Positions 1 to 64,000 of a DNA stretch of 64,000 nucleotides are shown one piece after another (position 1 is the first letter of the stretch; each line of letters opens with the position of its first letter). The notes beneath the pieces were generated by a model, which had not been told where the DNA came from, searched no databases, and worked only from the letters and a program-made list of their open reading frames with translations. This DNA comes from Bacteroidales bacterium (GTDB lineage Bacteria > Bacteroidota > Bacteroidia > Bacteroidales > F082). Made by a program: the position numbers and the translations under genes. The stretch is from positions 17,914 to 81,913 of the forward strand of contig JAFTUF010000007.1 of the NCBI GenBank assembly GCA_017466405.1, read 5' to 3'.

Positions 1-1
1 T

Positions 2-442
2 ATTACTGTTAATGGTGCTTATTCTTCTGCACCGCAACTTTCATACGGAATTAGTTTCGGTTCCGTTAAACAAGTGGGATGGTTTGTCAGTGCGATGAGT
101 AATTTTGATTTTACAGGATTTGATGTAATTGACAAATCACACGAGGAAGTGATTCTTACCGGTGAGAGCAGAAGTACGCGTCTTTCTGTGACAGGAGGTG
201 TTATTGCGCGCATTGGCGGACCAGTATATTTTAAAGCAGGTGCGGGTTATGGTGCGATAATTAGAGTTGCAGAGACAATAGACGGTAATTATGCGGAATA
301 CAAACCGGATACATTTAAAGGAGTAGATCTTACAGCAGGATTGCAATTTAATTTGAGAAACATAACATTTGGAATTGACGCTGTAACGACAAACTTTAAA
401 ATGACGGAAATTAAATTAGGAATAGGAGTGAATTTTAATTAG
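2..442 (+). CDS. Outer-membrane beta-barrel-like protein, C-terminal part only
   Basis: The reading frame is open from the first bases of the window, so the true start lies outside; 146 residues are visible. There is no recognisable catalytic motif. The sequence alternates polar and hydrophobic residues in short strands separated by Gly/Asn turns (for example around GGPVYFKAGAGYGAII and TAGLQFNLRNITFGID) and ends GIGVNFN, as the last strands of an outer-membrane barrel often do in Bacteroidota. Function is not recognised; the barrel assignment is inference from strand pattern. A GTG at 74 could look like a start but the frame continues upstream without interruption. Confidence 0.6.
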   Translation: MTVNGAYSSAPQLSYGISFGSVKQVGWFVSAMSNFDFTGFDVIDKSHEEVILTGESRSTRLSVTGGVIARIGGPVYFKAGAGYGAIIRVAETIDGNYAEYKPDTFKGVDLTAGLQFNLRNITFGIDAVTTNFKMTEIKLGIGVNFN

Positions 443-579
443 GATTTCAGGATTTCAAGAACTCTGGATTTCTGGGGAATCTCAAAATTTCAGAACTTCA
501 GAAACTCAAAATTATAGAATATTTGAAACTCATAGACACATAGACTTATAGACTCATAGACTTTTAAAGAATAAAAATT
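443..579. repeat. Degenerate simple-repeat spacer
   Basis: The gap between the barrel gene and the lipoprotein consists almost entirely of two short-unit families: TTCAGAACTTCAGAAACTC-type units (about 445-525) and CATAGACTTATAGACTCATAGAC-like units (about 530-563). No convincing promoter box is visible in it. Confidence 0.6.
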
Positions 580-2268
580 ATGAAAAAAACGATATTACTA
601 TTAAGCGCGATAATACTTCTCTTTGCAGGATGCAAGAAATTTGATGATATAGAAGCCAGCAAACTTGAGATAAAAACTGAAAATATAGAAAAAGGCTGGG
701 ATTATATTAAGATAAGTGGTGAGTATTCTTATCCTGTGGAGTTGGAGTCTCTGACATTGTTACTTTCCGAGATAGAAGACATGAGCGGAGCGAAGACATA
801 CGACTGTGTTTTAGAAGGAAAGATATTTAGTGTTGAAGCAACAGATTTGAATGATGGAATATCATATTACTATTGTTATGAATATGACAATGGATATACA
901 AAGGAGAAAGGAGAAATAAGTACGCACGCCAAACCTATTGTTGTTACAGAAGATGCCACTAATGTTACTACCAAGTCTGCCATGTTGAAAGGTAGTGTTA
1001 CTAACAGCGACGCCATAAACAAAATTACAGCGCGAGGATTTTGTTGGAGCATCATGCCGAATCCTACAATAGAAAACGACTTCGTTGACAACGGCAGCAG
1101 CAGCGGAACAGGAACCTCAACCTTTACCCATTCGTTTATTAACTTAACAGAAAATACAACTTATTATTACAAAGCCTACGCCACCACAGACTGGGGAATA
1201 ATTTACGGAGAGGAGAAGAGTTTTAAGACGGTGGAGATAATGACGCCGGAATTAACAACTAATAACGTTACAGATATTACAACAAATTCTGCTAAATGTG
1301 GAGGTAATGTTACTTCAGATGGTAATGCCACCGTAACAGCAAGAGGTGTTTGTTGGAGTACATCTCCAAATCCGACGATAGAAGATAATAAGACAACTGA
1401 TGGTAACGCTACAGGAAACTTTATTTCGAATCTAACGAATCTAACAGATAACACTACATATTACGTTAGAGCCTACGCAACGAATGAGAAAGGACCGAGT
1501 TATGGAGAGGAGAAGAGTTTTAAGACGGCAAAAGTATTCGACGAGACAATTGATTCAAGTGGAAATAGGATAATAACATTGAATGGAAATGTGGTCTTTA
1601 CTATGATAGCAGTGGAAGGAGGTACTTTCCAAATGGGTGCTACCTCAGAACAAGGTGGCGACGCTTATAGTAATGAAAGCCCTGTTCATAATGTTACCTT
1701 AAGTGATTATTATATTGGAGAGACAGAGGTGACACAAGAACTATGGCAAGCTGTTATGGGCAGCAACCCGAGTCATTTCAGTGGTTACCCTCAAAGACCA
1801 GTGGAATATGTTTCATGGAACGATTGCCAAGAGTTTATAACGAAGCTTAACGAATTAACAGGCAGGAATTTCCGACTTCCTACGGAAGCGGAATGGGAAT
1901 ATGCAGCAAGAGGAGGCAATAAATCTCAAGGTTACAAATACAGCGGCAGCAATACTTTAGGCAATGTTGCGTGGTACGATGACAACAGCAGTTCTACACA
2001 TAACGTAAAGACCAAATCTCCAAACGAATTAGGCATTTACGATATGAGTGGTAATGTATATGAATGGTGTCAGGACTGGTACGGCAGTTACAGCAGCAGC
2101 TCACAGACCGATCCTACAGGACCTTCATCGGGCTCTCTCCGCGTTCTCCGTGGCGGCAGCTGGAACCACTACGCGAGGTACTGCCGAGTGTCGTATCGTG
2201 ACCGCAACAATCCCGACTACGGGTACGACGGCTACGGCTTCCGCCTTGCCTTACAGGAACTACAATAA
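580..2268 (+). CDS. SUMF1/FGE-fold lipoprotein with two Ig/Fn3-like repeats; DGR target protein
   Basis: 562 residues. Lipoprotein signal with lipobox LFAGC (Cys18), so probably membrane anchored. Residues about 130-215 and 220-317 are two homologous Fn3-like repeats, each containing a TARGxCWS-like core and a YYxxAYAT-like strand and ending in GEEKSFKT. Residues about 345-560 are a formylglycine-generating-enzyme/sulfatase-modifying-factor (SUMF1) domain with GGTFQMGA, TEVTQELWQAVMG, LPTEAEWEYAARGG, GNVYEWCQDWYG and RGGSW...GFRLA. In non-enzymatic members the fold serves as a binding scaffold of the C-type-lectin kind. The last ~43 codons are abruptly GC-rich compared with the rest and look like a retroelement-diversified variable region (separate entry). 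A second SUMF1 lipoprotein lies at 5731-6591 on the other strand. Inference: surface-exposed ligand-binding protein, ligand unknown. Confidence 0.9.
   Translation: MKKTILLLSAIILLFAGCKKFDDIEASKLEIKTENIEKGWDYIKISGEYSYPVELESLTLLLSEIEDMSGAKTYDCVLEGKIFSVEATDLNDGISYYYCYEYDNGYTKEKGEISTHAKPIVVTEDATNVTTKSAMLKGSVTNSDAINKITARGFCWSIMPNPTIENDFVDNGSSSGTGTSTFTHSFINLTENTTYYYKAYATTDWGIIYGEEKSFKTVEIMTPELTTNNVTDITTNSAKCGGNVTSDGNATVTARGVCWSTSPNPTIEDNKTTDGNATGNFISNLTNLTDNTTYYVRAYATNEKGPSYGEEKSFKTAKVFDETIDSSGNRIITLNGNVVFTMIAVEGGTFQMGATSEQGGDAYSNESPVHNVTLSDYYIGETEVTQELWQAVMGSNPSHFSGYPQRPVEYVSWNDCQEFITKLNELTGRNFRLPTEAEWEYAARGGNKSQGYKYSGSNTLGNVAWYDDNSSSTHNVKTKSPNELGIYDMSGNVYEWCQDWYGSYSSSSQTDPTGPSSGSLRVLRGGSWNHYARYCRVSYRDRNNPDYGYDGYGFRLALQELQ
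2128..2256 (+). other. Diversity-generating retroelement variable region (VR) at the 3' end of the SUMF1 gene
   Basis: Covers codons about 517-559. The invariant frame SGSxRVxRGGSWxxxAxxCRVSxRxxxxPxxxxxxxGFRLA matches the C-terminus of known DGR-diversified SUMF1-fold proteins. The positions between invariant residues (L520, L523, N529, H530, Y531, Y534, Y539, D541, R542, N543, D546, Y547, G548, Y549, D550, G551, Y552) are encoded by CTC, CAC, TAC, TAT, GAC, CGC, AAC, GGG and GGC. Each of these can be reached from AAC, AAT or AGG by changing only adenines, which is the DGR mutation signature. The block is much richer in G and C than the upstream gene. No template repeat or reverse transcriptase was found by reading the window. 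Confidence 0.8.
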
Positions 2269-2298
2269 CATTCATCATTTTGTACTAAGCTAAGGGAA

Positions 2299-2375
2299 CC
2301 GAGTTCAATGAATGCAGTGGAGCAAACGAAGTGAGGGACGAACGAAGTAAGCGGAACGGAATACATTGAACTCGG
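2299..2375. repeat. Inverted repeat just downstream of the variable region
   Basis: Perfect 12-bp arms CCGAGTTCAATG (2299-2310) and CATTGAACTCGG (2364-2375) around a 53-nt loop that contains CGAAGTGAG and CGAAGTAAG direct repeats. DGR targets often have a hairpin or cruciform shortly after the variable region that promotes retrohoming; this one lies about 40 bp after the VR. It could also simply be part of a transcription terminator or another dispersed palindrome. Confidence 0.55.
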
Positions 2376-2386
2376 GAACTATATAG

Positions 2387-2411
2387 AGACGTCACTCCTG
2401 TGGCGTCTTTT
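2387..2411 (+). terminator. Rho-independent-type terminator after the SUMF1 lipoprotein
   Basis: Stem AGACGTCAC / GTGGCGTCT with loop TCCT followed by TTTT. It belongs to the GACG...CGTC palindrome family that recurs throughout the window. Confidence 0.65.
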
Positions 2412-2585
2412 AAATTGAAAATTGAAAACGGAAAATTGACTTTAGACCTTTGAGCTTAATCTGACTTTGACGGATACGAAATTTTAAATCTACAATCCAA
2501 TTTTTGTATTCTGATGTGATTATGTTTTTATCCTCCGATTCAAAAGTAATGTCTTTCAGATAATGTTTGTCGTATTTTTTTTCAT
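2410..2585 (-). pseudogene. Remnant of a YhcG/DUF1016-type nuclease gene
   Basis: On the minus strand an ATG at 2585 is followed by an A8 run; with one extra base in that run the frame stays open and reads KKYDKHYLKDITFESE, then IITSEYKNWIVDL and FRIRQSQIK before ending in simple repeat at 2410. The last stretches resemble the N-terminus of DUF1016/YhcG PD-(D/E)XK nucleases (EYxxWIxxLKxRIRQSQIKAA-like). A TAATTTTG box at 2612-2619 (minus) would fit its old promoter. The frameshift in the homopolymer and the loss of all downstream sequence indicate a decayed gene. The family assignment rests on a short motif and is moderate. Confidence 0.5.
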
Positions 2586-2876
2586 GAAATTTTGGTTAAT
2601 AAGTTTAGGCGCAAAATTAAACCATTCTTTTCAAATAAAAAAGTTAAAAATTGTTAAAAGTAAAGTCATCGAGGTTTGGGAACGATTTGAATCACAAATT
2701 CAAAATTGAAAATCTAAAAAAACTCAATTGTCAACTGTAAATTGTTAATTGTAAATTCCATCACACCTCCTTCGTGTCACAGTCGTACCAAGTTCGTGTC
2801 AGGTTCGAGTGAGCGTGTAATGAAAGCGGAGATAAAAAAATCTATTGTCCGTTGTCCGTTGTCCGTTGTCTTTTAT
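2586..2876. other. Non-coding spacer with short repeats
   Basis: No gene is visible. The right part holds AAATTGTTAATTGTAAATT-type units (about 2730-2760), a GTGTCA/TCGTGTC-rich stretch (2762-2810) and TTGTCCG units repeated three times (2845-2870) running directly into the promoter of the next gene. Confidence 0.5.
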
Positions 2877-2884
2877 TATCTTTG
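2877..2884 (+). promoter_or_regulatory. Promoter -7 box of the nucleosidase gene
   Basis: TATCTTTG, the Bacteroidota sigma-ABfr -7 element, 14 nt before the chosen ATG at 2899. The upstream TTG of the -33 region is supplied by the GTTGTCCGTTGTC repeat. Confidence 0.7.
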
Positions 2885-2898
2885 TAAAAAATAATTAC

Positions 2899-3441
2899 AT
2901 GAAGATATTAGTGACTTACGCCTTTGAGGAAGAAGTTTTTCCCTTTGATATTCAAAATGCTGAATTGACATTCTTAAAAACCGGAATGGGTAAGGTGCTC
3001 TCAGCTTTTAACCTCACCAAAGCTCTATGCGAAAACAAATACGACTTAGTACTTAATGTTGGAACTGCCGGAACGCTGAATCATAATGTTGGCGACATCT
3101 TCGTCTGCCATCGTTTCGTGGATCGCGACATGGAGAAGATAGAACTTCCTAAGGTGTGTCACGATATTTCTTTCATAGAGAAAGTCGGAGTGGAACTTGT
3201 TGATAATTATGAGAATATCGGCGTATGTAACACAGGCGACAGTTTCGTGACAAAGGTCGGTAATTTCACTGGCGACGTCATCGATATGGAGGCTTTCGCT
3301 CAGGCTCAGGTCTGTAAGGAAATGAATGTTAACTTTGTTTCAGTAAAATATGTTACCGATGTCATCGGACAGAACTCGGGACAGGTTTGGTTGGATAAGC
3401 TTCGTGACGCACGCGAGGCGTTAAAAGAGTTTTTCGCATGA
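2899..3441 (+). CDS. MTA/SAH nucleosidase-family (phosphorylase superfamily) nucleosidase
   Basis: 180 residues from the ATG at 2899; a longer frame upstream reads through the promoter and is rejected. The nucleoside phosphorylase fold is indicated by an early TGMGKVLSAFNLTKAL loop, NVGTAGTL, NTGDSFVT, the nucleoside-binding DMEAFA motif and the SVKYVTD strand whose Asp is the expected catalytic acid. Family members cleave adenine or related bases from methylthioadenosine, S-adenosylhomocysteine or futalosine. It is shorter than E. coli MtnN (about 230 residues), and the substrate cannot be decided from sequence. The stop overlaps the start of the following radical-SAM gene (ATGA), implying translational coupling. 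Confidence 0.8.
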   Translation: MKILVTYAFEEEVFPFDIQNAELTFLKTGMGKVLSAFNLTKALCENKYDLVLNVGTAGTLNHNVGDIFVCHRFVDRDMEKIELPKVCHDISFIEKVGVELVDNYENIGVCNTGDSFVTKVGNFTGDVIDMEAFAQAQVCKEMNVNFVSVKYVTDVIGQNSGQVWLDKLRDAREALKEFFA

Positions 3442-5219
3442 ATCTATTAGACTGGCTTCCGATAACAAAGAAAGAGACCGACTTACGCGGTTGGAGCGAA
3501 GTCGATATTGTCATTATCACTGGTGACGCTTACGTTGATCATCCTGCTTTCGGCGCTGCTGTGATAGGTCGCGTCCTCGAAAGTCACGGCTATAAGGTGG
3601 CTCTGATTCCGCAGCCTAACTGGCGCGACGACCTCCGCGACTTCAAGAAATTCGGCAAGCCTCGTCTTTTCTTCGGCATCTCCGCCGGTGCTATGGACTC
3701 TATGGTGAATCATTATACCGCCAACAAACGTCTGCGCTCTAACGACGCATATACTCCTGGCGGCGAGGCTGGCTTCCGTCCCGACTATGCGACAATAGTA
3801 TATTCCAACATATTAAAAAAATTATATCCCGACACACCTGTCATCATCGGCGGCATCGAGGCTTCTCTGCGAAGAGTGACGCATTACGACTATTGGGCTG
3901 ACGAGCTGAAACCTACGATAATGCTCGACTCTAAAGCTGACCTCGGCGTCTATGGCATGGGAGAACTCGCTATAGTGGAAATCGCTAAGGCGCTGGATGA
4001 GAATAAGAAAATTGAAGAAATAACAAACATACCACAGACTTTCTTCCTAAAAAAGAAAACGCAACACATCGCATCAGATTGGAATGACTTGCGTCTCGCT
4101 TCACACGAGGAATGTCTTAAAGACAAGAAGACATACGCCTCGAATTTTAAGAATGTCGAGATAGAATCGAATAAGAAGCATGCCAACCGTCTTCTTCAGG
4201 ATGTGAAAGATTACACCTTATATATTAATCCTCCTTATCCGACGATGACGGAGCAGCAGATTGATGCTTCTTTTGATCTTCCTTACACTCGTCTGCCTCA
4301 CCCGAAATATGCTAAACGCGGCGTCATTCCGGCTTACGAGATGATTCGTCACTCGGTGAACATCCATCGCGGATGTTTCGGAGGCTGCGCTTTCTGTACG
4401 ATTTCGGCACATCAAGGTAAGTTCGTGGCTTCTCGAAGCAAGGCTTCTATCATGAAAGAAGTGAAGCAAGTTGTTGAGATGGAAGATTTTAAAGGATATA
4501 TCTCCGATCTCGGCGGTCCTTCTGCCAATATGTATAAGATGAAAGGCAAGGACGAGAGTCTCTGTGAGAAATGTGTCCGCCCGACTTGCATACAGCCTAA
4601 TGTTTGTAAGAACTTAGATACTAACCATCATCCTCTGATAGAGTTATATAAGGAAGTGGATAATATGCCGCAGGTGAAAAAAGCTACCATCGGCTCTGGC
4701 ATTCGTTACGACTTGTTTTTGACTAATGAAGACCCTTCAGGAAAATTGGGTTATGATGAATATTTCGAGCAGCTCATGAAACGTCATGTGAGCGGTCGTC
4801 TGAAAGTGGCCCCAGAACATTCGAGCGACGCTGTCTTACGCCTGATGAGAAAACCGACTTTCAATCTCTTCGTGAAACTGAAGAAGAAATTTGATAAGGT
4901 CAATGAGAAATATCATCTTAATCAGCAGCTGATTCCTTATTTTATATCAAGTCATCCGGCTTGTACATTGACAGATATGGCGGAACTTGCTGTGAAGACA
5001 AAGGAACTTGGTTATAGATTGGAGCAGGTTCAAGACTTCACGCCAACGCCAATGACATTAGCGACGGAGATTTATTATTCTGGTTACGACCCATATACTC
5101 TACAACCGGTATTTGTCGCCAAGACAAAACAAGAGAAATTAGATCAGCAGAGATTCTTCTTCTGGTACAAACCAGAAAACCGACAATTCGTGAAGAATGC
5201 TATGCGAAGGAAAAGGTAA
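3438..5219 (+). CDS. ygiQ: YgiQ-family radical SAM protein
   Basis: 593 residues. N-terminal region with a B12-binding-like half (DIVIITGDAYVDHPAFGAA, residues about 23-41), then GGIEASLRR, and a radical-SAM core with the cluster motif CFGGCAFC (Cys313, Cys317, Cys320; a CX3CX2C spacing), followed by further cysteines near KDESLCEKCVRPTC. This arrangement and the QDFTPTPMTLAT motif near the C-terminus are typical of YgiQ. The cellular function of the family is not established. It overlaps the upstream nucleosidase by four bases, so the two are probably co-expressed. Confidence 0.9.
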   Translation: MNLLDWLPITKKETDLRGWSEVDIVIITGDAYVDHPAFGAAVIGRVLESHGYKVALIPQPNWRDDLRDFKKFGKPRLFFGISAGAMDSMVNHYTANKRLRSNDAYTPGGEAGFRPDYATIVYSNILKKLYPDTPVIIGGIEASLRRVTHYDYWADELKPTIMLDSKADLGVYGMGELAIVEIAKALDENKKIEEITNIPQTFFLKKKTQHIASDWNDLRLASHEECLKDKKTYASNFKNVEIESNKKHANRLLQDVKDYTLYINPPYPTMTEQQIDASFDLPYTRLPHPKYAKRGVIPAYEMIRHSVNIHRGCFGGCAFCTISAHQGKFVASRSKASIMKEVKQVVEMEDFKGYISDLGGPSANMYKMKGKDESLCEKCVRPTCIQPNVCKNLDTNHHPLIELYKEVDNMPQVKKATIGSGIRYDLFLTNEDPSGKLGYDEYFEQLMKRHVSGRLKVAPEHSSDAVLRLMRKPTFNLFVKLKKKFDKVNEKYHLNQQLIPYFISSHPACTLTDMAELAVKTKELGYRLEQVQDFTPTPMTLATEIYYSGYDPYTLQPVFVAKTKQEKLDQQRFFFWYKPENRQFVKNAMRRKR

Positions 5220-5224
5220 TTTAT

Positions 5225-5270
5225 AATTCATAATGCATAATTCATAATTCATAATTATGCATTATGAATT
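5225..5270. terminator. Perfect AT-rich hairpin between ygiQ and the four-helix-bundle gene
   Basis: Arms of 18 bp (AATTCATAATGCATAATT at 5225-5242 and its exact complement at 5253-5270) with a 10-nt loop. It can serve convergent genes on both sides. The same CATAATTCATAATG unit returns at 5667-5711, 12898-12923, 17970-18002 and 52706-52733. Confidence 0.6.
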
Positions 5271-5620
5271 GTACTCGTACTTGTCTTTACAATAGATGTA
5301 AGTATCTTAATAAGTTCTCGGCAATCGTTTAAAATACTTTCAGTCTCGGGTTCTGTTAAATAATTTGATTCATTTAATATTTCAATCCAATATTCGGTTT
5401 CGCTGGCTTCTTTTAAAGCGATGTTCATTTTAGATTTAAAATCAGCTTTGCTTTGTCCTCGGATAGCTTCTTTGATATTGGCACCAATAGAAGTCCCACT
5501 TCTAAGCAGTTGTTTTGAAATGATGTACTCGTATTTTTCATTGCACAAAAACTGATATAGTTTGATGCATTTTAAAGCGAAAGACTTGCTCTTCGCCACC
5601 ACGATATTATTAGGTTTCAT
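5255..5620 (-). CDS. Four-helix-bundle protein (S23 / 23S rRNA intervening-sequence protein family)
   Basis: 121 residues. The core matches the family signature: SFALKCIKLYQFL, ISKQLLRSGTSIGANIKEA, SKADFKSKMNIALKEASET, YWIEILNES. These small all-helical proteins were first noted in insertions within 23S rRNA genes and are common, often solitary, in Bacteroidota; their molecular role is unknown. The 3' end of the gene runs into a palindrome (5225-5270) and the 5' side is followed by a second palindrome of the same family (5667-5711), so the gene is boxed between related repeats. No rRNA is nearby. Confidence 0.85.
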   Translation of the reverse strand: MKPNNIVVAKSKSFALKCIKLYQFLCNEKYEYIISKQLLRSGTSIGANIKEAIRGQSKADFKSKMNIALKEASETEYWIEILNESNYLTEPETESILNDCRELIKILTSIVKTSTSTIHNA

Positions 5621-5666
5621 AAAATGTAATTGGTTTTAAGTTAATTAATAATTATGAATTAAAAAA

Positions 5667-5711
5667 GCATAATTCATAATCATTCGGTTCCAAAATAATT
5701 ATGAATTATGC
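5667..5711. repeat. AT-rich palindrome upstream of the four-helix-bundle gene
   Basis: Arms GCATAATTCATAAT (5667-5680) and ATTATGAATTATGC (5698-5711). Same family as 5225-5270, giving similar palindromes at both ends of the 5255-5620 gene. Confidence 0.6.
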
Positions 5712-5730
5712 ATTGTGAATTATGAATTGA

Positions 5731-6591
5731 TTATTGAATCGCCAATCTAAATCCTGTGTTATAGTCGCGGTAGTGGATTCCTTGTTGGTAGCGTGTTGTC
5801 ACTCTTGCTTGTTGAGCGTTGGTATTCCAGCTTCCGCCGCGGAACACTTTATAACCTTGATTATAAACATCGCCTACTGGGTCTGTCACGGCTTCTTCTG
5901 TATAGTCATAATACCAGTCTTGGCACATTTCCCATACGTTGCCGCTCATGTCGTAGAGACCTAAGCCGTTAGGGTCTTTCTTTCCTACTTCGCTACACAT
6001 ATCGCTGTTTTGGTCAATCCATGCTACTTCGAGAACATTGCCGCCACCTGCATATAAGCTATATGATGTTGAAGCACCGCCTTTTGCAGCATATTCCCAT
6101 TGAGCTTCTGTTGGAAGAGCGAAGTTCAAGCCTGTGAATTCGTTTAACTTAGCGATGAAAGTCTCGACTTCGTCGTATGAAATTCTGTAAGCTGGGAAGT
6201 TGTCGCCTTTACCGAATTCTTTTTCCCATTGCATATCGTTCTCGTTGTTAGGAGTTGCGTTCATCACGGCTTCCCATAAACTTTGTGTCACTTCGTATTT
6301 GTTGATATAGAAGTCGCTGACTGTTACCTCATGAACTGGAGCTTCGTTAGGAAGGGCCTCTTCGTCGTAACAGTAATATAAGACAGAGTCTTTCTGTGCG
6401 CCCATGTAGAATGTGCCGCCATCGACTTTTACCATATTGGTAATCATGTCTCTGATAGCGTCTTTTTCTGTTTTGCCTAAATCGCCAGTCCAATTGATTT
6501 CAAAACCGTTGATAGTTTCATTTTTTGTATTGTCTTTATCGCATGATTGTAATGCCAAAAAACAACATAAGATTACTAATACTTTTTTCAT
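5731..6591 (-). CDS. SUMF1/FGE-fold lipoprotein
   Basis: 286 residues. Lipoprotein signal with lipobox LQSC (Cys17). The SUMF1 domain fills residues about 50-286: GGTFYMGA, NKYEVTQSLWEAVM, LPTEAQWEYAAKGG, YDMSGNVWEMCQDWYYDY, VFRGGSWN and the terminal GFRLAIQ. The cysteine pair used by true formylglycine-generating enzymes is not evident, so a binding or structural role is more likely. Unlike the paralogue at 580-2268, its C-terminal codons have the ordinary base composition of the region and no adenine-directed substitution pattern, so it is not an active retroelement target. No clear TAnnTTTG box was found upstream; a TATATTTA sequence near 6668-6675 (minus) is the closest. Confidence 0.88.
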   Translation of the reverse strand: MKKVLVILCCFLALQSCDKDNTKNETINGFEINWTGDLGKTEKDAIRDMITNMVKVDGGTFYMGAQKDSVLYYCYDEEALPNEAPVHEVTVSDFYINKYEVTQSLWEAVMNATPNNENDMQWEKEFGKGDNFPAYRISYDEVETFIAKLNEFTGLNFALPTEAQWEYAAKGGASTSYSLYAGGGNVLEVAWIDQNSDMCSEVGKKDPNGLGLYDMSGNVWEMCQDWYYDYTEEAVTDPVGDVYNQGYKVFRGGSWNTNAQQARVTTRYQQGIHYRDYNTGFRLAIQ

Positions 6592-6781
6592 AACGTTATG
6601 ATAATAAATGATTTAATTCTAAATGAAAAATATTGTCGCAATTTAAGACGACATTTTCTTTTCGGTTGTAAATATAATTATTTTTTAAATATGTAAGAGA
6701 TATAGAGGAAAATTATTTTGTTGTCAAAAGTCTAAAGATGAAAGACAAAAGAAAATAATATTAAATGTGCATTGAAAATTT

Positions 6782-6789
6782 TATCTTTG
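6782..6789 (+). promoter_or_regulatory. Promoter -7 box of recX
   Basis: TATCTTTG. Because it lies inside the 5'-most possible reading frame extension (from 6772), it shows that translation begins downstream, at 6799 or 6808. Confidence 0.7.
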
Positions 6790-6798
6790 CATATAAAA

Positions 6799-7260
6799 AT
6801 GAAGAATATGGATAGGGAAGAGGCTTTGAAGAAATTATTGCATTATTGTAATTATCAGGATAGGTGTGAGAAAGAGATAGTTACGAAGTTAAATTCTTTT
6901 GAATTGGAAGAATCCGACAAACGATTCGTTCTTGAATTTCTTCGTGAAGAAGGTTTCGTTAATGATGAGCGTTATTGTCGTTCTTACGTAAAAAGCAAGT
7001 TGAATCTCAAGAAATGGGGTGTCAATAAGATAAAGCTTTCTTTGATTGCTAAAGGTGTTGGTAAAGAAATAATCGATGCTGTTCTTTCTGAGATCGATAG
7101 AGATTCATATAAAGAAGAACTTGTGAATCTTTTGAGAAATAAGAAGATAGAAGAGAGCGATCCTTATAAGCGTAGGGCAAAACTCATTCGATATGCAATG
7201 AGCAAAGGATATTCATATTCTGAAATTATTGAGGCGATAGACTTGGGAATTGAAAACTGA
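6799..7260 (+). CDS. recX: Regulatory protein RecX
   Basis: About 153 residues. Three tandem three-helix RecX modules are recognisable: ALKKLLHYCNYQDRCEKEIVTKL, then FLREEGFVNDERYCRSYVKSK, LKKWGVNKIKLSLIAKGV, and a last module with KRRAKLIRYAMSKGYSYSEII. RecX binds RecA filaments and modulates recombination and the SOS response. recA is not adjacent. The start is placed at 6799 (MKNMDREE) because the promoter box at 6782-6789 precedes it; 6808 (MDREE) is equally possible. The gene stands alone between the SUMF1 lipoprotein and the purine permease. Confidence 0.85.
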   Translation: MKNMDREEALKKLLHYCNYQDRCEKEIVTKLNSFELEESDKRFVLEFLREEGFVNDERYCRSYVKSKLNLKKWGVNKIKLSLIAKGVGKEIIDAVLSEIDRDSYKEELVNLLRNKKIEESDPYKRRAKLIRYAMSKGYSYSEIIEAIDLGIEN

Positions 7261-7345
7261 AAGTTGAAAATTGAAAGTTGAAAATCTTGGCACGTATTTT
7301 CTCTTTTGATTTGAAAAAAATCTTTGAATCGTGATTTTTTTTCTT

Positions 7346-7353
7346 TAGATTTG
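7346..7353 (+). promoter_or_regulatory. Promoter -7 box of the purine permease
   Basis: TAGATTTG, with TTTG at 7323-7326 as a -33 candidate; about 50 nt leader before the ATG at 7403. Confidence 0.6.
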
Positions 7354-7402
7354 TACCCGTTAATTTTACAAGGACAATTATTGTATAACTAAAACTATTA
7401 TT

Positions 7403-8695
7403 ATGTTAAACAAATTATTCGGTTTCGACCCAATGAAGCACAATCTCCGTACTGAGATTGTCGCAGGTATCACAACCTTCCTAACTATGTCTTACATCTT
7501 GGCAGTGAATCCGTCGATGTTTTCTATTCTTGACGGAATGCCTGCTGGTGCTGTCTTCACAACCACTGCTCTCGCAGCTTTAGTTGGTACTCTTGCAATG
7601 GCGCTTTTAGCTAAGCTGCCATTTGGTCTCGCCCCTGGAATGGGACTCAACGCATTCTTCGTATTCTCTGTATGTCTCGGAATGGGATACTCGTGGCAGT
7701 TCGCTCTGACAGCAGTTTTTATCGAAGGTATCTTATTCATAATAATGACAATAACAAACATACGCGAAGCTATCGTTAATGCTATTCCTAAGAATCTGCG
7801 TTATGCTATAGGCTCAGGTATCGGTCTCTTCATAGCCTTTATCGGTATGCAAAACGCCGGTATCATCGTTAAAGATGATGCTACACTCGTAGCTCTCGGT
7901 GACATCACTTCTGGAACAGCACTTCTCGCTATGATTGGTCTCGTCATTACAGCTGTGTTATATATATTAAAGGTGAAAGGCGCTATGCTGATTGGTATCC
8001 TCGCAACAACAGTGATTGGTATCCCAATGGGAATCACCGAGTTCAAAGGCATCGTCTCGGCTCCAGAATCTATAGCTCCAATATTCTGCAAATTTGAATG
8101 GGATAATATCTTCACTCTCGATATGCTCGTCATCGTCTTCACATTCCTCTTCATAGACTTGTTCGACACCGTTGGAACTCTCGTCGGCGTTTGTACCAAA
8201 GCCAAGATGATTGACGAAAACGGTCGTATCCCAAAACTGAAACAAGCTTTCATGGCTGACGCTATCGCTACAACAGCCGGCGCTATGTTAGGTACATCAA
8301 CAACAACAACATACGTCGAAAGTGCTGCCGGCGTGACCCAAGGCGGCCGTACAGGTGTTACAGCTTTCGTTATTGCCTGCTGCTTCGCTATAGCAATGTT
8401 CTTCTCACCATTATTCCTCTCAGTGCCAGGAGCTGCTACAGCACCAGTGCTTATCATAGTAGGTATGATGATGTTGGAACCAGTACGTAACATCGACTTC
8501 GACGACGCAACAGAAGCAATACCAAGTTTCATCTGCCTCGTTATGATGCCTCTCGCTTATTCAATCTCAGCAGGTATCCTTCTCGGCATGATTTCTTACG
8601 TTGTTATCAACTTAATATCAGGTAACTATAAGAAACTGACACCTGCGATGTATATATTAGCGGTGTTGTTTATTTTGAAATACATATTTATATAG
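7403..8695 (+). CDS. NCS2-family guanine/hypoxanthine (adenine) permease, AzgA type
   Basis: 430 residues with about 12-14 hydrophobic segments. Begins MLNKLFGFDPMKHNLRTEI followed by the conserved TFLTMSYILAVNP motif of the AzgA/PbuG/PbuO branch; also GLAPGMGLNAFF, SGIGLFIAFIGMQNAG, FLFIDLFDTVGTLVG and GTSTTTTYVESAAGV, all signature stretches of the family. It imports purine bases by proton symport in the inner membrane. It stands alone, with its own promoter and a strong terminator. The substrate among guanine, hypoxanthine and adenine cannot be assigned by reading. Confidence 0.92.
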   Translation: MLNKLFGFDPMKHNLRTEIVAGITTFLTMSYILAVNPSMFSILDGMPAGAVFTTTALAALVGTLAMALLAKLPFGLAPGMGLNAFFVFSVCLGMGYSWQFALTAVFIEGILFIIMTITNIREAIVNAIPKNLRYAIGSGIGLFIAFIGMQNAGIIVKDDATLVALGDITSGTALLAMIGLVITAVLYILKVKGAMLIGILATTVIGIPMGITEFKGIVSAPESIAPIFCKFEWDNIFTLDMLVIVFTFLFIDLFDTVGTLVGVCTKAKMIDENGRIPKLKQAFMADAIATTAGAMLGTSTTTTYVESAAGVTQGGRTGVTAFVIACCFAIAMFFSPLFLSVPGAATAPVLIIVGMMMLEPVRNIDFDDATEAIPSFICLVMMPLAYSISAGILLGMISYVVINLISGNYKKLTPAMYILAVLFILKYIFI

Positions 8696-8729
8696 TCTGA
8701 AGGCTAAAGACGAAAGTCAAAAGGTAGAG

Positions 8730-8782
8730 ATGCATCAATCGCACATTAAAAATTAACGATGTGTGATTGATGCATTTTTTTT
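8730..8782 (+). terminator. Terminator of the purine permease gene
   Basis: 17-bp stem ATGCATCAATCGCACAT (8730-8746) with ATGTGTGATTGATGCAT (8759-8775), one G-U pair, followed by a run of T. Related imperfect hairpins with CAATTACA/TGTAATTG arms occur near 10040-10100 and at 42232-42286. Confidence 0.75.
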
Positions 8783-8884
8783 GTTTGATGCATCTCTACC
8801 CTCGGCGACTTGGTGACTTGGAGACTTGGTGACTCAAAATGTCCGTGGACAAAGTCTGTTGTCCGTTGACCGTTGTCTGTTGAC

Positions 8885-8914
8885 AAAAAAATATTGTTGA
8901 GACAATATTTTTTT
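8885..8914. promoter_or_regulatory. 13-bp palindrome abutting the -7 box (operator or terminator)
   Basis: A7TATTGT (8885-8897), loop TGAG, ACAATAT7 (8902-8914). The right arm touches the TATCTTTG box at 8915-8922, so the palindrome occupies the spacer and -33 region of the promoter. It could be an operator for a repressor or an intrinsic terminator stopping upstream transcripts just before the promoter. Confidence 0.55.
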
Positions 8915-8922
8915 TATCTTTG
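8915..8922 (+). promoter_or_regulatory. Promoter -7 box of the ORF6N gene
   Basis: TATCTTTG, 28 nt upstream of the ATG at 8950. Identical in context to the box at 10218-10225. Confidence 0.75.
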
Positions 8923-8949
8923 CCATGAGAAACAAAAATTAGTAATTGT

Positions 8950-9975
8950 ATGAAACATGGTAACAATTTGAAAGACCTTATTTACGTAGTTCGCGGGGTG
9001 CAGGTAATGCTTGATGCCGATTTAGCATTAATATATGGTTATACAACAAGAACGTTTAACCAACAGGTAAAAAACAATATCGAGAAATTTGATGACGATT
9101 TTAGATTTCAGCTGACCAAGGATGAATATCATGAAATTCTCAAATCAAAAGAGACGGCAAGAGAACGAAATATAAATCTTTACAAACCAAACGATGAAAA
9201 TAATCAGGACAACTTGATATCAAAAAAATTGACATCAAATTGGGGTGGAACGAGAAAACTTCCATTCGCTTTTACAGAACAAGGTATTTATATGCTTATG
9301 ACAGTCCTAAAAGGTGAAATGGCTATCAAACAAAGTAAAGCTCTGATAAGAACCTTCAAAGAGATGAAAGATTTTTTAGTCGATAACAGGTACATAATAG
9401 GAGCTGGCGAATTGTTGCGACTTTCAATACAAAATTCTAGAAACACAAATGATATCGCAGAAATCAAAGAAATAATGGTTACTAAATCCGAGTTGGCAAA
9501 GGTAATACAAAACTTTTCAAACATTGAGATTCGACGAGAATACCTTATACTAAACGGAAAGACTGTAGAAGCTAATATGGCTTATAGCGATATATACAAA
9601 ACTGCAAAACGAACAATACATATTATTGACAATTACATTGGTATTAAAACATTAGCATTACTTAAAGATGTAAAATGTAATGTTGAAATAACAATCTTTA
9701 GTGACAATATTGGTCATGGCTTACACCAATGCGATTATAACGATTTTCACAAACAATATCCGAATGTCAAGATTCTATTACGTAAAACATGCGGCATTTA
9801 TCATGATAGATATATAATTATAGATTACGAATCTGAAGACGAAAGAATATATCACTGTGGCTCTTCATCAAAAGATGCCGGCAATAAAGTAATGAGTATC
9901 ACTGAAGTTTATGACCGTCAAGTGTATCGCCAAATAATAGACACTTTGTCTAATAATCCTATTCTTCCTTTATAA
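8950..9975 (+). CDS. ORF6N-domain (KilA-N superfamily) DNA-binding protein with C-terminal PLD-like domain
   Basis: 341 residues. Residues about 8-95 are an ORF6N domain (YVVRGVQVMLDADLALIYGY, RTFNQQVKNN, FRFQLTKDEYHEIL) ending in FAFTEQGIYMLMTVLKGEMA, as in phage antirepressor-like proteins. A coiled region (about 120-185) connects to a C-terminal domain with YHDRYIIID and HCGSSSKDAGNK, resembling the H-x-(K/R) region of phospholipase-D-fold proteins. Such chromosomal ORF6N proteins are frequent in Bacteroidota and their function is unsettled; phage or plasmid ancestry is likely. The gene sits exactly between two near-identical promoter blocks, suggesting that it was inserted upstream of prfB with duplication of the prfB promoter region, or that it controls both promoters. 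The latter is inference only. Confidence 0.85.
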   Translation: MKHGNNLKDLIYVVRGVQVMLDADLALIYGYTTRTFNQQVKNNIEKFDDDFRFQLTKDEYHEILKSKETARERNINLYKPNDENNQDNLISKKLTSNWGGTRKLPFAFTEQGIYMLMTVLKGEMAIKQSKALIRTFKEMKDFLVDNRYIIGAGELLRLSIQNSRNTNDIAEIKEIMVTKSELAKVIQNFSNIEIRREYLILNGKTVEANMAYSDIYKTAKRTIHIIDNYIGIKTLALLKDVKCNVEITIFSDNIGHGLHQCDYNDFHKQYPNVKILLRKTCGIYHDRYIIIDYESEDERIYHCGSSSKDAGNKVMSITEVYDRQVYRQIIDTLSNNPILPL

Positions 9976-10085
9976 AATGTATTAATTATTGCAAAACCTA
10001 AAAACCTTAGCATCTTAGTAACTCTGAATCTCAAATCTGAGACGCATCAATTACATATTTCTCATTTATTTAGGTGTAATAGATA

Positions 10086-10226
10086 CATCTCTACCCTCGG
10101 TGACTCGGTGACTTGGCGACTCGGCGACTTGGTGACTCAAAATGTCCGTGGACAAAGTTTGTTGTCCGTTGACTGTTGTCTGTTGACAAAAAAATATTGT
10201 TGAGACAATATTTTTTTTATCTTTGC
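10086..10226 (+). repeat. Promoter-containing direct repeat, copy 2
   Basis: Second copy of the block at 8791-8923, here driving prfB. Includes the same 13-bp-arm hairpin (10188-10200 with 10205-10217) immediately before TATCTTTG. Confidence 0.85.
10218..10225 (+). promoter_or_regulatory. Promoter -7 box of prfB
   Basis: TATCTTTG directly after the palindrome, 28 nt upstream of the prfB ATG at 10254. Confidence 0.75.
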
Positions 10227-10253
10227 AAATCAATAATTTTTAATCAAAACACG

Positions 10254-11364
10254 ATGATAACAATAGAAAACTGCAAAGAGTTAAGTAAGAGGATTGAATC
10301 ATTGAGGAGGTATCTTTGACATCGACGGTAAGTTGATGCAGATTAAAGAATTAGATGAACAAACTAATGCCGACGGTTTCTGGGACGATCCTAAGGCTGG
10401 TAAAGTCATCATGCGTAAGTTACGCGACGTGAAGAGCTGGGTGACAGCATACGATGAAATAATAAAAGCCAACGACGACCTCGGCGTTCTTTTCGAGTTT
10501 GCCAAAGAAGGTGAAGCAGAAGAAGAGGAAGTCGATAAACAATATGAAACCACCATTCAACTTGTTGAAGATTTAGAATTTAGAAATATGCTTCACGAAG
10601 AAGCCGACCAGATGAGTTGCGTCTTGAAGATTAACTCTGGCGCTGGCGGCACCGAGTCGCAGGACTGGGCCCAGATGCTTATGCGTATGTATCTTCGTTA
10701 TGCCGAGTCGCACGGCTATAAGGTGAGAATAAGCAACTTGCTCGAAGGTGACGAAGCTGGTATCAAGACCGTCACTATGGAAATCGACGGTGACTTCGCA
10801 TACGGTTATCTCAAAGGTGAAAACGGCGTGCATCGTCTCGTCCGTGTCTCTCCTTACAACGCACAAGGCAAACGTATGACATCGTTCAGCTCCGTCTTCG
10901 TGACACCTCTTGTTGACGATTCTATTGAAGTCGTCATCGACCCATCGAAGATTTCTTGGGATACATTCCGCAGCGGTGGAGCAGGTGGTCAGAATGTTAA
11001 CAAAGTCGAATCTGGTGTTCGTCTCCGTTATCAATACAAAGACCCTTATACAGGCGAGGAAGAGGAAATCCTCATCGAAAATACCGAGAGCCGCGACCAA
11101 CCTAAGAACAGAGAAAATGCCATGCGTCTCTTGAAGTCACAACTCTATGATAAGGAACTTCAACATCGTATGGAAGAGAAGAATAAGATCGAGGCTGGTA
11201 AGAAGAAGATAGAGTGGGGTTCTCAGATTCGCAGCTACGTCTTCGACGACCGCCGCGTGAAAGACCACAGAACAAACTATCAGTCGAGCAACGTACAAGG
11301 CGTGATGGACGGTAAGATAGATGAATTCATCAAAGCCTATCTGATGGAATTTGGACAAAAATAA
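10254..11364 (+). CDS. prfB: Peptide chain release factor 2, with programmed +1 frameshift
   Basis: Release factor reading UGA and UAA. The first 21 codons (10254-10316, MITIENCKEL...RRYL) end at an in-frame UGA (10317-10319); the rest is read in the +1 frame from GAC at 10318. The shift site is canonical: an internal Shine-Dalgarno-like AGGAGG (10305-10310), then TATCTTTGAC. Total about 369 residues, the usual RF2 length. The peptidyl-tRNA hydrolysis motif GGQ is present in SGGAGGQNVNKVE. The codon-recognition loop reads SPY rather than the SPF of E. coli RF2 (VRVSPYNAQGKRMTSFSS). The frameshift makes expression autoregulatory: low RF2 slows termination at UGA and favours the shift. A simple gene caller would start it too late, near 10333. 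Confidence 0.95.
10305..10320 (+). promoter_or_regulatory. Programmed +1 frameshift site of prfB
   Basis: AGGAGG, three nucleotides, CTT then TGA C. The spacing and slippery CTT-TGA are those of the classical RF2 site. Confidence 0.95.
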
Positions 11365-11371
11365 ATTTGTA

Positions 11372-11398
11372 GGGACGTATAGCATACGTCCTTATTTT
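11372..11398 (+). terminator. Palindrome/terminator after prfB
   Basis: GGGACGTAT-AGC-ATACGTCC followed by TTATTTTG. Same family as 15879-15899, 22798-22822 and 56970-56988. Confidence 0.6.
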
Positions 11399-11413
11399 GT
11401 AAATAAATAAACT

Positions 11414-12826
11414 ATGGTAACATTTTCAATAGCATTAATAGTCCTTGTATTAGGATATGTCATTTACGGAAGATATATCAGCCGTATGTTCGGTGCTGAT
11501 GAGAAACGTCAGACTCCGGCCATAACAAAAAATGATGGCGTCGATTACATCGTGATGCCTACATGGAAAATCTTCATGATTCAGTTCTTGAACATCGCAG
11601 GACTCGGTCCTATCTTCGGCGCCATCATGGGAGCCAAGTTCGGCACATCGTCATATCTATGGATTGTCTTCGGAACCATTTTCGCCGGTGCCGTCCACGA
11701 CTATCTCTCTGGTATGGTGTCGATGCGCAACGAGGGTGCGAGTCTCCCTCAGATAGTAGGTAAATATCTCGGCAAGAGAACAGAGAAAGTGATGATAATA
11801 TTCACCTTGTTATTGATGGTTCTCGTTGTAGCTGTCTTCGTCTTACAACCGGCACAACTCATCGCCAATATGACACCTGCTAAACTCAACGTATATTTCT
11901 GGGTCGTGGTGATATTCGCCTATTATCTCATAGCTACAATTTTACCTATCGACAAAGTCATCGGTAATATCTATCCTCTCTTCGGAGGAGCCTTGATGTT
12001 CATGGCTATAGGAATACTCGTGATGTTGTTTGTCAAACAGCCAGATCTTCCTGAGATGTGGAATGGCTTCGGAACAAAATATGAAGCCGGACCGATATTT
12101 CCTATGATGTTCATCTCTATCGCCTGCGGCGCTATCAGCGGTTTCCACGCTACACAGTCGCCTCTCATGGCACGTTGCATCAAGAACGAAAAACACGGAC
12201 GTCCTGTTTTTTACGGTGCTATGGTAGTAGAAGGCATCGTCGCTTTGATATGGGCTGCAGCGGCAACAACGTTCTTCCAAGAAAACGGATCTGACTTCAC
12301 CGCTGCTCAAGTCGTTGACTTCATCTGTAAAGACTGGCTCGGAATGTTAGGCGGTATCTTGGCGATACTTGGTGTCATAGCAGCGCCTATCACTTCTGGC
12401 GACACTGCCATGCGCTCGGCACGTCTTATCCTCGCCGATATGCTCCACATGGAACAGAAAAGCATCTCTAAGAGATTATTACTCTGCGCACCTTTGTTTG
12501 TGGCATCATTGGGAATACTCATCTTCAGCATCATCAACGCCGACGGTTTCACAATAATATGGCGTTATTTCTCATGGTGCAATCAGACTCTTGCGGTATT
12601 CACCCTTTGGGCTATAACGGTTTATCTCGTCCTTGAAAAGAAAAACTACTTCGTGACACTCTTGCCAGCTTTGTTTATGACATGTGTCGTCACGACATAT
12701 ATCTGTGTGGCACCGGAAGGATTCAGACTTAACGAGACGATAGCTTATATCATCGGAGGTGTTGCTACAATGACAGCTGTCGTTTGGTTTATAAGTTGGA
12801 AAAAGAAAAACGCACCTGTGTTATGA
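11414..12826 (+). CDS. CstA-family carbon starvation / peptide transporter
   Basis: 470 residues, multi-spanning. N-terminus YVIYGRYISRMFG, then QFLNIAGLGPIFGAIMGAKFG, GAVHDYLSGMVSMRNEGASLPQIVGKYLG, ACGAISGFHATQSPLMARC and ITSGDTAMRSARLILAD are conserved CstA stretches. Members import peptides or pyruvate in the inner membrane. It is shorter than E. coli CstA (about 700 residues), as is usual for the Bacteroidota short form. It follows prfB after a palindrome and no clear TAnnTTTG box was seen, so its promoter is uncertain. Confidence 0.88.
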   Translation: MVTFSIALIVLVLGYVIYGRYISRMFGADEKRQTPAITKNDGVDYIVMPTWKIFMIQFLNIAGLGPIFGAIMGAKFGTSSYLWIVFGTIFAGAVHDYLSGMVSMRNEGASLPQIVGKYLGKRTEKVMIIFTLLLMVLVVAVFVLQPAQLIANMTPAKLNVYFWVVVIFAYYLIATILPIDKVIGNIYPLFGGALMFMAIGILVMLFVKQPDLPEMWNGFGTKYEAGPIFPMMFISIACGAISGFHATQSPLMARCIKNEKHGRPVFYGAMVVEGIVALIWAAAATTFFQENGSDFTAAQVVDFICKDWLGMLGGILAILGVIAAPITSGDTAMRSARLILADMLHMEQKSISKRLLLCAPLFVASLGILIFSIINADGFTIIWRYFSWCNQTLAVFTLWAITVYLVLEKKNYFVTLLPALFMTCVVTTYICVAPEGFRLNETIAYIIGGVATMTAVVWFISWKKKNAPVL

Positions 12827-12837
12827 TAAACATGTGG

Positions 12838-12883
12838 AGGCGCGTCAACATTACCTGTGAAAAATAAGCAATGTTGACACGTC
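12838..12883. repeat. Palindromic element after the CstA gene
   Basis: GCGTCAACATT...AATGTTGACACG with an A/T-rich loop, followed by CTCTGTGTC. Fits the family of cysteine-poor CGTC palindromes; could also terminate the transporter transcript. Confidence 0.5.
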
Positions 12884-12906
12884 TCTGTGTCAATAAATTG
12901 TGCATT

Positions 12907-14385
12907 ATGAATTATGAATTGAATAAAGATTTTGTAAATGCGCATCTTAACGATGATGTCAATAAGCTGGCGTTATCGAAATTTCCTGAAGATATTGATA
13001 AACAATTTGTCATACGACAGATACAAGCGAGGCAGCTTCTGAAAAAGAAGTTGCCTTCTTGGTCTGAAAACGACGAATTGCTCTTTCCAAGACGTCTCTC
13101 TCTTGAACAATGTTCCTCCGAATTAACAGCAAGATATAAATCATTTCTGACCACGAATCCACACGAATCCACACGAATAGAGATTAGTGTCGATTCGCGT
13201 AAATTAGTGGACGAAACAAAGACCACGAATCCACACGAATCCCCACGAAAGATTAGTGCCGATTCGTGTCAATTAGTGGACGAAACCAAGACCACGAATC
13301 CACACGAATCCACACGAACTGATATTAGTGCCGATTCGTGTCAATTAGTGGACCGAACCAAGACCACGAATCCACACGAATCCACACGAAAGATTAGTGC
13401 CGATTCGCGTCAATTAGTGGACGAAACCAAGACCTTAGTGGACCTCACTGGTGGTATGGGTGTCGATACTTCTTTTCTCTCTGACAATTTCGATGAGACG
13501 ATTTATGTTGAATCTCAAGAAGAACTCTGTGAGTTGACACGACATAATTTTAAAGTTTTGGGAAAGAATATCACCGTCGTTAATGATAAGGCAGAAGACT
13601 TTCTTGAACGCTGCCCCGAAGTAGATTGTATCTATTTAGACCCAGCACGCCGCGATGAATACGGTCGCAAGATGGTATCTCTTCATGACTGTAGCCCCGA
13701 TGCCGCTGAACTTCAAGACTTACTATTGAAGAAAGCAAAGACCGTGATGATAAAACTCTCTCCTATGCTCGACATCGACATTATCAAGAAAGAGTTAAAA
13801 AATATTAAGGAGATACATATCGTTGCGGTGAGAAACGAATGTAAAGAGGTGCTTGTGGTTTTAAGACAACAGACAACAGACAACGGACAACAGACTTCAT
13901 CCAAAGTTTGCCCACAACTTATAACAAAAGACCTTCGCGAAGACTGGAATTTTACCTTCACCGAAGATGAAGAACATCAGGCTCAGTGGACTTTAGCTGA
14001 TTCGATAGGAAAATATCTCTACGAACCTGGCGTCGCCTGTATGAAAGCAGCGTGCTTTAAACTGTTGTCGCAACGTTTCAATTTGAATAAGTTACATAGA
14101 AACAGTCATCTATATACTTCCGATGAATTAGTTGCTGATTTTCCAGGAAGAATCTTTGAAGTTATAGGCGTATTCCCATTCGATAAAAAGATAAAGAATA
14201 ACTGCTCTCAACTTACGGCTCAAAGTTCAAAAGCCAGCATTGCGGTGCGTAACTTCCCGTTGATAGCTGAGCAGCTACGAAAACAACTCGGCTTCAAAGA
14301 TGGTGATGATCTCTATATCTTTGGAACAACCACGAAAGGAGATAAGAAAGTCGTTATAGTGACGATGAAAATTAATAATGTCTAG
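12907..14385 (+). CDS. THUMP-like class I SAM-dependent methyltransferase carrying in-frame repeat insertions
   Basis: About 492 residues from the ATG at 12907. A helical N-terminal region (LALSKFPEDIDKQFVIRQIQ, about 19-75) leads to a Rossmann methyltransferase core: LVDLTGGMGVDTSFLS (SAM loop), IYVESQEELCELTRHNF, DCIYLDPARRDEYGRKM (DPxR catalytic-type motif), and a C-terminal THUMP-like region. RNA modification is likely, target unknown. Between the N-terminal region and the SAM loop is a 94-residue insert made of four 23/24-residue repeats (TTNPHESTR...QLVDETK). A second, shorter insert (RQQTTDNGQQT) follows VLVVL. Both are encoded by sequences related to intergenic repeats. The start codon itself lies in a CATTATGAATTATGAATTG repeat. 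Length without inserts would fit the family. Confidence 0.8.
   Translation: MNYELNKDFVNAHLNDDVNKLALSKFPEDIDKQFVIRQIQARQLLKKKLPSWSENDELLFPRRLSLEQCSSELTARYKSFLTTNPHESTRIEISVDSRKLVDETKTTNPHESPRKISADSCQLVDETKTTNPHESTRTDISADSCQLVDRTKTTNPHESTRKISADSRQLVDETKTLVDLTGGMGVDTSFLSDNFDETIYVESQEELCELTRHNFKVLGKNITVVNDKAEDFLERCPEVDCIYLDPARRDEYGRKMVSLHDCSPDAAELQDLLLKKAKTVMIKLSPMLDIDIIKKELKNIKEIHIVAVRNECKEVLVVLRQQTTDNGQQTSSKVCPQLITKDLREDWNFTFTEDEEHQAQWTLADSIGKYLYEPGVACMKAACFKLLSQRFNLNKLHRNSHLYTSDELVADFPGRIFEVIGVFPFDKKIKNNCSQLTAQSSKASIAVRNFPLIAEQLRKQLGFKDGDDLYIFGTTTKGDKKVVIVTMKINNV
13150..13431 (+). repeat. Four tandem 69/72-bp repeats inside the methyltransferase gene
   Basis: Units start at 13150, 13222, 13291 and 13363 (72, 69, 72, 69 bp), each with ACCACGAATCCACACGAATC, then ATTAGTG(T/C)CGATTCG and GTCAATTAGTGGACGAAAC. 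Total 282 bp, a multiple of three, and free of stops in the gene's frame. Confidence 0.9.
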
Positions 14386-14406
14386 AGCGGAAACTCAAAT
14401 ATATTC

Positions 14407-14426
14407 AGTCACACGTCCTTGTGACT
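14407..14426. repeat. Short palindrome AGTCACAC-GTCCTT-GTGACT
   Basis: Followed by CTAC. An almost identical element with perfect arms (AGTCACACG-TC-CGTGTGACT) lies at 49473-49492 after rny. Confidence 0.6.
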
Positions 14427-14504
14427 CTACTTGAGATTCTGTAATTTTCAACTTTCAACTTTCATTTTTCAGCTATTAACTATAAACAATACACCAATTT
14501 TTTC

Positions 14505-14512
14505 TATCTTTG
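14505..14512 (+). promoter_or_regulatory. Promoter -7 box of the CNNM/CorC gene
   Basis: TATCTTTG, about 50 nt before the ATG at 14563. Confidence 0.7.
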
Positions 14513-14562
14513 GACAATATTATTTTTAAACTTTTGTTAACAATAAAAACAACACAATTTTA

Positions 14563-15834
14563 ATGGAAATACTCATAGTTTTTGTTCTTATCCTTGTCAA
14601 TGGATTTCTCTCCATGTCGGAGATGGCTGTCGTCTCGGCTCGTAAGTCGAAGTTGGAAACCGACGCTAAGAAAGGAAGCAAGAAAGCGAAGGCAGCTCTC
14701 GAACTCGCTGATAATCCAGATGATTTCTTCTCGACATTGCAAATAGGAATCACTTTGATAGGAATCCTCACGGGTCTCTTCTCAGGTGAGGCTTTCGCTG
14801 CCGACTTGTCGATATATATCGCGAAAATATCATTCTTAGAGTCATACGCTTTCGTTATTTCAAAAGCTATTATCGTGATATTTGTCACCTATCTGACTCT
14901 CGTGATAGGAGAACTCGTTCCTAAGAGGTTAGGTCTTGCAAAGGCAGAGAGCATTTCAAAATTCATCGCAAAGCCGATGATGATTCTTTCTAAGATAACT
15001 TATCCTTTGGTTTGGGTCTTGGCAAAGAGTACCTCATTTATTTCCAATCTATTAGGACTTAATAATACCAAAGATAGTCCCGTTACTGAAGCTGAGATAA
15101 AGGCTATGATGAAGGAGTCTCTCGATGATGGTGAGTTGGATGAGGCGGAACATGATATGGTGGAACGCGTCTTTGATTTGGGAGACCGGAAAATATCTTC
15201 CATCATGACGCATCGCTCAGAACTCGTTACTTTGGATATTAAAGATTCTAAAGAAATTTTAAGAAATAAGGTAGAAAAACATCTCTATAACAATTATCCT
15301 GTCGTATCAGGAAAAATCGATAATGTGATAGGATTTGTAAGCCTTAAGTCCATGTTTGTCACAATCGATGACAAAGATTTCTGTTTGAAAGATATTATAA
15401 CAAAAGCGTATTATCTCCCGGAAAGCATGAATGTTAACAAGGCTTTGGAGTTCTTTAAAAATAAGAGGATTAAATCGGCGCTTGTGACAGACGAATTCGG
15501 CAGTGTGTTGGGAATAGTCTCTCTAAAAGATATTATGGAAGCTATTGTAGGAGAGATGCTTGAAGAAGATGAGCTTGCCGATATAATAGAAAGAGAAGAT
15601 GGAACTTATATCGTGGACGGACGTTATTCTTTCTACGATTTCCTTTCTTATTTCGATAGGGAAGAACTCTTCGACGAAGACATCAACTTCAACACTGTGG
15701 GAGGCTTGATTATCGATATATTGCAAGAGATTCCTGTTGAAGGTCAGATAATCAGATGGCATAACTTTATTTTTGAAGTTGTGGATATGGATGCAGCAAG
15801 AATCGATAAGATATTGGTTAAGATAAACGATTGA
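14563..15834 (+). CDS. CNNM/HlyC-CorC family membrane protein (DUF21, CBS pair, transporter-associated domain)
   Basis: 423 residues. The N-terminal DUF21/CNNM transmembrane domain (about 1-180) contains LVNGFLSMSEMAVVSARKSKLE, TLQIGITLIGILTG and VIGELVPKRLGLAKAE. A linker EAEIKAMMKESLDDGELDEAEHDMV leads to two CBS domains (about 200-330, with IMTHRSELVTLD and LVTDEFGSVLGIVSLKDIMEAIVGE), then the C-terminal CorC_HlyC domain (YIVDGRYSFYDF, TVGGLI...GQIIRWHNFIFEVVDMD). Family members are linked to magnesium/cobalt homeostasis, and older annotations call them hemolysins. Monocistronic, with its own promoter. Confidence 0.92.
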   Translation: MEILIVFVLILVNGFLSMSEMAVVSARKSKLETDAKKGSKKAKAALELADNPDDFFSTLQIGITLIGILTGLFSGEAFAADLSIYIAKISFLESYAFVISKAIIVIFVTYLTLVIGELVPKRLGLAKAESISKFIAKPMMILSKITYPLVWVLAKSTSFISNLLGLNNTKDSPVTEAEIKAMMKESLDDGELDEAEHDMVERVFDLGDRKISSIMTHRSELVTLDIKDSKEILRNKVEKHLYNNYPVVSGKIDNVIGFVSLKSMFVTIDDKDFCLKDIITKAYYLPESMNVNKALEFFKNKRIKSALVTDEFGSVLGIVSLKDIMEAIVGEMLEEDELADIIEREDGTYIVDGRYSFYDFLSYFDREELFDEDINFNTVGGLIIDILQEIPVEGQIIRWHNFIFEVVDMDAARIDKILVKIND

Positions 15835-15843
15835 TTCTTACGT

Positions 15844-15935
15844 TTGAAGAAAGTTCTTTAACTTTCAATTTTCAGTTTGGACGTATGCGATACGCCCCTA
15901 CAACTTTCAATTTTCAACTTTCAATTTTCAACTTT
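15844..15935. repeat. TTTCAACTTTCAATTTTC simple repeats around a GGACGTAT palindrome
   Basis: Degenerate AACTTTCAATTTTCA units (15857-15873 and 15900-15934) bracket GGACGTAT-GCG-ATACGCCC (15879-15899). Confidence 0.6.
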
Positions 15936-15940
15936 TTTAT

Positions 15941-15948
15941 TATATTTG
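15941..15948 (+). promoter_or_regulatory. Promoter -7 box of the T9SS protein at 15977
   Basis: TATATTTG directly after the simple repeats, 29 nt before the ATG. Confidence 0.65.
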
Positions 15949-15976
15949 TAGAGTTTAATAATTAAATAATACCATT

Positions 15977-16759
15977 ATGAAAAAGACTTTACTAATCGCA
16001 TTGTGCTTGTTAGCTTTCTTCAATGTTCAAGCACAGGAAACTACCTTCTCTTACAATTTCGATAACAACTCCTTCGATGGGTGGTCGGGCTACGACGCTG
16101 ACGGCGATGGCTATACCTGGGAACTGCATAACTCCACGATATCAGGTGGATTTGATGGTTCTTATGGTTTGTATTCGTCGTGTTATATGAACGGACCTCT
16201 CACTCCAGACAATTATCTTTATACTACGGCAACTTATTTAATTACAGAAAATTCAATACTGCATTTCTTCCATTGTCAATCAGACATAGTATATTTTCAA
16301 GAAAATTTCGGAGTGATTATCTCTGAAGATGGAATTAATTTTACTGAGATTTGGAGCAAGGAATATACAGAACCATATCCAAATGACAAATGGGGTGAAG
16401 AATACATTGACCTTAGTGAGTATGCTGGAAAAAATCTTTATATAGGTTTCCGTCATCACGACTGTAATGGAAACACCGCCAACGGAATAAGAATCGACAA
16501 TGTCGAATTGACATCAGTAGAATCAGTGCAAGAAAATGAAATATCTTTCAAAATATATCCAAATCCAGCGAGCGACTTTGTGAAAATTTCTGCTGTCAAG
16601 AGTCAACTGTCAAAGGTCATAGTTTATAATAACATCGGAGTTTTAGTCGATGAGATTGAACTTGATTCTGATGAGGTAGAAATCAATATATCAGACTACT
16701 CTACTGGAGTTTATTTCTTTGATGTTGATGGAAAAATCGTTAAAATAATTAAGAATTAA
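15977..16759 (+). CDS. Secreted protein with choice-of-anchor-J/MAM-like domain and T9SS sorting domain
   Basis: 260 residues. Signal peptide 1-20 ending NVQAQ. Residues about 22-175 form a jelly-roll-like domain (FDNNSFDGWSGYDADGDGY, LYSSCYMNGPLTPDNYLYT, IGFRHHDCNGNTANGIRIDNVEL) as in choice-of-anchor-J proteins often joined to cleaved peptidases or adhesins. The last ~75 residues are a type A T9SS sorting domain (FKIYPNPASDFVKIS ... STGVYFFDVDGKIVKIIKN), so the product should be exported by the Por secretion system and bound to the cell surface. No catalytic residues recognised. Confidence 0.85.
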   Translation: MKKTLLIALCLLAFFNVQAQETTFSYNFDNNSFDGWSGYDADGDGYTWELHNSTISGGFDGSYGLYSSCYMNGPLTPDNYLYTTATYLITENSILHFFHCQSDIVYFQENFGVIISEDGINFTEIWSKEYTEPYPNDKWGEEYIDLSEYAGKNLYIGFRHHDCNGNTANGIRIDNVELTSVESVQENEISFKIYPNPASDFVKISAVKSQLSKVIVYNNIGVLVDEIELDSDEVEINISDYSTGVYFFDVDGKIVKIIKN

Positions 16760-16772
16760 CAATTTACAACTG

Positions 16773-16925
16773 TAGAGACGTATCAAAATTCGACAGAATT
16801 TTGCTGCGTCTCACAACTCTTTTAATTCGACAGAATTTTGCTGCGTCTCACAACTCTTTTAATTCGACAGAATTTTGCTGCGTCTCACAACTCTTTTAAT
16901 TCGACAGAAATTTTACTGCGTCTCT
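16773..16925. repeat. 37-bp tandem repeat array (four copies)
   Basis: Units start at 16787, 16824, 16861 and 16898, each AATTCGACAGAATTTTGCTG then CGTCTCACAACTCTTTT; the last copy is degenerate. Each unit contains CGACAGAATTTTGCTGCG, a weak palindrome, and the array starts from a GAGACG half like the dispersed palindromes. Confidence 0.9.
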
Positions 16926-16996
16926 CCTCATCTCCCATTCCCATTCCCGTTCCCGTTCCCATTCCCGTTCCCATTTCCCGTTTCCCATTTCCCGAA
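16926..16996. repeat. (CCCATT/CCCGTT)n hexanucleotide run
   Basis: About ten degenerate six-base units of CCCATT, CCCGTT and CCCATTT, GC-rich on one strand and adjoining the stop codon of the minus-strand gene at 16998. Confidence 0.85.
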
Positions 16997-16997
16997 C

Positions 16998-17810
16998 TTA
17001 TTCCGTCGGAATCTCTGGATGCAAAGACAAATATAAGTTTCTCAATGGAATGCTCAGTGCAAAGCATACATCACCTAAACTTAAGTCGTGCTTTTTATCT
17101 TGACCTTCCTTGTTTTTAATATCGTAGGTTGGGGAGTTGTAAATAAAAATCTTGATATAATCGAATTCTTCTCTTGAACTGCATGCGACACATGCCATAA
17201 ATGCTGCGTTTTCAACATCTAACGCAGTTCTAGGATTGTCGTCGTCAATCTTTGAAATAAGGAAATCTTTGTTATTGTCGATAAAATCAAGACCGTTTAT
17301 CTCTTTCAAAATAAGGTTCCCGAACTCATTGAGTTGCGACGGACTATTCTTGACATTGAGGATTTCCGACGCTTCCTTATGCTCATATACTAATATCGAT
17401 TTTATCGAAGCAAGAACTTCGAATATTTTCCCAATATTTTCTTTAAGCTTGTCAATACTTTCATCATGAGCCTCGCATTTGGCGTTAGCGGTTTTGTTTT
17501 CCAGGACCTCAATACGTTTAGGCAGATTGCATTCTTTCAATTTATTGATACTTTCATCATGAGCCTCGCATTTGGCGTTAGCGGTTTTGTTTTCCAGAAC
17601 CTCAACACGTTTCGGCAGATTGCATTCTTTCAATTTATTGATACTTTCATCATGTGCCTCACAATTGGCTTTTGAAGTTCGTTGATCAATTAGATCGATA
17701 CGATGTGATGTTTTTCCAAAATTAAAAGCTTTGTTTACAATAAACCAAACACCTCCAAGGATAGTGGCGATACTGCCGACAATAATTCCAATTAATTCAA
17801 TAGTATTCAT
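16998..17810 (-). CDS. Membrane-anchored coiled-coil protein with 31-residue tandem repeats (paralogue A)
   Basis: 270 residues from the ATG at 17810. One N-terminal transmembrane helix (IELIGIIVGSIATILGGVWFIVN-like, about 4-26) is followed by NFGKTSHRIDLIDQRTS, then two and a half 31-residue repeats (CEAHDESINKLKECNLPKR; exact 93-bp DNA period at 17465/17558/17651) predicted to be coiled coil. The C-terminal ~130 residues (LNVKNSPSQLNEFGNLILKE, DDDNPRTALDVENAAFMAC, IFIYNSPTYDIKNKEG, DVCFALSIPLRNLYLSLHPE) are shared closely with the protein at 25418-26212. I do not recognise this domain. The 5' flanks of the two genes are also similar (TTTTTTATAGTTAAAAATTA), so this is a duplicated gene pair whose coiled coils expanded with different repeats. 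Confidence 0.8.
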   Translation of the reverse strand: MNTIELIGIIVGSIATILGGVWFIVNKAFNFGKTSHRIDLIDQRTSKANCEAHDESINKLKECNLPKRVEVLENKTANAKCEAHDESINKLKECNLPKRIEVLENKTANAKCEAHDESIDKLKENIGKIFEVLASIKSILVYEHKEASEILNVKNSPSQLNEFGNLILKEINGLDFIDNNKDFLISKIDDDNPRTALDVENAAFMACVACSSREEFDYIKIFIYNSPTYDIKNKEGQDKKHDLSLGDVCFALSIPLRNLYLSLHPEIPTE

Positions 17811-17840
17811 AAAAGTTATTTTTTGTTTCTCTATGCTTTG

Positions 17841-17848
17841 CAAATATA
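17841..17848 (-). promoter_or_regulatory. Promoter -7 box of coiled-coil paralogue A
   Basis: TATATTTG on the minus strand, about 30 nt upstream of the ATG at 17810. Confidence 0.6.
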
Positions 17849-17969
17849 CAAAGAAAATTTAATACTAAAGCATTGTAATGCAATTTTTTATAGTTAAAAA
17901 TTATTAAGATTTATTGTTGATGATTTTAGTGTGTCTAAATGCCAAAAATAAGTTTTCTGTATCAAAAAA

Positions 17970-18002
17970 AATTATGAATTATGCATTATGAATTATGCAT
18001 TA
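17970..18002. repeat. ATTATGAATTATGCATT repeat upstream of hisS
   Basis: Two and a half units of the same AT-rich family as 5225-5270 and 5667-5711, ending just before the hisS promoter. Confidence 0.6.
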
Positions 18003-18008
18003 ATTTCC

Positions 18009-18016
18009 TATCTTTG
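18009..18016 (+). promoter_or_regulatory. Promoter -7 box of hisS
   Basis: TATCTTTG, 24 nt before the ATG at 18041. Confidence 0.75.
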
Positions 18017-18040
18017 TCATCTATTAACAAATGATTTAAA

Positions 18041-19399
18041 ATGGCTCAGAAACCTTCTATACCAAAGGGAACGCGTGACTTCTTGCCAGATGTCATGGTG
18101 CGTCGTAATTATATTTTCGATACTATAAAATCAGTTTTTAAACGTTTTGGATTTCAGCCTATTGAAACGCCGTCGATGGAGAATCTCAGCACTCTTCTTG
18201 GAAAATACGGCGAAGAAGGCGACAAACTCCTATTCAGAGTCCTTAACTCTGGCGACTTCATGTCGGGTGTGGAACAGAACGGTGAAGCACTTCAGTCAGA
18301 AAAGATTGCTGGAAAGATTTGTGAGAAAGGTCTCCGTTACGACCTCACAGTGCCTTTTGCTCGTTTTGTGGTACAATATCGCGACAAGATTTCTTTCCCG
18401 TTCCGCCGCTATCAGATGCAACCTGTGTGGCGTGCCGACCGTCCTCAGAAAGGTCGTTACCGCGAGTTCTATCAATGTGACGTCGATATTGTAGGAAGTG
18501 ATTCTCTCCTCAACGAAGCTGAACTCGTACAAATAGTCGATGAGGTTTTCAACGCCTTGAAGATTAACGTAGTGTTGAAAATAAACAACCGTAAAGTCCT
18601 TGCTGGTATAGCAGAATATATTGGAAAACCAGATGCTTTGGTTGACATCACCGTCGCTATCGACAAACTCGATAAGATTGGCATAGATGCTGTCAATGCA
18701 GAACTCGCTCAAAAAGGTTTAGACGAGGCTGCTATCGAAAAGTTACAACCAATTCTTTTCATGAAGGGCGACGCTCGCGAGAAATTTACTCAGCTTAAGT
18801 CTCTCATGAGCGGTATTGAAGTAGGAGAGAAAGGCGTTGAAGAACTTGAAACTCTCTTCAACTACATCGACGCTATGAATCTCGGCATCGAATACGAACT
18901 TGACCTCACCCTCGCTCGTGGTTTGAATTATTACACTGGTGCTATCTTTGAGGTTAAAGCAAAAGATGTTGCTATGGGAAGTATTTCCGGTGGCGGTCGC
19001 TACGACAACCTCACTGGCATCTTCGGTCTTCCTGGCGTATCTGGCGTAGGTATCAGCTTCGGCGCCGACCGTATTTATGATGTGCTCACTGAACTAAATC
19101 TCTTCCCAGAGAAAAACGCCGACAGCACAGAAGTGATATTCCTTAACTTCGGAAAAGAAGAAGAACGCTACTGCCTACCTTATCTCTCGCTCCTCAGAAA
19201 GAACGGTATCAACGCAGAGATTTATCCTGACTCGGCAAAAATCCAGAAACAGATGAAATATGCAGACCAACGCGGAATACCTGTAGTGGTGATGGCTGGC
19301 GAAGATGAAAAAAATAATAATACCTTCACCGTGAAATGGATGAAAGAAGGAAGACAAGAAAATATTAAAGCAGAAAACTTATTGGAAATAATCAAATAA
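18041..19399 (+). CDS. hisS: Histidyl-tRNA synthetase
   Basis: 452 residues. Class II synthetase: motif 1 region ([20 protein letters not shown]), motif 2 ([32 protein letters not shown]), the histidine-specific loops [17 protein letters not shown] and [13 protein letters not shown], and motif 3 ([14 protein letters not shown]), followed by the C-terminal anticodon-binding domain. Charges tRNA-His in the cytoplasm. Histidine ammonia-lyase begins 11 bp downstream, so biosynthetic use and breakdown of histidine are probably transcribed together, an unusual pairing. Confidence 0.96.
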
Positions 19400-19410
19400 T
19401 AATTTTAAAT

Positions 19411-20904
19411 ATGAATACTCATTATATTTCAGCAGAAACATTAACATTTGCAAGAGTTAATGAAATCGTAACAAAAGGTTATAAACTCGCATTGTCAGAC
19501 GATGCTAAAGCTCGTATCCAAAAATGCCGTGACTATCTAGACAAGAAGATGGAGACTCAGACAACTCCTATCTACGGTATCACAACAGGTTTCGGTTCTT
19601 TGTGCAATCATAACATCTCTAAAGAAGACCTCAGCACTCTTCAGAAGAACCTCGTGATGTCGCATGCTTGCGGTACCGGCGAATACGTTCCAAAAGAAAT
19701 CATCCGCATCATGATTTTGCTTAAGGTTCAAAGTTTGTCATACGGTAACTCTGGTGTTCAAGTCGTTACAGTACAACGTCTCATCGATTTTTTCAACAAC
19801 GACGTACTTCCTGTAGTTTATAATCAAGGTTCACTTGGCGCATCAGGCGACTTGGCTCCTTTGGCAAATCTTATGTTACCTTTGCTTGGCTTAGGCGAAG
19901 TTCATTATAAAGGTGAAATCGTTCCTGCTGAAGTGGTTATGAAAGAATTCGGTTGGGAACCTATCACACTCCAATCAAAAGAAGGTTTGGCACTTCTCAA
20001 CGGAACACAGTTTATGAGTTCTTACGGTACTTACGTATTACTCAAGGCTTTCCGTCTTTCATATCTCGCCGACCTCATCGGTGCTGTTTCATTAGACGCT
20101 TTCGACGGCCGTATTGAACCATTCTTCGATCAAGTACATCAGATCCGTCATCATGAAGGTCAAATCAAGACTGCTGAACGCTTCCGTAAATTGTTAAAAG
20201 GCAGTGAATTGATAGCACGCGAAAAGAAACACGTACAAGACCCATATTCATTCCGTTGCATCCCACAAGTTCATGGCGCATCAAAAGACGCTATCAAATA
20301 TGTAGCTTCTGTATTCTCAAATGAAATCAATGCTGTTACCGACAACCCAACAATTTTCCCAGATGAAGATTTGGTAATCTCAGCAGGTAACTTCCACGGA
20401 CAACCTCTCGCTATCACCTTGGATTTCTTGGCAATAGCAATGGCAGAACTCGGTAACATCAGTGAAAGAAGAGTTTATCAACTTATCGCTGGCAAACGCG
20501 AACTTCCTTCATTCTTAGTAGCAGAACCAGGTCTCAACTCAGGTTTCATGATTCCTCAATACGCTGCTGCATCAATCGTAAGCCAAAACAAACAATTGTG
20601 CGCTCCAGCTTCAGTAGATAGCATCGAATCATCACAAGGTCAAGAAGACCACGTCAGTATGGGTGCTAACGCAGCAACAAAAGCATTGCGCGTAGCAGAT
20701 AACTTGGAAAGAGTTCTTGCTATCGAATTGTTCAACGCTGCTCAAGCTTTAGACTTCAGAAGACCTCTTAAGTCATCAGAAGCAATCGAAGCTTTCGTGG
20801 CAGAATATCGCAAACACGTTGAATTCGTTAAGACAGATAAAGTCATGTACACTGAAATAGCTAAGTCAGTGAACTTTTTACAAAACTATAACGTTGAAAT
20901 ATAA
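19411..20904 (+). CDS. hutH: Histidine ammonia-lyase
   Basis: 497 residues. Converts histidine to urocanate and ammonia. The MIO prosthetic group is formed from Ala144-Ser145-Gly146 in GSLGASGDLAPLA. Other family stretches: YGITTGFGSLCN, NGTQFMSSYG, QDPYSFRCIPQVHGA, TDNPTIFPDE, and the catalytic-loop region NSGFMIPQYAAASIVSQNK with SIESSQGQEDHVSMG. Length is normal. It directly follows hisS. The next pathway enzyme, urocanate hydratase, is encoded about 30 kb away at 50659; hutI and hutG are not in the window. Confidence 0.96.
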   Translation: MNTHYISAETLTFARVNEIVTKGYKLALSDDAKARIQKCRDYLDKKMETQTTPIYGITTGFGSLCNHNISKEDLSTLQKNLVMSHACGTGEYVPKEIIRIMILLKVQSLSYGNSGVQVVTVQRLIDFFNNDVLPVVYNQGSLGASGDLAPLANLMLPLLGLGEVHYKGEIVPAEVVMKEFGWEPITLQSKEGLALLNGTQFMSSYGTYVLLKAFRLSYLADLIGAVSLDAFDGRIEPFFDQVHQIRHHEGQIKTAERFRKLLKGSELIAREKKHVQDPYSFRCIPQVHGASKDAIKYVASVFSNEINAVTDNPTIFPDEDLVISAGNFHGQPLAITLDFLAIAMAELGNISERRVYQLIAGKRELPSFLVAEPGLNSGFMIPQYAAASIVSQNKQLCAPASVDSIESSQGQEDHVSMGANAATKALRVADNLERVLAIELFNAAQALDFRRPLKSSEAIEAFVAEYRKHVEFVKTDKVMYTEIAKSVNFLQNYNVEI

Positions 20905-20948
20905 AGTTTATAGTTAATAGTTAAAAGTTAATAGCAGTTGGAAAGTCG

Positions 20949-20988
20949 AAAGTCGTTTGGTTTAAAAGTTTATTTACCAAATGACTTT
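20949..20988. terminator. Hairpin after hutH
   Basis: AAAGTCGTTTGGT (20949-20961) pairs with ACCAAATGACTTT (20976-20988), one G-U. No long T run follows; the rest of 20905-21057 is AGTTAATAGTTAAAAG and CAACTTTCAATTTTC type simple repeat. Confidence 0.5.
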
Positions 20989-21057
20989 CAGCATCCAGCA
21001 AATAAACTCTAAACTAAATTTTCAACTTTCAATTTTCAACTTTCAATTTAAAATAAT

Positions 21058-21573
21058 ATGGAATATCAAGAAGATTACAATATCGAGCAAGAAGAACCTC
21101 AGAAGAGACCGGAGATGTTAACGGTCTTATGTATCTTGTCGTTTATCAATGCAGTATGGAATGCAATAAGTAATTTTATCAATTTCGCCTTTTACGATGT
21201 CTTTCAAAATATCTTTGTCCAGATGAAAGAGGGAACTGGTATTTTTGAAGAAGTCACTGAAGAAATGATAGAAGAAATGGGTGATAGCTGGAATATGATA
21301 TTAGATGCAGCATCGCTCTCGTATTCAGTAGGAAGAGGATATTATTTCCTTGAGATGGTACTTTTTATAGCTTCATTCATCGGTGTGTTGATGATGTGGA
21401 GATTACAGAAAAAAGGATTCCATGTCTATACTGTTGTTCAGATTCTGATGCTCATTGCAGCTTCAGTATTTGTGACAAGCAAAGTCGGTGGCGGTTTCCC
21501 ATTCGGTCCTATATTCTGGACTGCGCTTTTCGTATTTATGTATTACCCACACTATAAAAAAGCTATGAAATAA
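21058..21573 (+). CDS. Hypothetical membrane protein
   Basis: 171 residues. An acidic N-terminus (EDYNIEQEEPQKRPEM) precedes four predicted transmembrane segments (TVLCILSFINAVWNAIS, FLEMVLFIASFIGVLMMW, TVVQILMLIAASVFVTS and PFGPIFWTALFVFMYY). Proteins of this layout occur in Bacteroidota but I do not recognise a function. The stop shares one base with the start of the next gene, another membrane protein. Confidence 0.75.
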   Translation: MEYQEDYNIEQEEPQKRPEMLTVLCILSFINAVWNAISNFINFAFYDVFQNIFVQMKEGTGIFEEVTEEMIEEMGDSWNMILDAASLSYSVGRGYYFLEMVLFIASFIGVLMMWRLQKKGFHVYTVVQILMLIAASVFVTSKVGGGFPFGPIFWTALFVFMYYPHYKKAMK

Positions 21574-22043
21574 TGGAGAAGAAGAGGAAAAGGATTACGG
21601 ATATTTTTGTCAGAGGCAGAAAACTGACATTGGGCGTCAAGCTTGTCGGTACTTTCGCCATAACATATTATTCGTTCTATTTCATTCTTCTTACTATCTT
21701 CGGCTTTTATTACAGAAGCGTATATGAACCAGCATATTCCGGAGAGACATTGTTCCAGAATATGCTGATGTCGTTTATACTTTGGTTTATAGTGTTGATG
21801 TTAGTTGTCAGCTTGTTGCTTTTGTTCAGCCGACGACGTTCTGGAAAGTTCCTTTTTATGATATTTTCTGTTTTCTTGATTGCATATCAACTTATTACTA
21901 CAGAGAATCATATCTGGGTGATTTATTTTATCGAAATTATGATAGTGCTCGTTATGGCTCCTCTTAAAGTCTTCGTTAATATCAACAAGAAGATTGATGA
22001 GATTATGAATAATAATGTAGAAGATAATTCAATAACAAAATAA
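21573..22043 (+). CDS. Hypothetical membrane protein
   Basis: 156 residues. A basic N-terminus (MEKKRKRITDIFVRGRK) is followed by four hydrophobic segments and a short charged tail. No family recognised. It is coupled to the preceding gene by a one-base stop/start overlap (TAATG) and is followed five bases later by the cytidylate-kinase-like gene, so the three genes form an operon. Confidence 0.7.
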   Translation: MEKKRKRITDIFVRGRKLTLGVKLVGTFAITYYSFYFILLTIFGFYYRSVYEPAYSGETLFQNMLMSFILWFIVLMLVVSLLLLFSRRRSGKFLFMIFSVFLIAYQLITTENHIWVIYFIEIMIVLVMAPLKVFVNINKKIDEIMNNNVEDNSITK

Positions 22044-22048
22044 TAAAT

Positions 22049-22792
22049 ATGATTAATATTACAATAGCTGGCGACCTCGGCAGTGGAAAAAGTACAGTCG
22101 CTAATCATTTGATAAATAATATAAACTATAGAATAGAATCGGCTGGACTGATTTTCAGAAGATTGGCTGAAGAACACGGAATGACGGCTAAGGAATTTAA
22201 TCAGTTTATTGAAAGCAACCCGAAGTACGACAATATGGTTGACGATGCCATCAAGGAAATGGGTAGTAAAGAAGAGAATATTATTTTCGACTCGCGTCTC
22301 GCATGGTTCTTCGTGCCTAAGTCGTTCAAGATTTATATGTATGTAGATGTTGATACTGCCACAGAACGTATCTTCAACGACAAAGGACGCGTGAGCGAAT
22401 CGTATTCCGACATGGCGACAGCCAAGAAAGAAATTATCGAGAGACGCCAGAGTGAGGTGTTGAGATACAAGACTTTCTATAATGCCGACATCAATAATTT
22501 TAAGAATTACGATTTTATTATTGACACAAGTCACGCTACAAAAGACGAAGTCAATGATTTGGTTTTAGGCAGTTTCAGATTATTTGAACAAGGTCAGGAA
22601 TACGACAAGATTTGGCTTTCTCCTAAGAATTTAGATTTAAGCAAGAATGATAATAACGAAGACGTTCAGTCTGAAGAGATAGAAGTCGTCAAGACAGATG
22701 GTAAGTTTTATGTCTTCAGAGGCCACGACAAAGTCAAGGCAGCGATAGAGGAAGGAAAGAACCTTGTCGCAGTGGAAAAGATTTTTGAATGA
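22049..22792 (+). CDS. Cytidylate-kinase-like nucleotide kinase with C-terminal ParB-like extension
   Basis: 247 residues. The P-loop GDLGSGKST (8-16), SAGLIFRRLAEEHGMT, IIFDSRLAWFF and a lid with RIFNDKGR make residues 1-175 a (d)CMP-kinase-like fold of the short archaeal type. About 70 further residues follow: IWLSPKNLDLSK, an acidic linker and TDGKFYVFRGHDKVKAAIEEGKNLVAVEKIFE. This resembles the first strand and helix of ParB/sulfiredoxin-like domains. The extension's role is unknown. It completes the operon started at 21058. Confidence 0.75.
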   Translation: MINITIAGDLGSGKSTVANHLINNINYRIESAGLIFRRLAEEHGMTAKEFNQFIESNPKYDNMVDDAIKEMGSKEENIIFDSRLAWFFVPKSFKIYMYVDVDTATERIFNDKGRVSESYSDMATAKKEIIERRQSEVLRYKTFYNADINNFKNYDFIIDTSHATKDEVNDLVLGSFRLFEQGQEYDKIWLSPKNLDLSKNDNNEDVQSEEIEVVKTDGKFYVFRGHDKVKAAIEEGKNLVAVEKIFE

Positions 22793-22797
22793 TAGTA

Positions 22798-22822
22798 GGG
22801 ACGTATCGCATACGTCCTTTTT
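22798..22822 (+). terminator. Palindrome/terminator GGGACGTAT-CGC-ATACGTCC
   Basis: Immediately after the kinase gene and followed by TTTTT. Confidence 0.65.
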
Positions 22823-22940
22823 AAGTTGCTGAGTTACTGAGTTGCTAAGATTCTAAGTAGAGACGTTACATTGTGGCGTCTTTTTTTTGAGTTACAGAGA
22901 AGCTTTTCAGTTTTTCAGATTCTGAGGTTCTGAGTTTTAT
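22823..22940. repeat. GTTGCTGAGTTACTGAG repeat, AGACG hairpin and TTTTCAG repeat
   Basis: A short GAGTTGCTAAG array (22824-22856), an AGACG...CGTCT hairpin with T8 (22860-22888), and TTTTCAGATTCTGAGG units. The whole block is partially duplicated at 23466-23570. Confidence 0.65.
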
Positions 22941-23029
22941 TTAAAGATTGTTGCTCTTCATTGAAAGGTGTATAATAATATCATCATGTTGTTGTTATCA
23001 GAGAAAAGTTTAACCTAAAGACAATCAAC

Positions 23030-23464
23030 ATGAGTGCAATTGAATTAAGAAATCGTGGCGACAGAAAGAAGATGATGAGTCACGTTCGTAACCTGGTAGC
23101 TTTGGCGTATGCCGACGGCAAGTTCTCCGATGAAGAAAAACAATATGTCGCTAATGTGGCGGCGGAAGTTGGAATGACTGCCGACGAGATGAAGCAGATT
23201 ATCAACGACCCTGAAGGCATCAGATTTGTGATGCCGACAAACGACATTGAGAAGATAGAACAGCTTTACGACCTCATCTTATTAATGATGATTGACGGCG
23301 ACCTCAACGAAAACGAGATGATATTCTGCCGTGCTATGGCGATAAAGATGAAGATACCGTATCAGGTCGTTGATGAGATGGTCGCGAAAGTCATCAATTT
23401 CATCACCGACAATTTCTATATCGAAGATGTCATCGGCGAGTTGGAAGAGACGATGAATGTTTAA
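23030..23464 (+). CDS. TerB-like (tellurite-resistance domain) protein
   Basis: 144 residues, all helical. RNLVALAYADGKFSDEEKQYV and LYDLILLMMIDGDLNENEMIFC are the paired acidic helix-loop motifs of the TerB fold (D-G-x(2-3)-E-x(3)), which may bind metal. The role of small stand-alone TerB proteins is unknown. The upstream ~90 bp and the first ten codons are duplicated, in broken form, at 23560-23681. Confidence 0.8.
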   Translation: MSAIELRNRGDRKKMMSHVRNLVALAYADGKFSDEEKQYVANVAAEVGMTADEMKQIINDPEGIRFVMPTNDIEKIEQLYDLILLMMIDGDLNENEMIFCRAMAIKMKIPYQVVDEMVAKVINFITDNFYIEDVIGELEETMNV

Positions 23465-23499
23465 AGTTGCTAAGATGCTGAGTTGCTGAGACACTGAGT

Positions 23500-23529
23500 A
23501 GGGACGTCACACATTGTGGCGTCCTTTTT
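23500..23529 (+). terminator. Terminator after the TerB-like gene
   Basis: GGACGTCAC-ACATT-GTGGCGTCC followed by TTTTT; same family as 2387-2411. Confidence 0.7.
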
Positions 23530-23651
23530 GAATTGCTAAGATTCTCAGTTTTTGAGGTTTTATTTAAAGATTGTCGTTCTTCATTGAAAGTCATATATAA
23601 TGTCATTCCATTCATGTTATAGCAAAAATAATTCTCTTAAAGACAATCAAC

Positions 23652-23681
23652 GAGAGTGCAATTGAATTAAGGAATCGTGGG
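23652..23681 (+). pseudogene. Broken duplicate of the start of the TerB-like gene
   Basis: Reads (GAG)SAIELRNRG, identical to the first codons of 23030-23464 except that the ATG has become GAG and the homology stops after ten codons. The preceding AAAGACAATCAAC and AAAGATTGTCGTTCTTCATTGAAAG are also copied from the 5' flank of the intact gene. A truncated duplication, not expressed. Confidence 0.7.
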
Positions 23682-23736
23682 ATAAATGAAGTTTCACACT
23701 CTGAAAAAATCTATTGCTACTTCCCTCATAAAATTG

Positions 23737-23744
23737 TATATTTG
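23737..23744 (+). promoter_or_regulatory. Promoter -7 box of the BNR/T9SS gene
   Basis: TATATTTG, 23 nt before the ATG at 23768. Confidence 0.65.
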
Positions 23745-23767
23745 CGTGTTTTAAAATTTGCATTATT

Positions 23768-25360
23768 ATGAAAAGAAATCTTTACTCAAAAGTTATCAGA
23801 ATCATTGCGATGACAATCGTCTTGTGTTGTGCCTGGCCTTCTTTTGCACAGCATAATCCTTGGAAACAGGTTCACAAACTCCCAGCAACAAACGCATTCT
23901 TTATCACAGAAAACGGAAATATGCTCCTTGCAGACTACCTCTTCGATCTTTCTGGCGGTATCTATGTGTCAACGAATAATGGCGGAACTTGGGAAAAATG
24001 CGCTGTAGAAGATAGAAACTATAACATCTTTATTGAAAACGACGGTTATATCTTTGCAGGCGGATATGGTGGTTCTATCGCTCGCTCTGATGATAACGGA
24101 CTTACATGGGAATTATTTAACTACGGTCCAGCTGTTGTTGACCTTCTCGGCGAAAACCTCGATTACACCGTTTGCTACGCTATGACAATGCACGACGGAA
24201 AACTTTTCGCTGGTGACTTCAGCGGAGGTGGTATCATCTACTCTGAAGATAATGGCGAGACATGGAATAAGACCGATGTCGCTCCTCTTAGCTACGAAGT
24301 AGAGGGCAAACCATGTGTTGAAAATATCTATAACTTAGTGTCTTACAATGGCGACCTCTATGCTTTCGGCGTCTTCATGATTTTAAAATATATCCCAGAA
24401 CAAAACTCTTGGGAACTTCTCCGCGAAGACAGTAACTTCATGGCAGTGTCAACATTCTATAACGGTATGTTGTGTACAGGCCGCTCAGTGATGAACGACA
24501 ACGAGAATGCTGCTTTCATCGAGACGTTGAACGAAGAAGGTGTTTGGGGCCAACTTCCACGTCCTGAGACAGTAGATAACAATATCAGAGCTATCTACGC
24601 TGATGGCAAAGACCTCTTAGTCGGTATGGGAATGTCGGGCTTGTACTATACTGATGACGCTGGTGAGACATGGTACACTCTAAACGATGGTATTCCTTAC
24701 GCTTCAGGTACTTACTTCACACCTATGTTCTTCCAAAGCGATGAGGATTTCATTTACCTCGCAGCCTACGAACCCGATTTCGCAACAACAGAAAACAGTG
24801 GCCTCTATCGTCTCGCTAAGGCAGACCTTCCAACATGTGAACCTGGTGAAAACAATCTCCCAGACGCTCCTGAAGTAACAGCTGAAGCTATCAGCGCTAC
24901 AGAAATTGAGTTGACATGGAATGCTGTAGAGACAGCTACTTCATATAATATATATCTTGAGAATGAATTGCTTGCTTCTGTCACAGAAACAACATGGGTG
25001 GCTCAAGGTTTAATACATAGCACAGATTATTGCTTCGAGGTCGCAGCGGTTAACGATTTTGGAGAGTCTGATAGAACTGAAGCTTGTGCAAAGACATTAT
25101 ACGACGATACTGTTAATGAGTTAGAATTAGCATTCAATATCTATCCTAATCCAGTAGAAAATGAAATCTTCGTTGAAGCAGATGCTAACATAGAAGAAGT
25201 CTGTATCTACACATTGACGGGCGTGTTGGTAGTTCAACAATCAACAGTAAATGGACAAAAGTCATTAGGTATTAATGTATCGGAATTAAACAGCGGAGCA
25301 TATCTCGTTAAAGTCAGAACTAACGATGGTGTGACAGTTAGAAACTTCATAAAGAAATAA
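23768..25360 (+). CDS. Secreted BNR (Asp-box) repeat protein with Fn3 and T9SS sorting domain
   Basis: 530 residues. Signal peptide 1-27 (ends SFAQ). Residues about 30-360 form a beta-propeller-like region with four Asp-box repeats: VSTNNGGTWEKC, RSDDNGLTWELF, YSEDNGETWNKT and YTDDAGETWYTL. An Fn3 domain follows (APEVTAEAISATEIELTWNAV ... AAVNDFGES, about 368-445), then a type A T9SS sorting domain (LAFNIYPNPVENEIFVEA ... SGAYLVKVRTNDGVTVRNFIKK). Asp-box propellers occur in sialidases and in many non-enzymatic surface proteins; sialidase catalytic residues are not evident. Probably surface-attached. Monocistronic. Confidence 0.88.
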   Translation: MKRNLYSKVIRIIAMTIVLCCAWPSFAQHNPWKQVHKLPATNAFFITENGNMLLADYLFDLSGGIYVSTNNGGTWEKCAVEDRNYNIFIENDGYIFAGGYGGSIARSDDNGLTWELFNYGPAVVDLLGENLDYTVCYAMTMHDGKLFAGDFSGGGIIYSEDNGETWNKTDVAPLSYEVEGKPCVENIYNLVSYNGDLYAFGVFMILKYIPEQNSWELLREDSNFMAVSTFYNGMLCTGRSVMNDNENAAFIETLNEEGVWGQLPRPETVDNNIRAIYADGKDLLVGMGMSGLYYTDDAGETWYTLNDGIPYASGTYFTPMFFQSDEDFIYLAAYEPDFATTENSGLYRLAKADLPTCEPGENNLPDAPEVTAEAISATEIELTWNAVETATSYNIYLENELLASVTETTWVAQGLIHSTDYCFEVAAVNDFGESDRTEACAKTLYDDTVNELELAFNIYPNPVENEIFVEADANIEEVCIYTLTGVLVVQQSTVNGQKSLGINVSELNSGAYLVKVRTNDGVTVRNFIKK

Positions 25361-25377
25361 TCTATTAAGATTTGATA

Positions 25378-25414
25378 ACAAAAAAGGACGTTTCAAAAAG
25401 AGACGTCCTTTTTC
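25378..25414. terminator. Bidirectional terminator
   Basis: AAAAAGGACGT ... ACGTCCTTTTT between two convergent genes, with A and T runs on both sides. Confidence 0.8.
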
Positions 25415-25417
25415 GTT

Positions 25418-26212
25418 TTACAAAGTGATTTCCTGATGTTGCGAAAGATATAAATCTCTAAGAGGAATGCTTAAGATGAAACAAACATCAACTAATCTAA
25501 GATTACATTTCTTGTTATCTCCGTTTTTGTCTTTAACATCATATTCGGGGGAATTATAGACAAAATTCTTGATTTTGTCAAATTCTTCGTTATCACAAAA
25601 TGATATACATGCCATAAGCGCAGATGACTCTACATCTAATGCTGTTCTTGGCTTATTATTATCAATTGTTGAAAATAGAATCTCTTTGTTCCTTTGGATA
25701 AGTCCTATTCCGTCAATCTCTTGTAAAATAAACTTTCCAAAGTCGCTAAGACTCATCGGACTATTCTTTAATGAGAAGAATGTCAATGCATCTTCATATT
25801 TTATAGATAAGAAGTTCTTTATGGAAAAAACATCTTTCTTTAGTTCAGCGACATCAGTCTTTAGTTCAGCGACATCAGTCTTTAGAACAGCGACATCAGT
25901 CTTTAGAACAGCGACGTCGATCTTCAGGTTGCTAATATCTTCTTTTACAATCTTGAAGTTTTCTCTTGTTTCATCTCTTAGATTGTCGATGCTTTGTTGA
26001 ATGTCTCGCTTGAACTCGTAGAGCTGTTTTTTTAATAGCTCTATACTCTCATCATGAGAATCGCACTTCGCATGAGCAGTACGTTCATCGATCTGATTGA
26101 TACGTTGTGTTGTCTTACCGAAATTAAACGCTTGATTTACAATAAACCAAACTCCACCTAAAATTGTAGCAATACTTGCAATGATAATGCTTAGTAGTTC
26201 GATAGTATTCAT
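25418..26212 (-). CDS. Membrane-anchored coiled-coil protein with heptad DNA repeats (paralogue B)
   Basis: 264 residues. The N-terminal transmembrane helix (MNTIELLSIIIASIATILGG and following) and NFGKTTQRINQIDERT are nearly the same as in the protein at 16998-17810, and the C-terminal ~130 residues match closely (LKNSPMSLSDFGKFILQEI, NKPRTALDVESSALMAC, FVYNSPEYDVKDKNG, DVCFILSIPLRDLYLSQHQE). In between is a long coiled coil containing four 7-residue units DVAVLKT/DVAELKT encoded by a 21-bp tandem repeat (about 25852-25920). Family and function not recognised. The shared ends and different middle show repeated expansion of the coiled coil in each copy. Confidence 0.8.
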   Translation of the reverse strand: MNTIELLSIIIASIATILGGVWFIVNQAFNFGKTTQRINQIDERTAHAKCDSHDESIELLKKQLYEFKRDIQQSIDNLRDETRENFKIVKEDISNLKIDVAVLKTDVAVLKTDVAELKTDVAELKKDVFSIKNFLSIKYEDALTFFSLKNSPMSLSDFGKFILQEIDGIGLIQRNKEILFSTIDNNKPRTALDVESSALMACISFCDNEEFDKIKNFVYNSPEYDVKDKNGDNKKCNLRLVDVCFILSIPLRDLYLSQHQEITL

Positions 26213-26237
26213 AACTCTTACTTTTTGGATTACGCTG

Positions 26238-26245
26238 CAAATGTA
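26238..26245 (-). promoter_or_regulatory. Promoter -7 box of coiled-coil paralogue B
   Basis: TACATTTG on the minus strand, 26 nt upstream of the ATG at 26212. Confidence 0.6.
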
Positions 26246-26353
26246 AGAATTATTTTTGATATTAAAGTGTTGATATGTAATTTTTTATAGTTAAAAATTA
26301 TTAAGATGAAGTCTATGTTTTTTTAACAAAATTGTCAGTGTCAACAGTCGGTG

Positions 26354-27607
26354 TCAATTAATAGTCTTCAATTCTTCATTTCTCATTGAAACGATTTCGT
26401 CAAATGCAGCCTTGTTGGAGTCGTTTACCGGCTCTACAGAAGGCGAGTCGAATGTCAAAGGATTGATATATGTTCCATTCTTACATAGTCTGAAATCGAG
26501 GTGAGGACCTGTTGAAATACCAGTGCTTCCTACGTAACCAATCAGGTCGCCTTGTTTCACTTTGCTTCCTTTCTGTATTCCTTTGGCGAAACCGTTGAGA
26601 TGCATGTAGGTTGTTGTATATGTGCTGTTATGTTTTACCTTAAGATAGTTGCCGCCGCCATTGTTATCCCAGCCTTTCTCTATTACAGTGCCGTCGCCAA
26701 TGGTATGTACCGGAGTTCCTGTAGGAGCAGCGTAGTCAACACCGTGATGCGGGCGAACGATTTTTGTTACAGGATGTTTTCTTGCGTGGCTAAAGGAGGA
26801 ACTGATACGACGATAGTTGAGGGGCGCCTTCAGGAAAGCTTTACGGAGGTTGACTCCGTCTTCATCGAAATATTCGCCTTTGCCGTTTTGTTCAAAGTAA
26901 TAGGCATAATGTCCCTTTCCACTGCTTTTGAGATATGAGGCGAGTACGTTGCCAATGCCTATTGGCTCGTCTTTTATATATTTGTTTTCATATATGACCT
27001 TGAAAGTGTCGCCAGGCTGAATGCCGAAGAAATCTACTGTCCAGGCGTATATGTCTGATAGTTTCAATGTCAGATAGGGGTCGTATCCCTTTGATGTCAT
27101 TGCTTCCCACAATGAACTTTTTATGACGCCTTCAGCTACCTCTATCCTCGTCTCGACTTCTTTGTGACCAATCCATGCTGTAAGAGAGTCGGTGAGACTG
27201 AATACAGCGTAATCTGTCTTGTTGATTTCATAGATCCAAAAAATCGGTGTCGGTATGCTGTCGCGTGATATAAGGAAAGTGTGTCTTTGTCCAGGTCTTA
27301 TCTTTCTGATGTCAAAAACACTTCTATGTTTCTTTTCAATATGAGTGATGACATTGTAATTGATATCTTTATTGAGCATGATGTTAGATAGAAACTGGTT
27401 CTTTTTGATTGTGTCGATTTCTACGTCTAACGAATCAATGCAGATTCCATAGAGATATTCTGGTTCTTTGGCAATTTTCTTTTCTTTTCCTTTTTCTTCA
27501 CTTTTATCATTAGAATTTCCGCATGAGAACAACGATAGGCTCAGAGTGACGAATAACGAGCAAAGAGCAAATAATCTTAAACCTTGAATAAGCTTACGGA
27601 ATGCCAT
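26354..27607 (-). CDS. M23-family peptidoglycan endopeptidase, lipoprotein
   Basis: 417 residues from the ATG at 27607 (an upstream TTG at 27628 is less likely). Signal peptide with lipobox-like LFSC. The C-terminal LytM/M23 domain (about 285-395) has RPHHGVDYAAPTGTPVHTIG, with zinc ligands His and Asp, GGGNYLKVKHNSTYTTTYMH and GSTGISTGPHLDFRL. The last motif is HxD (HLDF) where most M23 enzymes have HxH; this may be a lineage variant or may weaken zinc binding. Expected to cleave peptidoglycan cross-bridges in the periplasm during growth or division. The ~270-residue N-terminal region contains no recognised domain. Confidence 0.88.
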   Translation of the reverse strand: MAFRKLIQGLRLFALCSLFVTLSLSLFSCGNSNDKSEEKGKEKKIAKEPEYLYGICIDSLDVEIDTIKKNQFLSNIMLNKDINYNVITHIEKKHRSVFDIRKIRPGQRHTFLISRDSIPTPIFWIYEINKTDYAVFSLTDSLTAWIGHKEVETRIEVAEGVIKSSLWEAMTSKGYDPYLTLKLSDIYAWTVDFFGIQPGDTFKVIYENKYIKDEPIGIGNVLASYLKSSGKGHYAYYFEQNGKGEYFDEDGVNLRKAFLKAPLNYRRISSSFSHARKHPVTKIVRPHHGVDYAAPTGTPVHTIGDGTVIEKGWDNNGGGNYLKVKHNSTYTTTYMHLNGFAKGIQKGSKVKQGDLIGYVGSTGISTGPHLDFRLCKNGTYINPLTFDSPSVEPVNDSNKAAFDEIVSMRNEELKTIN

Positions 27608-27679
27608 AATGATAAATATATTTTTCAATTAAAAAAGACAAGAGATGGTATATCCCGTCTCTTGTCCTTGTTTTTTATA

Positions 27680-28255
27680 TTATTGATTTGAAGCTTGCTT
27701 GAAACCTGCTTCAACGGCTTTGAGGTTGAGGTTAACAACTTCTTCGCCTTTTTTTCCGAATTGTTCGCGGATACTGTTTTCAATAGTTTCCATTTCGAAT
27801 CCGAGGAACGGAACTGCTGCACCGAATATTACCATGTTAGCTGCACGTACGTTACCGCATTCTTTAGCGATGTTATCAGCATCGACGATAACTGCGTTGT
27901 GTTTTTTCAACTCAGCATAAACATCTTCTACCTCTGGATAGTTGTCTATATTAATAAAAGGTGTGCTTGCTGTGATGATAACGCCGTCTTTTGCGAGCAT
28001 TGGAAGATAGCGGAGAGCTTCCATTGGTTCTACAGAGATAATGAGGTCGGCTTTACCTTCTGGAATGAGGTCTGATGCAATCTCGTTATCTGAGAGACGA
28101 AGGTGTGACTGAACGTCGCCACCTCTTTGGCTCATGCCGTGGACCTCAGCTTGTTTGAGATACATGTTCTTTTCTACAGCAGCGATGCCAATACAAGAAG
28201 CGATACTAAGGATACCTTGACCGCCAACACCAGCTAAAATTATATCTTTTTTCAT
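27680..28255 (-). CDS. iorB: Indolepyruvate ferredoxin oxidoreductase, beta subunit
   Basis: 191 residues. Begins with a nucleotide-binding-like GVGGQGILSIASCIG motif, then AEVHGMSQRGGDVQSHLR and SVEPMEALRYLP, diagnostic for the gamma/beta domain of 2-oxoacid:ferredoxin oxidoreductases. With IorA it oxidatively decarboxylates aryl pyruvates derived from aromatic amino acids, reducing ferredoxin. It lies 21 bp after iorA and is certainly co-transcribed. Confidence 0.93.
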   Translation of the reverse strand: MKKDIILAGVGGQGILSIASCIGIAAVEKNMYLKQAEVHGMSQRGGDVQSHLRLSDNEIASDLIPEGKADLIISVEPMEALRYLPMLAKDGVIITASTPFINIDNYPEVEDVYAELKKHNAVIVDADNIAKECGNVRAANMVIFGAAVPFLGFEMETIENSIREQFGKKGEEVVNLNLKAVEAGFKQASNQ

Positions 28256-28276
28256 GATTATCTTATTTAAAGTTTA

Positions 28277-29887
28277 TTATTTGTTTTCTGCTGCTTTTTT
28301 TGCACGCATCTTTCTGCTTAATGTTTGGATACATTCACGACGTGGAATGATTACTGATACGCCTTCGTATGCCAACTCTTCTTTAATGACTTGAACGTTG
28401 ATTTCGTGTTGGTTTGGAAGAGGTTTGATAACTCTTACGTGATCAGGATCTACGCCTATGCCCTTACAGATGCTTTCCAAACGGCCTTCTGCTGATGACT
28501 TCTGACCGCCTGTCATACCTGTTGTTGAGTTGTCGAGAATCATAACGACGATGTTGTTGTTATTATTAACAGCGTCGAGTAAGCCTGTCATACCTGAGTG
28601 TGTGAATGTGGAGTCGCCGATACAAGCTACTGCTGGATAGAGACCTGCTTCTGAAGCACCGATGGCCATTGTGATACTTGCACCCATATCGACTGTACTG
28701 TTGATAGAGTTGAGTGGAGGTGTAGCGCTGAGTGTGTAGCAGCCGATATCGCCGAATACTCTACCTTTTTCATATTGTGACATTGCTTCGTTGAGAGCTC
28801 TGAATGAATCCCAGTGAGGACATCCATCGCACAATTTTGGAGGACGAGCCTGTACCAATTCAGGGATAGGAACGCCTACCTCGAAAGGTCTGCCAACAGC
28901 CTTAGCAGCGATGTTAGGATTGAGTTCGCCGTCGCGTGGCAATGTGCCGTCTAAACGTCCGTGGATTGGTTTGCCTGTTGCTAAGAGACCCTTTAACAAT
29001 TCTTCAACGATTGGATAACCTTCTTCCATGACTAAGATTTCATCACATTCGTCATAAATCTTTTGAATCATGGCGATTGGAAGTGGATATTGGCTGATCT
29101 TAAGTACCGGATAAGGTATTGTCTCGTTGTTATAATTTTCTTTCAAGTAGTTATATGAAAGACCGCATGCTATGATACCTAACTTTTTGTCGGTTCCTTC
29201 GAAGTATTTGTTGAAGCCGCTTTCGTTGCTATCTTGTTCCATGACAGCTTGCTTTTCAAGAAGTTGTTTGTATTGTCTTCTAGCAATTGCAGGGAGTAAT
29301 ACGAATTGACGTAAGTTTGAAGGAAGAGCCAAAGCGTTTTGTTGACGTTTGTCGGTACATACTACGCCAGCGCGTGAGTGAGCCAAACGTGTTGTGACGC
29401 GTAACATGACTGGTGTTCCGATTTTCTCTGAGAGGTCGAATGCGTAACGAGCCATGTCGTAAGCTTCCTGTTGGTTTGAAGGCTCGAGCAATGGAATGAG
29501 AGCGAACTTAGCGTAAGTACGTGAGTCTTGCTCGTTTTGTGATGAGTGCATTGATGGGTCATCAGCAGCGAGGACTACCATACCGCCGTTGACGCCTGTG
29601 ACTGCTGAGTTGATGAATGGGTCGGCAGCGACATTGACACCGACGTGTTTCATACATACGAGTGAACGTTTGCCTGCGTATGACATACCGATAGCACTCT
29701 CCATAGCGGTCTTTTCATTGGCTGACCATAAAGCACGAATGCCTAATTCTTTAGCTTCTTTTGAGCCTTGGATGAATTCCATAATCTCTGTTGATGGTGT
29801 GCCAGGATATGCATAAACACCTGAGAGACCAGCGTCGATGGCGCCTTGTGCAATGGCTTCATCTCCAAGTAATAAAATCTTCTTCAT
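28277..29887 (-). CDS. iorA: Indolepyruvate ferredoxin oxidoreductase, alpha subunit
   Basis: 536 residues. The N-terminal pyrimidine-binding domain (GDEAIAQGAIDAGLSGVYAYP, GTPSTEIMEFI) and the C-terminal TPP-binding domain (LCDGCPHWDSF, GDIGCYTL, GDSTFTHSGMTGLLDAVNNN) are complete. The protein ends about 25 residues after PRRECIQTL and lacks the C-terminal 2[4Fe-4S] ferredoxin domain present in archaeal IorA, so electrons must pass to a separate carrier or through another cluster. First gene of the iorAB operon. Confidence 0.93.
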   Translation of the reverse strand: MKKILLLGDEAIAQGAIDAGLSGVYAYPGTPSTEIMEFIQGSKEAKELGIRALWSANEKTAMESAIGMSYAGKRSLVCMKHVGVNVAADPFINSAVTGVNGGMVVLAADDPSMHSSQNEQDSRTYAKFALIPLLEPSNQQEAYDMARYAFDLSEKIGTPVMLRVTTRLAHSRAGVVCTDKRQQNALALPSNLRQFVLLPAIARRQYKQLLEKQAVMEQDSNESGFNKYFEGTDKKLGIIACGLSYNYLKENYNNETIPYPVLKISQYPLPIAMIQKIYDECDEILVMEEGYPIVEELLKGLLATGKPIHGRLDGTLPRDGELNPNIAAKAVGRPFEVGVPIPELVQARPPKLCDGCPHWDSFRALNEAMSQYEKGRVFGDIGCYTLSATPPLNSINSTVDMGASITMAIGASEAGLYPAVACIGDSTFTHSGMTGLLDAVNNNNNIVVMILDNSTTGMTGGQKSSAEGRLESICKGIGVDPDHVRVIKPLPNQHEINVQVIKEELAYEGVSVIIPRRECIQTLSRKMRAKKAAENK

Positions 29888-29939
29888 TTGTTATTATTTG
29901 ATTTTGTTGTTAAATTTACGAAAATGTTTTATAGGATTG

Positions 29940-29947
29940 CAAATGTA
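29940..29947 (-). promoter_or_regulatory. Promoter -7 box of iorAB
   Basis: TACATTTG on the minus strand, 53 nt upstream of the iorA ATG. It is back to back with the promoter for the gene at 30017. Confidence 0.65.
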
Positions 29948-29989
29948 ACAAATTCTTTCGTTACTGCAAACCTTTTTTGAAAAAAATCT

Positions 29990-29997
29990 TATCTTTG
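29990..29997 (+). promoter_or_regulatory. Promoter -7 box of the bifunctional acyltransferase gene
   Basis: TATCTTTG, 19 nt before the ATG at 30017. Confidence 0.75.
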
Positions 29998-30016
29998 CCG
30001 TCCGATATAAGGAAAG

Positions 30017-31801
30017 ATGAAAAAGATAGTTAACAAGTCTGATATTACTAAGGTTCTTGGTAAGGATAATATCTTTACCAATGCTCTTGCTTCCGTAGCT
30101 ATGAGTGTTCTCGGCTTCAACGAAATAAATAGATTGTATTCTCCATCTGCCGATTTGAAAGATCTTTCTTTCACCGAACACATGCTGAATATTTATGGTA
30201 TAACATACGACAAGAACGAGTCGGAGATGAACGTCATCCCTAAGGAAGGTCCTTTCATCATCGTGAGTAATCATCCTTTTGGAGCTATCGAAGGCATCAT
30301 CTTATATGATGCTATCGCACGTGTACGTCCCGACTTCAAAGTGATGGCTAATTTCATCCTTTCTTATATCCCGAATCTTAAAAACGTTTTCATTCCTGTT
30401 AATCCTTTTACCGAGAATCCGGAGTGGGGAAGCAGTGTCGGCGGTATCAAGGCTGCCATGCAACATCTCTCCGAAGGCAAAGGTCTCGGTATCTTCCCGG
30501 CTGGAGAAGTGTCGAGGTATTATAACGACAGCCAACAACCAAAAGACCTTGACTGGTCAATAACGATAGCTAAATTAGCAAAGAAAAGCGGCGTGCCTGT
30601 CATCCCTTTTTATTTCGATGGAACCAACTCAAAGAGATTCTACCGTCTTGCGAAACTCAACTCATTGTTTGGAACAGCGATGTTGCCTCATGAGATGCTT
30701 AACAAACGCAACAAACACATAACGATGAAGATAGGTAAACCAATCGTACCTTCCGAGTTGGAACCTTACACCGATTACAAGAAAATAGCTGCTTATCTGC
30801 GTGCACGCTCATACGCCCTCGAGGCAAATATTCATAAAGACGATATAAAATATCCTAACACAAAAATGGAAACGTTGCCGCCACCGTTAGAATCTAATAT
30901 GATGGTCAACGAGTTGGATAATATTCGTAAGAAGTCGTTCCTCTTCGACTGCGCGCAATATGAGTGTTTCTTCGCCGACTATGACGATATCCCTAACATT
31001 ATGTACGAGGTGGGGCTGCGACGCGAAGAGGCTTTCCGTGCGATAGGCGAAGGCAGCGGTAAAAAATTGGATACAGACGATTACGATACTTATTACAAAC
31101 ATCTTATCTTATGGGATAAGGAAGAGAGTCGTCTCGTCGGCGGCTATCGTCTAGGAATAGGAAAGGATATTGTCGAAAAAAAAGGTATCGATGGATTCTA
31201 TATCAGTTCCTTGTTCGAGATACAAGACTCATTCAAAGATGTGCTTTCTAAATCTATAGAACTCGGTCGCTCTTTTGTTACTGTTGGTTATCAGAAAGAT
31301 ATTCTTCCTTTGATGTTGTTGCTCAAAGGTCTTATGATGGTGGCTTATCGATATAAAGATGTGGAACATTTCATTGGTCCGGTGAGTATAAGCAACTGGT
31401 ATCCGAAGTTTTACAAGAGTCTGATGGTGCATTATATCGTAAATGAATTTCCTAGTCCATACGCCGGCATGGTAAGTGCGCGTACTCCTTTCATTGCAGA
31501 CTTCTTAAAAACAGACCCAGATGTCTTGTTGGAAAATAACACTTCTTCTGTCGAGAAGTTTGACCGTTATCTCTTGAAGCTCAGCAATGGAGATTATCGT
31601 TTGCCGACTCTTTTCAAAAAATATCTCAAAATGCAGTCGAAGTTCTTATGCTTTAACATAGACCATGATTTCAACGATACCCTCGACGGACTTCTTTTGC
31701 TTACATTCAAAGATATTCCGGAATCAGAACTTCTTATGCTTATGAAAGACAGTAGCGACGAAGAGAAAGAAATGCTGCTGAAGAGGTTTTTGAGTTGCTG
31801 A
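30017..31801 (+). CDS. OlsF-type bifunctional acyltransferase (ornithine/glycine lipid synthesis)
   Basis: 594 residues. The N-terminal PlsC-like lysophospholipid acyltransferase domain (about 75-275) has VSNHPFGAIEG (His86; the acidic residue of HX4D is Glu here), FIPVNPF and GIFPAGEVSR. The C-terminal GNAT-like N-acyltransferase domain (about 300-500) has LFDCAQYECFFADYDDIP, RREEAFRAIGEGSG, LVGGYRLGIG, ELGRSFVTVGYQK and the FIGPVSISNWYPK segment, as in OlsB/GlsB proteins. In OlsF the C-terminal half adds the first amide-linked hydroxy fatty acid to an amino acid and the N-terminal half esterifies the second. In Bacteroides-like organisms the headgroup is usually glycine. The stop codon TGA is formed by the first unit of a GAGTTGCTGA repeat array. 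Confidence 0.85.
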   Translation: MKKIVNKSDITKVLGKDNIFTNALASVAMSVLGFNEINRLYSPSADLKDLSFTEHMLNIYGITYDKNESEMNVIPKEGPFIIVSNHPFGAIEGIILYDAIARVRPDFKVMANFILSYIPNLKNVFIPVNPFTENPEWGSSVGGIKAAMQHLSEGKGLGIFPAGEVSRYYNDSQQPKDLDWSITIAKLAKKSGVPVIPFYFDGTNSKRFYRLAKLNSLFGTAMLPHEMLNKRNKHITMKIGKPIVPSELEPYTDYKKIAAYLRARSYALEANIHKDDIKYPNTKMETLPPPLESNMMVNELDNIRKKSFLFDCAQYECFFADYDDIPNIMYEVGLRREEAFRAIGEGSGKKLDTDDYDTYYKHLILWDKEESRLVGGYRLGIGKDIVEKKGIDGFYISSLFEIQDSFKDVLSKSIELGRSFVTVGYQKDILPLMLLLKGLMMVAYRYKDVEHFIGPVSISNWYPKFYKSLMVHYIVNEFPSPYAGMVSARTPFIADFLKTDPDVLLENNTSSVEKFDRYLLKLSNGDYRLPTLFKKYLKMQSKFLCFNIDHDFNDTLDGLLLLTFKDIPESELLMLMKDSSDEEKEMLLKRFLSC

Positions 31802-31882
31802 GTTACTAAGTTGCTGAGTTGCTAAGTTACTAAGTTGCTGAGTTGCTAAGTTACTAAGTTGCTGAGTTGCTGAGTTGAGTTC
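31791..31882 (+). repeat. GAGTTGCTGA/GTTACTAA tandem array overlapping the gene end
   Basis: About eleven 8-bp units (TTGCTGAG, TTACTAAG, TTGCTAAG) from inside the last codons of the acyltransferase gene to about 31882. Repeats of this family also occur at 22824-22856, 23466-23497, 42174-42210, 42297-42334, 42481-42531, 49670-49700, 59563-59600 and, reversed, inside the gene at 57819-58895. Confidence 0.85.
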
Positions 31883-31975
31883 AATTGTTAATTGTAAATT
31901 GTAAACTGTTCATTGTTTTCATGCAGCATTTTATAAATTTTATTCGTTACATAATCGAATTTGAATAATAATTGT

Positions 31976-31983
31976 TATTTTTG
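31976..31983 (+). promoter_or_regulatory. Promoter -7 box of the pspC-like operon
   Basis: TATTTTTG, 46 nt before the ATG at 32030. Confidence 0.5.
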
Positions 31984-32029
31984 AAAATGCAATTAAATCA
32001 TGATTAGTAACTAATAATTTTTATACAAA

Positions 32030-32482
32030 ATGACTGAAAATAAAAAACTTGAACGCAATCCAATGAATAAAGTCGTTGGTGGCGTCTGCTCAGGATTGGC
32101 AGATTATTTCAACTTAGATGTCGCTCTTGTCAGAGTGGCTTTCGTTATCGCCGCATTATTCGCCAGTTTCGGATTCTGGCTTTACATCATCTTGTGGATC
32201 GTCCTCCCGGAAAATAAGTTAGACATCAATTTCCAAACTCCACCTAATAACGAAACTCGTCAAACTTATGGCGACACTCAGCAATCAAAGGAAGACGATA
32301 ATCGTTCTAAGAAGTCAACAACGCTCTTCGCTGGAATCTTAGTCATCTTGATAGGCTTGATATTCTTAATAAACAACTTCATTCCAATTTCTTGGGTATG
32401 GAAGCTTTGGCCTCTGATTTTGGTTGTCATCGGTGTGGTGATGATTGTTAATGCAAGTAAGAAAGGAGCCGACAATGAGTAA
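32030..32482 (+). CDS. PspC-domain membrane protein
   Basis: 150 residues. PspC domain at the N-terminus: LERNPMNKVVGGVCSGLADYF, then an amphipathic helix and FVIAALFASFGFWLYIILWIVLP. A charged linker (about 65-98) leads to two further membrane helices (LFAGILVILIGLIFLINN, LWPLILVVIGVVMIVN) of the LiaF/DUF5668 type. PspC proteins sense or stabilise stressed inner membrane. The stop overlaps the next gene by 8 bp, so both are coupled. Confidence 0.88.
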   Translation: MTENKKLERNPMNKVVGGVCSGLADYFNLDVALVRVAFVIAALFASFGFWLYIILWIVLPENKLDINFQTPPNNETRQTYGDTQQSKEDDNRSKKSTTLFAGILVILIGLIFLINNFIPISWVWKLWPLILVVIGVVMIVNASKKGADNE

Positions 32483-33401
32483 GGAAAATAACAAAGATAA
32501 TGGTTTAATCAACGGTATAGTGCTCATAACGATAGGTGTGATAGCACTCTTGGTTACCGTCTTCGATTTTACTATAGAATGGGCTGAATTGGCTAAGTTA
32601 TGGCCTGTCTTCATCATAATTTTCGGATTGTCAATATTGCCTATAAATAAAATAATAAAGTCAATATTGGTTGTAATAATGATATTGTTATCTTGCCTTC
32701 TTTATTATAATGCTGTAAATGAGGATGATTCATACGAAGAAGAATCTTATTATTATGATTCAAATAATAAAGATGTCAACGTTCAGGAATTTTCTGAGAC
32801 TTTCAGAAATAACATCAATACAGCTAAGGTTGAGATAAATTATGGTGCAGGTTCTTTGCGTCTCGGCGCTCCTGTTAGTGAACTTGTAAAAGCTTCTAAT
32901 GCAAGTAACTATTATGTTCAAGATTTCTCTGTTAGGTATAATGGAAAGCATGCCGATATTTGTTTCGGAGGAGAAGATAATATTTCTGTAAATGGAAAGA
33001 CTGTCGATTCTAATCGTTTTAATATTGCATTAAATAATAATCCAATATATGATTTTGAGATAAATGTTGGAGCCTGCGGATTGGACTTCGATTTCAGCGA
33101 TTATAAAGTTTCCGACATCGATATCAATAGCGGAGCTTGCAATATAGAACTTAAGTTGGGCGACATTTATGACAAGACGAAGGTAGAAATTGAGACGGGC
33201 GTCAGCGACTTGAGGATTGGCATTCCTTCAAATTCTGGATGTCGCATTGAATGTGAGTCGGTGATGAGCAGCAAAGACTTCGAAGGCTTTGATAAAAAAT
33301 CGTCTAATGTTTATGAGACTCCGAATTATCATACAGCGGATAATGTCATCGACATTCATTTCAACGGAGCCATTTCAGATTTTAAGGTCTATAAATATTA
33401 G
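32475..33401 (+). CDS. LiaF-like membrane protein with toastrack domain
   Basis: 308 residues from the ATG at 32475, preceded by AAAGGAG (32462-32468), one of the few Shine-Dalgarno-like sites in the window. Four short hydrophobic segments (GIVLITIGVIALLVTVFDF, LWPVFIIIFGLSILPINK, IIKSILVVIMILLSCLLYYN) are followed by an acidic linker and a repetitive beta-rich C-terminal half with INYGAGSLRLGA, INVGACGLDFDFS, INSGACNIELKLG and IETGVSDLRIGIP, the parallel beta-helix 'toastrack' seen in LiaF/PspC partners. Probably an envelope-stress protein acting with the upstream PspC. Confidence 0.8.
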   Translation: MSKENNKDNGLINGIVLITIGVIALLVTVFDFTIEWAELAKLWPVFIIIFGLSILPINKIIKSILVVIMILLSCLLYYNAVNEDDSYEEESYYYDSNNKDVNVQEFSETFRNNINTAKVEINYGAGSLRLGAPVSELVKASNASNYYVQDFSVRYNGKHADICFGGEDNISVNGKTVDSNRFNIALNNNPIYDFEINVGACGLDFDFSDYKVSDIDINSGACNIELKLGDIYDKTKVEIETGVSDLRIGIPSNSGCRIECESVMSSKDFEGFDKKSSNVYETPNYHTADNVIDIHFNGAISDFKVYKY

Positions 33402-33587
33402 ATGAATTTGAGAATTTGAGAATCTGAGAATCTGAGAACTTGAGAATTTTTTATGATAAAAATCGAGTATAGCAAACATTTTAAGTATAAAATTGTTAAT
33501 AACGAATGAAATGCTAAAATATAAATTGCGGAAATAGATTTTCAGATTTTCAAGTTTTCAGATTTTCAGTTTTAAAAGAAATAGACA

Positions 33588-34487
33588 ATGGAATATAAAG
33601 ATTATTATAAGATTTTAGGTGTTGAGCGTTCTGCTTCGCAAGATGAGATTAAGAAGGCATATCGTAAGTTGGCTGTGAAATATCATCCCGACAAGAATCC
33701 TGACGACAAGGTGGCGGAGGAGAAGTTCAAGGAGATTTCGGAGGCGTATCAGGTTATAGGCAATGCCGATTCGCGCAAGAAATATGACGAGCTCGGAGCT
33801 AACTGGAAACAGTATGAGAACGCAGGTTTCGGTGGTTTCGGTGGAGGGGGACAAGGCTTCAACACGAGCGGATTCTCCGATTTCTTCGATATGTTTTTCG
33901 GTGGCGCGCAAGGCGGTGCCGGCTTTGATATCAGAGACTTCATGGGTAATATGGGCGGTGGCCGTCGTTCCACACGTCCGGCAAAGGGCAGCGATCATAA
34001 TGCGACGATAAGTCTTACTCTTTTAGAGGCGTATCAAGGCTCGCAGCGGCTCCTCGACCTCAACGGCAATACCATAAAAATCTCTATAAAGCCAGGAGTG
34101 CGCGACGGTCAGGTTTTGCGTATCAAAGGCAAAGGCAATCCGGGAAGAAACGGCGGCGACAACGGCGACCTCATGATAAAAGTGGCGATAATGAACGACC
34201 CTGCTTATCAACGTGACGGCGACGACCTGATAAAAAATGTCAACATCGATGTTTATACAGCGATACTCGGAGGTAAGATAACTGTCAACACACTCAAAGG
34301 TGAAGTTAATGTCCCGATAAAACAACAGACACAGAATAACAGTACGTTACGTTTGAAGGGACTCGGAATGCCTCATTACGGCAAAGAAGGTGCAGGAGCT
34401 CTTTTACTTAAAGTGCAGATTCTTCTTCCAGAACATTTCTCACAAAAAGAGTTGGAACTGATAAGGGAAGCGCAAGCTCAACAATAA
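33588..34487 (+). CDS. DnaJ-type co-chaperone (CbpA-like)
   Basis: 299 residues. J domain at 4-69 with [21 protein letters not shown]... and the essential HPD in KYHPDKNP, a Gly/Phe-rich linker (about 80-125, [12 protein letters not shown]), then two DnaJ C-terminal beta domains ([46 protein letters not shown]). The cysteine zinc fingers of true DnaJ are absent, which places it with CbpA/DnaJ-B proteins that stimulate DnaK. The upstream spacer (33402-33575) is GAATCTGAGAA and TTTTCAGATTTTCAAG repeat without a clear promoter box. Confidence 0.92.
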
Positions 34488-34588
34488 ATTCTCAGCTCTT
34501 TCAAATACATAAAAGAAGGTTTGATGTCGCAATTTTGCAGTGTCGTATTTTTTGTGTAGAAAACAATGTTTTTATAACTATTTTTAAT

Positions 34589-34596
34589 TAACTTTG
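34589..34596 (+). promoter_or_regulatory. Promoter -7 box of the TonB receptor gene
   Basis: TAACTTTG, 32 nt before the ATG at 34628. Confidence 0.7.
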
Positions 34597-34627
34597 CGTC
34601 CTTAATATTTATAATGTTTTTATTAGA

Positions 34628-36961
34628 ATGCAAAGAAATTTACGACTTACAACCATTATCATAACCTTCTTCTTATTCCTTATCAATAGTGCTGTTTTCG
34701 CACAGAACAACAACGTCAAAGGCTTCGTTTATGAGAAATCGACGGGCGAACCTATGATGTTCTGTAATGTCTATTTCAAAGGAACGACCATAGGCGCTTC
34801 AACAGATATTAACGGTTTCTTCAACATAACGAAGATTCCTGACGGCGAATATCAGCTTCTTATCACTAACCTCGGTTACGATACTATTGCTGATAATATC
34901 AGCCTGAAAAATAACGAGGTGTTGAACAAGAAATATTATCTTGAAGAATCTACGGTTGTGCTTCAAGCTGTTAACATCACCGCCGATAAGATAGAGGCGA
35001 GGACCGAGACTAAGACTTCCGTCGTAAATATCACGCCAAAGACCATCACCAAGATTCCTTCTATGGGAGGACAAGCCGACCTTGCACAATATCTTCAAGT
35101 CATTCCGGGTGTCGTTTTCACCGGCGACCAGGGAGGTCAGCTTTATATCAGAGGCGGTTCGCCTATTCAGAATAAGGTGCTCCTTGACGGAATGGTGATT
35201 TATAATCCTTTCCACTCCATAGGTCTCTTCTCGGTATTCGATACCGACATCATCAGAAATGCTGAGATTTATACTGGAGGCTTCGGCGCCGAATATGGCG
35301 GACGTATCTCTTCGGTGATGGATATCACAACTCGTGACGGTAATAAGAAACGTATCGCTGGTAAAGTGGGCGCTAGTACCTTCGGCGCTAAGGTGACTCT
35401 TGAAGGTCCTATAAAAAAAGCTAAAAATCCAGAAGATATGAGTATGTCGTTCATCCTATCAGCAAAGAACTCTTATTTAGAACAGACAAGTCAAGGCATT
35501 TACAAAGGCATACTGGGTGGTGAAACGTTGCCATATAATTATAGGGACCTTTATGGAAAGATTTCTCTTAACTCTTCAAATGGTAGTAAGGTCAACTTCT
35601 TCGGATTTAACTTCACCGACGATGTGAATAATTATAAGTCAATATCGACATTCGGTTGGGATTCTTATGGCGGCGGTGTCAACTTTGTCGTTATCCCTGG
35701 AAAGTCACCAGTGCTTATTGAAGGTAACATCGCGTTTTCAGATTATGAGGCTGTGTTAGAAGAACAGAACAATCCCGACAGGTCGAGTTCTATCAATGGT
35801 TTTAATGCCGGCTTTGCCTTCACTTATTTCGTCGGAAAGAACTCTCTCAAATATGGTATAGAGATGCTTGGCTTCAAGACGGTCTTCGATTATACCAAGT
35901 CAAATGGAATCAATATCAGTCAGGTGGAAAATACTACGGAGTTAGGTGCATACGTGAAATACAAGGCACAGTTCAACGACTTTATCTTAGAGCCGAGTCT
36001 GAGAATACAGGCTTACGCCTCTCTCTCGGAGGTGTCGCCGGAGCCTCGTCTCGCTCTTAAATATAATGTCACCGACTGGTTCCGTGTCAAGGCGGCAGGA
36101 GGATTGTATTCGCAAAACCTCATAGCGGCCAACAGCGACCGCGATGTCGTCAACCTCTTCTACGGATTTCTATCCGGACAGTCGAATATCCCTACATATT
36201 TCAACGGTGAAAAGGTCACGACAAAACTTCAGAAGGCAGCTCATTACATACTCGGTACAGAGTTCGACGTGGCAAACAACACTACTCTTAATGTGGAAGG
36301 CTATTATAAAGACTTTCGTCAGCTGACAAGCATGAATAGAAACCAAGTCTATAGTGAACAAGATGCTCCTCCTGGAACATCGCAGATAGAGAAAAAAGAC
36401 TTTATGATTGAGACAGGCGATGCTTACGGCGTTGACATCTCAATAAAATATGAAGATAAGAGATGGTATCTCTGGGGCGCATATTCCTTGGCTTACGTCA
36501 ATAGAGACTTCGAGAACGCTGAAGGTCAGATAATCACTTATAGAACTCACTACGACCGCCGTCATAACGTGAACCTCATCGCTACCTATACCGCAGGCGC
36601 AAAGAGTCAATGGGAACTCAGCGCTCGCTGGAACTTCGGTACGGGCTTCCCATTCACTATGGTGACTGGCTTCTATGAGGAACTTCCTTACGATAATATT
36701 TATTTCGACCCTTACACAGAAAGCGGTAACCTCGGATTATTATACGGCGACCTCAACCAGGGTCAGTTGCCAACATATCACCGACTCGACTTTGACGTGA
36801 AACGTAAGTTCTACTTCACAGAGTCGGTATTGCTCGAAGCTGACTTCAGCATCACCAACGTATATGACAGACGCAATATATTCTATATCGACGTGGTGTC
36901 GGCAGAGTTTATCTATCAGCTGCCTCTGATGCCAAGTCTTGGATTAACACTATCATTCTAA
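34628..36961 (+). CDS. TonB-dependent outer-membrane receptor
   Basis: 777 residues. Signal peptide 1-25 (SAVFAQ), then a carboxypeptidase-D regulatory-like domain (about 28-112: VKGFVYEKSTGEPMMFCNV, GASTDINGFFNIT, NLGYDTI) typical of Bacteroidota receptors, a plug (about 130-235: ADLAQYLQVIPGVVFTGDQG, LYIRGGSPIQNKVLLDGM), and a 22-strand-type barrel ending in SLGLTLSF with a terminal Phe. No SusD-like partner is adjacent, so it is not a polysaccharide-utilisation SusC. Three bases after its stop begins a serine peptidase, which suggests peptide uptake, but this is inference. Confidence 0.92.
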   Translation: MQRNLRLTTIIITFFLFLINSAVFAQNNNVKGFVYEKSTGEPMMFCNVYFKGTTIGASTDINGFFNITKIPDGEYQLLITNLGYDTIADNISLKNNEVLNKKYYLEESTVVLQAVNITADKIEARTETKTSVVNITPKTITKIPSMGGQADLAQYLQVIPGVVFTGDQGGQLYIRGGSPIQNKVLLDGMVIYNPFHSIGLFSVFDTDIIRNAEIYTGGFGAEYGGRISSVMDITTRDGNKKRIAGKVGASTFGAKVTLEGPIKKAKNPEDMSMSFILSAKNSYLEQTSQGIYKGILGGETLPYNYRDLYGKISLNSSNGSKVNFFGFNFTDDVNNYKSISTFGWDSYGGGVNFVVIPGKSPVLIEGNIAFSDYEAVLEEQNNPDRSSSINGFNAGFAFTYFVGKNSLKYGIEMLGFKTVFDYTKSNGINISQVENTTELGAYVKYKAQFNDFILEPSLRIQAYASLSEVSPEPRLALKYNVTDWFRVKAAGGLYSQNLIAANSDRDVVNLFYGFLSGQSNIPTYFNGEKVTTKLQKAAHYILGTEFDVANNTTLNVEGYYKDFRQLTSMNRNQVYSEQDAPPGTSQIEKKDFMIETGDAYGVDISIKYEDKRWYLWGAYSLAYVNRDFENAEGQIITYRTHYDRRHNVNLIATYTAGAKSQWELSARWNFGTGFPFTMVTGFYEELPYDNIYFDPYTESGNLGLLYGDLNQGQLPTYHRLDFDVKRKFYFTESVLLEADFSITNVYDRRNIFYIDVVSAEFIYQLPLMPSLGLTLSF

Positions 36962-36963
36962 AC

Positions 36964-38994
36964 ATGGAAAAACCTATAGCAAAGAAATATCCCCGTGAAC
37001 TCATAACTCACGGGGATCTTCGTATAGACAATTATTATTGGCTTAACGAACGCGAGAATCCTGAAGTGATTGAGTATCTTGAACAAGAGAACCTCTACCA
37101 AGAGACAATGATGAAAGATACTGAACAACTTCAAGACGAGATTTATCATGAGATATTGGGTCGCATCAAACAGGACGATGTTTCTTATCCTCTGAAAAGA
37201 AATGGATATTATTATTATTCGCGCTACGAGGAAGGTAAGGAATATCCTGTGTATTGTCGTCGTAAAGATAATATGGACAACCCGGAGCAGATTCTTCTCG
37301 ACGGTAATAAAATGGCTGAAGGTCATCATTATTTCGACATCGGAGCGTATAGCATAAGCCCCGATAATAGACTCATCGCTTATAGCATCGACACTGTTAG
37401 TCGACGTCAGTATAATATCTATGTTAAGGATATTGAGACGGGCGAGATTTTTAATGATGAGATAAAAAACACCACTGGCAACATGACCTGGGCAAACGAC
37501 AATGCGACGATTTTCTATAGCGAGAAAGATGAGTCGCTGCGTTCATGTAAGATTAAGCGCCATCGCCTGAACGAGGATTCTGAAAAAGACGAGTTGGTAT
37601 ATTTTGAAGAAGACACTGCCTTCAACTGTTATGTAGGTAAGACAAAGTCAAGACGTTATATCATGATAGTGTCGGAAAGCACGCTTTCGTCAGAGGTGCG
37701 TTATGTGGATGCCGACAGACCTTACGATGAATTTAGGATTTTCCAAAAACGTCAGCATGATATGTTGTATGGAATAGGTCATTATGGCGACAGCTTCTAT
37801 ATCTTGACTAATGCCGAGGGAGCTAAGAATTTCAAGATTATGAAGACGCCTATTGATAAGACGGAGAAGGAAAACTGGGTAGAGCTGATGGCACATCGCG
37901 ATGATGTGCTGATAGAAGACTTCGACTTGTTTTCAGAATATCTTGTCATAGAGGAACGTCATGAGGGTTTGGTAAAGATAAGGATAACTACATGGGACGG
38001 AGCTGAGGATTATTATCTCGACTTCGGTGAACCTTCCTACACAGCCTACACTTCTGCCAACCCCGACTTCGACTCGCATACTCTTAGATATGGATACAAC
38101 TCCATGACGACGCCGAGTTCTTTGTATGAATACGATATGAAAGAACGTAAGACGACACTCTTGAAACGACAGGAGATTGTCGGTGGTTACGAGCCATCGG
38201 ATTATGTCACGGAGCGTCATTATGCTACTGCACACGATGGCGTCAAGGTGCCTATCTCGTTGGTTTATAAGAAAGGTCTCGTGAAGAACGGCGACAATCC
38301 TTTGGTGCTTTACGGTTATGGCTCGTATGGAAGCAGCATGGATGCGTATTTCTCAACGCCGCGACTGAGTCTGCTTAATCGAGGTTTCGTCTGGGCAATA
38401 GCGCATATCAGAGGAGGCGAGGAGATGGGTCGTCAGTGGTATGAGGACGGAAAGCTTTTGAAAAAGAAAAACACCTTTTTAGACTTTATCTCATGTGGAG
38501 AATATCTTGTGAAAGAAGGTTTTACCAATAACAAGAAGATGTTCGCTATGGGAGGTAGTGCCGGCGGACTTCTCGTAGGTGCTGTCGCTAATATGGCGCC
38601 GCAGATGTGGCGTGGAATAGTAGCGCAGGTGCCTTTCGTCGATGTGGTGACAACTATGCTCGACGAGTCGATACCGCTCACCACGGAAGAATACGACGAA
38701 TGGGGTAACCCTAATGTTAAAGAATATTATGATTATATGAAGTCATATTCTCCGTACGATAATGTTGATCGAAAAGAATATCCAGCCATGTTGGTGACGA
38801 CGGGCTTGCACGACAGTCAGGTGCAATATTGGGAGCCAGCCAAGTGGGTGGCTAAACTAAGGGAACTTAAGACTGACGACAACCCATTATATCTCAAGAC
38901 CAATATGGACTTCGGACATGGCGGAGCCTCCGGACGTTTTGAGAGCATCAAAGAGATAGCTTTGGAATATGCGTTTCTGATAAGGAGTTGTTAA
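36964..38994 (+). CDS. Oligopeptidase B / prolyl-oligopeptidase family (S9A) serine peptidase
   Basis: 676 residues. N-terminal ITHGDLRIDNYYWLNERENPEV and a seven-bladed propeller region (about 70-400) precede the alpha/beta-hydrolase domain (about 410-676). The nucleophile is Ser532 in MGGSAGGLL, with LVTTGLHDSQVQYWEPAKWV carrying the Asp and MDFGHGGASGRF the His. VYKKGLVKNGDNPLVLYGYGSYG matches oligopeptidase B more than prolyl oligopeptidase. Cleaves small peptides after basic residues, in cytoplasm or periplasm; no signal peptide is seen. Three bases separate it from the TonB receptor, so they are one transcript. Its stop codon overlaps the stop of the convergent gene. Confidence 0.9.
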   Translation: MEKPIAKKYPRELITHGDLRIDNYYWLNERENPEVIEYLEQENLYQETMMKDTEQLQDEIYHEILGRIKQDDVSYPLKRNGYYYYSRYEEGKEYPVYCRRKDNMDNPEQILLDGNKMAEGHHYFDIGAYSISPDNRLIAYSIDTVSRRQYNIYVKDIETGEIFNDEIKNTTGNMTWANDNATIFYSEKDESLRSCKIKRHRLNEDSEKDELVYFEEDTAFNCYVGKTKSRRYIMIVSESTLSSEVRYVDADRPYDEFRIFQKRQHDMLYGIGHYGDSFYILTNAEGAKNFKIMKTPIDKTEKENWVELMAHRDDVLIEDFDLFSEYLVIEERHEGLVKIRITTWDGAEDYYLDFGEPSYTAYTSANPDFDSHTLRYGYNSMTTPSSLYEYDMKERKTTLLKRQEIVGGYEPSDYVTERHYATAHDGVKVPISLVYKKGLVKNGDNPLVLYGYGSYGSSMDAYFSTPRLSLLNRGFVWAIAHIRGGEEMGRQWYEDGKLLKKKNTFLDFISCGEYLVKEGFTNNKKMFAMGGSAGGLLVGAVANMAPQMWRGIVAQVPFVDVVTTMLDESIPLTTEEYDEWGNPNVKEYYDYMKSYSPYDNVDRKEYPAMLVTTGLHDSQVQYWEPAKWVAKLRELKTDDNPLYLKTNMDFGHGGASGRFESIKEIALEYAFLIRSC

Positions 38995-40994
38995 TTCTTA
39001 ATTATCTTAACGACTTCTCCGTCAATGTTAAGGAAATAAACGCCAGGATTATAATCTGATATATTGATTTCGATCTCCTTGGAATAGACTTCAATTTGTT
39101 TTATCAGAACTCCTGTCACATTATAAATCTTTACCGATGACAACTGTCCGTTATTGGCTGATATCCTCACAAAATCTTTTGCTGGGTTAGGATAGATGTC
39201 GTATTCGGCGACTTCGTTTTCTGCAATGTTAAGTTCTAAGTCGTAAAGCTCAACGATACCAACAGAGCTCTTGTCGTCATATAAAGCCACGACTTCAACA
39301 ACGTGCATTCCGCTTTCGAGTCTTATGTCGTGTGACAACTCGCTGCTGTTTTCTAATATCTGCTCGTTGTCAATGAATAAATTATATCCGGAAGGACTTG
39401 CTTCCTCAGGAGCGTTCCAGCTGATATGAAGGTCGCCTTCCTCGTTAGTTTTTTCTATGATAATATCTTCAACAGGATAGGCGTGTCCTGTGTATTCGTA
39501 GGCGAAGCTGCTGTTATAAACCTCGTCTGTCGTTATATCTTGTATCCATAAAGCTACTTCCAAATCGTTGAGCTCTTCGACGAAAGTGGAGCTCATGTCG
39601 TAAGAGAACTCGAGACGCTGATATGAACCGGCGCTGATATTTATTTCGTTGCCTTCCGCGTCGTCTAACATCTTCATCATGATGTGATGAAACTCTGTCT
39701 CGCCATTACTGCCGGTATTATTTTTTGTCGTTTTCTCGTTGATGCTAACAAAAGCCTCTACATTATTTAAATCGATATACGACATGAAGTCGGCGGTGAT
39801 GTTTATGGTGCTACCTTCCATATCGAAAGCGCCTTTTATGTTGACGATAGAAGGAATGTTGTTGACATAGTTCAAGTTGTCTTGGTTTATGACGCTGAGT
39901 TGTTTCTCTCCGTCCAAGTAAAGACTCGGGACGCTTGTCACGCCGTAGTGGTCTCTTCTCACACCACCTTCGTTATTATAATAAGGGTCGCCGCTGGCAG
40001 GCCAGTCCATAGCGTATTTTACGTAAGTGAATTTTTTTATGTTGTTGTTTGTCAGTTCTTCCATCTGAGCGTTAATCTCTACGCAAGGACCGCAGGTGGA
40101 GCTGGAGAAATGTTCTATCAGCGGAGTCTTCTGACTTACGTTGGTAGCAGCTACTATGACTTTCTCGGCGTAGTTGTTCTCGCTTATCTCGTCTTCAATT
40201 CCATTGACAGAGTTGATGTTGATGCTTAAGTCGTGACTTCCTAATGAGAGTTCTTTTATTGTCTCGAATGTGAATGTTGCGCTTTCCATTGATGAGAGGT
40301 TTGTGTAGAATGTCTCTGTCACTACTTCATCGTCGATAGTGTATGAAGCTTCGAACGATTCTATGAGAGTCTCTCCAGAGTTGCGTGCTGTGAAGCTTAT
40401 CGCGTTCTCTCCGAATACGGTATATTCATGATTGTTGACGGAAGTCAGGTTGATGTCGAGTTGGTTTTGGCTTTGTATGATGATGTTGTCGAAGAACCAG
40501 AAGTTGACGTTGTAAGAGTTACCTTCGAAGAAGAGGCAGAGTTTCACGTTATCTTTTCCTAAGTCTGGAGTGTTGAAGAGAGTATCGACTACGTATGTTC
40601 CGTCGGTGTCGTACGACTGTGACCATACTGTGTTCCAGGTGTTACCGTTGTCGGATGAGGTGGCGAATCCTATTGTGGAGCTGCCTTCATAAACATCGAC
40701 GCTATGAAGCAGCGACAGTTTCGCTGATGTTATTCCGCTTAAGTCGATGGGCTCTGTGGTGACTCGTGAGATACCTTCACATGGTGGGGTCCATCCGAAT
40801 TGTAGCTCGTTAGGTTCGCCGCCGGCATTACAGCTCTGCGCTATCATCCAGTTGGCTGCTCCTAAGCCGGTTATCGACCATGTCGATGGCAGTGTGGTAG
40901 AATCGAAGGTCTCTTGAAAAAGGATGTCTCTGTTCTGACAAAATAAATTCATTGATAAAACAGATAACAATGTGATAAGTAATAATTTTCTCAT
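38991..40994 (-). CDS. Omp28-like secreted protein with thioredoxin-fold and T9SS sorting domain
   Basis: 667 residues. Signal peptide 1-19 (LFCQ). Residues about 23-175 resemble a choice-of-anchor-J/MAM domain (FQETFDSTTLPSTWSITG, FWFFDNIII), followed by Ig-like strands (about 178-280). A thioredoxin-like Omp28 domain has PLIEHFSSSTCGPCVEIN (CGPC active site), GVTSVPSLYLDGE, and a later Fn3-like region (LHISWNAPEEASPSGYNLFI). The type A T9SS sorting domain is YDIYPNPAKDFVRISA ... NPGVYFLNIDGEVVKIIKN, very similar to that of 15977-16759. Function unknown; a redox-active surface protein is possible from the CxxC. The TAA stop overlaps that of the oligopeptidase gene. Confidence 0.88.
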   Translation of the reverse strand: MRKLLLITLLSVLSMNLFCQNRDILFQETFDSTTLPSTWSITGLGAANWMIAQSCNAGGEPNELQFGWTPPCEGISRVTTEPIDLSGITSAKLSLLHSVDVYEGSSTIGFATSSDNGNTWNTVWSQSYDTDGTYVVDTLFNTPDLGKDNVKLCLFFEGNSYNVNFWFFDNIIIQSQNQLDINLTSVNNHEYTVFGENAISFTARNSGETLIESFEASYTIDDEVVTETFYTNLSSMESATFTFETIKELSLGSHDLSININSVNGIEDEISENNYAEKVIVAATNVSQKTPLIEHFSSSTCGPCVEINAQMEELTNNNIKKFTYVKYAMDWPASGDPYYNNEGGVRRDHYGVTSVPSLYLDGEKQLSVINQDNLNYVNNIPSIVNIKGAFDMEGSTINITADFMSYIDLNNVEAFVSINEKTTKNNTGSNGETEFHHIMMKMLDDAEGNEINISAGSYQRLEFSYDMSSTFVEELNDLEVALWIQDITTDEVYNSSFAYEYTGHAYPVEDIIIEKTNEEGDLHISWNAPEEASPSGYNLFIDNEQILENSSELSHDIRLESGMHVVEVVALYDDKSSVGIVELYDLELNIAENEVAEYDIYPNPAKDFVRISANNGQLSSVKIYNVTGVLIKQIEVYSKEIEINISDYNPGVYFLNIDGEVVKIIKN

Positions 40995-41020
40995 AAGCGT
41001 AATGTTTAATTAAGACATAG

Positions 41021-41028
41021 CAAAGATA
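41021..41028 (-). promoter_or_regulatory. Promoter -7 box of the Omp28-like gene
   Basis: TATCTTTG on the minus strand, 27 nt upstream of the ATG at 40994. Confidence 0.75.
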
Positions 41029-41085
41029 AGAAAAAGTTACTTCAAAAATCTTTATACTTTTATCTTTAGTCTTTCGACTTTTTAT

Positions 41086-41093
41086 TATATTTG
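41086..41093 (+). promoter_or_regulatory. Promoter -7 box of the Rpn-type nuclease gene
   Basis: TATATTTG, 26 nt before the ATG at 41119. Confidence 0.7.
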
Positions 41094-41118
41094 CAAGAGC
41101 TAATAAAACTCAAACTTT

Positions 41119-42111
41119 ATGAAAACAGAAAAATACATCAGATTCGATTGGGCTATGAAGCGCATGCTTCGCGATAAAGCCAACTACGCGGTGTTGGAAG
41201 GTCTTCTGACAACTTTATTCAAAGAGAAAATTTCTATCAACAAACTCTTGGAAAGCGAGAGCAACCAAGAAGACGAGTTCGACAAGTATAACAGAGTTGA
41301 TATTCTTGCGGAGAATAGTAAGGGCGAACTGTTTATCATCGAGGTGCAGAATAATGATGAGTACGCTTATTTCCAGAGGATGTTATTTGGAGTATCTAAG
41401 TTAGTGACGGAATATATCAATAGAGGAGAAGGCTATCAAAATATCAAGAAGATTTACAGTGTAAATATCGTTTATTTTGATTTAGGTCAAGGCAAGGATT
41501 ATTTGTATCATGGCAAGACAGAGTTCTTGGGAGTCAACACTGGTGAGGTCTTAAATCTCAGTCCGTTCCAAAGACAGAAGTTCAATGTCGATGTCGTCAG
41601 TGAGTTGTATCCCGAATATTACATTTTGAAAGTCAACGATTTCAAAGGCGAGCCGCAGACTCCATTAGAGGAATGGATTTATTATCTTAGTACCGGCGAC
41701 ATAACTAATGAATCCACAGCGCCAGGACTTGATGAAGCGCGTAAGAAATTAGAGCTGGCTTTGATGAGCAAAGACGAGTTGTCGGCGTATTATCGTCATT
41801 TGGATAATACAGTGATATTGAAAGACAACATCTACACTTCTCGTGGAGAAGGCATGCTTGAAGGCAGAGCTATGGGAAGGAAAGAAGGAATGCGAGAAGG
41901 CTTAGAGAAAGGAATCAAGAAAGGTAGAAAAGAAGGTCTGGCAGAGGGTCTTAAGAAAGGCCGGGAAGAAGGATTGGAGGAGGGAGTCAAGAAAGGTCGA
42001 GATGAGACCATAAAAAATATAGTCACAAATCTTAGGTCGGCTGGTGTTGGCATAGAGATTATAATGGGTGTCACCGGTTTGCCGAAAGAAGACATAGAAG
42101 AACTGTTGTGA
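41119..42111 (+). CDS. Rpn-family PD-(D/E)XK nuclease / putative transposase
   Basis: 330 residues. The N-terminal nuclease domain (about 5-215) begins YIRFDWAMKRMLRDKANYAVLE, with active-site-type residues in NRVDILAENSKGELFIIEVQ (D...ExQ). The C-terminal ~70 residues are a repetitive charged region of GRKEGMREGLEKGIKKGRKE type, then VTNLRSAGVGIEIIMGVTGLPKEDIEELL. This is the common Bacteroidota 'Rpn family recombination-promoting nuclease/putative transposase'; family members promote RecA-independent recombination. It is not flanked by recognised terminal repeats but is followed by 420 bp of dense simple repeats. Confidence 0.88.
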   Translation: MKTEKYIRFDWAMKRMLRDKANYAVLEGLLTTLFKEKISINKLLESESNQEDEFDKYNRVDILAENSKGELFIIEVQNNDEYAYFQRMLFGVSKLVTEYINRGEGYQNIKKIYSVNIVYFDLGQGKDYLYHGKTEFLGVNTGEVLNLSPFQRQKFNVDVVSELYPEYYILKVNDFKGEPQTPLEEWIYYLSTGDITNESTAPGLDEARKKLELALMSKDELSAYYRHLDNTVILKDNIYTSRGEGMLEGRAMGRKEGMREGLEKGIKKGRKEGLAEGLKKGREEGLEEGVKKGRDETIKNIVTNLRSAGVGIEIIMGVTGLPKEDIEELL

Positions 42112-42134
42112 TTATCACAATTTAAATATGCTAT

Positions 42135-42169
42135 AGACGTCGTTTTAAAATGCGGCGTCTCTTTTTTTC
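42135..42169 (+). terminator. Terminator after the Rpn-type gene
   Basis: AGACGTCG ... CGGCGTCT with one G-U, followed by T7. Confidence 0.7.
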
Positions 42170-42231
42170 AAAAACATCTCAGCAACTTAGCAACTTAGTA
42201 ACTTAGCATCTTCTCAGCGACTCATAAACGC

Positions 42232-42286
42232 AGAGACGCTTCAATTACATCTTGTTAATTTTTATAGGTGTAATTGGAACGTCTCT
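42232..42286. repeat. Long imperfect palindrome AGAGACG...CGTCTCT
   Basis: AGAGACGCTTCAATTACAT pairs with GTGTAATTGGAACGTCTCT with three mismatches. Same CAATTACA/TGTAATTG core as the hairpins near 8730-8775 and 10040-10100. No T run follows, so it is not simply a terminator. Confidence 0.7.
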
Positions 42287-42534
42287 ACCAAACTCCAAAA
42301 CCTCAGTAACTTAGCATCTCAGCAACTCAGCATCTTCTCAGAGACTCAGAGACTCGGTGACTTGGCGACTTGGTGACTTAAATCGGGGTGGGGCGAGCGA
42401 AGTCTTTGTCACTTCGCCCGCAGCAATGAATCGTGATTGTAAATTCAAACCACCAATATTCTGTATTCTACAAAAACAAATCTCAGCAACTCAGCAACTT
42501 AGTATCTCAGCAACTTAGTAACTCAGTAACTTCC

Positions 42535-42972
42535 CTATTCAAAGAACGTCTCTGCTTCGTGCAAGGCATTTTGGTAACTGTCGGAACTGTGCAGGACGTT
42601 GCGCATTACGTCGATGCCGTATCGTCTTCTGTATTTGTCTTTCAACAGCTTAAGCGCATCCGTCGATGACTCCCTGTCGGAGAAAGGCGATTTTAATATC
42701 ATCCCTATGCACGGTCCACTCGTCATATAGTCGATGAGCTCCCCGAAAAACGCCTTCTCTTTATGGACGCTGTAAATCGTTTCCGCCTCTTCTCGCGTCA
42801 AGGTCTTCTCTAAAGACTCCACGATGATGAAGTCGCGGCGCCGTAAGTCCTTTCTGACATCTTCACAATATTCCAAAAAACCTGGTTTGAGAATGATGAA
42901 ACCGTCATAATCTGGCAGCATCGTCTCATTATATCCGAATCCCTCGTTTTGTTTCATAAATATAGGTTCCAT
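42535..42972 (-). CDS. Divergent nucleoside-diphosphate-kinase-like protein
   Basis: 145 residues from the ATG at 42972 (upstream codons to 43056 are unlikely). The fold of NDK is suggested by GFIILKPGFLEY, then TREEAETIYSVHKEKAFFGEL, YMTSGPCIGMILK and the C-terminal NVLHSSDSYQNALHEAETFF, where NxxHxSDS is the NDK active-site motif with the phosphoryl-accepting histidine. The normally conserved ATNPxxAxxGTIR segment is missing, replaced by RRRYGIDVM. Either a diverged NDK with altered specificity or an inactive homologue. The stop codon abuts a repeat array. Confidence 0.7.
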   Translation of the reverse strand: MEPIFMKQNEGFGYNETMLPDYDGFIILKPGFLEYCEDVRKDLRRRDFIIVESLEKTLTREEAETIYSVHKEKAFFGELIDYMTSGPCIGMILKSPFSDRESSTDALKLLKDKYRRRYGIDVMRNVLHSSDSYQNALHEAETFFE

Positions 42973-43044
42973 AAATGTTGTTTTATTCGTCAAACAATAA
43001 AAAACAATAATTGTTTTCTTTCTGAAATATATTTGTTGAAACTT

Positions 43045-43063
43045 GGACACATTCAATGTGTCC
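43045..43063. repeat. Palindrome GGACACATT-C-AATGTGTCC
   Basis: Perfect 9-bp arms followed by CTACGTG, in the divergent region between the NDK-like and amylase genes. Confidence 0.7.
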
Positions 43064-43102
43064 CTACGTGAAAAACATCTTTGAAAAAATAAAACTAATT
43101 AT

Positions 43103-43110
43103 TATCTTTG
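43103..43110 (+). promoter_or_regulatory. Promoter -7 box of the amylase-glgB operon
   Basis: TATCTTTG, 28 nt before the ATG at 43138. It overlaps an upstream in-frame extension, which supports the later start. Confidence 0.75.
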
Positions 43111-43137
43111 CAACTCATTGTCATTAAGACTTGTAAT

Positions 43138-44850
43138 ATGAACATATATCAACTTTTTGTAAGGACGTTTGGAAACAAAAATACTGATGTTGTTTTCGAT
43201 GGTGACAAATCTCAAAATGGATGTGGTACCTTCTCCGACATCAACGATAAGGCTTTGGATGCCCTTAAGAAAATGGGAATCACACATATCTGGCTGACAG
43301 GCGTCATTCGTCATTCTTCGATGTCTTCATATCCGGAATTAGGAATAAAATCTACGAACCCGCTTATTACTAAAGGTAAGGCGGGTTCGCCGTATTCTAT
43401 AATGGATTATTACGACATCGACCCCGACTTGGCGACGAACCCGAGTAACAGAATGGAGGAGTTTGAAGAGCTTCTATATCGTATTCATGAGAAAGGGTTG
43501 AATGTGATAATAGACTTCGTACCTAATCATCTTGCCAGAGAATATAAGTCGTTGAATAAGCCTTATGATGTTGAAGAGTTTGCTGAGTATGATAATACGT
43601 CAGTGGCTTTTGCGCGAGACAATAATTTCTACTATTGTCCAGGTCAAGATTTCGTCGTTCCTAAGTCGGAGCAAAATCCAGACTCTTCATTAATATATAA
43701 GGAGTCTCCGGCGAAGGCTTCTGGCAACAATGTGTTTTCGCCTACGCCATCTGTCAACGACTGGTATGATGCCGTGAAACTGAACTATGGCATCGACTAT
43801 CAGAATGGAACTAGAGATTTTTACCCAATTCCAAATACGTGGTATAAGATGCTGAGCATTATGAGATATTGGTGCGAGAGAGGCGTCGATGGCTTTAGAG
43901 TCGATATGGCTGAGATGGTGCCATTGGAATTCTGGCGTTGGTCGATAAATATGCTCCGCGAGTCATTCGATGTTATTATGATAGCGGAGATTTATCAGCC
44001 TCATCTTTATAAGGATTATGTCAACGCAGGCTTTGATTTTCTTTACGATAAGGTTGGACTTTATAACACTTTGGAAAACATATATCGTCATGGACAACGC
44101 GCAGAGACTATCACCGAGGTCTGGAATTGTCTCGCTGGTCTCGGCGATGCGATGCTACGTTTTATGGAGAATCACGATGAGCCTCGATTGGCATCGAAAC
44201 ATTTTATTGGCGACGCTTTTAAAGCATTGCCAGCTGTGGTGATGTCGGCGCTGATGAACCGCGGACCTTTCATGATTTATAATGGACAGGAGAGTGGGGA
44301 AGACGCAGAAGGAGCTACAGGTTTCAGCGGTGATGACGGTCGTACCTCGATATTCGATTACGCCGTGATGCCGCGACATCAGAAATGGATGGCAAAAGGT
44401 AAATTCGATGGCAGCGACTTCAACGAGGAACAGAAGAAACTTCACGACTTCTATTCAAAACTGCTTAACTTCCGACTTGAAAATAAAGCTATTAATAAAG
44501 GTGCGTTCTACGACCTTATGTGGGTCAACCCTTGGTATTCGCATTTCGACCCTCAATATGTATATGCCTTCCTTCGTTATCATGATGAAGATAGATTGTT
44601 GGTGGTGATAAATTTCAATATGAATGAGAGTCGCTACTGTCAGGTGAAGATCTCGGAAGATGCTTTGGATTATATGAGAATGAAGTCAACGGACGACAGT
44701 CAACAGACAACAGATGATGTGCAACCGACAATGAGAGTAGCGGAGGAAGTGTTTACGGGTGAGAAGGTTGAATATAATTTAGATGAAGTGAGCAGCAAAG
44801 GTATTGAGATGACCATCGAAGCTGCGGGATTTAAAATTTTTAAGTTATGA
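43138..44850 (+). CDS. GH13 alpha-amylase family glycosidase
   Basis: 570 residues. The (beta/alpha)8 catalytic domain has the four GH13 regions: IIDFVPNH, GVDGFRVDMAEM (nucleophile Asp), MIAEIYQP (acid/base Glu) and FMENHDEPRLA (third Asp). A C-terminal beta domain follows (EDRLLVVINFNMNESRY). No signal peptide, so cytoplasmic, acting on storage glucan together with the branching enzyme it overlaps by four bases (ATGA). Near residue 520 a short insert STDDSQQTTDDVQPT is encoded by CAACGGACGACAGTCAACAG-like sequence of the intergenic TTGTCCG repeat family. Confidence 0.9.
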   Translation: MNIYQLFVRTFGNKNTDVVFDGDKSQNGCGTFSDINDKALDALKKMGITHIWLTGVIRHSSMSSYPELGIKSTNPLITKGKAGSPYSIMDYYDIDPDLATNPSNRMEEFEELLYRIHEKGLNVIIDFVPNHLAREYKSLNKPYDVEEFAEYDNTSVAFARDNNFYYCPGQDFVVPKSEQNPDSSLIYKESPAKASGNNVFSPTPSVNDWYDAVKLNYGIDYQNGTRDFYPIPNTWYKMLSIMRYWCERGVDGFRVDMAEMVPLEFWRWSINMLRESFDVIMIAEIYQPHLYKDYVNAGFDFLYDKVGLYNTLENIYRHGQRAETITEVWNCLAGLGDAMLRFMENHDEPRLASKHFIGDAFKALPAVVMSALMNRGPFMIYNGQESGEDAEGATGFSGDDGRTSIFDYAVMPRHQKWMAKGKFDGSDFNEEQKKLHDFYSKLLNFRLENKAINKGAFYDLMWVNPWYSHFDPQYVYAFLRYHDEDRLLVVINFNMNESRYCQVKISEDALDYMRMKSTDDSQQTTDDVQPTMRVAEEVFTGEKVEYNLDEVSSKGIEMTIEAAGFKIFKL

Positions 44851-46862
44851 TGAAGATTGTAGAGAAAGATTCGTGGTTGGAGCCTGTAGCCGATAAGGTG
44901 GAGGCTCGTTATAAGAGGTATGAATCTAAGTTGAAATATATTGAGAGTCAGTATGGAAGTCTGAAGTCGTTTGCCTCGGCGCATGAGTTCTTCGGTTTCA
45001 GATACGACAGGGTACGCCGAGGCTGGTGGTACCGCGAGTGGGCTCCATCCGCTCATTACCTCTCGCTCTTCGGCGATTTTAATAATTGGGACAGATATGC
45101 TAATCCTCTTGAAAGAGAAAGCGATGGCGTCTGGACTATATTCCTTCCCGATGCTCAATATAAAGACCGACTCACTCATGGCAGCTTGCTGAAAGTGTTG
45201 GTACAGTCGAGTATCGGCGAACAAGAACGCATCCCTGTCTATATCAACAGAGTGATTCAGAATGAAGATAATAAAGACTTCGCTGGACAATTTTGGGAAA
45301 TGGGTGCGGGAACGAGAGTCCAAAGTCCAAAGTTCAAGTCAGCGTCCAAGTCAGCGTCCAAGTCAGCGTCACTCTTCATTTATGAGTCTCACATCGGAAT
45401 GGGACAGGATAAAGAAGGCGTTGGAACTTATAAAGAATTTCAGGATAATGTCTTGCCAAGGATAAAAGATTTGGGTTACAATGCGATACAACTTATGGCT
45501 ATTGCTGAGCATCCTTATTACGGTTCTTTCGGTTATCATGTCTCTAACTTCTTTGCGGCGAGTTCTCGTTTTGGAACGCCAGAAGATTTGAAGAATCTCA
45601 TCAACGCAGCTCATGAGATGGGTATATTGGTTATCATGGATTTGGTTCATTCTCATACTGTGAAAAACACTCGCGAAGGACTGAATCTCTTCGATGGAAC
45701 AGAGACGCAGTATCTCGTTGGAGGTCACGAGGGACATCATCAGCAGTGGGATTCTAAATTATTTAACTACGGTAAGATAGAGACGTTGAGGTTGTTACTT
45801 TCTAACGTGAGATTCTGGCTCGAAGAATATGGCTTCGACGGTTTTCGTTTCGATGGAGTGACATCAATGTTATATCGTAATCACGGCATCGGAACAGAGT
45901 TCTGTAGTCAGACTGATTATTTCGGCGATAACGTGAACGACGATGCTGTGACATATCTCCAGCTTGCCAACACATTGATTCATCAACTGAATAAGGACTA
46001 TATTAGCATTGCGGAAGACGTCAGTGGAATGCCAGGAATATGCGCTCCTATAGAAGACGGCGGCATTGGTTTCGACTATCGTCTCGGTATGGGATTGCCC
46101 GACTTCTGGATTAAGATATTGAAAGATCAGAAGGAGGAAGAATGGAATATGCACGAGTTTTTCCATACCATGACGAATAGGTTGTTCGATGTCAAGACGA
46201 TAGCTTATTGCGAGTCGCACGACCAGGCATTGGTGGGCGATAAGACCATAGCGTTCAGGTTGATGGATAAGGAGATGTACGACTCCATGTCGAAGTTAAC
46301 TCCTAACGTCATCGTCGATAGAGGCATCGCTCTTCATAAGATGATACGTTTATTTACCATCAGTCTCGGCGGTGACGCATGGCTCAACTTTATGGGGAAT
46401 GAGTTCGGTCATCCTGAATGGATTGACTTTCCTCGCAAAGAAAATGGTTGGAGTTACAAACACGCACGTCGTCAGTGGTCGTTGGCTGATAATAAAGATT
46501 TGAAATATCATTTCATGAGCGATTTCGATAAGGAAATGTTAAAGTTTATTAAGGAAAACGACATCATGCAGTCGGATCCTCCATATCTACTTAATGCCGA
46601 CGAAGATAATAAAACCATAGTCTTTGAGCGAAACAATCTGATATTTGTATTCAATTGGGGATACAAATCGATACCAGATTACGAGATAAATGTTAAATCG
46701 ACGGGCGATCATGAAATCATCTTCACCACAGATGAAAAGAAATTCGGTGGATTTGACAATATCGACATGACTACAATCTTCCCGACAGAACAAAGGGAAA
46801 ATCAAATTGTTATGAAGATATATAATGTAGGCAGGACGGCTGTCGTTTATAGGAAGAAATAA
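44847..46862 (+). CDS. glgB: 1,4-alpha-glucan branching enzyme (eukaryote-like GH13_8 type)
   Basis: 671 residues. N-terminal CBM48 (about 45-150: WYREWAPSAHYLSLFGDFNNW), then a GH13 barrel with IMDLVHSHTVKN, GFRFDGVTSMLYRNHG (nucleophile), ISIAEDVSGMPG (acid/base) and YCESHDQALVGDK, and a C-terminal beta domain. The motif wording is closer to eukaryotic and Bacteroidota GH13_8 enzymes than to E. coli GlgB. Creates alpha-1,6 branches in glycogen. Between CBM48 and the barrel is a low-complexity insert SPKFKSASKSASKSAS encoded by three 12-bp AAGTCAGCGTCC repeats (45318-45371). Overlaps the amylase by four bases. Confidence 0.95.
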   Translation: MMKIVEKDSWLEPVADKVEARYKRYESKLKYIESQYGSLKSFASAHEFFGFRYDRVRRGWWYREWAPSAHYLSLFGDFNNWDRYANPLERESDGVWTIFLPDAQYKDRLTHGSLLKVLVQSSIGEQERIPVYINRVIQNEDNKDFAGQFWEMGAGTRVQSPKFKSASKSASKSASLFIYESHIGMGQDKEGVGTYKEFQDNVLPRIKDLGYNAIQLMAIAEHPYYGSFGYHVSNFFAASSRFGTPEDLKNLINAAHEMGILVIMDLVHSHTVKNTREGLNLFDGTETQYLVGGHEGHHQQWDSKLFNYGKIETLRLLLSNVRFWLEEYGFDGFRFDGVTSMLYRNHGIGTEFCSQTDYFGDNVNDDAVTYLQLANTLIHQLNKDYISIAEDVSGMPGICAPIEDGGIGFDYRLGMGLPDFWIKILKDQKEEEWNMHEFFHTMTNRLFDVKTIAYCESHDQALVGDKTIAFRLMDKEMYDSMSKLTPNVIVDRGIALHKMIRLFTISLGGDAWLNFMGNEFGHPEWIDFPRKENGWSYKHARRQWSLADNKDLKYHFMSDFDKEMLKFIKENDIMQSDPPYLLNADEDNKTIVFERNNLIFVFNWGYKSIPDYEINVKSTGDHEIIFTTDEKKFGGFDNIDMTTIFPTEQRENQIVMKIYNVGRTAVVYRKK

Positions 46863-46878
46863 AGATGAAGAAAACAGC

Positions 46879-46941
46879 GTCGTTCTTGTAAAAGTTTTTT
46901 TCGGTGATGATGAAAAAAAGTGTTTCAAGAACGATTTTTTT
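46879..46941 (+). terminator. Nested hairpin terminator after glgB
   Basis: TCGTTCTTG pairs with CAAGAACGA, enclosing an inner AAGTTTTTTTC/GAAAAAAAG stem, and is followed by a run of T. Confidence 0.7.
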
Positions 46942-46945
46942 TACT

Positions 46946-46953
46946 TATCTTTG
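46946..46953 (+). promoter_or_regulatory. Promoter -7 box of the coiled-coil/zapA operon
   Basis: TATCTTTG, 29 nt before the ATG at 46982. Confidence 0.75.
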
Positions 46954-46981
46954 TAGCAAATTCTGATGAATACTATTTGAA

Positions 46982-47275
46982 ATGGCGGATTTAAGTGTAA
47001 CACTTTCGGAGATAGAACTAAAGATAAGAAAGCTCATTGCGCTAAAGAATCAGCTCGAGGAAGAGAATAGTAGGCTTATTCGGAGAAATGAGGAACTTGA
47101 GTTGGAACTCGAGATGCTTAATACGAAGAATTCAGAATTGAAGGATAAAATAAATAAATTAGTTATTGTTAACGTACTCGACAACGATAAAGAGGTAGGA
47201 GAAAGTAGGCAGTTAATAAAAGCACTTGTTAAAGAAATCGATAGGTGTGTTGCAATGTTGAATGCAGAACAGTAA
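46982..47275 (+). CDS. Small coiled-coil protein upstream of zapA
   Basis: 97 residues, nearly all predicted coiled coil (LIALKNQLEEENSRLIRRNEE LELELEMLN region). Small proteins of this type regularly precede zapA in Bacteroidota, and a role with ZapA in Z-ring organisation (compare ZapB) is plausible but not shown. It ends 18 bp before zapA. Confidence 0.75.
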   Translation: MADLSVTLSEIELKIRKLIALKNQLEEENSRLIRRNEELELELEMLNTKNSELKDKINKLVIVNVLDNDKEVGESRQLIKALVKEIDRCVAMLNAEQ

Positions 47276-47293
47276 TATATAAATTCAGACGAG

Positions 47294-47596
47294 ATGAACG
47301 AGGTAGATGAAATAAAGATAAATGTCGTCATTGCAGAGCGTAGTTATCGTCTGACTATTAAAAAAGCTGATGAAGAAAAAGTGATGAAGGCAGCTGAGGT
47401 TCTTAATGAAAGAGTGAAGTCCTATAAGAAGGTTTATGACTATAGAGATTATCAGGATTTGTTGTCTATGGTGTGCCTTCAGTTAGCGACACTGAATGTT
47501 AAATATGAATCGGATGCCGCATATAAAGATCAATATTTGGAACAGAAACTCGATGACATAAGTGTTTTGTTAAGTGAAAACATAGATTCTAAGTGA
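47294..47596 (+). CDS. zapA: Cell division protein ZapA
   Basis: 100 residues. IKINVVIAERSYRLTIKKADEE is the ZapA beta domain, followed by VLNERVKSYKKVYDYRDYQDLL and a C-terminal coiled coil. ZapA cross-links FtsZ filaments at the septum. It follows the coiled-coil gene in one transcript, and the 6S RNA candidate lies directly downstream, as in many bacteria where ssrS follows zapA. Confidence 0.9.
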   Translation: MNEVDEIKINVVIAERSYRLTIKKADEEKVMKAAEVLNERVKSYKKVYDYRDYQDLLSMVCLQLATLNVKYESDAAYKDQYLEQKLDDISVLLSENIDSK

Positions 47597-47616
47597 AACG
47601 TTCTTTGATAAGATTT

Positions 47617-47793
47617 ATCTGTCTGTTCGTCGCATGATGTAAACCTAACAATTAATTTACCATAATTCCGGTTCGCTCATGGGTACAAAAACAGGCCTCA
47701 ACCTGCAAAGGTGCTTTAACGCCAGTGGACGTTTGCGTATCGTGGCAGCCATAAACGTGACTTTTCGGGTTTACTATCCCGGGACAGACAGAT
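47617..47793 (+). ncRNA. ssrS: 6S RNA
   Basis: A 177-nt non-coding stretch closed by a perfect 10-bp stem ATCTGTCTGT (47617-47626) / ACAGACAGAT (47784-47793) and followed by T8. The length, closing stem, terminator and position right after zapA and before rny fit 6S RNA, which binds and sequesters RNA polymerase in stationary phase. The inner part has several short complementary segments (for example around GGTTCGCTCATGGG and CGTGGCAGCC) consistent with a long hairpin with an open central bulge. Identification is by context and structure, not by covariance search. Confidence 0.75.
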
Positions 47794-47834
47794 TTTTTTT
47801 CTCTTTCCGTTCTCGAGCTTAATCGAATTAAAAA

Positions 47835-49406
47835 ATGATTTTACTAAGTTTAAGCCACGCAGCAGTGTGCATCATCGTGTGTGTAGCAGGCCTCGTAGTA
47901 GGTCTCGGTGTTGGTGTCCTATTATCATCAACAGTTATGCGTAACGCATTGACAAAAAAAGGAAATGAACTCTTAGAAGAAGCTAAGGAAAAAGCAGAAG
48001 TAATTAAAAAAGACAAAATCCTTCAGGCTAAAGAGAAATTCTTACAGATGAAAGCCGACTATGAGAAGGAAACTAACGAACGTAAACGCGAAATCCAAAA
48101 ACTGGAATCAAAGATTCAACAACAACAACAACAAGCTAACCAACGCGAAGAAGAACTCCGCAAAAAAGCTAATGAGGTGAGAAGCCAACAACAAAGCGTC
48201 TCAGCTCAACAAGAAAATCTCCACAAACGTCAAGCTGAATTGGATAAGATCCAAGACGAACAGAAGAAACTTCTCGAAACAATATCAGGTCTCTCAGCTC
48301 TTGAAGCTAAAGATCAGCTTAAGGAAATGATGAGAGACGAAGCTACAGCAGAAGCTATGGTACTCTCAAGAGAGATAGTCGAAGAAGCTAAGATGTCGGC
48401 TAACCAAGAAGCTAAGAAAATCGTCCTTGAGACAATCCAACGTACAGCAGCAGAACACGCTATCGAAAACACAGTATCAGTATTTAATATTGAAAACGAC
48501 GAGATAAAAGGTCGTATCATCGGTCGTGAAGGTAGAAACATCCGCGCATTGGAAGCTCTTACCGGCGTTGAAATCATCATCGACGACAGCCCTGACGCAA
48601 TCTTGCTCTCAGGCTTCGACCCAATCCGCCGCGAAGTTGCTCGCCTCTCTCTCCAAAAACTCGTCACCGACGGCCGTATCCACCCAGCTCGTATCGAAGA
48701 AGTGGTGAAGAAAGTCGAGAAACAAGTGGAACAAGAAATCATAGAGACAGGTAAACGCACTGTCATCGACCTCGGTATTCATAACCTCAGCCCTGAGCTT
48801 ATCAGAATGATTGGTCGTATGAAATATCGTTCATCATACGGTCAGAACTTATTACAACACTCTATAGAAGTTGCTAAACTCAGCTCTTCGATGGCAGCAG
48901 AACTCGGCTTGAATCCTAAGACTGCAAAACGTGCTGGTCTCCTCCACGACATCGGTAAGGTTGCTGAAAACGACGAAGAATTGCCACACGCAATACTCGG
49001 TATGAAGACTGCTGAGAAATATAAAGAAAAAGCAGACGTATGTAACGCTATTGGTGCTCACCACGACGAGATAGAGATGGAAACTCTTATCGCTCCTATC
49101 GTTCAAGTGTGTGACGCTATCTCCGGCGCACGTCCAGGCGCACGCCGCGAAGTCGTCGAGGCTTACATCCAACGTCTCAACAAACTTGAAGAGATGGCTA
49201 TGGCATTCCCTGGCGTTGTGAAGACATACGCTATCCAGGCTGGTCGCGAACTCCGCGTCATTGTGGCAGCAGATAAAGTGAGCGACACCGACGCCGACCG
49301 CATCTCATTCGACCTCTCTAAACAAATCCAGACAGAGATGACTTATCCAGGTCAAATCAAAATCACTGTCATCAGAGAGACAAGAGCAGTCAGCTTTGCA
49401 AAGTAA
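47835..49406 (+). CDS. rny: Ribonuclease Y
   Basis: 523 residues. N-terminal membrane helix ([20 protein letters not shown], about 10-30), a long coiled coil rich in Q/E/K (about 40-180), KH domain ([31 protein letters not shown]), and HD phosphohydrolase domain ([45 protein letters not shown]). RNase Y is the endoribonuclease that starts mRNA decay at the membrane. Length and domain order are normal. Confidence 0.96.
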
Positions 49407-49429
49407 CAGTTTTTTTTATTCATAGCAAT

Positions 49430-49463
49430 GGGCGAAATCGATTTGTCGGTTTCGCCTTTTTTA
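49430..49463 (+). terminator. Terminator of rny
   Basis: GGCGAAA...TTTCGCC followed by T6. Confidence 0.85.
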
Positions 49464-49472
49464 TATTATTAA

Positions 49473-49492
49473 AGTCACACGTCCGTGTGACT
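49473..49492. repeat. Palindrome AGTCACACG-TC-CGTGTGACT
   Basis: Perfect arms, followed by CTAC; second copy of the element at 14407-14426. Confidence 0.75.
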
Positions 49493-49633
49493 CTACGAGA
49501 GATTTTGTATTTCTGAAATTTCCAGCTTTTGTTTGAGTGGGTTTCTTATATCGAACACACATTTACATTGTTTTACAATAATGGTTTAATCAACCGTTTG
49601 GGTAATTATACCTAATTTGTCAATTGTAAATTA

Positions 49634-49666
49634 AAAAAAGCCGCCACTATGAAGTGACGACTTTTT
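49634..49666 (-). terminator. Terminator of the T9SS gene at 49700 (minus)
   Basis: AAAAAGCCGCCACT-ATGA-AGTGACGACTTTTT, symmetric A and T runs; a short CTTAGTATCTTAG repeat (49669-49698) lies between it and the stop codon. Confidence 0.65.
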
Positions 49667-49699
49667 CTTAGTATCTTAGAAACTTAGTATCTCAGTATC

Positions 49700-50446
49700 T
49701 TACTTAGAAATAACGAGCTTGCTTGTTTTTACTGCTTGGTTGTTAACGATTAAGCTGTAGAAATAAACGCCGTCTGTTAAGTCGCTTACGTTGATATCTA
49801 ATCTTGAACCGCCAAGGTTGACATCTTGTCTGATGACTTCTTGACCCATCATGTTGTATATAGCTACTGATGCTGTTTGTGCATTGAATGGCATGTCGTA
49901 GTCGAAGCTTACAACATTGTTAGCTGGGTTAGGATATGCGTTGCTGAATACATCGACATCGTTGTAGTCTGTAATGCCAATAGTTGGATCATATTTGAAA
50001 TAAACTTCGAATACCATGTGTTCACCTGTTCTATCATAGAAATGATATTCAATTGTGATTTCTGTTCCAACGATTGGATTCCAGTTTTCATCTATTGGAG
50101 CGAAGTGTGCGTTGAATACGTTTGGCATTCCTGGATCTAAAGTGAGGTCACCTTGTGAGATAGCTGGTGAGAAGCATGAACCCCAGCAGAAGTAGTTTGA
50201 ACCAGCTTCTGGAGATGTGACGATTCTTTCGCATGTGATAGTGACAGCTTCATCACCAATGTTTGTGACTTGCATGTCGAATGTTAATTCGTACATCATA
50301 TTGATGTCACCAACGACTTCAAATCTACCTGGTTGGATTTCGCCTTCAACTTGACCATCGTGGTTGAGACGTTCAAATTTTAATGATTGTGCAGATGCAA
50401 AACCTGCCATTGCAACAAGTACTAAAGAAAGTAAAAATTTTCTCAT
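49700..50446 (-). CDS. Secreted protein with T9SS sorting domain
   Basis: 248 residues. Signal peptide 1-19 (AGFASAQ). The middle (about 20-165) is beta-rich with paired cysteines and FCWGSCFSPAI, a pattern found in small Bacteroidota surface proteins with immunoglobulin-like folds. The C-terminus is a type A T9SS sorting domain (VFSNAYPNPANNVVSFDYD, IYNMMGQEV, DLTDGVYFYSLIVNNQAVKTSKLVI). Function unknown. Confidence 0.82.
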   Translation of the reverse strand: MRKFLLSLVLVAMAGFASAQSLKFERLNHDGQVEGEIQPGRFEVVGDINMMYELTFDMQVTNIGDEAVTITCERIVTSPEAGSNYFCWGSCFSPAISQGDLTLDPGMPNVFNAHFAPIDENWNPIVGTEITIEYHFYDRTGEHMVFEVYFKYDPTIGITDYNDVDVFSNAYPNPANNVVSFDYDMPFNAQTASVAIYNMMGQEVIRQDVNLGGSRLDINVSDLTDGVYFYSLIVNNQAVKTSKLVISK

Positions 50447-50599
50447 CTTTTCTTGAATTTTTAAGTTATTAATATTTTAATTTTTCCTATTTATTCCTTT
50501 TTTAATTTGTGTTGGAAAAAACACAATAATCATGCTATTTTTTGAACTTTTAAACTTAAAATTTTAAGCTTAAAGCAATATAACAATTTCTTCACTCCA

Positions 50600-50646
50600 G
50601 TAGAGACTCCACAATGTTAGAGACTCCACAATGTGACGTCTCTACA
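50600..50646. repeat. GTAGAGAC...GTCTCTAC palindrome with internal direct repeat
   Basis: TAGAGACTCCACAATGT occurs twice in direct orientation, then GACGTCTCTAC closes the palindrome. Same family as 42232-42286. Confidence 0.65.
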
Positions 50647-50658
50647 TGAGTGATGCTT

Positions 50659-52653
50659 TTATTTTATTATGCCGTTAATCAAATTATCATCTGCGAAGTT
50701 AGGCATTGTAACCTTGAGACGTGGTTCCACTTCCATAGCGCGTCTGATAGCGAACATAGCAGGTTCGTTTCTTGCCCAGCTTCTACGAGCGATACCGTTG
50801 TTAACATCCCAGTGTAACATGCAGTGTAATCTTCTGTCAGCGTCGTCGCTTCCGTCGAGGACCATACCGAAGCCACCGTTGATAACTTCGCCCCAGCCAA
50901 CGCCGCCACCGTTGTGGATACTTACCCATGTAGCACCTCTGAAACCGTCGCCGATGACATTTTGAATTGCCATGTCAGCTGTGAATGAAGAACCGTCGTA
51001 GATATTTGATGTCTCGCGGAATGGAGAGTCTGTACCAGAAACGTCGTGGTGGTCTCTACCTAAAACGACAGGTGCTGAGAGACGACCATCGGCGATAGCC
51101 TTATTAAATTCTGCTGCAATCTTTGTACGACCTTCACAGTCGGCGTATAAGATACGTGCTTGTGAACCAACGACCAATTTATTAGCGCGAGCGCCTTTAA
51201 TCCATTGGATGTTGTCGTGCATTTGCTGTTGAATTTCTGCAGGTGAGTTCTTTGCTATTTCTTCAAGAACGTTGCATGCTATTTCGTCTGTCACGGCGAG
51301 GTCTTCTTCTTTGCCTGAAGTGCAAACCCAGCGGAAAGGACCGAATCCGTAGTCGAAATACATAGGACCCATGATGTCTTGAACGTATGAAGGATAACGG
51401 AACTTACCGTCAGCGTTGAGGATGTCGGCACCAGCGCGGCTGCTTTCTAACAAGAATGCGTTGCCGTAGTCGAAGAAGTACATGCCTTTTGCTGTGAGTT
51501 TGTTGACGGCAGCGACATGACGACGTAATGAAGCATAGACAGCGTCTTTGAATTTTTCTGGAGCTTCAGCCATCATTTGTTTTGACTCTTCGAATGAATA
51601 ACCTACTGGATAGTAACCGCCGGCGAATGGGTTATGTAATGATGTTTGGTCAGAACCTAAATCGACTTGGATGTCGTGTTCTGCTGCATATTCCCAGAGG
51701 TCAACGACATTGCCTTGATAAGCGAAAGAACGAGCGATTTTATTTGCGCGTGTTTCGTTTACTTTAGCGAACAATTCGTCGAGGTCGCTATAAACTTCAT
51801 CGACCCAGCCTTGGCTGTGACGTTTGTCGGTTGCGCTAGGATTGATTTCTGCTGTGATAGAGACGACGCCTGCGATATTGCCTGCTTTAGGCTGAGCGCC
51901 TGACATACCGCCGAGACCTGCTGTGATGAATAACTTGCCAGCTGGTGTGCCGCCTTGTTTTCTTGAAGCGTTCAATACTGTGATTGTTGTTCCGTGAACG
52001 ATGCCTTGTGGTCCGATGTACATATAAGAACCAGCTGTCATCTGTCCGTATTGTGTAACACCCATAGCGTTGAACCTTTCCCAATCGTCTGGTTTAGAAT
52101 AATTAGGAATCATCATGCCGTTTGTCACGATAACGCGAGGAGCGTCTTTGTGTGATGGGAACAATCCCATTGGGTGACCTGAATACATTACGAGGGTTTG
52201 CTCTTCTGTCATGTTAGCGAGATATTGCATAACGAGACGATATTGAGCCCAGTTTTGGAAGACAGCGCCATTGCCACCGTAAGTAATCAATTCGTGTGGA
52301 TGTTGAGCTACAGCATGATCCAAGTTGTTTTGAATCATAAGCATGATAGCAGCTGCTTGTCTTGACTTAGCAGGATACTCTTCTATTGGACGAGCGTAGA
52401 TTTTGTAAGAAGGACGGAAACGGTACATATAGATACGTCCGTATTTTTCCAATTCTTCAGCAAACTCTGGAGCCAATACTGCATGATGTTTTGCAGGAAA
52501 ATAACGAAGAGCATTTCTTAATGCCAATCTTTTCTCTTCTTTTGTTAAAATGTCTTTACGTTTTGGTGCGTGATTAACAGTCAAATCATATTCTTTCACG
52601 CATGGTAACTCGTCGGGAATACCCGCAAGTATTTCTTTTTGAAAGTCATTCAT
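50659..52653 (-). CDS. hutU: Urocanate hydratase
   Basis: 664 residues. Converts urocanate to imidazolone propionate using tightly bound NAD. Conserved stretches: ITYGGNGAVFQNWAQYRLVM, LYSGHPMGLFP-like, GGLGGMSGAQPKA, SLHNPFAGGYYPVG, FRWVCTSG and IHNGGGVGWGEVINGGFGM. About 100 residues longer than the Pseudomonas enzyme, as in the long Bacteroidota/eukaryotic form. hutH lies far off at 19411, and no other hut genes are adjacent. Confidence 0.95.
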   Translation of the reverse strand: MNDFQKEILAGIPDELPCVKEYDLTVNHAPKRKDILTKEEKRLALRNALRYFPAKHHAVLAPEFAEELEKYGRIYMYRFRPSYKIYARPIEEYPAKSRQAAAIMLMIQNNLDHAVAQHPHELITYGGNGAVFQNWAQYRLVMQYLANMTEEQTLVMYSGHPMGLFPSHKDAPRVIVTNGMMIPNYSKPDDWERFNAMGVTQYGQMTAGSYMYIGPQGIVHGTTITVLNASRKQGGTPAGKLFITAGLGGMSGAQPKAGNIAGVVSITAEINPSATDKRHSQGWVDEVYSDLDELFAKVNETRANKIARSFAYQGNVVDLWEYAAEHDIQVDLGSDQTSLHNPFAGGYYPVGYSFEESKQMMAEAPEKFKDAVYASLRRHVAAVNKLTAKGMYFFDYGNAFLLESSRAGADILNADGKFRYPSYVQDIMGPMYFDYGFGPFRWVCTSGKEEDLAVTDEIACNVLEEIAKNSPAEIQQQMHDNIQWIKGARANKLVVGSQARILYADCEGRTKIAAEFNKAIADGRLSAPVVLGRDHHDVSGTDSPFRETSNIYDGSSFTADMAIQNVIGDGFRGATWVSIHNGGGVGWGEVINGGFGMVLDGSDDADRRLHCMLHWDVNNGIARRSWARNEPAMFAIRRAMEVEPRLKVTMPNFADDNLINGIIK

Positions 52654-52691
52654 ATATCTTTGTATTTATTCACTGCTTAATTAATAATGTG

Positions 52692-52699
52692 CAAATATA
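52692..52699 (-). promoter_or_regulatory. Promoter -7 box of hutU
   Basis: TATATTTG on the minus strand, 39 nt upstream of the ATG at 52653. The region behind it (52706-52733) is TTAATGCATAATGCATAAT repeat. Confidence 0.7.
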
Positions 52700-52805
52700 A
52701 AAATAATTCATAATTATTAATGCATAATGCATAATCTTTTTTTAGAGTCTATAAGTTATGAAGTTCTCTAGAATTCCAGAGTTCCAGAGCTTCAGAGTTC
52801 CATAA

Positions 52806-53966
52806 TTACCATCCTTTAGGCTTGAACAACGTGCTCCAGAATCCTAATACTGTTGTGAAAATCATAAAGAAACAATCATAGAAAGGAGTGAATATCAAAC
52901 CTAAATGTTTTTCTCCTAATTGTTTCGCCGACTTATGATAAATGATGAACATTGTGACGTAATGTGCTAATGCGAAAAGTCCAATTACGATGAAGTAATA
53001 GAATTTTCCAATAGAGAAATCGAAGGCATGAGGCAAGAAGAACAATGCTATCAAAGCTGGATAGTATGCCAATCGGCTTCCTAACAAAAATCCTAATGCT
53101 CTGTTGGTGTGCGGTTTATATTTTACACCTGTGGAATAATGTCTTCTCTTCTGACGAATCCATGAACTCCATGATCTCTTAGGCTCCGACTCGACTCTTA
53201 TCTCAGAATCTATGAATATGTCGGTGTTGTGTTTGTTTGCCACCTGACTGATAAACAAATCGTCGTCGCCAGAAGGTATGTTGTAGTGAGAAGTGAAACC
53301 TTTGTTTTTCATGAAGGTACTCTTTCTGTATGATAGATTTCTTCCTACACCCATATAAGGTTTTTTAGCCAATGCCAAAGATAGATACTGCATCGCGATG
53401 TATAAGGTGTCGAATCTTATTAACTTGTTTAATAATCCCTTGCGTTCGAAATATGGTCCGTAGCCGACGATGATTTCGGTGTTTTTGCTATAAGCTCCTA
53501 CCATACCTCTAATCCATTGGTTCGAGTTTGGAACACAGTCGGCGTCGGTGAGAAGAAGCAGATCGTATTTAGCTGATTTTATTCCCATACTCAAAGGAAA
53601 CTTCTTGCCTCTGAAGAAGTTGAGGTTTTGAGTGAGATTTACTAAATTTATTTTAGGATTGTTTCTTGCCAAATCTTTCAGATATTCTTCGGTGTCGTCT
53701 TGAGAGCAGTCGTTGACAATCACGAGTTCAAACTCTGGATAATCTTGCGATAAGACTGCCGGAATCAGGTCGAGGAGATATTCGTAAGCATCGCGAGCGC
53801 ACACTATCACCGACACCGGTTCCAGACTTTCGTTTTTCTCCTTTTTCTTATAAAAAGCCAGCCGACGGAACAGCAGCCAATGATATAGCATCTGAACTAA
53901 CCAAGCTGCGACGAATATTATCAGAATTATGAAACTCAGTTGATTGAAATTAAAATCTACACTCAC
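52806..53966 (-). CDS. Family 2 glycosyltransferase, membrane-bound
   Basis: 386 residues. N-terminal transmembrane helix (IILIIFVAAWLVQMLYHWLLF), GT-A domain with PVSVIVCARDAYEYLLDLIP, ELVIVNDCSQDDTEEYL and the metal-binding DAD in LLLTDADCVPNSNQW, then a PSGDDDLFISQVA motif and QKRRHYSTGVKYK, followed by two or three C-terminal membrane helices. Layout resembles processive or lipid-linked GT2 enzymes; acceptor unknown. Monocistronic, divergent from tgt. Confidence 0.9.
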   Translation of the reverse strand: MSVDFNFNQLSFIILIIFVAAWLVQMLYHWLLFRRLAFYKKKEKNESLEPVSVIVCARDAYEYLLDLIPAVLSQDYPEFELVIVNDCSQDDTEEYLKDLARNNPKINLVNLTQNLNFFRGKKFPLSMGIKSAKYDLLLLTDADCVPNSNQWIRGMVGAYSKNTEIIVGYGPYFERKGLLNKLIRFDTLYIAMQYLSLALAKKPYMGVGRNLSYRKSTFMKNKGFTSHYNIPSGDDDLFISQVANKHNTDIFIDSEIRVESEPKRSWSSWIRQKRRHYSTGVKYKPHTNRALGFLLGSRLAYYPALIALFFLPHAFDFSIGKFYYFIVIGLFALAHYVTMFIIYHKSAKQLGEKHLGLIFTPFYDCFFMIFTTVLGFWSTLFKPKGW

Positions 53967-54021
53967 GATAAAATGTTTGTTTTGATGGATAATTTTTTTT
54001 CGGAACTTTTCAAATTCACTG

Positions 54022-54029
54022 CAAAAGTA
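54022..54029 (-). promoter_or_regulatory. Promoter -7 box of the GT2 gene
   Basis: TACTTTTG on the minus strand, 56 nt upstream of the ATG at 53966; divergent from the tgt promoter 25 bp away. Confidence 0.55.
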
Positions 54030-54053
54030 TGAATTTTTTAATGGGAAAAATAG

Positions 54054-54061
54054 TATCTTTG
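54054..54061 (+). promoter_or_regulatory. Promoter -7 box of the tgt operon
   Basis: TATCTTTG, 13 nt before the ATG at 54075, leaving a very short leader. Confidence 0.75.
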
Positions 54062-54074
54062 CCTAAAAAATTTT

Positions 54075-55205
54075 ATGAGATTTTCACTTGTCAAAAATGA
54101 TACTGCGAGCAATGCTCGTGCTGGTGTTCTGAGCACCGATCATGGTGATATAGAAACACCTATTTTCATGCCTGTTGGAACTGTCGGAAGCGTCAAGGCT
54201 TCTCATATCAGAGACTTAGAAGAAGAGGTTAAGGCTCAAATCATTTTAGGCAACACCTATCATCTTTATCTTCGTCCAGGTTTGGATGTCTTGCAAAAAG
54301 CCGGTGGACTTCATAAATTCAACGGCTGGCATCGTCCTATACTCACCGACAGCGGAGGCTTCCAGGTTTTTTCCTTGACCGACATCAGAAAGATGAAGGA
54401 AGAAGGTGTGGTGTTTAAATCTCATATCGATGGCTCGAAGCACACTTTCACACCAGAGAACGTCATGGATATTGAACGTGTTATCGGTGCCGACATCATG
54501 ATGGCTTTCGATGAGTGCGCTCCAGGCACTTCCGATTATAACTACGCAAAAGAAGCGATGGGCAGAACGCATCGCTGGCTCGAACGCTGCTGGAAACGCT
54601 TCAACGAGACAGAACCTCTCTATGGTTATAATCAGTCGCTCTTCCCAATTGTTCAAGGCTGCGTCTATCCTGACTTACGCCGTCAATCAGCTGAGTTCGT
54701 GACAAAAAGAGAAGCCGACGGCTACGCCATAGGCGGCCTCGCAGTAGGAGAACCGACAGAACAGATGTATGAGATGATAGAGGTCGTCAACGAGATTCTG
54801 CCAAAAGACAAGCCTCGTTACCTTATGGGCGTGGGAACTCCTGCCAACCTACTCGAGGCTATATCGCGGGGCGTCGATATGTTCGACTGCGTCATGCCGA
54901 CGCGCAACGGTCGTAACGGAATGCTCTTCACTTCAGAAGGCATCATCAATATCAAAAACGAGAAGTGGAAATACGATTTCTCTCCTCTCGACGAAAACGG
55001 AACTACTTACGTCGATAGAGATTATACTAAAGCTTATCTCCGACATCTCATCATCTCAAAAGAAATTCTGGGGCCTATGATTGCGACAATTCATAATCTC
55101 GGATTCTACTTGTGGCTCGTCAAAGAGGCAAGAAAACACATCTTGGAAGGAGACTTCGCTTCGTGGCGCGATATGATGCTTCCTAAAGTAACTCGCAGAA
55201 TATGA
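54075..55205 (+). CDS. tgt: Queuine/preQ1 tRNA-guanine transglycosylase
   Basis: 376 residues. Exchanges guanine-34 of GUN anticodon tRNAs for preQ1. TIM barrel with TPIFMPVGTVGSVKA, ILGNTYHLYLRPG, LTDSGGFQVFSLTDIRK (active-site Asp), FDECAPG, IGGLAVGEP and MFDCVMPTRNGRNG (catalytic Asp). The usual zinc site CxCxxC...H is not present: the equivalent segment reads ENGTTYVDRDYTKAYLRHL, with no cysteine. This looks like a lineage feature of Bacteroidota Tgt rather than a sequencing error. First gene of a run with the LptF/G permease two bases downstream. Confidence 0.95.
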   Translation: MRFSLVKNDTASNARAGVLSTDHGDIETPIFMPVGTVGSVKASHIRDLEEEVKAQIILGNTYHLYLRPGLDVLQKAGGLHKFNGWHRPILTDSGGFQVFSLTDIRKMKEEGVVFKSHIDGSKHTFTPENVMDIERVIGADIMMAFDECAPGTSDYNYAKEAMGRTHRWLERCWKRFNETEPLYGYNQSLFPIVQGCVYPDLRRQSAEFVTKREADGYAIGGLAVGEPTEQMYEMIEVVNEILPKDKPRYLMGVGTPANLLEAISRGVDMFDCVMPTRNGRNGMLFTSEGIINIKNEKWKYDFSPLDENGTTYVDRDYTKAYLRHLIISKEILGPMIATIHNLGFYLWLVKEARKHILEGDFASWRDMMLPKVTRRI

Positions 55206-55206
55206 T

Positions 55207-56280
55207 ATGAAAAAACTCGACTGGTACATATTAAAGAAATACATAGGAACATTCTTCTTCGCAATAAGCCTGCTGATTGTGATTATCATAGTCTTCGATG
55301 TATCGGAAAACATCGATAGCTTTATGAAAAATGAGGCTACATTGAAAGAAGTGGTCTTTCATTATTATGTGCCTTTCATACCTTATTTCATAAATCTCTT
55401 TATCTATCTTTTTGTATTTATTTCGGTGATTCTTTTCACATCCAAGATGGCGAGTCATACGGAAATCATCGCCATGTTGAGTAGCGGAATCAGTTTCAGA
55501 AGATTCTTATATCCATACGTATTAGGTGCGTCGATGTTGGCTGTCTTTTCTTTCTATCTCGGTAACTTCCTGATACCTAAGACCGACACCGTGAGAAGAG
55601 ACTTCAAGGATAAATACATCGAGCGACTGACGAAAAGCTCCGGCTCCAACATTCACGTTCAGATAGAAAGAGGCACATACGTATATGTAGGCAATTTCGA
55701 CATCAAAAAGAAAATAGCGTATAAGTTCTCGGTGGAGAAATTTGAAAACAACGAGATGACGTATAAACTAATCGCCGACAAAGCGAGTTTCGATACTATC
55801 AATGGCTCATGGAAACTCACTAATTATGTGGAGCGTTCCTTATATCCCCAAGAAACGATGAACAGAGGTAAGACGATGGACACCATTATGAAGTTGCAGC
55901 CTCGCGATTTGTATAACATAAAAGAAGAGTTTGAGGAGATGAATCTCTTTGAGATAAGAAACCACATCAAGAATTTAGAGCTGAAAGGCGCCGACAACAT
56001 GCTTCCTTACGAGATAGAGATGCATAAACGTATCGCATCGCCGGTGGCAATCATCATTCTCACTGTGATAGGTGTGGCTCTCTCAAGCAGGAAAGTGCGC
56101 GGAGGCATAGGCTTACATATAGGCATAGGCATCGCCATCGCTTTCTCGTATGTGCTTTTCATGGAGTTTTCGCGTGTCTTCGCCTTGTCGGGAATATTGT
56201 CTCCCATGCTCGCTGCCTGGATGCCTAATATAATATTCTCTATCATAGGAGTTTATTTCTTGGCAAAAGCACCGAAATAA
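55207..56280 (+). CDS. LptF/LptG family lipopolysaccharide export permease
   Basis: 357 residues. YjgP/YjgQ fold: three N-terminal membrane helices starting LDWYILKKYIGTFFFAISLL, a periplasmic beta-jellyroll domain (about 130-260), and three C-terminal helices after the IEMHKRIASPVAIIILTVIGVALSS coupling-helix region. Part of the LptB2FG transporter extracting LPS from the inner membrane. F versus G cannot be decided. Starts two bases after tgt. Confidence 0.9.
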   Translation: MKKLDWYILKKYIGTFFFAISLLIVIIIVFDVSENIDSFMKNEATLKEVVFHYYVPFIPYFINLFIYLFVFISVILFTSKMASHTEIIAMLSSGISFRRFLYPYVLGASMLAVFSFYLGNFLIPKTDTVRRDFKDKYIERLTKSSGSNIHVQIERGTYVYVGNFDIKKKIAYKFSVEKFENNEMTYKLIADKASFDTINGSWKLTNYVERSLYPQETMNRGKTMDTIMKLQPRDLYNIKEEFEEMNLFEIRNHIKNLELKGADNMLPYEIEMHKRIASPVAIIILTVIGVALSSRKVRGGIGLHIGIGIAIAFSYVLFMEFSRVFALSGILSPMLAAWMPNIIFSIIGVYFLAKAPK

Positions 56281-56323
56281 TTTACAATTAACAATTTACA
56301 GTTAACAATTAACAATTTTAGTC

Positions 56324-56935
56324 ATGCATATAGCGATAGCAGGTAACATAGGTTCAGGAAAGACGACATTAACTCGTTTGTTGTCAAAACATTTTGGATG
56401 GAAGCCTCATTATGAAGAAGTAGATAACAATCCATATATAAGCAGCTTTTACGAAGATATGCAACGTTGGTCTTTCAACCTGCAAATATATTTTCTCAAT
56501 AGCAGATTTCGTCAGATACTCGAGATTCGTAATAGCGGAGAGAATGTTGTTCAAGACAGAACTATTTATGAAGACGCTTATATCTTCGCGAGCAATCTCT
56601 ACGAAATGGGATTGATGTCGTCGCGTGACTTTGAAAACTACTATTCTTTATTCGATTTGATGAGTTCCTATATGCAAGCTCCTGACTTGCTGATATATCT
56701 AAGAGCTTCAATACCAACGCTCGTGCGACAGATTGCAAAACGTAATCGCGACTACGAACAGTCGATACGTTTGGACTATCTTAAAGCTCTTAACGATAAA
56801 TACGAGAGTTGGATTTCTTCCTACGATAAAGGTAAAGTTCTTATTATAGAAAGCGATAATGTGGAATTTGATAATCCTGAAGATCTTAGCAAAGTGATAG
56901 ATGATATCAACGCTTCATTGAACGGACTTTTTTGA
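56324..56935 (+). CDS. Deoxynucleoside kinase
   Basis: 203 residues. P-loop GNIGSGKTT (7-15), EEVDNNPYISSFYEDMQRWSF, VVQDRTIYEDAYIFA (DRS/DRT motif) and a LID with RNRDYEQSIRLDYLKALNDKY. dNK/dGK family: phosphorylates deoxynucleosides for salvage. The spacer before it is TTAACAATTTACAG repeat without promoter, so it probably belongs to the tgt operon. Confidence 0.9.
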   Translation: MHIAIAGNIGSGKTTLTRLLSKHFGWKPHYEEVDNNPYISSFYEDMQRWSFNLQIYFLNSRFRQILEIRNSGENVVQDRTIYEDAYIFASNLYEMGLMSSRDFENYYSLFDLMSSYMQAPDLLIYLRASIPTLVRQIAKRNRDYEQSIRLDYLKALNDKYESWISSYDKGKVLIIESDNVEFDNPEDLSKVIDDINASLNGLF

Positions 56936-56969
56936 TAATTGACAGTTATAGAATCTGTATTAATTCTTT

Positions 56970-56988
56970 GGACGTATTCGATACGTCC
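56970..56988. repeat. Palindrome GGACGTAT-TCG-ATACGTCC
   Basis: Followed by CTAC. Member of the GGGACGTA family; sits between the kinase and kdsB. Confidence 0.7.
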
Positions 56989-57011
56989 CTACAATAAACT
57001 TTAAATTTTAT

Positions 57012-57761
57012 ATGAAAATATTAGGAATCATACCGGCACGCTATGCCTCGACGCGTTTTCCAGGCAAACCTCTGACAATGATAAACGGTAAGCCTATGAT
57101 ACAACGTGTCTATGAACAATCGATGAAAGCCGACTTACTCTCCGATGTGATTGTTGCAACCGACGACCATCGAATCTATGATGCCGTGAAAGATTTTGGC
57201 GGTAAGGTGATGATGACATCATCTAATCACAACAGTGGTACCGACAGATGCTGCGAGGTAGTTGAGAATATTGAAGCACACTTCGATGCTGTCGTTAATA
57301 TTCAGGGCGACGAGCCTTTCATCAATCCGGAACAGATAAACCAGATAGCACAACTTATTTCCTCGGAAGAAAGTCATATCGCTTCATTATGTAAGCCTAT
57401 CAAGGACGAAGACGAACTCTTTGACGAGAATGTGGTGAAGGTTGTTTTTGATATGAATCATAAAGCTTTGTATTTCAGTCGTCAGACGATACCTTTTTTA
57501 AGGAAGGAAGAGAAAAACGCAGAAGCTTGGATGAAAGCGAGGACTTTCTATAAACACATAGGAATCTATGCTTATAAGGTCGATGTCTTGAAGAAGATTG
57601 CCAAGTTGCCACAGTCGGGTTTAGAACTGTCGGAATGTCTCGAACAACTTCGCTGGCTCGAAAATTCGTTCAATATAAAAATGGGGGTAACCGAGTTTGA
57701 AAGTTATTCTATTGATACACCGCAAGATGTAGAAAAATGTCTTAAATTCTTCAAAGATTAA
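57012..57761 (+). CDS. kdsB: 3-deoxy-manno-octulosonate cytidylyltransferase
   Basis: 249 residues. Activates Kdo with CTP for lipopolysaccharide core synthesis. IPARYASTRFPGKPL, VIVATDDHRI, SGTDRCCEV, VNIQGDEPFI, HIGIYAYK and LEQLRWLENSF...SIDTPQD are classical KdsB motifs. Normal length. With the LptF/G permease this marks an LPS-assembly cluster. Confidence 0.96.
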   Translation: MKILGIIPARYASTRFPGKPLTMINGKPMIQRVYEQSMKADLLSDVIVATDDHRIYDAVKDFGGKVMMTSSNHNSGTDRCCEVVENIEAHFDAVVNIQGDEPFINPEQINQIAQLISSEESHIASLCKPIKDEDELFDENVVKVVFDMNHKALYFSRQTIPFLRKEEKNAEAWMKARTFYKHIGIYAYKVDVLKKIAKLPQSGLELSECLEQLRWLENSFNIKMGVTEFESYSIDTPQDVEKCLKFFKD

Positions 57762-57772
57762 ACTATTTTTCT

Positions 57773-57780
57773 TACCTTCG
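57773..57780 (+). promoter_or_regulatory. Possible promoter -7 box of the HU/SPOR gene
   Basis: TACCTTCG, one base off the TAnnTTTG consensus, 38 nt before the ATG at 57819. Confidence 0.4.
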
Positions 57781-57818
57781 CAAACCGAAACATTTTATTA
57801 CTGAAAATTTCTAATTGT

Positions 57819-58895
57819 ATGATAACTAATTATTTGATAGATTTACTGAAAGACAATGAATGTGTAATCGTACCAAAATTCGGTGCTTTTATTTCTAAAA
57901 GAGTCTCCGCTTCAATTGATTATGCAAATCATCGTTTTGAACCGCCATACAAGGAGATAGTTTTCAATGATAAGTTAAGAAACAACGACGAAGTCCTCGT
58001 GAATTATGTCTCGGAAAAAGAATCTGTTTCCAAAGAGACTTCTCTTGATATGATCATGGATTTCGTACATCAGACTGAGGCTGTGCTTGATGTCAATTCA
58101 GAGATAGAGCTTAAAGGATTTGGAAAATTACGTAAGTTCGGCGAGGATTATGTTTTTGAGGCAGACAAAAATATCAATATGCTTGGCGACGCATTCGGAT
58201 TGAGCGCGTTCAATATCCAACCTGTATTCCGCACCGAGACTTATCAAGTCATTAAGGAGCAGATTTATGTCGAGCAAAAAGCTAAGAACACAGAATACAC
58301 TATCGCGATAGAAAGCGTAGAAGATAAACCAGAAACCATAACCACAAGAAAACCAAATCTCTTTAGAACTTTCACATATACATTATTAGCATTCTTCTTG
58401 GTTTTTGTCGCTAATTGGACCACCGATAGAGAAGATTCTAATCTCGCAAGCTGGAATCCATTCTTGTATTCTTCTCCTAACGAATTCCTATTGAACGTTA
58501 TGGAACAAGACTTTGAAGAATCTGAGAATTTTAAAACCTTAGAATCTGAGAATCTCAGCAACTCAGCAACTCAGCAACTCAGCAACTCAGGGACTCAGGG
58601 ACTCAGCAACTCAGCAACTCAGCAACTCAGTAACTCAGCAACTCAGCAACTCAGCAACTCAGCAACTCATTATTACATCATCGGCGGTTCTTTCAAAACA
58701 TCGGAGAGCGCAGGTAAATGTGTCGAAGGTCTTAAGAGACAAGGCTTTGAAAATGCATCATCATTAGAGATGAACGATAAAGGTAACATCAGAGTTTATT
58801 ATGAATCGTATGCAGAAAAAACTGAAGCCTTAGTTCGTCTCGAAGCTATAAAGAAAGAATATAACGAATCAGCTTGGTTGTTGTTCCAAAAATAA
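57819..58895 (+). CDS. HU-like and SPOR-domain membrane protein with in-frame repeat insert
   Basis: 358 residues. N-terminal HU/CCDC81-like module (MITNYLIDLLKDNECVIVPKFGAF ... and KEIVFNDKLRNNDEVLVNYV, about 1-140), a transmembrane helix (TFTYTLLAFFLVFVANW, about 188-204), a linker, and a C-terminal SPOR domain (YYIIGGSFKTSESAGKCVEGLKRQGF..., about 285-358) that binds denuded peptidoglycan at division sites. The linker contains SNSATQQL repeated five times, encoded by an 8-bp AGCAACTC array (58554-58669) preceded by GAATCTGAGAAT units. These are the same sequences found as intergenic repeats, here in the orientation that has no stop codon in any frame. Lies between kdsB and trmB. Confidence 0.88.
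   Translation: MITNYLIDLLKDNECVIVPKFGAFISKRVSASIDYANHRFEPPYKEIVFNDKLRNNDEVLVNYVSEKESVSKETSLDMIMDFVHQTEAVLDVNSEIELKGFGKLRKFGEDYVFEADKNINMLGDAFGLSAFNIQPVFRTETYQVIKEQIYVEQKAKNTEYTIAIESVEDKPETITTRKPNLFRTFTYTLLAFFLVFVANWTTDREDSNLASWNPFLYSSPNEFLLNVMEQDFEESENFKTLESENLSNSATQQLSNSGTQGLSNSATQQLSNSATQQLSNSATHYYIIGGSFKTSESAGKCVEGLKRQGFENASSLEMNDKGNIRVYYESYAEKTEALVRLEAIKKEYNESAWLLFQK
58515..58669 (+). repeat. 8-bp AGCAACTC tandem array inside the HU/SPOR gene
   Basis: Fourteen or so units, with GGGACTCA and GTAACTCA variants; three units equal eight codons. Flanked on the left by TTAGAATCTGAGAAT units of another intergenic family. Confidence 0.9.
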
Positions 58896-58902
58896 AAATA
58901 AG

Positions 58903-59571
58903 ATGGGTAAGAATAAGTTAGAACGTTTTGCAGAGAACAAGACATTCAATAATCTTTTTGAATATTCCTTTGAAAGAATCAAAACAGAAGGTTTTCCATT
59001 AAAAGGCAGATGGAGACAAGATTTCTTCAAGAACGACAATCCTATAGTCTTGGAGTTAGGCTGCGGCAAAGGTGAATATACCGTAGGACTTGCACGTGAG
59101 CATAGAGACGTCAACTATATAGGTGTTGATATCAAAGGCTCGCGTATGTGGGTTGGCTTATGTGCAGCACGCGATGAAGGCTTAACAAATGTAGCCTTCC
59201 TCAGAACTCATATCGAACTCATCGACAACTTCTTTGCTGAGAATGAAGTGGATGAGATTTGGGTTACCTTCCCAGATCCTCAGCCATCAAAAGCACGCAA
59301 ACGCTTGACAGGTCCTAACTTCTTGGAACGTTATCGTAAGTTCTTGAAAGAAGACGGTGTTGTCAACCTCAAGACCGACAGCGATTTGATGTATGAATTC
59401 ACGGTGGAGACAGCCAAAGAAGCCAATTATCCAATATATTACAACTACGATAATCTCTATAACAACGACGACGATTTGGAAGTCAAGAAGATAAGAACAT
59501 ATTACGAACAAATATGGTTAAACAAAGGCTTGACGATAAAATATATAAGATTTGGGATTAAGAGTCGCTAA
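58903..59571 (+). CDS. trmB: tRNA (guanine-N7-)-methyltransferase
   Basis: 222 residues. Methylates G46 of tRNA. The SAM loop is VLELGCGKGEYTVGLA, with GVDIKGSRMW, FLRTHIELIDNFF, WVTFPDPQPSKARKRLTGP (the TrmB substrate motif) and VNLKTDSDLMYEFT. Starts seven bases after the HU/SPOR gene. The TAA stop is supplied by the first unit of a CGCTAAGTTGCTAAG repeat array. Confidence 0.95.
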   Translation: MGKNKLERFAENKTFNNLFEYSFERIKTEGFPLKGRWRQDFFKNDNPIVLELGCGKGEYTVGLAREHRDVNYIGVDIKGSRMWVGLCAARDEGLTNVAFLRTHIELIDNFFAENEVDEIWVTFPDPQPSKARKRLTGPNFLERYRKFLKEDGVVNLKTDSDLMYEFTVETAKEANYPIYYNYDNLYNNDDDLEVKKIRTYYEQIWLNKGLTIKYIRFGIKSR

Positions 59572-59641
59572 GTTGCTAAGATTCTGAGTTGCTAAGGTTT
59601 TGAAATTTTCAGCTTCTCAGTTTTTCAATTTTTCAGCTTCT
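59563..59641 (+). repeat. GTTGCTAAG and TTTTCAGCTTCTCAG repeats after trmB
   Basis: The array overlaps the last codons of trmB and fills the gap to the convergent pcm gene. Confidence 0.75.
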
Positions 59642-59643
59642 AA

Positions 59644-60297
59644 TCAATCGTCACCCACTCCTTTGAGCATAGGCACGAATCGGAAGTCGCCGTAAGTTTC
59701 TCTTTTCATGCTGCCGTCTTCTTGCTTGGTGAGTCTGAGCATTGTCTGGCATTCTTCATTTTCACTTAAAGGTATCACCATCATGCCGCCGACTTTCAGC
59801 TGATCGACGAGACTTTGAGGAATATCAGGAGCAGCAGCCGTGATGATGACTCTGTCGAAAGGGCCGTAAGTCGGAAGTCCTTTGTTGCCATCGCCAAGAA
59901 AAGTCTTGATACGATAGGGAAACTCTGCCAGAAAAGATTTCGTCTTCATATAGAGTTTCCTCTGACGTTCGATGCTGAATACCTTTGCACCCATTTCTGC
60001 CAATACGCAGGCTTGATAACCAGAACCCGTTCCTATTTCTAGAACCTTCATGTTTTTCTGTATCTCTAACAGACTTGTCTGAAACGCCACGGTGAAAGGC
60101 TGTGAGATCGTCTGTCCAGATCCGATAGGGAAGGCCTTGTCCTGATAAGCAAACTCCACGAACGAAGAATCTAAGAAAACATGGCGTGGAACATTATTAA
60201 TGGCATTAAGTACATTTTCGTCTATAATACCTTTATTACGAAGCTCTTCCACTAGGTTTTTTCTCATGCCTTTATGTCTGTAATTATCTTCCTGCAT
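59644..60297 (-). CDS. pcm: Protein-L-isoaspartate O-methyltransferase
   Basis: 217 residues. Repairs isoaspartyl residues using SAM. Motifs: AYQDKAFPIGSGQTISQPF, VLEIGTGSGYQACVLAEMG (motif I), VFSIERQRKLY, FLGDGNKGLPTYGPFDRVIITAAAPDIP (post I/II) and LKVGGMMVIPL. Normal length. Divergent from the dehydrogenase gene at 60358. Confidence 0.94.
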   Translation of the reverse strand: MQEDNYRHKGMRKNLVEELRNKGIIDENVLNAINNVPRHVFLDSSFVEFAYQDKAFPIGSGQTISQPFTVAFQTSLLEIQKNMKVLEIGTGSGYQACVLAEMGAKVFSIERQRKLYMKTKSFLAEFPYRIKTFLGDGNKGLPTYGPFDRVIITAAAPDIPQSLVDQLKVGGMMVIPLSENEECQTMLRLTKQEDGSMKRETYGDFRFVPMLKGVGDD

Positions 60298-60334
60298 CGT
60301 TCATTTTTTATTTCGCGAAGTTACAAAAAAACCT

Positions 60335-60342
60335 TATATTTG
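60335..60342 (+). promoter_or_regulatory. Promoter -7 box of the Gfo/Idh/MocA gene
   Basis: TATATTTG, 16 nt before the ATG at 60358; rules out the longer frame that begins near 60274. Confidence 0.7.
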
Positions 60343-60357
60343 CGAAAAAATATTCCA

Positions 60358-61353
60358 ATGTTGAAGATAGGAGTTTTGGGTGCAGGTCACCTCGGAAAGA
60401 TACATATAAATTGCATAAAACAATTGTCTGTTTATGAGTTCGTAGGATTCTATGATCAAGATGAAAATACCGCAGAGAAGGTGTCGTGCGATATGAAAGT
60501 GAGACGTTTTCCATCTATTGAAGAACTCGTCGATGCCGTCGATGTAGTTGATATCGTAACTCCGACAATATCTCATTTTGAGTGTGCATCCTTAGCTTTG
60601 AGAAAAGGTAAGCATGTATTTATTGAGAAACCTATAGTTGCTACTGTCGATGAAGCCAACCGTCTTATCAAGTTGGCTGATGAAGCCAAGGTGAAGGTTC
60701 AGGTTGGTCATGTGGAGAGATTCAATCCAGCCTATATCGCAGCTCGTCCTCATATCAACGCTCCTTTGTTTGTCGAGGCTCATCGTCTCGCTATCTTCAA
60801 TCCTCGTGGTACCGATGTCCCGGTGGTGCTCGACCTCATGGTTCACGACATCGACATAATATTGGATATTATAAAATCTCCTATAAAGAACGTCAGCGTC
60901 AGCGGGGTGTCTATAGTAAGTCCTACGCCTGACATCACCAACGCTCGCATCGAATTTGAAAACGGCTCGGTGGCTAACCTCACAGCAAGCCGTATCTCGT
61001 TGAAAAACATGCGCCGTCATCGAATCTTCCAGAAAGACGCTTACATAACAGTGGATTTCTTAGATAAGAAAACCGACATAGTTAGAATTCATGATGTGAA
61101 AGGAACTCCTGATCCTTTGGCAATGACGATAGACCTTGCCGATGGCTCATGCAAACAGATAACGATAGAACAGCCAGAAGTGACACCGATAAACTCAATA
61201 ATGACAGAATTGGAAAGCTTCCATAATGCGATAATAAATAACTCAGAACCAAGCGTGACAATACATGACGGCGTTTATGCACTTAAAGTGTGTTATATGA
61301 TTCTTGATGAGATAGCAAGAAATCAGCAGATAGTACAAAATCATCTGAAATAG
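60358..61353 (+). CDS. Gfo/Idh/MocA family NAD(P)-dependent oxidoreductase
   Basis: 331 residues from ATG 60358. N-terminal Rossmann fold GVLGAGHLGKIHINCIKQL, VDIVTPTISHFECA, then KHVFIEKPIVATVDEAN (the EKP motif with catalytic Lys) and QVGHVERFNPAY, VHDIDIILDI. Family members oxidise or reduce sugars and related compounds, some in UDP-sugar synthesis. Substrate not assigned. Followed 46 bp later by a lipoprotein and then a glycosylphosphotransferase, so a surface-glycan context is plausible. Confidence 0.9.
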   Translation: MLKIGVLGAGHLGKIHINCIKQLSVYEFVGFYDQDENTAEKVSCDMKVRRFPSIEELVDAVDVVDIVTPTISHFECASLALRKGKHVFIEKPIVATVDEANRLIKLADEAKVKVQVGHVERFNPAYIAARPHINAPLFVEAHRLAIFNPRGTDVPVVLDLMVHDIDIILDIIKSPIKNVSVSGVSIVSPTPDITNARIEFENGSVANLTASRISLKNMRRHRIFQKDAYITVDFLDKKTDIVRIHDVKGTPDPLAMTIDLADGSCKQITIEQPEVTPINSIMTELESFHNAIINNSEPSVTIHDGVYALKVCYMILDEIARNQQIVQNHLK

Positions 61354-61399
61354 ACAATAAATTATTTTTTGTTACGTTCACATTTTAAAATCTAAGAAT

Positions 61400-62314
61400 A
61401 TGAAAAAATCGCGTTGCTTTTTTTATTGTCTCATCGCTGCTTTCATGATGATGACAACATTCTCTTGCAACAACTTCAAAGGCAGTCAGGAAATACCTGC
61501 ATATATCTATGTTGATACTTTTTTGCTAGCTACCAATTATCCTCTCGAAGGCGCTGCGTCGCACAAAATTACCGATGTTTGGCTTTATATCGACGGCAAC
61601 CTCCAAGGGTGTTACGAAATGCCGGCGACGATACCGGTCTTGGAAAGAGGCAGGCATCAGGTTGCGCTGTATCCTGGGATCAAGCTTAATGGAAATAGTT
61701 CCACAAGAACCATAAACCCTTTCTACCAGCCATATATAATAGAAAACGTAGAACTTGAGGAAAAAAAGATAGACACACTTTATCCATCTACTACCTACTA
61801 TCCTATAGATAATAGTGATATCAATTTCAGATTTATAGAAGACTTCGAGCGTCAGGTCATGCTTGAGGAGACAAATGATAGCGACACGACTATCACGCGG
61901 ACTGATAGAGACGCTCCTGGAATATGGAACGACGCCTTTAATAACTCACATTACTCTGGTTATGTGTGGCTTGGCACTACAGCTACCGACACGCTGGATA
62001 ATTACTGCATCGCTTCTGAGGCATATTACGACTTGCCAGACCAAGGTAATAGTATCTTCTTAGAGATAGATTATAAGACGACAGATCTGTTTGAGGTTGG
62101 ACTTTTTGCCAAGATTGGTACTGTGGAAAGCATACCTCTGGTGTATGTGAATCCTTCACCCGACAGATGGAACAAGATATATATCAACCTCGGACCTAAT
62201 ATCACCGACACCCAAGAGGCTGAATATTTCAAGTTCTATATCGCAGGTAAAGTCGATGCCGGCAAGGAAGCCGAATATTATTTTGACAACATAAAACTCG
62301 TTTATCGTGACTAG
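61400..62314 (+). CDS. Lipoprotein of unknown function
   Basis: 304 residues. Lipobox TFSC at residues 20-23. No domain with known activity is recognised; the middle has a PEGA-like beta segment (TDVWLYIDGNLQGCYEMPATI) and the C-terminal half a jelly-roll-like pattern ending EAEYYFDNIKLVYRD, typical of Bacteroidota surface lipoproteins. It overlaps the glycosylphosphotransferase gene by 8 bp and is therefore co-translated with it. Confidence 0.78.
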   Translation: MKKSRCFFYCLIAAFMMMTTFSCNNFKGSQEIPAYIYVDTFLLATNYPLEGAASHKITDVWLYIDGNLQGCYEMPATIPVLERGRHQVALYPGIKLNGNSSTRTINPFYQPYIIENVELEEKKIDTLYPSTTYYPIDNSDINFRFIEDFERQVMLEETNDSDTTITRTDRDAPGIWNDAFNNSHYSGYVWLGTTATDTLDNYCIASEAYYDLPDQGNSIFLEIDYKTTDLFEVGLFAKIGTVESIPLVYVNPSPDRWNKIYINLGPNITDTQEAEYFKFYIAGKVDAGKEAEYYFDNIKLVYRD

Positions 62315-63734
62315 AAAAAACAACAAGAAAAAGCAAACATTGAAATATGTTGTCAGCGACTGGTTGTGTGCGCTGGTGGCTTGGACGCTTTTTTTCTCTT
62401 TCAGAAAATATAACGAAGATCCATATTTTATGGAACATTATAATCTTATGTTCCACGACTTTAAGTTTATATTGGGAGTAACATGTGTACCTGTCTTCTG
62501 GCTCATCCTTTACACAATATCAGGATATTACAATAACGTCTTCAGCAAGTCACGACTTAAAGAATTAGGACAGACTTTCTTTGTGGTCCTCATAGGCGTA
62601 GTGGTTCTGTTCTTCGCGACAATACTCAACGATTTCATCTCATCTTATAAGTCATATTATATTTCTTTCTTGATGCTCTTCGGATTACAGTTTACCTTGA
62701 CATATCTGTGCCGTCTTATTATCACTACAAGAACAGCAAGAAAGATTCATAGAAAGGAAATAGGTTTCAATACCCTCATCTTCGGCAGCAACGAAAATGC
62801 TTGCGCTATTTATGAAGAGATGGAGAATCAGATGTATTCTTCTGGAAATATTGTCGTGGGATTTGTCAATGTCTTCGACAGAAAAGAATATAAGATGGAG
62901 AAATATGTTCCGCATCTCGGTTTCTACAAAGACGCTGCTAAGATTATCAAGGAACACGACATAGAAGAAGTTATCATCGCTATAGAACGTTCTGAGATAG
63001 AGACGATAGATAAGATATTGGTTATATTAGAAAGCCTTGATGTCGTTGTCAAGATAATTCCTATCATGCAGGATATTATCTTCGGAACTGTCAAGCAAGA
63101 GGCTATATGGCATGCTCCTCTCATCAGGGTGACACCTGAACTGATGCCTGTCTGGCAGCAAGTTGCAAAACGCGTCTTCGACATCGTCGCTTCTCTTATG
63201 GTGATAATAATATTCTCGCCTTTGTATATTTTCACCGCTCTCATGGTGAAGTTATCGTCTCCAGGACCGATATTCTACCGTCAGGAAAGAATAGGAAAAC
63301 ACGGCAAGCCTTTCAATATGTTGAAATTTAGAAGTATGTATGTCGATGCTGAGAAAATGGGACCACAGCTCTCAAAGGACAACGACCCTCGTATCACTCC
63401 ATGGGGACGTTTCATGCGTAAGACACGCCTCGATGAGATACCACAGTTCTTCACTGTTCTCGGAGGTAAGATGTCGATAGTGGGTTATCGCCCAGAACGT
63501 CAGTTCTACATTGACCAGATAGTGCAGAGAGCTCCACATTACATCATGCTACTTAAGATAAAACCTGGTATCACAAGCTGGGGTGAAGTGAAGTTCGGCT
63601 ATGCCTCTAACGTAGATGAGATGGTGGAACGACTCAAATACGACATCTTGTACATAGAGAACATGAACCTAGCCCTCGATATCAAGATACTGATATATAC
63701 AGTCTTGATAGTGCTTCAAGGAAGAGGGAAGTAA
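62307..63734 (+). CDS. Exopolysaccharide polyprenyl glycosylphosphotransferase
   Basis: 475 residues with GTG start at 62307. Four N-terminal membrane helices, a CoA-binding/Rossmann-like domain (NTLIFGSNENACAIYEEM), a fifth helix (FDIVASLMVIIIFSPLYIFTAL) and the C-terminal bacterial sugar transferase domain: SPGPIFYRQERIGKHGKPF, MLKFRSMYVDAE, RKTRLDEIPQFFTVLGGKMS, YRPERQFYID and LKIKPGITSWGEV. Transfers a sugar-1-phosphate to undecaprenyl phosphate, the first step of capsule or O-unit synthesis. Confidence 0.92.
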   Translation: MTRKNNKKKQTLKYVVSDWLCALVAWTLFFSFRKYNEDPYFMEHYNLMFHDFKFILGVTCVPVFWLILYTISGYYNNVFSKSRLKELGQTFFVVLIGVVVLFFATILNDFISSYKSYYISFLMLFGLQFTLTYLCRLIITTRTARKIHRKEIGFNTLIFGSNENACAIYEEMENQMYSSGNIVVGFVNVFDRKEYKMEKYVPHLGFYKDAAKIIKEHDIEEVIIAIERSEIETIDKILVILESLDVVVKIIPIMQDIIFGTVKQEAIWHAPLIRVTPELMPVWQQVAKRVFDIVASLMVIIIFSPLYIFTALMVKLSSPGPIFYRQERIGKHGKPFNMLKFRSMYVDAEKMGPQLSKDNDPRITPWGRFMRKTRLDEIPQFFTVLGGKMSIVGYRPERQFYIDQIVQRAPHYIMLLKIKPGITSWGEVKFGYASNVDEMVERLKYDILYIENMNLALDIKILIYTVLIVLQGRGK

Positions 63735-63775
63735 AAACTGAAAATCTGAGAAATTGAAAATCTGAAAATTTTAGG
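63735..63775. repeat. GAAAATCTGAGAAATTG simple repeat
   Basis: Units of AAAATCTGA fill the gap between the glycosylphosphotransferase gene and the IS element. Confidence 0.6.
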
Positions 63776-63779
63776 TAGA

Positions 63780-64000
63780 GTGACTTGTCCTGAAATAAGT
63801 TTACGTAAAAAGTAAAGTTATGTCAGGACAAATTATTTACAGGAGTGGTAACAGATACCCTCAAGAAGAAAAAATGGCGATAGTCAAGGACTATCTGGAG
63901 AGCAATCAGTCCAAAAACAAGATTGTTAAAAAATATGGCATCGGATATGGTTCACTTGTCACATGGTTGCGTATCTTTGGCGTGGAAAATAACAAAGAAA
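63780..64000 (+). mobile_element. Left end of an IS3/IS911-like insertion sequence (continues beyond the window)
   Basis: Begins near GTGACTTGTCCTGAAATAAG, the probable terminal repeat, with an internal TGTCCTGA / TCAGGACA inverted pair (63786-63830). Carries the transposase OrfA start at 63820. The right end is outside. Confidence 0.7.
63820..64000 (+). CDS. IS3-family transposase OrfA (N-terminal part)
   Basis: 60 residues visible, then the window ends. A helix-turn-helix of the IS3/IS911 OrfA kind: RYPQEEKMAIVKDYLESNQ, then KNKIVKKYGIGYGSLVTWLR. Expected to bind the element's terminal repeats and to be fused to OrfB by a -1 frameshift. The start lies within the left terminal region of the element. 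Confidence 0.78.
   Translation, partial: MSGQIIYRSGNRYPQEEKMAIVKDYLESNQSKNKIVKKYGIGYGSLVTWLRIFGVENNKE

Follow-up and report, generated by a model that had tools for sequence, protein, structure and literature searches.

A variable gene end in a Bacteroidales genome, very probably written by an HRDC/TvpA-type retroelement, and a candidate flank tag for target choice

Introduction

Diversity-generating retroelements (DGRs) rewrite the end of a target gene and randomise only template adenines as they do so. Little is understood of how they reach remote targets while leaving their own template intact. A stretch of 64,000 nt from a Bacteroidales genome (here called the window; G000:C5:17914-81913 in an assembly of 2.43 Mb, 69 contigs and 95.1% completeness) poses this question for a lipoprotein gene with a hypervariable 3' end. 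The original prediction had seen neither a template nor a reverse transcriptase (RT) in these 64 kb and had suggested service in trans by a distant DGR. We asked whether a DGR wrote this gene end, of which type it was, whether it is present in the genome and how it would have recognized its target. The features of the locus are as follows.

580..2268, + strand: open reading frame of the predicted DGR target gene, encoding a 562-aa lipoprotein
925..1539, + strand: two tandem Fn3-like repeats, by eye and from Pfam matches below cut-off
1600..2250, + strand: SUMF1/FGE-sulfatase domain (PF03781, E 1.1e-49, residues 341-557)
2131..2256, + strand: predicted DGR variable region (VR), a 117-nt core at 2131-2247 plus a shared 3' end, with adenine-confined change
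2257..2293, + strand: tag-like VR 3' flank, its first 12 nt coding, 36/37 nt identical to the VR flank on contig 17 (C17)
2299..2375, + strand: hairpin with a 12-bp stem (2299-2310/2364-2375), z -3.7 against 100 mononucleotide shuffles
2331-2347, + strand: hairpin internal motif GTGAGGGACGAACGAAG, found with at most two mismatches twice in the genome, at the VRs of C5 (the window's contig) and C17

Results

A SUMF1-type lipoprotein with a GC-rich variable end

The 562-aa product of the open reading frame at 580-2268 (+) contains MKKTILLLSAIILLFAGC with LFAGC at codons 14 to 18, which we take to be lipobox-like, and its C-terminal end reads SGSLRVLRGGSWNHYARYCRVSYRDRNNPDYGYDGYGFRLALQELQ. The closest solved structure to its SUMF1-type domain is Treponema denticola TvpA (2y3c, E 1.5e-49), with an alignment that runs through the variable end; by this likeness the domain would be of the C-type lectin type. 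The variable codons sit at the 3' end of this domain, as the PF03781 match reaches residue 557 of 562. The predicted switch from AT-rich to GC-rich DNA at the gene end was borne out, with a GC content of 0.593 in the variable end compared with 0.418 across the 600 nt upstream. A pair of Fn3-like domains had been predicted as well. Two repeats are recognizable by eye, with Pfam matches to Pur_ac_phosph_N (E 7e-6, two stretches) and fn3 (E 0.023) that are both weaker than the curated cut-offs, and we infer that they form a display stalk.

The stop codon comes earlier in the relatives L017 and L021, and in the window the flank is partly coding (2248-2268), with the flank DNA retained. At 5255-5620 (-), 3 kb from the VR, the window also encodes a 23S_rRNA_IVP four-helix protein (PF05635, E 1.8e-29), which adjoins a non-VR SUMF1 protein at 5731-6591.

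Change in the variable region is confined to template adenines

The window VR was compared with nine reference templates (TRs) from related genomes, six of them from six genomes of the same genus (L024, L025, L034, L043, L047, L049), two from the same family (L028, L080) and one from the same order (L081). Counting was limited to the 88 of 117 consensus columns with at least 70% agreement among the nine TRs. Against this consensus, which stands in for the VR's own TR, 14/29 adenines were changed, compared with 1/25 C, 0/23 G and 0/11 T (Fisher 1.5e-7), i.e., 1/59 non-A positions. The non-VR SUMF1 paralog at 5731-6591 (-), used as a control, showed no such bias (A 11/29, non-A 27/59, p 0.5). 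Among single TRs scored over 117 columns, that of G092 fitted best (A 17/35, non-A 7/82). The excess at adenines was significant for eight of the nine (p 3.4e-6 to 1.3e-3) and not significant for the L081 TR, from another family (A 15/31, non-A 28/86, p 0.13). The same pattern was found over 39 VRs (A 612/1131, C 87/975, G 36/897 and T 44/429 changed), a tally that leaves out 4 of 43 rows (the control paralog, L037, L040 and L056).

The change is A-confined, and the register and the non-A bases match real TRs beside RTs. The reading of 2131-2256 as a VR written by a DGR is about as well supported as sequence evidence allows. This agrees with the original prediction of an adenine-type VR on a SUMF1-type lipoprotein. 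Its further claim, that each variable codon can be derived by replacing adenines only, held in so far as change is A-confined; it did not carry over to one codon near the VR 3' edge (TAC before GGCTTC), which lies where the templates disagree with one another.

A second variable region in the genome and orphan variable regions in the genus

Only one other close copy of the VR was found in the genome, ending another SUMF1 gene, on C17. Between the C5 and C17 VRs, 20/33 template-adenine sites differ, compared with 4/70 sites that are never A in the templates (0/17, 0/20 and 4/33 at first, second and third codon positions). The rate at template adenines exceeds that at codon positions 1 and 2 upstream (46/350, p 3.7e-9), and third positions at never-A sites differ less often (4/33) than those of the upstream SUMF1 sequence (60/175, p 0.013). 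Hypervariable A sites, with the rest better conserved than the surrounding gene, are as expected if one or two close templates wrote both VRs. Contig 29 holds a third, more diverged VR-like end that lacks a complete tag, and no HRDC gene was found in the ~380 nt up to the end of that contig.

Nine VRs of the window's flank type in five genomes were polymorphic at 33/33 A sites and at 15/70 never-A sites, 13 of these 15 being third codon positions. Same-genome pairs of orphan VRs in G047 and G077 differ at 6 to 9 of 70 never-A sites. A contig from a water-buffalo-rectum Bacteroidales MAG carries the same 19-nt flank tag and a VR core identical to that of the same-genus G047, so the window organism is probably a gut Bacteroidales. 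A second strain of its species did not turn up. Orphan targets seem to be common among relatives, as in T. denticola. At L062 (G089:C36) and L052 (G093:C11), the VR 3' flank resembles a TR-type flank in direct orientation, which looks like the outcome of a VR/TR recombination that deleted HRDC and RT. The G089 VR has one non-A mismatch to the G064 TR.

Related genomes carry HRDC-type cassettes

We searched 199 genomes, including the window's own, and scored no more than four candidates in each; 26 had window-type matches, with five pairs of matches spaced 1.7 to 1.8 kb. Around these pairs and at one further place lie six loci with a SUMF1 target, an accessory gene for a protein of ~155 aa, an RT and a template rich in AAC. 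This accessory is an HRDC protein (PF00570, E 1.2e-11 in G092), and a match to the G092 protein was present in 12/12 loci of the same clade and also in L246 to L248 and L250. HRDC-type RTs carry IGNLTSQ, which fits the DGR-type RT motif [ILV]GxxxSQ, together with YMDD (6/6 checked). The TR directly follows the RT in 5/6 of the first cassettes and in three further ones (two in G064, and G069:C39). L051 (G069:C20) departs from these eight, its TR being placed between HRDC and RT. Window-type matches, not all of them confirmed VRs, were present in 23 genomes of the genus, counting the window's own, and six of these have an RT at least 44% identical to that of G092. At L047 (G009:C6), around 3147-3358, the reading frames of the cis target and its own TR disagree at the VR end.

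The matching template and reverse transcriptase are absent from the assembly

In the window's own assembly, a BLAST-type search and patterns with N at the template adenines returned VRs and unrelated stretches, and no window-type TR. A third match of the TR search, on C21, covers 17 bases and was judged to be chance, and two weak flank matches, on C49 and C62, fall within the same repeated stretch, identical at both places, with neither a VR nor a TR nearby by eye. No RT of the HRDC clade was found in the assembly either; its sole RT, on C59, shows 34-35% identity and belongs to another DGR type. An HRDC accessory was likewise not found there, the nearest hit being a 27% match inside a 755-aa frame.

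The RT on C59 is part of a second, complete DGR of the bAvd type in the same genome (L005, G000:C59, 9405-14203). It comprises a 770-aa target with three Lcl_C stretches and Fn3-like repeats, a bAvd and a weakly MutS_I-like protein (E 0.0024). Its TR is in frame with the start of the RT open reading frame and is unrelated to the window VR. The C59 bAvd also matches family PF05635 weakly (E 7.4e-8).

Beyond the assembly, no TR with the window's tag was found across 99 genomes of the genus, or in a wider collection of genome contigs searched with the tag as an exact 19-mer. The nine VRs of the window's flank type, one of whose five genomes is rated 100% complete, also yielded no TR of that type. 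Their flank pattern, outside which the window genome's own two flanks fall, occurs at 19 places in the 99 genus genomes. Seven of these, with at most one mismatch, are all flanks of those VRs, and at the 12 places with three mismatches neither a VR nor a TR anchor lies close by. Viral contigs with a 16-nt anti-tag (five) or the VR pattern (three) held no TR of the window kind. No close RT was found in viral contigs (best 43% among the best 80 of 116), in phage records (best 39% among the matches listed) or in up to 5000 plasmid records (best 38% among the matches listed).

For this assembly it holds that the RT and TR that wrote the window VR are absent, by loss or through missing sequence. 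The orphan status that the original prediction described thus applies to this assembly. The lack of a template in the genome, which that prediction had itself named as grounds for refutation, is also what the genome-wide search of this 95%-complete assembly gave. The prediction needs amending in that the genome does hold a DGR RT, the bAvd-type one on C59 with its different TR.

Cassettes share a flank complementarity between variable region and template

Cassette VRs and TRs resemble each other until the likeness breaks off sharply; from there on, most of the VR flank can be read as the TR flank in reverse complement. The complementarity was first noticed by eye and then scored. It covers most of the ~30 nt that follow the VR and the ~30 nt that follow the cassette's own TR in all 13 testable cassettes of the HRDC clade. 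For the first nine cassettes, the own VR/TR flank pair was best in 9/9 cases (1 of 100000 permutations), and the flanks gave no signal in direct orientation. With 13 cassettes and repeat boundaries set by hand, the own TR was best in 13/13 by alignment and in 12/13 by duplex energy (the exception being G069:C39), with an own-pair mean of -34.8 compared with -15.1 kcal/mol (0 of 200000 permutations). When boundaries were set automatically, the end of the repeat was wrong for L047 (score 8) and partly wrong for L046 (score 21). Among seven further regions and L083, scored in a later batch, two of the HRDC clade were positive, G064:C16 (score 37) and G069:C39 (score 29). Outside the clade, this batch was negative at L249, where RT identity is 34%, the HRDC match is weak and the tag signal is unclear, and at L253; four of its loci lacked a TR/VR pair.

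No clear signal was found outside the HRDC RT clade at L085, L086, L088 (= L253), L089, L090 and L005, or at L113, L114, L115, L117, L119, L120 and L121. L116, which has HRDC plus Avd, was negative with a hand-set boundary, and L087, also outside the clade, gave a weak score of 19 (p 0.008). The VR flank on C59 showed no clear complementarity to its TR (score 16, p 0.18). L118, L083, L248, L250 and L252, where a TR/VR pair is absent, were left out of the counts. Judged by this set of loci, the tag is not a general DGR feature.

The window tag fits the G064 TR flank best (-26.0 kcal/mol; runner-up -23.8), a lead so small that it gives no proven match to any known TR. The anti-tag expected after the TR of the window VR is AGCTTAGTACAAAATGATG.

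Remote targets keep the tag of their template

Compared with the G040 TR, a VR on another contig of that genome (G040:C28) has changes at 13/33 adenines and at 0/84 non-A positions; it has its tag and hairpin in common with the cis target, and by eye the likeness ends after the hairpin. In G069, a VR on another contig (G069:C67) likewise differs from the TR of that genome at 14/33 adenines and 0/84 non-A positions, and its tag fits the G069 TR best. This VR lies ~0.4 kb from a contig end, and its distance from the cassette can therefore not be given. Of six cassette-less VRs with a core within five non-A mismatches of a known TR, a cut-off picked after looking, five carry the tag of that TR, G069:C67 among them; the exception is G089, with its TR-type flank. 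At the scripted cut-off of eight, tag and core agree on the TR in 5/12, and 758 of 20000 permutations were as good. Since the remote targets in G040 and G069 have no non-A mismatches, service at a distance, as originally suggested, is plausible for this DGR type; for the window it meets an assembly without a matching TR, clade RT or HRDC gene.

A hairpin follows many of the variable regions

In the 99 genus genomes, 14 of 18 matches to the hairpin motif lie at VR-like gene ends. Three of these ends were absent from the listing of the DNA search, A bias being scored for G040:C28 alone. The other four matches have one mismatch and lie within another repeat. The motif is present in 13/43 non-TR flanks, one of the 43 being the control paralog, and in 0/9 TR flanks. 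Folding covered 13 of 16 chosen motif-bearing flanks, of which ten have a z of -2.8 or lower and three show no hairpin. By eye, a T-A pair of the C5 stem is a compensated C-G pair in C17, and two other pairs are broken in C17. Rfam gave no match within 2000-2900 of the window. The C59 VR flank has a hairpin of its own by eye, and in four genus genomes (L229, L231, L233, L239) a repeat ATTGCGAGCGAGG(A/C)ACGAGCGAAGCAA, or close to it, has inverted partners nearby.

Discussion

The window VR was very probably written by a DGR of the HRDC/TvpA type, able to serve several targets, with the flank tag as a possible guide to the choice. In such an event, adenine-mutagenised cDNA from a TR would have replaced the 3' end of the window gene and given a lipid-anchored, lectin-like protein a new ligand-binding face. 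The target would be chosen through its VR 3' flank tag, complementary to the TR 3' flank and often followed by the hairpin. HRDC is a nucleic-acid-binding domain and could assist the pairing of template RNA with the tag strand. We tentatively put forward, as a possibility somewhat short of probable, that HRDC-type Bacteroidales DGRs pick targets by an RNA address: the template-RNA 3' flank would pair with the ~30-nt sense-strand tag, opening the duplex so that the other strand is free to serve as primer or acceptor for cDNA, and the hairpin would keep it open. A gene end that gained VR, tag and hairpin would then become a target wherever in the genome it lies. The TR, which has the anti-tag and lacks the hairpin motif, would for that reason not be overwritten, the anti-tag acting as self-protection.

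What became of the DGR is a separate matter. There is about an even chance that it was lost from the lineage and that the C5 and C17 VRs are fossils now drifting under ordinary selection. This fits an assembly without clade RT, TR or HRDC accessory, the 4/70 never-A differences between C5 and C17 compared with 0/84 in intact remote targets, and the finding that five of nine same-genus genomes (at least 90% complete, with a window-type match, the window's own included) lack an RT at least 44% identical; T. denticola isolates without the DGR core also retain target genes, according to the accessible part of PMC4891356. Against it stand the ~5% of the genome that is missing, in which repeat-rich cassettes may have been lost to poor assembly, and the state of the locus itself, with flanks 36/37 identical between C5 and C17, a retained hairpin and an intact reading frame. 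Somewhat less probably, the VR is served in trans at present by a DGR that is in the cell and outside the assembly, whether chromosomal or carried by a mobile element that was not binned. The remote targets of G040 and G069 with 0/84 non-A mismatches, the retained tag-like flank and hairpin and the 69-contig, 95%-complete state of the assembly speak for this; the distant RTs among phage (39%) and plasmid (38%) matches listed and among the best 80 of 116 viral ones (43%) speak against it, as do the nine same-flank VRs in five genomes, one of them rated 100% complete, for which no TR was found with at most four candidates scored per genome. Because C5 and C17 differ at fewer never-A sites (4/70) than the G047 and G077 pairs (6 to 9 of 70) and at more than intact remote targets (0/84), we lean towards a loss or inactivity of the DGR that is more recent than for the orphan VRs of related species.

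Two further explanations dispense with a DGR or with the address. That the gene end is an ordinary, fast-evolving SUMF1 end is hardly credible: non-VR SUMF1 paralogs do have RGGSW...GFR motifs too, but the unbiased control paralog in the TR-consensus comparison, the match to real TRs beside RTs and the C5/C17 pattern speak against it, and we regard it as already refuted by that comparison and that pattern. The tag alone could reflect terminal inverted repeats of a mobile HRDC-RT-TR cassette, solo tags being insertion footprints. The two flanks do bracket the cassette as inverted repeats, and solo tags sit at cassette-less VRs. This origin is nevertheless unlikely, given that the open reading frame lists contain no further transposase-sized frame between VR and TR besides HRDC and RT, that the block shared by the cis and remote targets of G040 spans tag and hairpin and then, by eye, stops as a target block would, and that the remote VR itself was rewritten.

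For an HRDC/TvpA-type DGR with a flank tag, a cassette-specific complementarity that is kept at remote targets offers a concrete, testable answer, for one clade, to how targets are found and the template spared. Tag and hairpin also give a route to orphan and remote targets, the hairpin motif alone having yielded three unlisted VR-like ends; such targets are missed by cassette-based DGR surveys, according to the accessible part of PMC8144416. The orphan target itself would be a further case of known DGR targets, and the tag would be the new element. TR/VR flank complementarity is not described in the accessible parts of PMC3240598, PMC8144416, PMC10907252, PMC12875486, PMC4891356, PMC3521204 and PMC4372165. 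A literature search, with preprints and most subscription journals outside its scope, found no description of it, which is weak evidence of novelty.

Among known systems, the DGR of Bordetella phage BPP-1 resembles the Bacteroidales loci in its A-confined VR and in a required downstream element, a hairpin/cruciform (PMC3240598, accessible part), which efficient homing needs (same part of PMC3240598) and which has been proposed to hold the target open (PMC12875486, accessible part). It differs in that the stem of this element is self-complementary, 8 bp long and capped by a short loop (PMC3240598, same part), whereas the Bacteroidales flank is complementary to the TR flank and its hairpin lies further downstream with a loop region of ~50 nt; the Bacteroidales accessory is HRDC and that of BPP-1 is Avd. 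The tag may do part of the BPP-1 hairpin's job by sequence. For the Thiohalocapsa PB-PSB1 DGRs, the accessible text of PMC10907252 describes no tag or hairpin address. The C59 bAvd-type DGR is likewise a complete DGR in the same genome as the window and has a target with Fn3-like repeats, but this target is of the Lcl_C type, the TR is unrelated and the accessories are bAvd and a MutS_I-like protein. The TvpA DGR of T. denticola, as described in the accessible part of PMC4891356, has its accessory gene between TR and RT, unlike the Bacteroidales cassettes, where the TR follows the RT in 8/9. It shares with them SUMF1-type lipoprotein targets, an HRDC accessory and several remote targets and, like the window genome, some of its isolates keep targets without RT and TR (PMC4891356, same part).
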